Shown here in pieces: positions 1 to 20,264 of a stretch of DNA of 20,264 nt. Made by a program: the position numbers and the translations under genes. Below the pieces are notes generated by a model, which did no database searches, was not told the origin of the DNA, and saw nothing but the letters and a program-made list of their open reading frames with translations. The stretch is from a virus. Positions within the stretch are counted from its first letter, which is position 1; each line of letters starts with the position of its first letter. Location of the stretch: the IMG/VR virus record IMGVR_UViG_3300023119_000165, positions 1-20,264 of that record; one strand, given 5' to 3'.

Positions 1-232
1 AGTAAACATCAATCTTTTGGTCTTTCAAATCATTTAGATTTGACCTGCGATAATCAACAACAGCACGAAAGATTTCTTTTGGATCGGCTGTGAAATAATT
101 GATTGAATTTGATGATGCATCATTGTAGAATAACCTACCATCTTTTAGATTGATTGCTAATTCACCATCTAGTAAAGAAGTTGGTTGTCTTCCATCTACA
201 TCTGAATTTTTGATTTTGACTACATTCGCCAT
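1..232 (-). CDS. Tail-fibre / receptor-binding-type protein, N-terminal part (runs off the left edge)
   Basis: The gene starts at an ATG whose complement is 230-232 and runs leftward out of the window, so only about 77 residues are visible. They begin MANVVKIKNSDVDGRQPTSL and contain LLDGELAINLKDGRLFYND. The pattern 'P-T-x-L-x-x-GELAIN-x-x-DG-x-LFY-x-D' is typical of the N-terminal segment of many phage tail-fibre and Mtd-like proteins. The start overlaps the end of the next upstream gene by 13 bases, so the two are probably translated together. Function beyond 'tail-fibre-like' cannot be judged from the fragment. Confidence 0.7.
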   Translation of the reverse strand, partial: MANVVKIKNSDVDGRQPTSLLDGELAINLKDGRLFYNDASSNSINYFTADPKEIFRAVVDYRRSNLNDLKDQKIDVY

Positions 233-657
233 AGTTTCTCAACTTTCTTATCCATTTCTTTCATTCCAGCAATCAACAAAGCAATTAGTCTTGTGTAGTG
301 AACACCAGTGAGTTCACCTTTTTTGCTTTCTGCAAGTTCAGGATAAACTTGAACAACTTCTTCCGCAATTAAACCAGGAATATTTTTTTCTGTTTTTGAT
401 TTAATTGAATCATAAATGACCGGATGAAATTGACGAATCAGTCCCATAGCATTTTGAACTTCTTGAATATTTTCTTTAGAGGCTAAAGTTGATTCTTGAA
501 CTACACTCTGAACAGTGATATTTCCTGAAGCATCTCTGCGAACAAGCGTATCTGCTACATTCTGGTCCGTTGCAGCATTCAAATCATTCAGTGCTTGATT
601 GAAAGAATCTCGCCAAGTGCTAAAATCATCAGTTAATTCAATTGGATCGATAGGCAT
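220..657 (-). CDS. Short tail-fibre protein with S74-type intramolecular chaperone domain
   Basis: The protein has 145 residues. Residues 1-45 form a short acidic helical segment. A linker with VRRDASGNITVQSV follows, of the kind that precedes S74 domains. From about residue 60 the sequence 'ASKENIQEVQNAMGLIRQFHPVIYD' followed by 'IPGLIAEEVVQVYPELA' matches the peptidase S74 (endosialidase-type) chaperone domain: S-K-x-N-I, then the region around G-L-I-A-E-E-V. In that family the domain trimerises and folds the fibre and often cuts itself off. The C-terminus (GMKEMDKKVEKLWRM) is the expected coiled-coil end. It lies between two other leftward tail-fibre-like genes. The unusual feature is that almost nothing but the chaperone domain is present, so it may act in trans or cap a modular fibre. 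Confidence 0.8.
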   Translation of the reverse strand: MPIDPIELTDDFSTWRDSFNQALNDLNAATDQNVADTLVRRDASGNITVQSVVQESTLASKENIQEVQNAMGLIRQFHPVIYDSIKSKTEKNIPGLIAEEVVQVYPELAESKKGELTGVHYTRLIALLIAGMKEMDKKVEKLWRM

Positions 658-699
658 AGTATTGTCTCGGAAAAAAAATTAAAAAAAGACTTGACTTTT

Positions 700-1095
700 T
701 TAGGAGATTACTTTATTATAGAAGACAAGAACATTCGAACCATTTGCTATTGGTGCGTGAAACTGTAGAAGTGAATACGAATCCATTGATATGATTTGAT
801 ATTCTCGCACTTCATAATGTCCCGTGACGGGATTGTGAGCAGATGGTTTCTGAATTGCTCCTTCCAAAAATACTAAAGCATTATAAATATTTGTAGGGTG
901 TGCCAGTTTGATGAGAGTTTCACCGTCTGGGCTTGGATCACCAGCAACAATGGTTTCAATTGTATCAAACATTGAAGGCCTTGTTGTTTCAAGATATGCC
1001 TTTGAGACAGCATCGTCAGGATCAACAGCAGTGCCTACATTTTTGATACGAAAATTACTGAGGTTTAGATCTCTGTCCATGGTCGTTTCTGACAT
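700..1095 (-). CDS. Small tail-fibre-like structural protein
   Basis: The protein has 131 residues. The N-terminus contains LNLSNFRIKNVGTAVDPDDA followed by VSKAYLET. This 'N-x-x-I-x-NV-x-x-P-x-x-x-x-DAV-x-K-x-Y' repeat-like motif is common in phage tail fibres and baseplate-associated fibres. The remainder looks beta-rich and ends in a strand (SNVLVFYNKVIS). It is the first gene of a leftward cluster with an S74-domain protein and another fibre-like gene, and it sits 46 bases or more downstream of two T4-type late promoter boxes. A structural, late-expressed role is therefore likely. The exact partner is unknown. Confidence 0.7.
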   Translation of the reverse strand: MSETTMDRDLNLSNFRIKNVGTAVDPDDAVSKAYLETTRPSMFDTIETIVAGDPSPDGETLIKLAHPTNIYNALVFLEGAIQKPSAHNPVTGHYEVREYQIISMDSYSLLQFHAPIANGSNVLVFYNKVIS

Positions 1096-1140
1096 AATCC
1101 TTATACCCTATTGATGTGTTTGAAATTAGTTTTACTAAGT

Positions 1141-1163
1141 TATTTATGCTTTTAATATTTATC
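1141..1163 (-). promoter_or_regulatory. Two T4-type late promoter boxes for the leftward tail genes
   Basis: Read on the minus strand, 1163-1156 is GATAAATA and 1148-1141 is CATAAATA. Each differs by one base from the T4 late promoter TATAAATA, which is recognised by the gp55/gp33/gp45 machinery. They lie 46-68 bases upstream of the first leftward gene, a structural protein, where a late promoter is expected. Which box is used, or whether both are, cannot be told. Confidence 0.5.
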
Positions 1164-1175
1164 AAAGAATGATTT

Positions 1176-1844
1176 ATGATACTTCCAGAAAAACCAGATT
1201 ATACTTTTGCTCAACTCAAAACAAAAAACATTGATGGTAAAAGACATTACGTTACCACGGAAGGTGATTCCTTTATATCAATCACAACGCTCCTCGGACA
1301 CTTTAGCGCAAAAGGAATTGCCGCTTGGCGAAAGAAAGTTGGAGAAGAAGAAGCTAATCGAATCACTGCTGAATCCTCATCTAACGGCACAGCAATGCAC
1401 AACTCTCTTGAGGTATACCTCGAAGGGGGTGATTACAAAAAAACAATCAAATCTCAAAACGAGCAAAATCAATTTGATTGTATAAAAGATCATTTAGATC
1501 AGTATCTTCAAGCCACCTGGTGGCAGGAAGAACCTCTTTATTCAAATCGCCTCGGAGTCGCAGGCCGAGTTGATATGATTGGTGTCTACGAAAATGCGCC
1601 AACAATCGTAGACTTTAAAACTTCTCGCAAGTTTAAGAAAAAAGAGTATATCACTAACTATTTTGAACAAGCAACTTTCTATGCCATGGCATTCTATGAG
1701 ATGACAGGTTACCCAATCAAAGATATATGTATTCTCATTTCTGTAAATAAAGGTGAAGAACTTCAAGTTTACAGAGAAAAGGTGAGCAACTATATGGGTT
1801 CACTTCACTCAAAAATCAAAGAATATAAGGCATTACAAAAATGA
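1176..1844 (+). CDS. PD-(D/E)XK exonuclease of the RecB / MGME1-like type
   Basis: The protein has 222 residues. Visible family features in order: SITTLLGHF (about 35-43), typical of the MGME1-like N-terminus; ESSSNGTAMHNSLEVYLEG (66-84), with the conserved G-T-x-x-H; an acidic pair EE (118-119); GRVDMIG with D133; IVDFKTS with D146 and K148, the nuclease core D...D-x-K; and EQATFYAMAFYE (164-175), the Q-x3-Y motif of RecB-type exonucleases. Such enzymes degrade single-stranded or end-resected DNA and are frequent in T4-like marine phages. The start ATG has only a weak ribosome site. The end overlaps the next gene by four bases (ATGA), so the two are probably coupled. No clear rightward promoter is visible directly upstream. 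Confidence 0.85.
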   Translation: MILPEKPDYTFAQLKTKNIDGKRHYVTTEGDSFISITTLLGHFSAKGIAAWRKKVGEEEANRITAESSSNGTAMHNSLEVYLEGGDYKKTIKSQNEQNQFDCIKDHLDQYLQATWWQEEPLYSNRLGVAGRVDMIGVYENAPTIVDFKTSRKFKKKEYITNYFEQATFYAMAFYEMTGYPIKDICILISVNKGEELQVYREKVSNYMGSLHSKIKEYKALQK

Positions 1845-2113
1845 AATCCTTTTCAACTGTAGCTACACAACTAAAAAAGATGACTAAGATCGATCTTCTT
1901 CTCAAAAAACAAGCAGAGAAATTGATTGAAATGAATCCTTTCTTTCGTGAGCATCAAGATGAAAATGTTTTTATTCACTGGAAAAATGGTCAGCCATTTC
2001 TTCTTCCACACAAGATGACGGGCAAAGAAGCCAAGCAGCAAGGCTTTGAGACTATGGTCAACACGGTCCGTCTTTCCTCTATTCTTCAGGGAAAAGCTCA
2101 TATTAGCACTTGA
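1841..2113 (+). CDS. Small protein of unknown function, coupled to the exonuclease
   Basis: The protein has 90 residues. The lysine-rich, helical N-terminal half (QLKKMTKIDLLLKKQAEKLI) is followed by a compact segment with FFREHQDENVFIHWKNGQPF and a C-terminal helix. I do not recognise a family. Its start overlaps the exonuclease stop (ATGA), which implies coupled translation and perhaps a shared role in DNA processing. Its TGA stop (2111-2113) lies inside the -35 box TTGACT of the next promoter. Confidence 0.75.
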   Translation: MKSFSTVATQLKKMTKIDLLLKKQAEKLIEMNPFFREHQDENVFIHWKNGQPFLLPHKMTGKEAKQQGFETMVNTVRLSSILQGKAHIST

Positions 2114-2143
2114 CTTTTTCCTAACAATCTGCTAATATAAATA
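2110..2143 (+). promoter_or_regulatory. Sigma70-like promoter overlapping a perfect T4-type late box
   Basis: TTGACT (2110-2115), a 17-base spacer and TAATAT (2133-2138) form a sigma70-type promoter. Overlapping its -10 is TATAAATA (2136-2143), an exact T4 late promoter. The same spot could thus fire early with host sigma factor and late with phage factors. The -35 contains the stop codon of the preceding gene. Confidence 0.6.
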
Positions 2144-2144
2144 T

Positions 2145-2269
2145 TGAAACATCATGAGTCTGTGAGTCACGCCACTCAGCGAGGTGACGAGATCTTTCAC
2201 ATTGATATCAGAAGAATCCAGCGCACTCGATGAGTGATTTTCTTAATTTATTTTTCTGAGGATTTTTTT
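2145..2269 (+). other. Structured leader or small-RNA candidate
   Basis: About 125 bases separate the promoter from the next start codon and hold no convincing gene. Several short helices are visible: TGAGT (2163-2167) with ACTCA (2174-2178), or alternatively GTCAC (2166-2170) with GTGAC (about 2184-2188); and CACTC (2224-2228) with GAGTG (2232-2236), followed by ATTTTCTT. The last hairpin with its T-rich tail resembles a weak terminator. The stretch may be a regulatory leader of the 65-residue protein or a small RNA ending near 2245. Confidence 0.35.
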
Positions 2270-2467
2270 ATGTTTTCAAATTTACCATCAATAGAAGATA
2301 CTCCGGAGGAGATAGAGAAATTCAAATACAACTATCGCAAAGCGTGGGATTTTGATTTTCAGGACAGGAGTCCAACAGAAAAGGTCATGAGAGGCCTTTT
2401 TCAATCAACTTTTGATGCTAATGATAAATGTTGGCGAGAAATCGCACTACTTCAGAAAATAGCTTGA
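2270..2467 (+). CDS. Small acidic protein of unknown function
   Basis: The protein has 65 residues when started at the ATG at 2270, which follows a GAGGA-like ribosome site (about 2258-2262). It begins MFSNLPSIEDTPEEIEKF, is rich in aromatic and charged residues and has no membrane segment or known motif. A longer reading from 2234 would run through the hairpin region and lacks support. The TGA stop (2465-2467) lies inside the -35 box of the following promoter. Confidence 0.6.
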   Translation: MFSNLPSIEDTPEEIEKFKYNYRKAWDFDFQDRSPTEKVMRGLFQSTFDANDKCWREIALLQKIA

Positions 2468-2492
2468 CATTTTTAATTGACTGTGATATAAT
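2464..2492 (+). promoter_or_regulatory. Consensus sigma70 promoter with extended -10
   Basis: TTGACA (2464-2469), a 17-base spacer and TATAAT (2487-2492) are both perfect consensus boxes, with TG two bases before the -10 (2484-2485). It drives the gene at 2525 and probably the whole run to 3810. It should be one of the strongest promoters in the window. Confidence 0.85.
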
Positions 2493-2524
2493 GTGTTTTT
2501 GGAGTCAATTGTTTAGGAGGTTTT

Positions 2525-2794
2525 ATGGCACGAACTTATCGCAACCCTGCTTCGAAAAATTCTATATTTCGCAAACCACGGCATAAAGGAGCTTTAGTCG
2601 CCGCATCCGATGAATACGGAATTCGCAAAAAAGCAATTCCACCTACAGATTATGATGATATTCCTGTATCAGGAATACATGAAGACTTTCACCTTTATAA
2701 ATTGGATCGCAAAACTGATAAACTTTTTCGTGACCTTCGCAAGGAACGAGAGCGAATTTATAACGAAAGCATAGAACAACCTCAAATTGCCTGA
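2525..2794 (+). CDS. Small basic protein of unknown function, strongly expressed
   Basis: The protein has 89 residues and begins MARTYRNPASKNSIFRKPRH, a strongly basic N-terminus. A charged helical C-terminal part follows (LDRKTDKLFRDLRKERERIY). The start is set by a perfect AGGAGG (2515-2520) four bases upstream of the ATG. Promoter, ribosome site and coding start are all optimal, so high early expression is expected. Basic, early, small phage proteins often bind nucleic acid or host enzymes, but nothing here proves that. No family recognised. Confidence 0.75.
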   Translation: MARTYRNPASKNSIFRKPRHKGALVAASDEYGIRKKAIPPTDYDDIPVSGIHEDFHLYKLDRKTDKLFRDLRKERERIYNESIEQPQIA

Positions 2795-2852
2795 CAATTA
2801 AATCTTTCTTTAGGTGGGGGCTTTACGCCCTCATTCACATTTAGGAGAAAAT

Positions 2853-3038
2853 GTGAGAGAACTTTTAGATATAAGAACACCTCAACAACCAGCACACGAC
2901 CTACGACAAAGAGTTCATGAATTAAATCAAAACAAAAGAGGTGATTTTTATTCACTCTTGCCAGTCTATTGTGAAAGAAATCCTGTAGTATATTATTACT
3001 TAGTCAAGGAATATGAAACTAAATCTTATCGTTACTGA
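2853..3038 (+). CDS. Small protein of unknown function with GTG start
   Basis: The protein has about 61 residues. I place the start at GTG 2853 because AGGAG (2843-2847) lies at a good distance; reading further upstream would run through a hairpin with no ribosome site. The sequence contains ELLDIRTPQQPAHDLRQRV and ends in a tyrosine-rich tail. The ribosome site is in the loop of a possible hairpin (TCACAT 2835-2840 with ATGTGA 2851-2856), so translation may be folding-controlled. It overlaps the following gene by 26 bases in another frame. Confidence 0.55.
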   Translation: MRELLDIRTPQQPAHDLRQRVHELNQNKRGDFYSLLPVYCERNPVVYYYLVKEYETKSYRY

Positions 3039-3810
3039 AATTGACCGAAAACTTGCCACACACTTTGTTGAAAAAACACATTACTCGCCCATTATGCCAA
3101 GACTGACAAGACATTTTCTTGGGTTCTATCAAGAGAATGAATTGAAAGGTGTATTGACACTTGGTTGGGGAACAAGACCACGACACACAATTCAGAAATT
3201 ATTTCCTTCTTTGAACACCGATGATTATTTCGAAATTGGAAAGATGTGCATGGGTGATGAAATGCCAAGAAATTCTGAATCACAAATGATTGCTCAGACT
3301 GTCAAGTGGTTGAAACAATATCATCCATCAAGAATCTTTCTCTACACAATGGCTGATGGTATCATGGGCAAATGTGGCTATGTGTATCAAGCATCAAACT
3401 TTTATTATGGTGGTCAATATCTGACAATGGTTTATTTGATGCCGAATGGTGAGAAACTTCACCCTCGTTCCACAAAGAAACTTCTAATCGAAAATCAGGA
3501 ATTCTCAGGTCAGAAGAAACTTCACTGGATGACCAGAGACTTCATGAATCACAAGGGTATTCGCCTGATTGAAGGTCAGATGTTTCGCTACATCTATCCT
3601 CTGAACAAGTCTGCGAAGAGAATGATGGAGAAAGAATCCACCACAGAGTGGACAAAGAACTATCCAAAAGACCATGACTTGATTTGGTATGACAAAACTA
3701 CATTACCTAAACAGGTGATTCCAAAACCAGATTTCACATATGAGAATATGGAATTCAATCCTCAAGCACAGAAATCTTCTGAAATCAATTTGTTAGAGTT
3801 TTTCAGTTGA
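3013..3810 (+). CDS. Mom-like DNA adenine modification protein (GNAT-fold acyltransferase type)
   Basis: The protein has 265 residues. The core resembles phage Mu Mom: FLGFYQENELKGVLTLGWG (35-53), GDEMPRNSESQMIA (81-94, the D-x-x-PRN-x-ES signature), a helix ending in P105, and GYVYQASNFYYGG (122-134). The family modifies adenine in phage DNA (Mu Mom makes an acetamido-type adenine) and so protects it from restriction. The protein is longer than a minimal Mom. Its C-terminal tail ends EINLLEFFS, which resembles a T4 sliding-clamp-binding tail. The start follows AAGGA. It overlaps the small upstream gene and converges with the leftward gene at 3793 by 18 bases. The family call rests on remembered motifs and the substrate is inferred. 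Confidence 0.75.
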   Translation: MKLNLIVTEIDRKLATHFVEKTHYSPIMPRLTRHFLGFYQENELKGVLTLGWGTRPRHTIQKLFPSLNTDDYFEIGKMCMGDEMPRNSESQMIAQTVKWLKQYHPSRIFLYTMADGIMGKCGYVYQASNFYYGGQYLTMVYLMPNGEKLHPRSTKKLLIENQEFSGQKKLHWMTRDFMNHKGIRLIEGQMFRYIYPLNKSAKRMMEKESTTEWTKNYPKDHDLIWYDKTTLPKQVIPKPDFTYENMEFNPQAQKSSEINLLEFFS

Positions 3811-4491
3811 AATAATACTCTCTGCTTTTTTCTGGTCAAAATTCTCAAAGTTTTGATCAATGTATTTTAGAAACTCAATATATTGACTACGAACTTTTGA
3901 TTTTTTTGGTTCCGTGGCAAAATCAATCCAGCCAGGGTCCTCCACACTTTCACATAGATAAAAATTATTTGATATATTCTTTCTTTCATTCTCAGTGAGT
4001 GGATGATATTCATGTTGATTATTTACAGTAAGTAAAAGTATTTTTGATCTTTTAGGCAGAAGTTCCGTAAAGAACTTATGTGAAAATATATCATCACTAT
4101 AGTTTTCTTTTATGTTTTCGGATGTTACTCCTACTTCTCGCATACCGTCATGTTCTCGAGCAATTTGTCGTATGAATAAAAAATTTGTTTCTGTATCCTT
4201 TTTATATTCTTTAAATCTTTCAATTCTTCTTTGATAATCACTCAGTGTTTTTTCAACACCTCCTATCAAATGAGGCATTTTTATATTATATTTTTTTGAA
4301 TATAATATTACATTCTTTTTTTGCCATTCGCAATCGTCAAATAAATCTTGAGAACCTGTTATGAATAAATCAAGAGCCTTTTTAAAAGTCCAACTATTCA
4401 TATGATCCAAAGGATCTGATTGACCACCATAACCACATGATTTCGCCATCACCTTCCACCAACAATTACAACCTAATGATATTACTCGCAT
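3793..4491 (-). CDS. DUF1796-like putative papain-like cysteine peptidase
   Basis: The protein has 232 residues. It opens MRVISLGCNCWWKV, matching the 'SLG-x-x-C' opening of the DUF1796 family (putative papain-like cysteine peptidases), in which the cysteine is proposed as nucleophile. SDPLDHMNSW (about 25-34) sits where the family has its 'PFDW' segment. Later regions include LLTVNNQHEYHPLTENE. It is alone on the minus strand among rightward genes, overlaps the Mom-like gene tail to tail and has no obvious promoter of its own. It is more AT-rich than the ATPase gene that follows. An accessory gene acquired on its own seems likely; the peptidase activity is a family prediction only. Confidence 0.6.
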   Translation of the reverse strand: MRVISLGCNCWWKVMAKSCGYGGQSDPLDHMNSWTFKKALDLFITGSQDLFDDCEWQKKNVILYSKKYNIKMPHLIGGVEKTLSDYQRRIERFKEYKKDTETNFLFIRQIAREHDGMREVGVTSENIKENYSDDIFSHKFFTELLPKRSKILLLTVNNQHEYHPLTENERKNISNNFYLCESVEDPGWIDFATEPKKSKVRSQYIEFLKYIDQNFENFDQKKAESIISTEKL

Positions 4492-4498
4492 TTTTTTT

Positions 4499-4544
4499 CT
4501 CGAAAAAAGTTCTTGACATTCCTGACCAATCTGATATGATCTTA
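4499..4544 (+). repeat. 46-base direct repeat, copy 1 (promoter of tRNA-Tyr)
   Basis: This block is identical at 44 of 46 positions to 4670-4715. It carries a CTCGAAAAAAGTTC upstream element, the -35, the spacer and the -10. The two copies flank the tRNA gene. Confidence 0.85.
4513..4540 (+). promoter_or_regulatory. Promoter upstream of tRNA-Tyr
   Basis: TTGACA (4513-4518), a 16-base spacer and TATGAT (4535-4540), with TG at 4532-4533 as extended -10. The predicted transcript would start about 10 bases before the tRNA 5' end at 4560. Confidence 0.8.
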
Positions 4545-4559
4545 TCTATCAATGAAACA

Positions 4560-4644
4560 GGGGAGATTCCCGAGCGGTCAAAGGGGGCAGACTGTAAATC
4601 TGTTGGCTCAGCCTTCGAAGGTTCGAATCCTTCTCTCCCCACCA
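4560..4644 (+). tRNA. tRNA-Tyr (anticodon GTA), CCA encoded
   Basis: The acceptor stem pairs GGGGAGA (4560-4566) with TCTCCCC (4634-4640). The anticodon stem is GCAGA/TCTGT around the loop CTGTAAA, giving GTA at 4594-4596. The T arm is GAAGG-TTCGAAT-CCTTC. A long variable arm (GGCT-C-AGCC) is present, as expected for bacterial tRNA-Tyr. The discriminator A (4641) and CCA (4642-4644) are encoded. It has its own promoter about 20 bases upstream, so it can be made independently of the neighbouring genes. Confidence 0.97.
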
Positions 4645-4669
4645 ACCAACTCAAATTTTTTTTAAAAAA

Positions 4670-4715
4670 CTCGAAAAAAGTTCTTGACATTTCTGACCAA
4701 GCTGATATGATCTTA
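4670..4715 (+). repeat. 46-base direct repeat, copy 2 (promoter of the ATPase gene)
   Basis: Differs from copy 1 (4499-4544) at two positions only, both inside the spacer. The spacing of the boxes is the same. A T8 tract (4655-4662) between the tRNA CCA end and this copy could help end the tRNA transcript. Confidence 0.85.
4684..4711 (+). promoter_or_regulatory. Promoter of the AAA-type ATPase gene
   Basis: TTGACA (4684-4689), a 16-base spacer and TATGAT (4706-4711), with TG at 4703-4704. It duplicates the tRNA promoter and leaves a leader of about 60 bases before the ATPase start. Confidence 0.8.
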
Positions 4716-4777
4716 ACATGATGAGCGACTGAGTTAGTCACTCAATTTCAAAACAAGCCAAAACGAAAGGCATTTCT

Positions 4778-5752
4778 ATGGCAAAGCGAATCACACTCGA
4801 AGCCTTCTCCGCAGGTATCGTTTCTCACTACGGCCGAAACACAATGACACGCAAAGAAGTCATCGCCTACGCAAACTACGCAGGTGTCGGTCGCCCAGCT
4901 GGCTGGGATTCAGATTCTCCCGGTCGCAATCAGTTCCGCTACAACGCAACATCTGTTGCTCGTTCTTCTCGTATCAAGATTGACTACAATTCTCTGTCAG
5001 ATACCGAGACAACAGAGATCTTCGAAGATCTTGAGATGCTGACAGAAGTTGTCGCAAAGCGCAATGTGAATTCTCTCATCGTGAACGGCTCCGCCGGTGT
5101 TGGCAAAACACACACCGTTCTCGAAACATTAGCCAAAAAAGGATTAGTCAAAGATCGTGACTATGTTGTTCTGAAGTCCAAGACTTCTCCACTCGGTCTC
5201 TACATGACCTTGTTTCTAAACCATGACAAAGTGATTGTGCTTGATGACATGGATGATGCGCTCAAGAATGATGATTGTGCTTCAATTCTGAAAGCCGCTC
5301 TCGACAGCTACGAAGTCCGTGAAATTAGCTGGTCCTCCAAGAAGATGGTGAACACTGTCGGTGTTGACAAGAAGACTCGCACCGCAATTGAGAACGAAGC
5401 TCGAACTGCTCTGCTCAACGGCGAGACAGATGTTGCTCTACCAAATCGTTTCATCTTCAAGGGTCAAGTGATTTTCATCAGCAACATGCCATCCGAGAAG
5501 TTTGATTCAGCCGTCAAGTCTCGTTCAGTTTGCATTGACTTGACACTGAGTGACAAGCAAGTTTTCGGTCGCATGAAGTCAGTAGTTACCAAGCTGAAGA
5601 ATTCTGATATCGCAAAGCGAGCCTTGACCGGCATCATCGATAAATACAACAAGGGTCAAGTCAATGCTCCGAACATTCGCACCGTTCTCAACTACGCAAA
5701 TGTTCTCTCCAGTGGCGTCAAGAATGCTGACCGCTTGAGCAAGTATTGCTAA
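4778..5752 (+). CDS. AAA-type ATPase with N-terminal helical domain
   Basis: The protein has 324 residues. Residues 1-65 form a small helical domain that may bind DNA or a partner (TMTRKEVIAYANYAGVGRP). The ATPase core follows: Walker A GSAGVGKT (104-111), Walker B VIVLDDMDD (152-160), sensor-1-like VIFISNM with N236, and a probable arginine finger at R249 (AVKSRS). The gene has its own promoter and its G+C content and codon choice (many GTC, CTC, CGC) are clearly higher than in its neighbours, which suggests heavy expression. A chromatin, replication or host-takeover role is possible; no specific family recognised. It is followed by a hairpin that may protect or end the transcript. Confidence 0.8.
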   Translation: MAKRITLEAFSAGIVSHYGRNTMTRKEVIAYANYAGVGRPAGWDSDSPGRNQFRYNATSVARSSRIKIDYNSLSDTETTEIFEDLEMLTEVVAKRNVNSLIVNGSAGVGKTHTVLETLAKKGLVKDRDYVVLKSKTSPLGLYMTLFLNHDKVIVLDDMDDALKNDDCASILKAALDSYEVREISWSSKKMVNTVGVDKKTRTAIENEARTALLNGETDVALPNRFIFKGQVIFISNMPSEKFDSAVKSRSVCIDLTLSDKQVFGRMKSVVTKLKNSDIAKRALTGIIDKYNKGQVNAPNIRTVLNYANVLSSGVKNADRLSKYC

Positions 5753-5758
5753 TTCTTT

Positions 5759-5777
5759 TGCCGTGCCAAGCACGGCA
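5759..5777 (+). terminator. Perfect hairpin after the ATPase gene (weak terminator or mRNA-end stabiliser)
   Basis: TGCCGTGC (5759-5766) pairs perfectly with GCACGGCA (5770-5777) across a CAA loop, seven bases after the stop codon. The following bases (CTTTCAATATTC) are only mildly T-rich, so termination may be partial, allowing some read-through into the downstream genes. Confidence 0.55.
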
Positions 5778-5803
5778 CTTTCAATATTCATTTGAGTGAG
5801 ATT

Positions 5804-5989
5804 ATGTTTTATTATACAGTGAAAATTCGCACCACAGATAATCAAATCCTTGTAGTTAATGGTTATCAACAGAATGGTAAACTCACCAAAAAAGCCGCAG
5901 AGCAAATAGCCCGTGAAGAGTTGAGTGATCCTAAGCATTGTTCTGCCGCAGTATACAATTCAAATGGCAAAAAAATCTATTCACGATAA
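5804..5989 (+). CDS. Small protein of unknown function
   Basis: The protein has 61 residues from the ATG at 5804, preceded by GAGTGAG; a TTG at 5792 in frame would add four residues. It looks like a small alpha/beta protein: beta-strand-rich start (YYTVKIRTTDNQILVVNGY), then a helix (TKKAAEQIAREEL) and a last strand (SAAVYNSNGKKIYSR). No family recognised. It sits directly after the ATPase hairpin and eight bases before the next gene. Confidence 0.65.
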   Translation: MFYYTVKIRTTDNQILVVNGYQQNGKLTKKAAEQIAREELSDPKHCSAAVYNSNGKKIYSR

Positions 5990-5997
5990 GAGGAATC

Positions 5998-6507
5998 ATG
6001 GGACTTGATATGTTTGTTCGAGAAATTCGCAAATGGGAAAAACAAGAACTTTCACTATTTGCACAAGCAATTCTAAACACAATACCAAAATCCTTTAATG
6101 TAAATAATCCTGATCCGGATGTTGAAGAGGATTTCAACATTGATTCATTTTTAGCTAAACATCCTACAATACCAGTTCCTTACAAACTTGGTGAAGAACT
6201 TTGTTATTGGCGTAAACATCCAGATGTACATGGTTGGATGAAAAACTTATTCTTTGACAAAGGTGGTATCACAACTTCAGACTTCAATCATGATACAATC
6301 TTTCTCACCCGTGAGGATGTTTCAAATCTTGAAAAAGCCATTCAGCAAAAAGAATTACCTTCAACATCAGGTTTCTTTTTTGGCTCATCTTATGGTGATG
6401 ACAAAGAATGGGAAGAATATCGTAATGAACAAGACCGAATATGTATTGAAAAAATGTTCAAGGCTCTTGATAATGGCTCAGTAATCTATTACACTTCATC
6501 ATGGTAA
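5998..6507 (+). CDS. Conserved phage protein of the 'MGLDM' type, unknown function
   Basis: The protein has 169 residues. The start is the ATG at 5998 because AGAGGA (5989-5994) precedes it and because the family characteristically begins MGLDM. Other family marks are ELCYWRKHPDVHGWM (65-80), a middle 'FLTREDVSNLEKA', SGFFFGSSYGDD (about 125-136), and the C-terminal end YYTSSW. Proteins with this plan are widespread in T4-like phages and some bacteria, and no biochemical role is known to me. The conserved tryptophan, histidine and serine ends suggest a ligand-binding fold. Confidence 0.7.
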   Translation: MGLDMFVREIRKWEKQELSLFAQAILNTIPKSFNVNNPDPDVEEDFNIDSFLAKHPTIPVPYKLGEELCYWRKHPDVHGWMKNLFFDKGGITTSDFNHDTIFLTREDVSNLEKAIQQKELPSTSGFFFGSSYGDDKEWEEYRNEQDRICIEKMFKALDNGSVIYYTSSW

Positions 6508-6511
6508 AAGT

Positions 6512-6883
6512 ATGTCAAAGCGAACAATCAAAGCAGGTAAACTTACACCAAGACAAAAGCTTGAGATTGAACATCGTCAGTATAATAAAGAGATGAGAAG
6601 TATTCATTGTCATCATCTTCAAAAGACATTTGAGCAATACATCGCCTATAAATATAATCATGGACAAGTGACGCCTCGGGTTCTACCAAGAGAACCAGAA
6701 CTCTATCGTAAACCTGAGCAAATCATACCATCACGGCATTCAACTTCTTTTTGTCCAACGGCTCCTGTTTCACGCACATATACTGGTGATGTTGTTCAAG
6801 GTGTTGCGACAATGCATAAAAGTAATGCTGTTCCAATTATTAATGAACAACAGGCAAAAGACTGTGCTACAATGAGAAGATAA
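6512..6883 (+). CDS. Conserved small phage protein, unknown function
   Basis: The protein has 123 residues. The basic N-terminal half (MSKRTIKAGKLTPRQKLEIE) is followed by a proline-rich linker and a conserved C-terminal block GDVVQGVATMHKSNAVPIIN with AKDCATMRR. I recall similar C-terminal blocks (GIATMHKSNAVPI) in other T4-like phage proteins, without an assigned function. The gene lies four bases after the previous stop and two bases before the next start, so it belongs to a tightly packed operon. Confidence 0.7.
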   Translation: MSKRTIKAGKLTPRQKLEIEHRQYNKEMRSIHCHHLQKTFEQYIAYKYNHGQVTPRVLPREPELYRKPEQIIPSRHSTSFCPTAPVSRTYTGDVVQGVATMHKSNAVPIINEQQAKDCATMRR

Positions 6884-6885
6884 TT

Positions 6886-7578
6886 ATGCTAACAACATTA
6901 AACATGATACCGGATTCAAATGATTCGGATATCAAATATATTTTCCCAACAACAATTATACAAACACAAATTACGGGAGATGATTTTCAATCAATCACGA
7001 AAGAAATCAATGATTCGTTAGAACACCAAAAGAGTTATATTCCTAGTAACTTCATAGGCAATTCTCCATATTTTTCAAATGGTGAAGAAACAAAAATGGA
7101 TATTGAGTCTGGAAGAGGAGTCAACCGTTCGCCAATTACTGCTAATTATATTTCTGATTATTCAATTGACACTTTAGGAAGATGTGTAAGTGAGCAGTTA
7201 AAGAAATATCTTCAAATAACTTATACAACTTTGCCTGATTATCTGTTATCAAGACTTGTTTTGAATTCATGGTTGGCAGATTATCGTGATGAAAAAACAC
7301 ATCTGCTTGCTCATCAACATGAAAATTCATTTATAAATGCTGTATATTATCATCAAGTAAATGAAAATCCAGGAGGTGAATTAGTTTTATATTCTCCAAG
7401 CTCTTATATGAGCTACATAAATCCATCTCATCAAAAAATCTTTATAAAACCAACTCAAGGAATGCTTTTAGTATTTCCCTCATGGATGCAACATGCTGTA
7501 AATTCATTTGCGTCAGATTCAAATGAAAGAAGAATTGCCATTTCAATTACATGCAGATTTGAATATCAACATGAGTAA
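6886..7578 (+). CDS. 2OG-Fe(II) oxygenase-like protein (TIGR02466 type)
   Basis: The protein has 230 residues. Family features: FPTTIIQTQI near the N-terminus, the pattern H143-x-H145 in LLAHQHENSFINAVYY, GGELVLYSP (163-171), PTQGMLLVFPSWMQHAVNSF (189-208) with H203, and R216 in NERRIAISITCRF. These fit the putative 2-oxoglutarate/iron oxygenases common in marine T4-like phages, in which iron is held by histidines on the jelly-roll fold and the arginine binds 2-oxoglutarate. The substrate is unknown; protein, nucleic acid and small-molecule targets are all possible. It overlaps the next gene by eight bases. Confidence 0.8.
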   Translation: MLTTLNMIPDSNDSDIKYIFPTTIIQTQITGDDFQSITKEINDSLEHQKSYIPSNFIGNSPYFSNGEETKMDIESGRGVNRSPITANYISDYSIDTLGRCVSEQLKKYLQITYTTLPDYLLSRLVLNSWLADYRDEKTHLLAHQHENSFINAVYYHQVNENPGGELVLYSPSSYMSYINPSHQKIFIKPTQGMLLVFPSWMQHAVNSFASDSNERRIAISITCRFEYQHE

Positions 7579-7930
7579 ACTTTCGGAGAAAGACTACGAA
7601 ACACTTCGGCATTCTGCTGAAGTGTATATGGTCAATACAATTTATGATGATTTTCATTTTCCTTTTCTTGTTTCATTTGGCAAAAAACATATCTTTCAGG
7701 AATTCTCTCATGGAGATATTCATTTAGGTGTTCTTTATCTGGAATGGCACAAGTTAGAAAATGAAAAAAGAGGATATTATAAACGTACTTGGTTCAATTC
7801 ATTTGAAGAAGCTGCTGAAAAAGCAATTGAAATTCAATCGAATAAAATTGTGAATGAAGAAAAGTTATATCGTTATCACCAATCATATTTTCAAGACATT
7901 TATAATCCACCTGAAAGGTTATATTCATGA
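7571..7930 (+). CDS. Protein of unknown function between an oxygenase and pyrF
   Basis: The protein has 119 residues from the ATG at 7571, which overlaps the oxygenase stop by eight bases; a longer reading from 7508 would lie inside the oxygenase gene. It contains VNTIYDDFHFPFLVSFGKKH, a histidine-rich middle (HGDIHLGVLYLEWHKLENEK) and a helical C-terminus. No family recognised. Its stop overlaps the pyrF start by four bases (ATGA), so the three genes are probably translated as one unit. Confidence 0.65.
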   Translation: MSKLSEKDYETLRHSAEVYMVNTIYDDFHFPFLVSFGKKHIFQEFSHGDIHLGVLYLEWHKLENEKRGYYKRTWFNSFEEAAEKAIEIQSNKIVNEEKLYRYHQSYFQDIYNPPERLYS

Positions 7931-8574
7931 AGCCTCTTGACCGAATTATATTATCACTTGATACAACTGATACGGATTATGCTAATCGAATGATTGAAAA
8001 ATATTCAGAAATAATCTATGGATTTAAGTTGAATCATTTATTGTTCAATCAACATTCACTTCTTCGTTATTCTTATACAGATGTTCCTACATTAGTTGAT
8101 TATAAATTGTTTGATATACCAAACACCATGACACATATTCTGATGGATCTGATTGACCGTGGTGTTGATATGGTGACAGTTCATATGTCAAACAGTCGAC
8201 ATGCTCTCGATTGTCTCGCAGATTATGCAGACCAAATCAAAATCTGTGGTGTAACATTGTTGACTAGTTGGACTGATGCTGATTCTCAAGCACGATATGG
8301 TAAAACTCCAGCTGAACTATATGCTGAAAGTATTGCTGAGATGGAAAAATATGGTTTCTGGGGAATGATTTGTGCGCCAACTGACCTTGAATATGCAAAG
8401 ATGGCAAATACAACTCTCAAAAAAATATGTCCTGGTATTCGCCCCAATACCTCAATCGCAACCTTGATTAGTACAGATGACCAAGTTCGTATTATGACAC
8501 CTGACCAGGCAATTGAAGCCGGAGCAGACTACTTGGTGATGGGCCGATCCTTCTATGAATATGTCAATGATTGA
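7927..8574 (+). CDS. pyrF: Orotidine 5'-phosphate decarboxylase
   Basis: The protein has 215 residues. It converts orotidine monophosphate to UMP, the last step of pyrimidine synthesis, in the cytoplasm. All active-site elements are visible: D11 in ILSLD, K34 in YGFKLN, the D58-x-K60-x-x-D63 signature in LVDYKLFDIPNT, VTVH (83-86), the phosphate-binding CPGIRP (168-173), and TPDQAIEAGADYLVMGRS (191-208) with R207. Length and motif order match the bacterial enzyme, so it should be active. The DIPNT signature argues for OMP decarboxylase rather than the related keto-gulonate enzyme. It sits in a phage operon with an oxygenase and a methyltransferase, so it is an auxiliary metabolic gene likely supplying pyrimidines for phage DNA. 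Confidence 0.93.
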   Translation: MKPLDRIILSLDTTDTDYANRMIEKYSEIIYGFKLNHLLFNQHSLLRYSYTDVPTLVDYKLFDIPNTMTHILMDLIDRGVDMVTVHMSNSRHALDCLADYADQIKICGVTLLTSWTDADSQARYGKTPAELYAESIAEMEKYGFWGMICAPTDLEYAKMANTTLKKICPGIRPNTSIATLISTDDQVRIMTPDQAIEAGADYLVMGRSFYEYVND

Positions 8575-9595
8575 AAATTATCTTAATCGCAAGAACTCCT
8601 TACGAGAATTACCTGATTCTGAATTTGATGAAAAAGTTGAAAGCTTGGCTGAAGAACTGTCTCAAATGAATTATCGTTATTCATATCGTAACATTGAACT
8701 TCATAATGATTGGAGAGATTTATGTAGGTATGATACAACTTTTCTTCAGAATTCAGCATCAACAACAAGAACTGGATTGAAACTTTGTGAACATTATTTT
8801 CCAAATTTCTTTGAGATTCAAAATTCAAAAGGTCAAAGTTTCGCAAATTGCTGGACCAAAGAAAACTTGGTCAAAGTCCTGAAATGGAATCGCAAGTCAC
8901 ACCAGACACCATATCTCTCGGAGCTTCGTAGAGGTGTTTATTTCTGCTGTGGTTTGACGAAAAACACCATGTTCAGACCTCACATCGCAAAAACGGTTTG
9001 TGCAAATTTTTCGAAAAAAACGGTTTTAGATCCTTGTTGCGGTTGGGGTGGCCGAATGATTGGTGCCCTTGCTGCAGGCAAACACTATATCGGATTTGAA
9101 CCAAATGGTGATACTTATCGAGGTTTGTTACAACTCGCTGATTTTTTGAATGCTCGTAATCGTGTTGAAATTTACAATGACGGTGCTGAGAACATGACTA
9201 AATATAATTTTGAGAGTGTTGATTTGATTCTCACATCTCCTCCTTATTTCAACTTAGAGATTTATTCAGAATCAAAACTTCAATCTGAGAATATGTTTTC
9301 AAATTATGATGAATGGCGAGATGAATGGCTAAAGCCTGTGATTCGTCAGTCTCTCGATAAATTGAATAATGATGGTTATTCGGCATGGAATGTTCACAAT
9401 GTAGGTAAAATGAAAATGATTTTCGATGTTGAGAAAATTCACAAAGAATATGGATATGATGTGACCTCTGAAATCTCCTTATCCTCTTCGAAACGCCAAG
9501 CAAACAACCATCGTCAGAAAAACAACGACCTGACAAGAATATTCTATTCAACAGAGCGAAAGCAAAAAAATGCTTTTCTCGAAATTTTTTCTTGA
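8567..9595 (+). CDS. DNA methyltransferase 1 (SPPY amino-methyltransferase type)
   Basis: The protein has 342 residues from ATG 8567; two more in-frame ATGs (8555, 8561) lie upstream inside pyrF and none has a good ribosome site. A conserved N-terminal domain (YRYSYRNIELHNDW; LKLCEHYFPNFFEIQNSKG) precedes the SAM-binding motif I VLDPCCGWGGRM (153-164), an acidic E178, and catalytic motif IV LTSPPYFNLEIY (222-233). SPPY is typical of N4-cytosine and some N6-adenine enzymes. It is clearly paralogous to the protein at 13522-14451. The C-terminus, AFLEIFS, resembles a clamp-binding tail. The TGA stop lies inside the next promoter's -35 box. Target sequence unknown; protection from restriction is the likely role. 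Confidence 0.85.
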   Translation: MIENYLNRKNSLRELPDSEFDEKVESLAEELSQMNYRYSYRNIELHNDWRDLCRYDTTFLQNSASTTRTGLKLCEHYFPNFFEIQNSKGQSFANCWTKENLVKVLKWNRKSHQTPYLSELRRGVYFCCGLTKNTMFRPHIAKTVCANFSKKTVLDPCCGWGGRMIGALAAGKHYIGFEPNGDTYRGLLQLADFLNARNRVEIYNDGAENMTKYNFESVDLILTSPPYFNLEIYSESKLQSENMFSNYDEWRDEWLKPVIRQSLDKLNNDGYSAWNVHNVGKMKMIFDVEKIHKEYGYDVTSEISLSSSKRQANNHRQKNNDLTRIFYSTERKQKNAFLEIFS

Positions 9596-9620
9596 CAAAG
9601 AGAAAATTATCTGATATGAT
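9592..9620 (+). promoter_or_regulatory. Promoter of the metallophosphoesterase operon
   Basis: TTGACA (9592-9597), a 17-base spacer and TATGAT (9615-9620), with TG at 9612-9613. The -35 contains the stop codon of methyltransferase 1. Confidence 0.8.
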
Positions 9621-9673
9621 CTAATCTGAGGTAAAAATTGAACGACCTAAAATTCACTACAGCAGGAGAGTAC

Positions 9674-10252
9674 ATGCAAGGTGAAATCTTCTTGACATCT
9701 GATACACACTATCACCATTCAAACATTTTGAAGTTCACTGATTCACAAGGAGTTCCTGTCCGTGGTGGTTTTGAAACTGTAGAAGAAATGAATGAAGCAA
9801 TGTTTGACGGATGGAATGAGACTATTCGTGAAAATGATACTGTTTACCATCTAGGTGATTTGGCGATGGGTCCATATAAGAGCAGTGATTTTGCTGAAAG
9901 ATTTCGTTCTTTACCTGGTAAGAAATACTTGATTGTAGGTAATCATGATGATATCAAATGGTGTGTGAAAAGTAAAATATTTAAAGAAGTGATGATGTGG
10001 AGAAAATTTAAAGATAAAAAAATATTGCTTTCTCATGTACCACTCGATGTGAGTAGTTTAAAAACATATGATGATGGAAGTAAAATGTTAAACTATCATG
10101 GACATATTCATCAAATGAAAAGCCCGACACCTCAACATCGTTGTGTTTGTGTTGAATGGACTAACTATAAACCAATACATATTGATGAAGTTGAACAACT
10201 TAACAACTTCATAAGATACGATTTCAATTATTATACCGAAAGTAAAGTATGA
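9674..10252 (+). CDS. Calcineurin-like metallophosphoesterase
   Basis: The protein has 192 residues from ATG 9674, chosen because AGGAGAG (9664-9670) lies just upstream and because the family starts with the first beta strand (EIFLTSD); a TTG at 9638 would add 12 residues. Metal-binding motifs appear in order: SDTHYHH (D10, H12), HLGDLA, IVGNHDD, LLSHVPLD and YHGHIHQ. These are the five signatures of the family, complete and with normal spacing, so an active two-metal phosphodiesterase is expected. Substrate unknown; phage members may act on nucleotides, RNA ends or signalling nucleotides. It overlaps the next gene by four bases. Confidence 0.85.
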   Translation: MQGEIFLTSDTHYHHSNILKFTDSQGVPVRGGFETVEEMNEAMFDGWNETIRENDTVYHLGDLAMGPYKSSDFAERFRSLPGKKYLIVGNHDDIKWCVKSKIFKEVMMWRKFKDKKILLSHVPLDVSSLKTYDDGSKMLNYHGHIHQMKSPTPQHRCVCVEWTNYKPIHIDEVEQLNNFIRYDFNYYTESKV

Positions 10253-11769
10253 AAATATCATCAATTACAATTGTTGGAAATGGTCTTGATTTGTGGATGA
10301 CATCCGCTCTTCTGCTGAAAAGATGTCCTCAATTTAAAATTAACATCATTGATTTAAAAAAAGAATCTACAGATAAAAATATTACCGTAAGTGAAATATT
10401 TTCACTCTACTCATATCTAGTAGGACTCGATGACCTAAAGTGGAAAGAAAATACAAATGCTGTATACAGAGCAGGTACTGAGTATTATAATTTTGCTCAA
10501 GAAGGTCATTATTTTTGTATGCCCAATAGTCACTATGAAATTCCAAAACCAAACAAAGATGAAAACTGGGATTTGTCACAGTTATTTGATTTAAAAAATT
10601 ATTATTCAAATAAAATAACACATAAAGACCTTCTTAATTTTATAACATATACACCATGGTTGATTGCTCAAAATCGTTTAACTGAATCTTTTGAAACAAC
10701 CAAAGACACACGAAGACCTTTTTCATTTAATGACGAGATTTCATTTTCTTTTGAGAAAAATCTTTTTGCGGATCTTCTAAAAGAAATTGCTATATCTACA
10801 GTAAATGTCTATGAGAATTCGAATCCAAATATTACTCGTAATGAAGATGGTTCAATTAAGTCAATTGATGTTGACAGTGTAACATTATACAGTGATTTGT
10901 ATATTGACCTTTCAAGTAATTCAATTTTAGTTCAAAAAGAAGAATCAAATCCTTTTTTAAAGATTGAAAAGTTTCATGAAGATTCAAAAGATGTTTTTGT
11001 CCTGCCATATCAAAGCACTTTAGAACAAGTTAAAAACGTCAAGCTGGCCGATTCAGTAGTTGGAACTGATTTTGGTTTTGCGAAAAAAATCCCGACTTGG
11101 GAAAGATGTTCATTTGAATATTTTTATAATTCAAATGAAACAAACCAGAATGAAATTGAAAAGATTATACAAGGATTTTTTGAACAAGAAGTTGAACATT
11201 CACATCAAGAAGTTGTAAATGGTACTTATGCCTTAGCTTGGTCTAATAATGTATTGTCTCTTGGTCATGCTTATATAAAACTTGAAAATAAGATTGTTGA
11301 TTCAACCTCTTATCTGATTGATTCATTAGTTTATCTTCTCAATATAATTGACAAAAATATTACGCATTATGACATTTCATTATTCAATACACATTGTCGA
11401 AGAAACTTTTTGAAAAGTATTGATAATGACTTAATTTTCAATTCGTTCTGCACAAGAAAAGGCAAGTTCTGGGAACATTATAATTCATTTGAGTATTTTA
11501 CTGAATCTGTTGAATACAATATATATAATTTATTAACAACATCAAACTCAAATATATTACCTAAAGATTTATTTTTATTACTTGGGTTTGATGTTTCTCT
11601 ATACAATAGCAAATTTCAAACGAATATAATTGCTGAGAAAAACAAAGATTTTGTGAAGTTTTTAGATTACTTAAAATTTGGATATGATCGATTTATGGAA
11701 CAAATGTTTGAAGAAGTCAAAACTTTTGAAAATGTACATGATTATACAGTAGCAAATATTTACACCTAA
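10249..11769 (+). CDS. Tryptophan-halogenase-like flavoprotein, catalytic lysine apparently replaced
   Basis: The protein has 506 residues, close to the usual length for the family. The N-terminus ISSITIVGNGLDLWMTSALL (4-23) is a Rossmann strand and glycine loop like the GGG-T-A-G-W-M start of flavin-dependent tryptophan halogenases. The region NTNAVYRAGTEYYNF (68-82) aligns with the family's 'AT-F-K-x-G-x-x-F' segment that carries the catalytic lysine; here the position is R74. No clear W-x-W-x-I-P motif is seen; the nearest candidate is FAKKIPTWERCSFEYFY (about 276-292). Such proteins occur in other marine T4-like phages. It may bind flavin without halogenating, or use another substrate. 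The call rests on fold-level resemblance. Confidence 0.7.
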   Translation: MKISSITIVGNGLDLWMTSALLLKRCPQFKINIIDLKKESTDKNITVSEIFSLYSYLVGLDDLKWKENTNAVYRAGTEYYNFAQEGHYFCMPNSHYEIPKPNKDENWDLSQLFDLKNYYSNKITHKDLLNFITYTPWLIAQNRLTESFETTKDTRRPFSFNDEISFSFEKNLFADLLKEIAISTVNVYENSNPNITRNEDGSIKSIDVDSVTLYSDLYIDLSSNSILVQKEESNPFLKIEKFHEDSKDVFVLPYQSTLEQVKNVKLADSVVGTDFGFAKKIPTWERCSFEYFYNSNETNQNEIEKIIQGFFEQEVEHSHQEVVNGTYALAWSNNVLSLGHAYIKLENKIVDSTSYLIDSLVYLLNIIDKNITHYDISLFNTHCRRNFLKSIDNDLIFNSFCTRKGKFWEHYNSFEYFTESVEYNIYNLLTTSNSNILPKDLFLLLGFDVSLYNSKFQTNIIAEKNKDFVKFLDYLKFGYDRFMEQMFEEVKTFENVHDYTVANIYT

Positions 11770-11781
11770 AAGAGAAGTATA

Positions 11782-11958
11782 ATGTTTGATATAGTATTTG
11801 GTGGTCTTTTATTTTTAGCAGCAGGGACAGGAGCAGTACTGATTGCTTTATTCTTTGTCCTGTGGCCTTTGGCTCAAAAAAGAAAACATGAGTATTGGTG
11901 CCATCGTGATAATTTAGATCCTGGTGATGACCATGGAAATCAAGAACCGCATGTATAA
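11782..11958 (+). CDS. Small single-pass membrane protein
   Basis: The protein has 58 residues and begins MFDIVFGGLLFLAAGTGAVL. A hydrophobic segment at residues 3-30 spans the membrane. A basic stretch (QKRKHEYW) and an acidic, histidine-containing tail (CHRDNLDPGDDHGNQEPHV) follow. The start follows AGAGAAG and lies 13 bases after the halogenase-like gene. By the positive-inside rule the tail should face the cytoplasm. No family recognised. It is the last gene before the strong promoter at 11965. Confidence 0.6.
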   Translation: MFDIVFGGLLFLAAGTGAVLIALFFVLWPLAQKRKHEYWCHRDNLDPGDDHGNQEPHV

Positions 11959-11964
11959 AAAGCC

Positions 11965-11993
11965 TTGACATTTGAAAAAGAATGTGATAAGAT
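11965..11993 (+). promoter_or_regulatory. Strong promoter of the coiled-coil protein and structured RNA
   Basis: TTGACA (11965-11970), a 17-base spacer and TAAGAT (11988-11993), with TG at 11985-11986. It lies seven bases after the preceding stop codon. The transcript should run through the coiled-coil gene to the terminator near 12970. Confidence 0.8.
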
Positions 11994-12037
11994 CATTAAA
12001 TAGAATAAAAAAATAAACAACTCTCTAGGAGATTATT

Positions 12038-12622
12038 ATGCAAATCAATCTACGCAAAGCCTCTGCTCTTCAGTCCGACATTCAATCAATGATCCGCTCC
12101 ATTTCAGTGGATACACGTGCTTCTTTCGAAGAACGTGAAACTGTTGCTGAAGAAATGACAGAGGCCATTAACGAGTGGAGGACAAACCTGGACCGAAAAA
12201 CCGACCTGATTAATGTTCTTTTTGGTATTCGTGAAAAGGTTGGTGTTGCAAATGCTGAATGTGGCCTCAACACAAAGCTCACTGAGCATCGCCGAGTTTC
12301 CGAGCAAAAGGAGTTGATTGAAGATACTATTGATGGCCGAAGAGGCCGAATGCTCACCACTGAGCAAGTGATTGATAAACTAACCAAAATGGAAGAACGA
12401 GTTGAGAACGCCAAGGAAGCCCTCTTTGGCAGAAGCCGTGATATCGAAGTGTACACAGAACTCCTTGATAAGGAGGAGTTGGATAGCTTTCGTAAAGAAA
12501 TTCGTTCTCTCAAAAAACTTCAACGTTCAATCAATGAGGAGGTGCTTGAGCTAAATATACGCACTCACATTGTTTTATCGGAAGCGGAAGTTCAAGTTCT
12601 TAGAAACGAGGACCTGATCTGA
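12038..12622 (+). CDS. Coiled-coil protein of unknown function, probably highly expressed
   Basis: The protein has 194 residues and is nearly all helix with many charged residues, for example a heptad-like stretch EQVIDKLTKMEERVENAKEA (about 108-127). It has no membrane segment and no enzyme motif. The ATG follows AGGAG (12027-12031) at an ideal distance and a strong promoter lies directly upstream. G+C content and codon choice are higher than in neighbouring genes, another sign of strong expression. Its stop codon is directly followed by a structured non-coding RNA on the same transcript, so the two may work together. No family recognised. Confidence 0.75.
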   Translation: MQINLRKASALQSDIQSMIRSISVDTRASFEERETVAEEMTEAINEWRTNLDRKTDLINVLFGIREKVGVANAECGLNTKLTEHRRVSEQKELIEDTIDGRRGRMLTTEQVIDKLTKMEERVENAKEALFGRSRDIEVYTELLDKEELDSFRKEIRSLKKLQRSINEEVLELNIRTHIVLSEAEVQVLRNEDLI

Positions 12623-12970
12623 CGCCCAGTGGATTGTAGGTAAGAAACGGTCAATATCAGCAATATGCTGAAACACAACTACTGAAACCTCCAAACTGGT
12701 TGTCAATGTTTTCGGGATAAGGTCTTGGCGGACCTTCTTTGTTTATTTGCTCCCGAAGTTAGACCATTGTTTAAATGTTAGCATTGTTCATTGCTGCCTT
12801 CGGGTTATGTTGTTTTGTTTCGTTGACACGCCTCATTTACAATCCACACCCAAAGACATTCGAATAGGGAATCCTAGCAGATGCTCCCAGTATAGCTTAC
12901 GAACGGCCAAGAGCATGGTACAAGTAGAAGTCTGGCTGCGAAGATTCCCTATTTGAGTGTCTTTTTTATT
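12623..12970 (+). ncRNA. Structured non-coding RNA of about 350 bases, two domains
   Basis: No credible gene exists here. Domain 1 is closed by the 10-base-pair helix GTGGATTGTA (12629-12638) with TACAATCCAC (12838-12847). Inside are CAGCA/TGCTG (12658-12670), AAGGTC/GACCTT (12719-12736), and two competing 7-pair helices that share one strand: 12711-12717 with 12751-12757, or 12752-12758 with 12798-12804. Domain 2 is closed by a 22-pair helix (12852-12873 with 12943-12964, two G-U pairs) and holds ATGCTC/GAGCAT (12881-12886 with 12911-12916). A T-rich tract follows, so the RNA ends near 12970. It is probably cut from, or ends, the transcript started at 11965. I see no match to tmRNA, RNase P RNA, a group I intron or a retron. 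The helices are visible directly; function is unknown. Confidence 0.75.
12852..12970 (+). terminator. Terminator-like long hairpin at the end of the structured RNA
   Basis: The 22-pair closing helix (12852-12873 with 12943-12964) is followed by TTTTTTATTTT (12962-12972), part of which takes part in the helix. The layout is that of an intrinsic terminator whose loop has grown into a 69-base domain. It separates the early transcript from the late promoter at 12991. Confidence 0.65.
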
Positions 12971-12990
12971 TTAAGCATGTGAAAAATTTG

Positions 12991-12998
12991 TATAAATA
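12991..12998 (+). promoter_or_regulatory. T4-type late promoter
   Basis: TATAAATA is an exact match to the T4 late promoter, 36 bases upstream of the first gene of the arginine-dyad / spanin / gp33 cluster and just after a terminator. Presence of a gp33 gene in the same cluster supports use of this promoter type. Confidence 0.75.
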
Positions 12999-13033
12999 GT
13001 AAGAGAATATTTCAACATTTATCTTACAGAAAA

Positions 13034-13507
13034 ATGACAAATATAATTCACGACCGAAGAGATCCTCATGAACGTCGAGTAACACATGACCGGCGAGAAG
13101 AAGAGGAAGATAATTTTTATACAGACCAAAGAAGAGAAGAACGAAGAAGTGACAAAGACCGTCGACAGTTGACAAGAAGGACTCAACATGACCGTCGAGT
13201 TCAAACTGTGACAGTTACAAATGACCGTCGAAAGTCTTCACGAAGATTTACAGATGCTGCTCAATTTCAAGAAGCATTGTCAGTAAAATCTGAAGAAGTG
13301 AATTTAGAAGCGTTACCTGATTGGGTGAGTGGTACATTACAAGAAGCTGAGAAAAGAAGGGCTGAACAGCCAGCATTGTCACCACCTCCTGTAGATATGA
13401 CCGGATCAGAAAACAAAGAAAAGTATTTTGATGTGTGGGTGATCACAGTTACACTAATTATTCTTTTATGTTTTATAGGAGCAGGTTATATATTTTATTT
13501 TACTTGA
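13034..13507 (+). CDS. Arginine-dyad (DRR/ERR) repeat protein with C-terminal membrane anchor, copy 1
   Basis: The protein has 157 residues. Residues 1-71 hold ten RR dyads, five of them as DRR (for example IIHDRRD and QHDRRVQ), spaced four to twelve residues apart. A middle segment (72-130) is acidic and then proline-containing (PALSPPPVDM). A single membrane span (about 133-155) ends two residues before the C-terminus, so the arginine-rich part should lie in the cytoplasm. There is no signal peptide. The gene is first after a T4-type late promoter, ahead of methyltransferase 2 and then a similar gene. Arginine-rich cytoplasmic tails may bind DNA, RNA or membrane lipids. A lysis role (holin-like) is possible because spanins follow, but unproven. 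No family recognised. Confidence 0.7.
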   Translation: MTNIIHDRRDPHERRVTHDRREEEEDNFYTDQRREERRSDKDRRQLTRRTQHDRRVQTVTVTNDRRKSSRRFTDAAQFQEALSVKSEEVNLEALPDWVSGTLQEAEKRRAEQPALSPPPVDMTGSENKEKYFDVWVITVTLIILLCFIGAGYIFYFT

Positions 13508-13521
13508 GAAAAAGATTATGA

Positions 13522-14451
13522 ATGTCAGCAAAATTACCTGTAGATATTACAACTGAAGAGATTATAGCATTAGATTTTCGTTATTCTTATACAAATTCAG
13601 AATTATATAAAGATTGGCAGAAATTACAAAACACAATCTTATATAAAACAGGTTCTCAATTCAAACCAGGATTGAAACTTTGTCAGCACTTTTTTCCTAA
13701 CTTCTGGAAAATCGAAAATTCGAAAGGATTATCTTTTGAAAAATGTTGGCAAGATCGAACATTGATGAAGAAAATTCATGAATGGGGTTTGAATTCAATG
13801 AGTTCTCTATGGCTCTCATGGATTCGCAGAGCCGTATACCTAGCGGGTGGTTTACCAAACTCATCTTATTACCGTCCGCATTTTTCTAAACAAATCATTG
13901 AGCAATTTGCAAAAAAGAAAAATGGAATCTTATTTGATCCTTGTGCTGGTTGGGGCGGGCGTATGCTCGGAACTGTGGCTGCTGGCTGGTCTTATGTTGC
14001 ATGCGAACCGAATCGAGAGACGTATGAGAATTTATCAAAACTGATTGATTTTCTTGACATCTCGAATTCTGTTACACTACATAACATACCAGCAGAGAAG
14101 TTTACCTATGACCAAAAGGTGGACATTGTTCTTACATCTCCACCTTACTTCAACCTTGAAATATATACGAGAGACTTAGACCAATCGTATCATCGTTATC
14201 TTGAATATGAAATTTGGAATGAAAAATGGTTTCGGCCATTGATTGAAAATTCAATGTCAATGCTGAATGAGAATGGTCTTTCTTGCTGGAATGTAATGAA
14301 TTTTGGCAAACAAGACCTTGTTGAAACAGTCATTGATGTTCATGTAAAAAATAATTATCGCTATCTTGACCGTGTTGGTTTTACAAGTCCTCTTGCGAAT
14401 ATAAGAAACCTTAAAAATAAAGATGTTACTTATATTTACCAAAGGATTTAA
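13522..14451 (+). CDS. DNA methyltransferase 2 (paralogue of the 8567-9595 gene)
   Basis: The protein has 309 residues. Domain order matches methyltransferase 1: FRYSYTNSELYKDW (19-32), LKLCQHFFPNFWKIENSKGL (51-70), motif I FDPCAGWGGRM (138-148), CEPN with E162, and catalytic VLTSPPYFNLEIY (203-215). It is shorter at both ends and lacks the LEIFS-type tail. An ancient duplication or two separate gains of the same family would explain the pair. The first gene is in an early-type operon and this one is in the late cluster, so they may act at different times. Start ATG 13522 has only a weak ribosome site. Its stop overlaps the next start (TAATG). Confidence 0.85.
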   Translation: MSAKLPVDITTEEIIALDFRYSYTNSELYKDWQKLQNTILYKTGSQFKPGLKLCQHFFPNFWKIENSKGLSFEKCWQDRTLMKKIHEWGLNSMSSLWLSWIRRAVYLAGGLPNSSYYRPHFSKQIIEQFAKKKNGILFDPCAGWGGRMLGTVAAGWSYVACEPNRETYENLSKLIDFLDISNSVTLHNIPAEKFTYDQKVDIVLTSPPYFNLEIYTRDLDQSYHRYLEYEIWNEKWFRPLIENSMSMLNENGLSCWNVMNFGKQDLVETVIDVHVKNNYRYLDRVGFTSPLANIRNLKNKDVTYIYQRI

Positions 14452-14831
14452 TGTTAGACGAATATGAAATCAAACTAAATGAGAAATCAAGTAGATTTTT
14501 ATATGATACAAAGAATGCTGACCGAAGACAATATGTTCAGCGAAGAGCAACATCAGTAAGAAGAGAATTAGCAGACCGCCGACGTGAACAGCTTGCGGTT
14601 GATATTGAACGAAGAAAAGAACAAAGACGAAAGTTAAATGATCGAAGATTCTTTGAAGAGAGAAGAGTTACTTCAAATTACTCTCAAGAAAGATTAGAAG
14701 AAGAAAGACGAAAGCTTGAATTTCGAAAAAGTGGAGATGCTCCTTTTTATGTGATTGCATTTGTTTTTCTTGGACTTTTACTTTCAATGGGATATTTTTT
14801 ATACACTGAATTTATAACTAATTATGTCTAA
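14451..14831 (+). CDS. Arginine-dyad repeat protein with C-terminal membrane anchor, copy 2
   Basis: The protein has 126 residues. Nine RR blocks occupy residues 25-87 (NADRRQYVQRR; ADRRREQ; IERRKEQRRKLNDRR; LEEERRKLE), mixed with many glutamates, so the segment may form a long charged helix. A single membrane span covers about 98-118, followed by a short outer tail (TEFITNYV). Layout and composition match the protein at 13034-13507, although alignable identity is low. The start overlaps the methyltransferase stop (TAATG) and the end overlaps the oxygenase start by eight bases, so it is embedded in a coupled late operon. Function unknown. Confidence 0.7.
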   Translation: MLDEYEIKLNEKSSRFLYDTKNADRRQYVQRRATSVRRELADRRREQLAVDIERRKEQRRKLNDRRFFEERRVTSNYSQERLEEERRKLEFRKSGDAPFYVIAFVFLGLLLSMGYFLYTEFITNYV

Positions 14832-15813
14832 AAATTTTTTATTTGAATTTGATAATCCATCACCGCAAAAAGTAAAAAAAGGAGTATTTGATAATCTTGA
14901 TACAAATGTAGAAAAGAAAAAAACTAATTTTGAAAGAGAAATCGAAGAATTTTATGATTCATTTCGTTATGAAAAATACAGTGCATATAATAGGCCATCA
15001 TGTGATTACTTAAGAGTTGAAGATAAAAGTATGAATGAGGATACAGAATTCCATCCAACAATATACGACTCTTCGATCTTTAACATAAATTATGAAAATA
15101 TTGAAAAACGAATAAAGGTAAAACCTATATATGATAGTTGGTGTTATGTAACCATCGATGACTTTTATATTAATCCATTGTCTGTTCGGAAGTTTGCTGA
15201 GAAAACACCAGTTGCTTTAGCTAAACAAATTTCACCAACATCATATCCTGGCTACACAAATGCTCAATTTGCTGATGGATTTGTTTTATCTGAACTTAAA
15301 TATATTTTTGAGCAAATCTTTAAAAAATATTTTTTAAGATGCTTTGGCTTACCAAATGAATTTGAAGATTATTTTCAATATAGTAATGATTATTTTTCAA
15401 TTCAATCTACATTTGGGATTTTTAATCCAACTCATATTACATATGAAAATAGTATTGAAACAATACATACTGATGGTGAAAAAACTTCGATTTTTACAGA
15501 ACAACCTTTGGCTGTGGTGATTTACTTAAATTTACCAAGTGAGTGCCAAGGGGGGACTGCTTTATATCAACAATTTGATCATCAGCCAGAACCTGAACTC
15601 ATTGATATAATTGAAATGAAATTCAATCGAGTTGCCATATATCCAACATTTGTTCAACATAAACATACCTATGATAAACGACATTGGCAACATAAATGGA
15701 GAGTAATTCAAAGACTTTTTTATAATTTAACAATTCAAGATCAAGACATGGCAAGAAAATATAATGAATACTTCGTGAAAGGTAGTTTTGATCTTTTAGA
15801 CGAAAGTTTTTAA
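14824..15813 (+). CDS. 2OG-Fe(II) oxygenase-like protein, DUF6445-like
   Basis: The protein has 329 residues. The first 100 are charged and poorly conserved. A jelly-roll-like part follows: VTIDDFYINPLSVRKFAEKT (109-128), SYPGYTNAQF (140-149), the iron-binding H215-x-D217 in IETIHTDGEK, AVVIYLNLPSECQGGTALY (230-248), a second histidine region FVQHKHTYDKRHW (276-288), and R293 in KWRVIQRLF. This fits the DUF6445 group, whose members often lie next to tryptophan-halogenase-like genes in bacteria; here such a gene is 3 kb upstream. An iron oxygenase acting on a protein or amino-acid substrate is likely. The family name is from memory and less certain than the fold. Confidence 0.7.
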   Translation: MSKNFLFEFDNPSPQKVKKGVFDNLDTNVEKKKTNFEREIEEFYDSFRYEKYSAYNRPSCDYLRVEDKSMNEDTEFHPTIYDSSIFNINYENIEKRIKVKPIYDSWCYVTIDDFYINPLSVRKFAEKTPVALAKQISPTSYPGYTNAQFADGFVLSELKYIFEQIFKKYFLRCFGLPNEFEDYFQYSNDYFSIQSTFGIFNPTHITYENSIETIHTDGEKTSIFTEQPLAVVIYLNLPSECQGGTALYQQFDHQPEPELIDIIEMKFNRVAIYPTFVQHKHTYDKRHWQHKWRVIQRLFYNLTIQDQDMARKYNEYFVKGSFDLLDESF

Positions 15814-15814
15814 A

Positions 15815-16195
15815 ATGGCTGCCAAAATATATTTAACAATTATAATACTTGCTATTTTATCTGGTTTGTGTTATACTGCTTATAGCTATGTCATGATGAC
15901 AAGAGCAGAGATTGCTACATTGAAAGAGAATTCAGCAAAGCTTGAAGGTGCTGTAAAACAATCTCAAGAAACAATCACTCAAATGCAAAAACAGCAGGTT
16001 CAGATTGAAGATGCTACTAAAGAATTACGAATTGGACTCGAAAAAGCTGAAGTATATCAAGATGAAATAAGTCAAAAGTTAAGAGATCATAATCTCACTA
16101 AATTGGCAAATGCCAAACCCGGTCTTATTCAAAAGAGAGTCAATGATGCAACTCAGAAGTTATTTAAAGAGATGGAAGAAATTACTGCTAATTAG
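15815..16195 (+). CDS. i-spanin (Rz-like inner-membrane lysis protein)
   Basis: The protein has 126 residues. An N-terminal membrane anchor (residues 4-25, IYLTIIILAILSGLCYTAYS) is followed by a long helical coiled-coil region (about 33-90) rich in Q, E and K (AKLEGAVKQSQETITQMQKQ), all predicted to be periplasmic. This is the standard i-spanin plan. The gene overlaps by 53 bases, in another frame, with a lipoprotein gene that begins near its end, as expected of an Rz/Rz1-type pair. Spanins join the two membranes and destroy the outer one at lysis. Confidence 0.75.
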   Translation: MAAKIYLTIIILAILSGLCYTAYSYVMMTRAEIATLKENSAKLEGAVKQSQETITQMQKQQVQIEDATKELRIGLEKAEVYQDEISQKLRDHNLTKLANAKPGLIQKRVNDATQKLFKEMEEITAN

Positions 16196-16562
16196 TAGTC
16201 TTCCTTCTTTTTTATTTGGCTGTTCAATTTTTTCATCTCCAACACCTGAACCGCCACCACCTGAACCTAAGGTCATTATTGAAACAAAGTTTGTTGAAAA
16301 AAACATTCCGATTCAACCACGACCAAAAGGTTTAAAATTTAATGATGTTCAATGGTATGTAGTCACACCCGACACTGTTGATTCACTTGTTCCAATGTTT
16401 GAAAAACAGTTGGGTGGGAAGTGGGCATTCTTTGTAATCTCAGTCAAAGATTATGAGAACCTCGCATTGAATGTGGCTGATATCAAAAGATATCTTGAAC
16501 AACAACGTGAATTGATCATATATTATGAAACTGCTGTTCAACCAACCGAAACAACCGAATAG
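16143..16562 (+). CDS. o-spanin-like outer-membrane lipoprotein (Rz1-like)
   Basis: The protein has 139 residues from ATG 16143 (a second ATG follows directly). A basic, hydrophobic signal (YLKRWKKLLLISSLPSFLF) ends at a lipobox LFGC with C27, and S28 predicts outer-membrane sorting. A proline-rich stretch follows (SPTPEPPPPEPK), typical of Rz1 proteins. The rest (about 65-125) is a folded domain with VQWYVVTPDTVDSLVPMF and FFVISVKDYENLALNVADIK. I recall similar domains in other marine T4-like phages, which would make this a large o-spanin. It starts inside the i-spanin gene in a different frame. Late expression from 12991 fits a lysis role. Confidence 0.75.
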   Translation: MMQLRSYLKRWKKLLLISSLPSFLFGCSIFSSPTPEPPPPEPKVIIETKFVEKNIPIQPRPKGLKFNDVQWYVVTPDTVDSLVPMFEKQLGGKWAFFVISVKDYENLALNVADIKRYLEQQRELIIYYETAVQPTETTE

Positions 16563-16570
16563 GAGGACCA

Positions 16571-16858
16571 TTGTTTGAAACAGTTGAAAGTTTTCAGAAG
16601 AAAATTTATGTATTACAACAAAAAACCAATCAAGGATTGATTGATACAATTATACAATTTTGTGATGAAAGAGAAATCGAATATGAATCAGTTGCTCCAT
16701 TCGTTACCGGTAAACTCAAATCAGATATCGAAAATGAAGGACACCGAAGACACTTATTTGATAAACGAAAAAAGAGAAAGGAGAGGTCATTTCCAGACAT
16801 CTTTAGTCACACCGGAGGAAGTGAAAGAAAATTATCAAGCAATCAAATTACATTTTAG
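16571..16858 (+). CDS. 33: gp33-like late-transcription coactivator
   Basis: The protein has 95 residues and starts with TTG, set by AGGAGG (16561-16566) four bases upstream. The centre, LIDTIIQFCDEREIEYESVA and PFVTGKLKSDIENEGHRRHLF, matches T4 gp33 (ATTAFLEENSIPE..., KFIPSGIIEKIQSEA...) in spacing and character. In T4, gp33 binds RNA polymerase and the sliding clamp to switch on late promoters. Position directly before gp59 and gp32 matches T4. The clamp-binding motif of T4 gp33 is at its C-terminus; the best counterpart here is ERSFPDIFS (71-79), followed by a further 16 residues, a difference from T4. It overlaps gp59 by 125 bases in another frame. Confidence 0.8.
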   Translation: MFETVESFQKKIYVLQQKTNQGLIDTIIQFCDEREIEYESVAPFVTGKLKSDIENEGHRRHLFDKRKKRKERSFPDIFSHTGGSERKLSSNQITF

Positions 16859-17399
16859 TTCAAAGAATTATAATTACAACAAGTATAATGGTAAAGTAAA
16901 ATCAAATATTTACAAAGATTTAGTTCCTTATTCAATGATTGCCAAGGGAAAAAGAAAAGATGACTTTCCCGACTTTTTCATACCAGGACTATTTCAAAAT
17001 CCTAAAATAGGAATCAATTTTTTTCTTACCGATGATTATATCTCAGTGTGGAAATATTGGGTTAGCTATCAGAAGTCACCTAAATATTTCTTTGAACGTG
17101 AACTGATTGACTTGAGGGAATACCTTGATAAAAGAAACTTACAAACCGATGAAATTTTTCGAATCAAAACAAATGAACTTCCGTTGATTTATAAATTTAT
17201 CGTGAAAAATCAAATATCTCCACAGACATTTCTCTATCTGGATAAAGTGTTTGATTTTTCGAAAAGGATGGATTTAAAGATTAGCGAGAAGATTTATTAT
17301 CCAATCGTGAAAGCAAGGCTTTCAAAGCTTGAAACATTTCTCAAATCTAAAGAAAGGGAGGACTTGAAAAAAATCGTCAAGGACGTTTTTAATACTTGA
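16734..17399 (+). CDS. 59: gp59-like helicase loader
   Basis: The protein has 221 residues from ATG 16734, chosen because T4 gp59 has 217; an ATG at 16641 would add 31 residues inside gp33. The N-terminal part YQAIKLHFSSKNYNYNKYNG aligns with T4 'YKLYLMIKQHMNGKYDVIKYN', and FFLTDDYISVW and FIVKNQISPQTFLYLDKVF align with 'LIFISNLVANQDAW' and 'LLQSNIISFETFILLDSFL'. It loads the replicative helicase onto gp32-covered forked DNA. No strong ribosome site precedes this start, so coupling to gp33 translation is likely. Its TGA stop (17397-17399) lies inside the -35 box of the gp32 promoter. Confidence 0.85.
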   Translation: MKDTEDTYLINEKRERRGHFQTSLVTPEEVKENYQAIKLHFSSKNYNYNKYNGKVKSNIYKDLVPYSMIAKGKRKDDFPDFFIPGLFQNPKIGINFFLTDDYISVWKYWVSYQKSPKYFFERELIDLREYLDKRNLQTDEIFRIKTNELPLIYKFIVKNQISPQTFLYLDKVFDFSKRMDLKISEKIYYPIVKARLSKLETFLKSKEREDLKKIVKDVFNT

Positions 17400-17424
17400 C
17401 ATTTTCAAATCAATGTGATATACT
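17396..17424 (+). promoter_or_regulatory. Promoter of gp32
   Basis: TTGACA (17396-17401), a 17-base spacer and TATACT (17419-17424), with TG at 17416-17417. The leader of about 45 bases before the gp32 start contains a small GTTT/AAAC hairpin (17445-17455) and is otherwise A-rich. In T4 this region is where gp32 represses its own translation; whether that happens here is not visible. Confidence 0.8.
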
Positions 17425-17474
17425 ATTCTCTGTGAGTAGCAAAAGTTTCCGAAACCCTAAGATAAAGGAAAATT

Positions 17475-18404
17475 ATGAACTTCAAAGATGCACTCAAATC
17501 CCGAACCTCAAGACTTCAATCAATGCAAGCCCGACTCGAGAAAGAGTCAAAGGCAACTTCATACGAAGACACACGATTCTGGCGTCTTGAAGGCAAAGAT
17601 GGAGTTGGTTCCGCAATCATTCGTTTTCTTCCTCCACCACCAAATGAAGAGAAAGAATATGTTCGTTATTATCGCCATGAGTTCAAAGGCAATCATGGCT
17701 GGCTGATTGATAATTGTCCGACAAGTATCGGTGAAAAGTGTCCGATTTGTGAGGCAAACAATCTGCTTTGGTCTGAAGGTGGTTCTGAGAATGAAGAACT
17801 TGCTCGTTCACGCAAGCGTCGAATGAAGTATGTCTCAAACATTCTTGTTGTTCAGGACAACGCCAATCCTGATAATGTTGGTAAAGTCTTTTTGTTCCAA
17901 TATGGCGCAAAAATCTTTGAATTCATTCAAGAAAAAATTGATCCTCCGACACCAGAGTTCGATGACATGAAGCCAGCGGAACCTGTGTATGTGTTTGATT
18001 TTCTTGAAGGCTGTAACTTCCGTCTGCGAATGCGACGTGAAAAAGGTTACATCACCTATGATAAATCATCCTTTGATGAGCCTTCTCAACTCGCTGAAGA
18101 TGATGATGCGATGGAAGCAATCTGGCGTGCACAGCACTCATTGACTGAGTTCGAAAGCGCAGATTATTACAAGTCCTACGATGACTTAAAAAAGCGTTTT
18201 GTCACTGTAACAACTGGTGCTTCAACTGAAACCACCAAACCTTCCGTAATCGAAACTCCTTCTGAAGATGAAGAAGTAGTCGCTGAAACAAAAAAGCGAA
18301 AGCAACCTGAGTTTGTCACTAAGAGTGACCGAGTATCAAAACCCACAGATGCTAATGATGGTGATGACGAATTGGCATTTTTCGAAAAACTAGCAGAAGA
18401 GTAA
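17475..18404 (+). CDS. 32: gp32-like single-stranded DNA-binding protein
   Basis: The protein has 309 residues (T4 gp32 has 301). The N-terminus is basic (LKSRTSRLQSMQARLEKE), as in the T4 domain used for cooperative binding. The core shows FWRLEGKDGVGSAIIRFLP (35-53) and the zinc-binding set H68, C81, C89, C92 (T4: H64, C77, C87, C90), with the same 13-residue gap from histidine to first cysteine. VSNILVVQDNANPDNVGKVF (about 115-134) aligns with T4 'ANILVVKDPAAPENEGKVF'. The acidic C-terminus (DANDGDDELAFFEKLAEE) is the protein-recruiting tail. Codon use is richer in G+C than in the flanking genes, consistent with heavy expression. AAGGA precedes the ATG. Confidence 0.95.
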   Translation: MNFKDALKSRTSRLQSMQARLEKESKATSYEDTRFWRLEGKDGVGSAIIRFLPPPPNEEKEYVRYYRHEFKGNHGWLIDNCPTSIGEKCPICEANNLLWSEGGSENEELARSRKRRMKYVSNILVVQDNANPDNVGKVFLFQYGAKIFEFIQEKIDPPTPEFDDMKPAEPVYVFDFLEGCNFRLRMRREKGYITYDKSSFDEPSQLAEDDDAMEAIWRAQHSLTEFESADYYKSYDDLKKRFVTVTTGASTETTKPSVIETPSEDEEVVAETKKRKQPEFVTKSDRVSKPTDANDGDDELAFFEKLAEE

Positions 18405-18410
18405 CATATG

Positions 18411-18431
18411 AGTGAGAGTTCCGCTCTCACT
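18411..18431 (+). terminator. Hairpin just after gp32 (mRNA-end structure or weak terminator)
   Basis: AGTGAGAG (18411-18418) pairs perfectly with CTCTCACT (18424-18431) around a TTCCG loop, six bases after the gp32 stop. No T tract follows, so it may stabilise the gp32 mRNA end or reduce read-through rather than stop transcription fully. Confidence 0.45.
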
Positions 18432-18437
18432 TCAAAT

Positions 18438-18611
18438 ATGAAAGACTTTATCTTTTCTTTAGTTGGTGCTGTAATTTATATTTCGGGTGAAGTTCCGAGT
18501 GTCCTTGAAAAAATTGAAATAGACCTTCAAGTAATTTCTTTTCTTGTTGCCGAGGAAACAAGGATTCGTAAGCCCGAAATTTATTATCAGGTTGTTAACT
18601 TTATGGAGTGA
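18438..18611 (+). CDS. Small protein of unknown function after gp32
   Basis: The protein has 57 residues from ATG 18438. An in-frame ATG at 18408 would add ten residues, but these are encoded by the perfect hairpin after gp32, so I prefer the later start; neither has a good ribosome site. It begins MKDFIFSLVGAVIYISGEVP and ends QVVNFME, with a moderately hydrophobic first half. No family recognised. It overlaps the region just before the nuclease gene start. Confidence 0.5.
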   Translation: MKDFIFSLVGAVIYISGEVPSVLEKIEIDLQVISFLVAEETRIRKPEIYYQVVNFME

Positions 18612-18616
18612 GTTTT

Positions 18617-19573
18617 ATGATGCGTGAGTATACCTATCCAGAAAAAGATGCAGATGGACATGATACAGGATTTAGATTGCCATATATGAATGTTTTTCGA
18701 ATAAATGAAGATCAAAATATTCGTGCTGACCTTCGTATTACATCTGGCGAAAAACAAGATGTTTTTAGCGACCAGACAAAAAAGCAAACTGGATTTGAAA
18801 CTGGTATGATTGGTGAAACACTTTTCGGAGATGTTTTTCCTGATTGCATTCTTCAAAGAGAAGCTTATGGTAAAACAAATGATGATGGTACAACTGAACT
18901 AGGTAAATATGCCGCTGATTGTGATTATGTCTTTTTCTCTGAGAAGTTGAAAAAAGTTGTTCGAATTGATGTGAAGACTCGGGTATATCGAAATCGTCGA
19001 AAAAATGGAAAAACATTTAAGTATCCAGCATCTTTCTTCGATATGTTTATACCAAAAGAGAAATATGACCTTGTGAAAAACGGTAATTACAAAACTGATT
19101 ATTATGCTTTTATGGGGCATCATGAGGAGAGACATGAAGGGTATTTTTTTGGTCTAGTTAAACCTGAGGTTTTCTTCCAACACGCCAAACTTATTCCCAT
19201 CTATGAAGATGTCATGTTTACACTTTACGATAGTTTATGTGTTCCTATCTCACTCATTTATAAATTAAGTGAACATGAAAAAATAGGATTGAAACCATCT
19301 TTTGATTTTGAAAATAAACTTGACGAAGAGTGTAATTATTTGATTCCTCAAGGAACACCTTTCAAAGCTCAAGTCTATGAAAATGATCAATTTCTTGGTG
19401 TAAAAGAAGGTCACTTAAAGAAAGATGAACAATTTAATTACAATGAATCTTTTTATGAATATCAAGGTGACCGTAAATACACTTTTCGCTTTCATCGTGA
19501 AGATGCTTCGAGAGATCGAATGTATCATTTACTTATAGACCGCCAGTACATTTCACATTGCGCTGGAGTATAA
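18617..19573 (+). CDS. Putative PD-(D/E)XK-fold nuclease
   Basis: The protein has 318 residues from ATG 18617, preceded by GGAG (18605-18608); a GTG at 18608 is an alternative. The nuclease core is visible as TGFETGMIGETLFGDVF with E67 (58-74), YAADCDYVFFSEKLKKVVRI (98-117) with D103, and IDVKTRVYRNRRK with D118-x-K120. Together E...D...D-x-K is the pattern of restriction-endonuclease-like folds. The middle and C-terminal parts (FFGLVKPEVFFQHAKLIPIY) look like a family-specific extension. No named family recognised. Position after gp32 suggests DNA repair, recombination or host-DNA breakdown. Confidence 0.65.
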   Translation: MMREYTYPEKDADGHDTGFRLPYMNVFRINEDQNIRADLRITSGEKQDVFSDQTKKQTGFETGMIGETLFGDVFPDCILQREAYGKTNDDGTTELGKYAADCDYVFFSEKLKKVVRIDVKTRVYRNRRKNGKTFKYPASFFDMFIPKEKYDLVKNGNYKTDYYAFMGHHEERHEGYFFGLVKPEVFFQHAKLIPIYEDVMFTLYDSLCVPISLIYKLSEHEKIGLKPSFDFENKLDEECNYLIPQGTPFKAQVYENDQFLGVKEGHLKKDEQFNYNESFYEYQGDRKYTFRFHREDASRDRMYHLLIDRQYISHCAGV

Positions 19574-19782
19574 TGTTTATTTTCTATCGTCTTTGGTTGT
19601 GGCATAAAACAAAGAATGAAGAATTCAAACCTGGTCATTCGGAAAAAATGAATCATCTGATTCAGGAATCACCGATTGGCTGGGTGAAAGAATTACAAAC
19701 AAGAAAAAACATAATCATTTGGATACTTACTGGTTATAAACCATGGTTTAAACATTTTATGATGATTCGTGTAAAGGACTAA
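19573..19782 (+). CDS. Small basic, tryptophan-rich protein of unknown function
   Basis: The protein has 69 residues. The start overlaps the nuclease stop (TAATG) and is preceded by GGAG. It opens MFIFYRLWLWHKTKNEEFKP and later shows IIIWILTGYKPWFKHFMMIR. It is basic, with several tryptophans and two moderately hydrophobic stretches, so it may lie at the membrane surface. No family recognised. Confidence 0.55.
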   Translation: MFIFYRLWLWHKTKNEEFKPGHSEKMNHLIQESPIGWVKELQTRKNIIIWILTGYKPWFKHFMMIRVKD

Positions 19783-19819
19783 GTAGCTGCATGAAAACCC
19801 TGAATAACAAGAGGTCATG

Positions 19820-20264
19820 ATGGAAAATATTTTTTCAACATCCGTTTTATACGGGTTGTTCACCTTTTTATTTGAAAGAAATTGGCATTATTTCGTTGTC
19901 GGTGTAACAATGCTGGCAATTTTTGGTCTCTACTATCACATTACACACCATGATGAACATACAGGTAATACACTAAAACTATATCATGGTATTAATTATA
20001 ATAATGTGAGTGTTCTTCTTGCAAGATTCTATCTAGCAAGTGTCTTTTTAGTGATGGGTGGCCTTCATGGTATCTTCAACTTTGTTCCTTCAGGTGTAGT
20101 TGAAATGACAACAGAAGCAGACCTTTTTGTTCGTGGTCTGGTTGCCTCTGGTTATCTATTACCTGCTGTGAAAACTATTGAATTGATTGTAGGAATTACT
20201 TTTCTTTTTGGTCTTTACATGCCATTGACCTTGATTGTTTCCGCACCGATTGTGTTGAACATCG
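19820..20264 (+). CDS. DoxX-like multi-pass membrane protein (runs off the right edge)
   Basis: 148 residues are visible. The start is ATG 19820 (or 19817), preceded by AGAGGT (19810-19815). Membrane segments are likely at about 22-40, 66-88, 117-134 and 137 onward. LLARFYLASVFLVMGGLHGI (66-85), SGYLLPAVKTIELIVGITFL (110-129) and SAPIVLNI match the DoxX-family pattern, where a short loop separates the first two core helices. DoxX-like proteins are mostly bacterial inner-membrane proteins linked to redox or quinone metabolism. Presence in a phage is unusual. The gene is cut by the window edge, so full length is unknown. Confidence 0.65.
   Translation, partial: MENIFSTSVLYGLFTFLFERNWHYFVVGVTMLAIFGLYYHITHHDEHTGNTLKLYHGINYNNVSVLLARFYLASVFLVMGGLHGIFNFVPSGVVEMTTEADLFVRGLVASGYLLPAVKTIELIVGITFLFGLYMPLTLIVSAPIVLNI

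Follow-up and report, generated by a model that had tools for sequence, protein, structure and literature searches.

What fills a gap of 411 bases in a phage genome, and does it belong with the gene in front of it? The window that we analyzed is the whole 20,264-nucleotide stretch of IMG/VR virus record IMGVR_UViG_3300023119_000165, in which a coiled-coil gene ends with its stop codon at 12622 and the next ORF starts at 13034. A sequence-only reading had placed a single structured RNA of about 350 bases in a gap of over 400 bases, at 12623-12970; it had described a 10-pair closing helix and a 22-pair helix with a terminator-like end, recognized no known large RNA, and suggested an RNA-protein system with the coiled-coil gene. 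The coordinates and the gap held. The features to which we refer below are as follows.

11965-11993, + strand: sigma-70-type promoter, TTGACA-N17-TAAGAT, upstream of the gene; 10 of 12 matches, with TG preceding the second hexamer
12038-12622, + strand: coiled-coil gene, founder of the family; 194-aa all-helical protein with the N-terminus MQ[IV][NT]LRKA... and no Pfam name
12623-12850, + strand: structured RNA, the core element, kept in close relatives at the identities given below; a homologous stretch is found in the family's complete loci
12629-12641, + strand: P1 5' arm in the predicted fold; P1 covaries across the family
12752-12758, + strand: P6 5' arm, CCCGAAG (the TTGCTCC helix, P6 of relatives); covaries in relatives
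12779-12826, + strand: UUG(C/U) array region, degenerate in the window subfamily, with full arrays in relatives
12798-12804, + strand: P6 3' arm, CTTCGGG
12835-12847, + strand: P1 3' arm in the predicted fold; P1 covaries across the family
12852-12964, + strand: 22-pair hairpin with a T-run behind it; a separate, replaceable element
12991-12998, + strand: T4-type late promoter motif TATAAATA, read from the sequence

Two elements in the gap

The closing helix, GTGGATTGTA at 12629-12638 pairing with TACAATCCAC at 12838-12847, is present in the window and is lengthened to 13 pairs (12629-12641/12835-12847) in the predicted fold. The 22-pair helix (12852-12873/12943-12964) is also present, with TTTTTTATTTT directly behind it; both helices of the sequence-only reading therefore held. 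The 5' arm of P6 competes with an upstream pairing at 12709-12718. None of 100 dinucleotide shuffles folds as stably as the whole stretch (z = -3.2); for the first RNA by itself, z is -2.8, and the median for related RNAs is -3.3 (n = 22). Fold stability by itself is weak evidence, however, and it is covariation in relatives that is strong.

Comparison with relatives shows that the gap does not hold one RNA of about 350 bases; this part of the earlier claim failed. The close IMG/VR relatives L001-L003 match the window throughout the locus. In L007, L008, and L024, the promoter, the gene, and the first RNA are kept, with a quite different hairpin behind and other neighboring genes, and in L026-L028 there is no hairpin after the RNA and the next gene comes directly. 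Because three loci swap the hairpin and three others lack one, we define the core element as 12623-12850 and treat 12852-12964 as separate. The hairpin is likely a 3' end or terminator, or else an accessory structured element. The window hairpin and the one that starts at 3861 in L024 are unrelated in sequence and built alike, each being a long, nearly perfect stem under a loop that is branched or possibly pseudoknotted; they could represent a second family of exchangeable RNA elements. Within the window group, the RNA has changed less than the gene: identities to the window are 100% (RNA) and 88% (gene) in L002, 91% and 87% in L003, and 96% and 80% in L024.

The promoter hexamers TTGACA and TAAGAT are retained in L001-L003 and L008; in L007, the second hexamer is TAATAT. 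A late promoter motif like TATAAATA has been described for T4 and CBB-like phages (PMC5259590), and here it likely starts the next transcription unit, that of the ORF at 13034. We rejected a protein-coding explanation of the gap, as the 69-aa ORF at 12747-12956 is absent from relatives such as L024. Elsewhere in the window, we noted two DRR/ERR-repeat-rich proteins with a hydrophobic C-terminal segment and no Pfam match (13034-13507 and 14451-14831), a Mom-like DNA modification protein (3013-3810), a 2OG-Fe(II) oxygenase (6886-7578), an orotidine 5'-phosphate decarboxylase (7927-8574), and a tryptophan-halogenase-like protein (10249-11769).

Covariation and a phased UUG(C/U) array

The closing helix P1 covaries clearly in relatives. 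In A6, comprising 11 related RNAs, 90.8% of cells are paired in the helices P5, PA, and P6, and the covariation score is 0.533 compared to 0.199 in shuffles (0/500), with slid controls at or below 0.153. In A8, comprising six enterobacterial and Xanthomonas phages, 97.6% of cells pair, the score is 0.360 versus 0.165, and 7 of the 12 P1 pairs are changed on both sides. Covariation is thus found in two independent subfamilies and supports the closing helix and four internal helices.

We also compared how well each strand pairs with its own partner and with partners swapped from other members. Own versus swapped pairing was 1.00 versus 0.51 for P1, 1.00 versus 0.63 for P5, 0.98 versus 0.68 for P6, 1.00 versus 0.88 for PA, and 0.97 versus 0.70 for P3. 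The window strands GTGGATTGTA/TACAATCCAC are one among 15 distinct P1 strand pairs. This test is alignment-free, but its strands were picked by eye from predicted folds, so we take it as supporting evidence beside the alignment counts; P3 was tested only in this way because the first MAFFT alignment misaligned the variable 5' half. A hairpin that RNAalifold placed inside the UUG array of A5 (TTGTGGCCTGC/GCAGGTTGC) was dropped, since compensatory changes were nearly lacking (one pair, in 2 of 11 rows). The PA helix, which uses the same TGGCC, does covary. The resulting architecture is a P1 closure around two or three hairpins and nested helices, with PA around P6.

A covariance model, R1, trained on the 11 RNAs of one subfamily, found matches at the right place in divergent members: L028 (3e-7), L046 (1e-5), and the Caulobacter phages CcrPW (0.004) and CcrColossus (0.006). 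On G001, a window-like record, the match lies in the right place and is weak (E = 0.38). This weak R1 match leaves position, P1, the TTGCTCC motif, and intermediates (L026 and L028, for example) as the basis for assigning the window RNA to the family. We conclude that the RNA is genuine and is part of a family not described so far.

Behind PA, most members carry UUG(C/U) at constant spacing. Across 21 non-redundant RNAs, there are 74 TTG pairs at lag 7 where 5.4 are expected (z = 29), and 53 at lag 14 where 5.3 are expected. In the enterobacterial and T5-like Vibrio phages, the lag is exactly 8 (28 versus 1.8, z = 20), with none at lag 7. Between relatives, UUG changes less than the spacers do, 0.056 versus 0.209 per site (p = 2.6e-6). 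Coding sequence or a DNA iteron is unlikely because a period of 7 does not fit codon triplets and the spacing does not correspond to a DNA helical repeat.

The main blemish is the window itself. Most other members, including the nearest outgroup, L026/L028, have four or more motifs in phase at 7 or 8 nt. The window subfamily does not reach this; the window region has just two in-phase heptads and a few loose UUG. Perhaps the array is not needed everywhere, or it may have a different role there.

The RNA and its linked gene

To follow the family beyond the window, we searched with a protein profile, which gave 36 IMG/VR loci; protein relatives occur in about 40 IMG/VR contigs overall, and also in phages that have been cultured. 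Searches with tblastn added Vibrio phage 2.275.O, Brevundimonas jumbo phages, and Caulobacter phages CcrColossus and CcrPW. A fold search pointed to Vibrio phage Vp_R1 and Erwinia phage pEa_SNUABM_47, both confirmed by the protein profile (1.4e-11 and 3.3e-14, respectively). Further relatives reached were Serratia BF, Cronobacter GAP32, Pectobacterium CBB, Kaldavass, XbC2, Klebsiella fENko-Kae01, Salmonella Munch and other Salmonella phages, SJSY21, and Vibrio PG07. The protein profile gave no match in phiCbK, RaK2, Atu_ph07, or LR756504. An N-terminal pattern found no relative in one-per-species bacterial genomes, a negative limited by the pattern, and a DNA similarity search in phages returned chance matches only.

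In every complete locus inspected, a stretch of 200-290 nt with a closing helix adjoins the gene on the same strand, as the window RNA adjoins its MQ[IV][NT]LRKA helical-protein gene. The RNA usually lies behind the gene; in L029, L032, and L033 it lies in front, always on the same strand. A small gene separates the two in L032 and L033. The one in L033 (2733-3002) belongs to the RNA polymerase omega/Rpb6 family (PF01192, 3e-9), and a very similar ORF occupies the same place in L032. In L043, gene and RNA are separated by an unrelated insert of ~340 nt (3567-3910), apparently structured and non-coding. Rfam gave nothing for this insert even at E = 5, and we ruled it out as a group I intron or other known RNA on that basis. 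A stable extra hairpin often stands between the stop codon and P1 (L013, L030, L039, L041, L043, L046, L052, L111, and L113-L115), and might be a processing site. Terminators lie behind the RNA in Vibrio phage 2.275.O (GCCACCCTAGGGTGGC-T8) and in L125 (CCCCGATTCGTCGGGG-T7).

Linkage was also tested from the RNA side by scanning IMG/VR with two DNA patterns made from the array alone. Of 21 stretches found, 19 have the protein gene directly upstream, and one is on a contig cut within the gene's last codons (PTKLTLQEEGLV*). The remaining stretch, L134, was rejected as a chance repeat (9 bits with R1, in GC-richer repetitive DNA). The RNA-only scans thus gave 20 genuine RNAs, 19 behind the gene and one on the gene-truncated contig. 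These results show that the RNA is obligatorily linked to the protein gene across unrelated phages. The suggestion of an RNA-protein system is supported by this linkage, which persists even with the order reversed; there are no binding or transcript data.

The protein itself gives few clues. AlphaFold2 predicts a confident helical bundle (mean pLDDT 89.6) whose sole sheet is formed by strands at 2-4 and 177-179. We found no convincing family in Pfam, no convincing relative in a PDB fold search (best 3kdq, E = 0.02), and no known RNA-binding fold in either search. The protein is not strongly basic, with a pI of 5 to 9. Proteins with a similar fold are present among giant-virus entries in BFVD, A0A1V0SA40 from Catovirus (E = 8e-7) and A0A5K0UAD2 from Yasminevirus (E = 3e-5); both binning errors and true homology remain possible. 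The homologue in fENko-Kae01, ENKO_435, is annotated as 'identified with LC-MS/MS analysis'. That sample was a 300-kDa filter retentate and, according to its authors, contains all proteins in complexes above that size, beyond virion proteins (PMC11218385); it held phage particles too, which is a caveat on the detection. The text of the CBB paper (PMC5259590) does not mention CBB_382.

Known RNAs, rival explanations, and the proposed system

The claim that this is no known large RNA held. An Rfam 15 search at gathering thresholds of the window and 20 loci left the RNA without a match (tmRNA, 6S, ROOL, OLE, HEARO, introns, and others), as did permissive E-value searches of the window region (E up to 10), of L043, and of 10 additional loci. 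We found no tRNA-like domain with a tag peptide that would indicate a tmRNA; the only tRNA that ARAGORN reports in the window is tRNA-Tyr at 4560, and the Rfam search likewise found this tRNA only. The 416-position covariance model of GOLLD (RF02032) at 150 bits does not match the RNA in the window or relatives, and true GOLLDs a few hundred bases from the module score 182-214 bits. GOLLD identity is ruled out: GOLLD and the new RNA can stand side by side.

GOLLD does occur nearby: seven of the 36 records contain it, and in each of these, two of them records of ~360 kb, it lies 0.14-1.7 kb from the module. The records concerned are L030, L036, L037, L038, L039, L043, and Vibrio phage PG07 (L118, 648-1065). 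In most relatives, tRNAs flank the module, a phage tRNA-island location shared with GOLLD. GOLLD is an RNA of unknown function, reported to lie near tRNA islands, to increase during lysis, and to form cages from RNA alone (PMC12286853). The proximity could be explained by the clustering of tRNA-island cargo, without a functional link.

Several known systems offer partial likenesses. GOLLD and the new RNA are both large, structured, of unknown function, and sited in phage tRNA islands; the new RNA is half as long and differs in its phased UUGY array and its linked protein family. ROOL is also a phage-encoded, ornate RNA near tRNA islands (PMC12286853); in contrast, it is about 600-660 nt long, has no known protein partner, and gave no Rfam match here. 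OLE resembles the proposed system as a structured bacterial RNA with dedicated protein partners (OapA and others), but these include the membrane-associated OapA (PMC12286853), whereas the protein here is a soluble-looking helical bundle; OLE likewise gave no Rfam match. The trp RNA-binding attenuation protein, TRAP, is an oligomer that binds short motifs at constant spacing, a parallel only in how it works. TRAP recognizes (G/U)AG repeats that follow each other every 5 nt or so in a leader, whereas the new RNA has UUG(C/U) every 7 or 8 nt in a closed structure, and the Pfam search found no sequence relation between TRAP and the helical protein. The new RNA is not described in the open-access literature that we searched and, to our knowledge, no described RNA has a closed structured core together with a UUGY array phased at 7/8 nt and a dedicated protein. 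RNA and protein thus lie outside every family tested, in a setting where large phage RNAs of unknown function are already known (GOLLD, ROOL).

We favor, with moderate confidence and without binding or expression data, an undescribed phage ribonucleoprotein family in which the helical protein binds the RNA cotranscribed with it. The structure of the RNA, supported by covariation, the phased array, and the linkage to the protein gene are shown; cotranscription from an early promoter, binding, and the role of the array are inferred. In this model, an early host-type promoter would produce a message that carries the gene for a helical bundle of ~190 aa and ends in, or rarely begins with, the structured RNA of 200-290 nt. 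In most members, the RNA would present a single-stranded UUG(C/U) array, with motifs 7 nt apart in the majority of lineages and 8 nt apart elsewhere. The protein or its oligomer would bind the RNA, the phased UUGY motifs serving as a series of docking sites that fix the register of the oligomer, and the complex would act early in infection on a final cellular target that is unknown.

Could the RNA instead be a cis-acting UTR that acts on the coiled-coil message, controlling its stability or its translation (through autoregulation, for instance), and not a separate partner? In its favor, the RNA usually starts right after the stop codon on the same strand, and in some phages a terminator follows. 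Against it, the element can stand on either side of the gene, and is separated from it by the omega-type gene in L032 and L033 and by the ~340-nt insert in L043; its size, its conservation above that of the gene, and its elaborate array would also be unusual for a 3' UTR. We consider this unlikely. Alternatively, the RNA might act alone on a host or phage target, for instance by titrating a host protein through the UUGY array, while the protein merely shares the early module or tRNA island. The array does resemble a titrating sponge, and the module shares the tRNA-island surroundings of GOLLD, for which cages made of RNA alone have been reported (PMC12286853). Linkage to one protein family is essentially complete across unrelated phages, however, while other neighbors change, and this makes a lone RNA improbable as well.

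The least plausible of the alternatives is that the stretch functions as DNA, for instance as an origin or a packaging site, its repeats being iteron-like. Origins too have short direct repeats at fixed spacing. Yet the long, interrupted helices show compensatory changes, including G-U pairs, the strand is fixed relative to the gene, terminators lie behind, and the spacing is 7 or 8 and not the DNA helical repeat; we regard this explanation as very unlikely.

A bolder version of the ribonucleoprotein model treats the RNA as a molecular ruler in a widespread phage complex: phased UUG(C/U), at 7 or 8 nt by lineage, would order a defined number of copies of the helical protein into an oligomer in early infection, perhaps together with the GOLLD RNA of the same tRNA islands. 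We put this forward tentatively, with our own judgment leaning against it.

If the ribonucleoprotein model is true, the pair would constitute a new RNA class with a dedicated protein partner. Because it is spread over jumbo myoviruses, Caulobacter and Brevundimonas siphoviruses, and T5-like Vibrio phages, the RNA-protein pair is probably important to phages. Several of the bacteria infected are standard in the laboratory, which puts the RNA, the protein, and their binding within reach of experiment. A phasing that is constant at 7 or 8 nt translates into a sharp prediction about mechanism, and the close neighborhood of GOLLD would give a first genetic handle on an RNA whose function has long been unknown.
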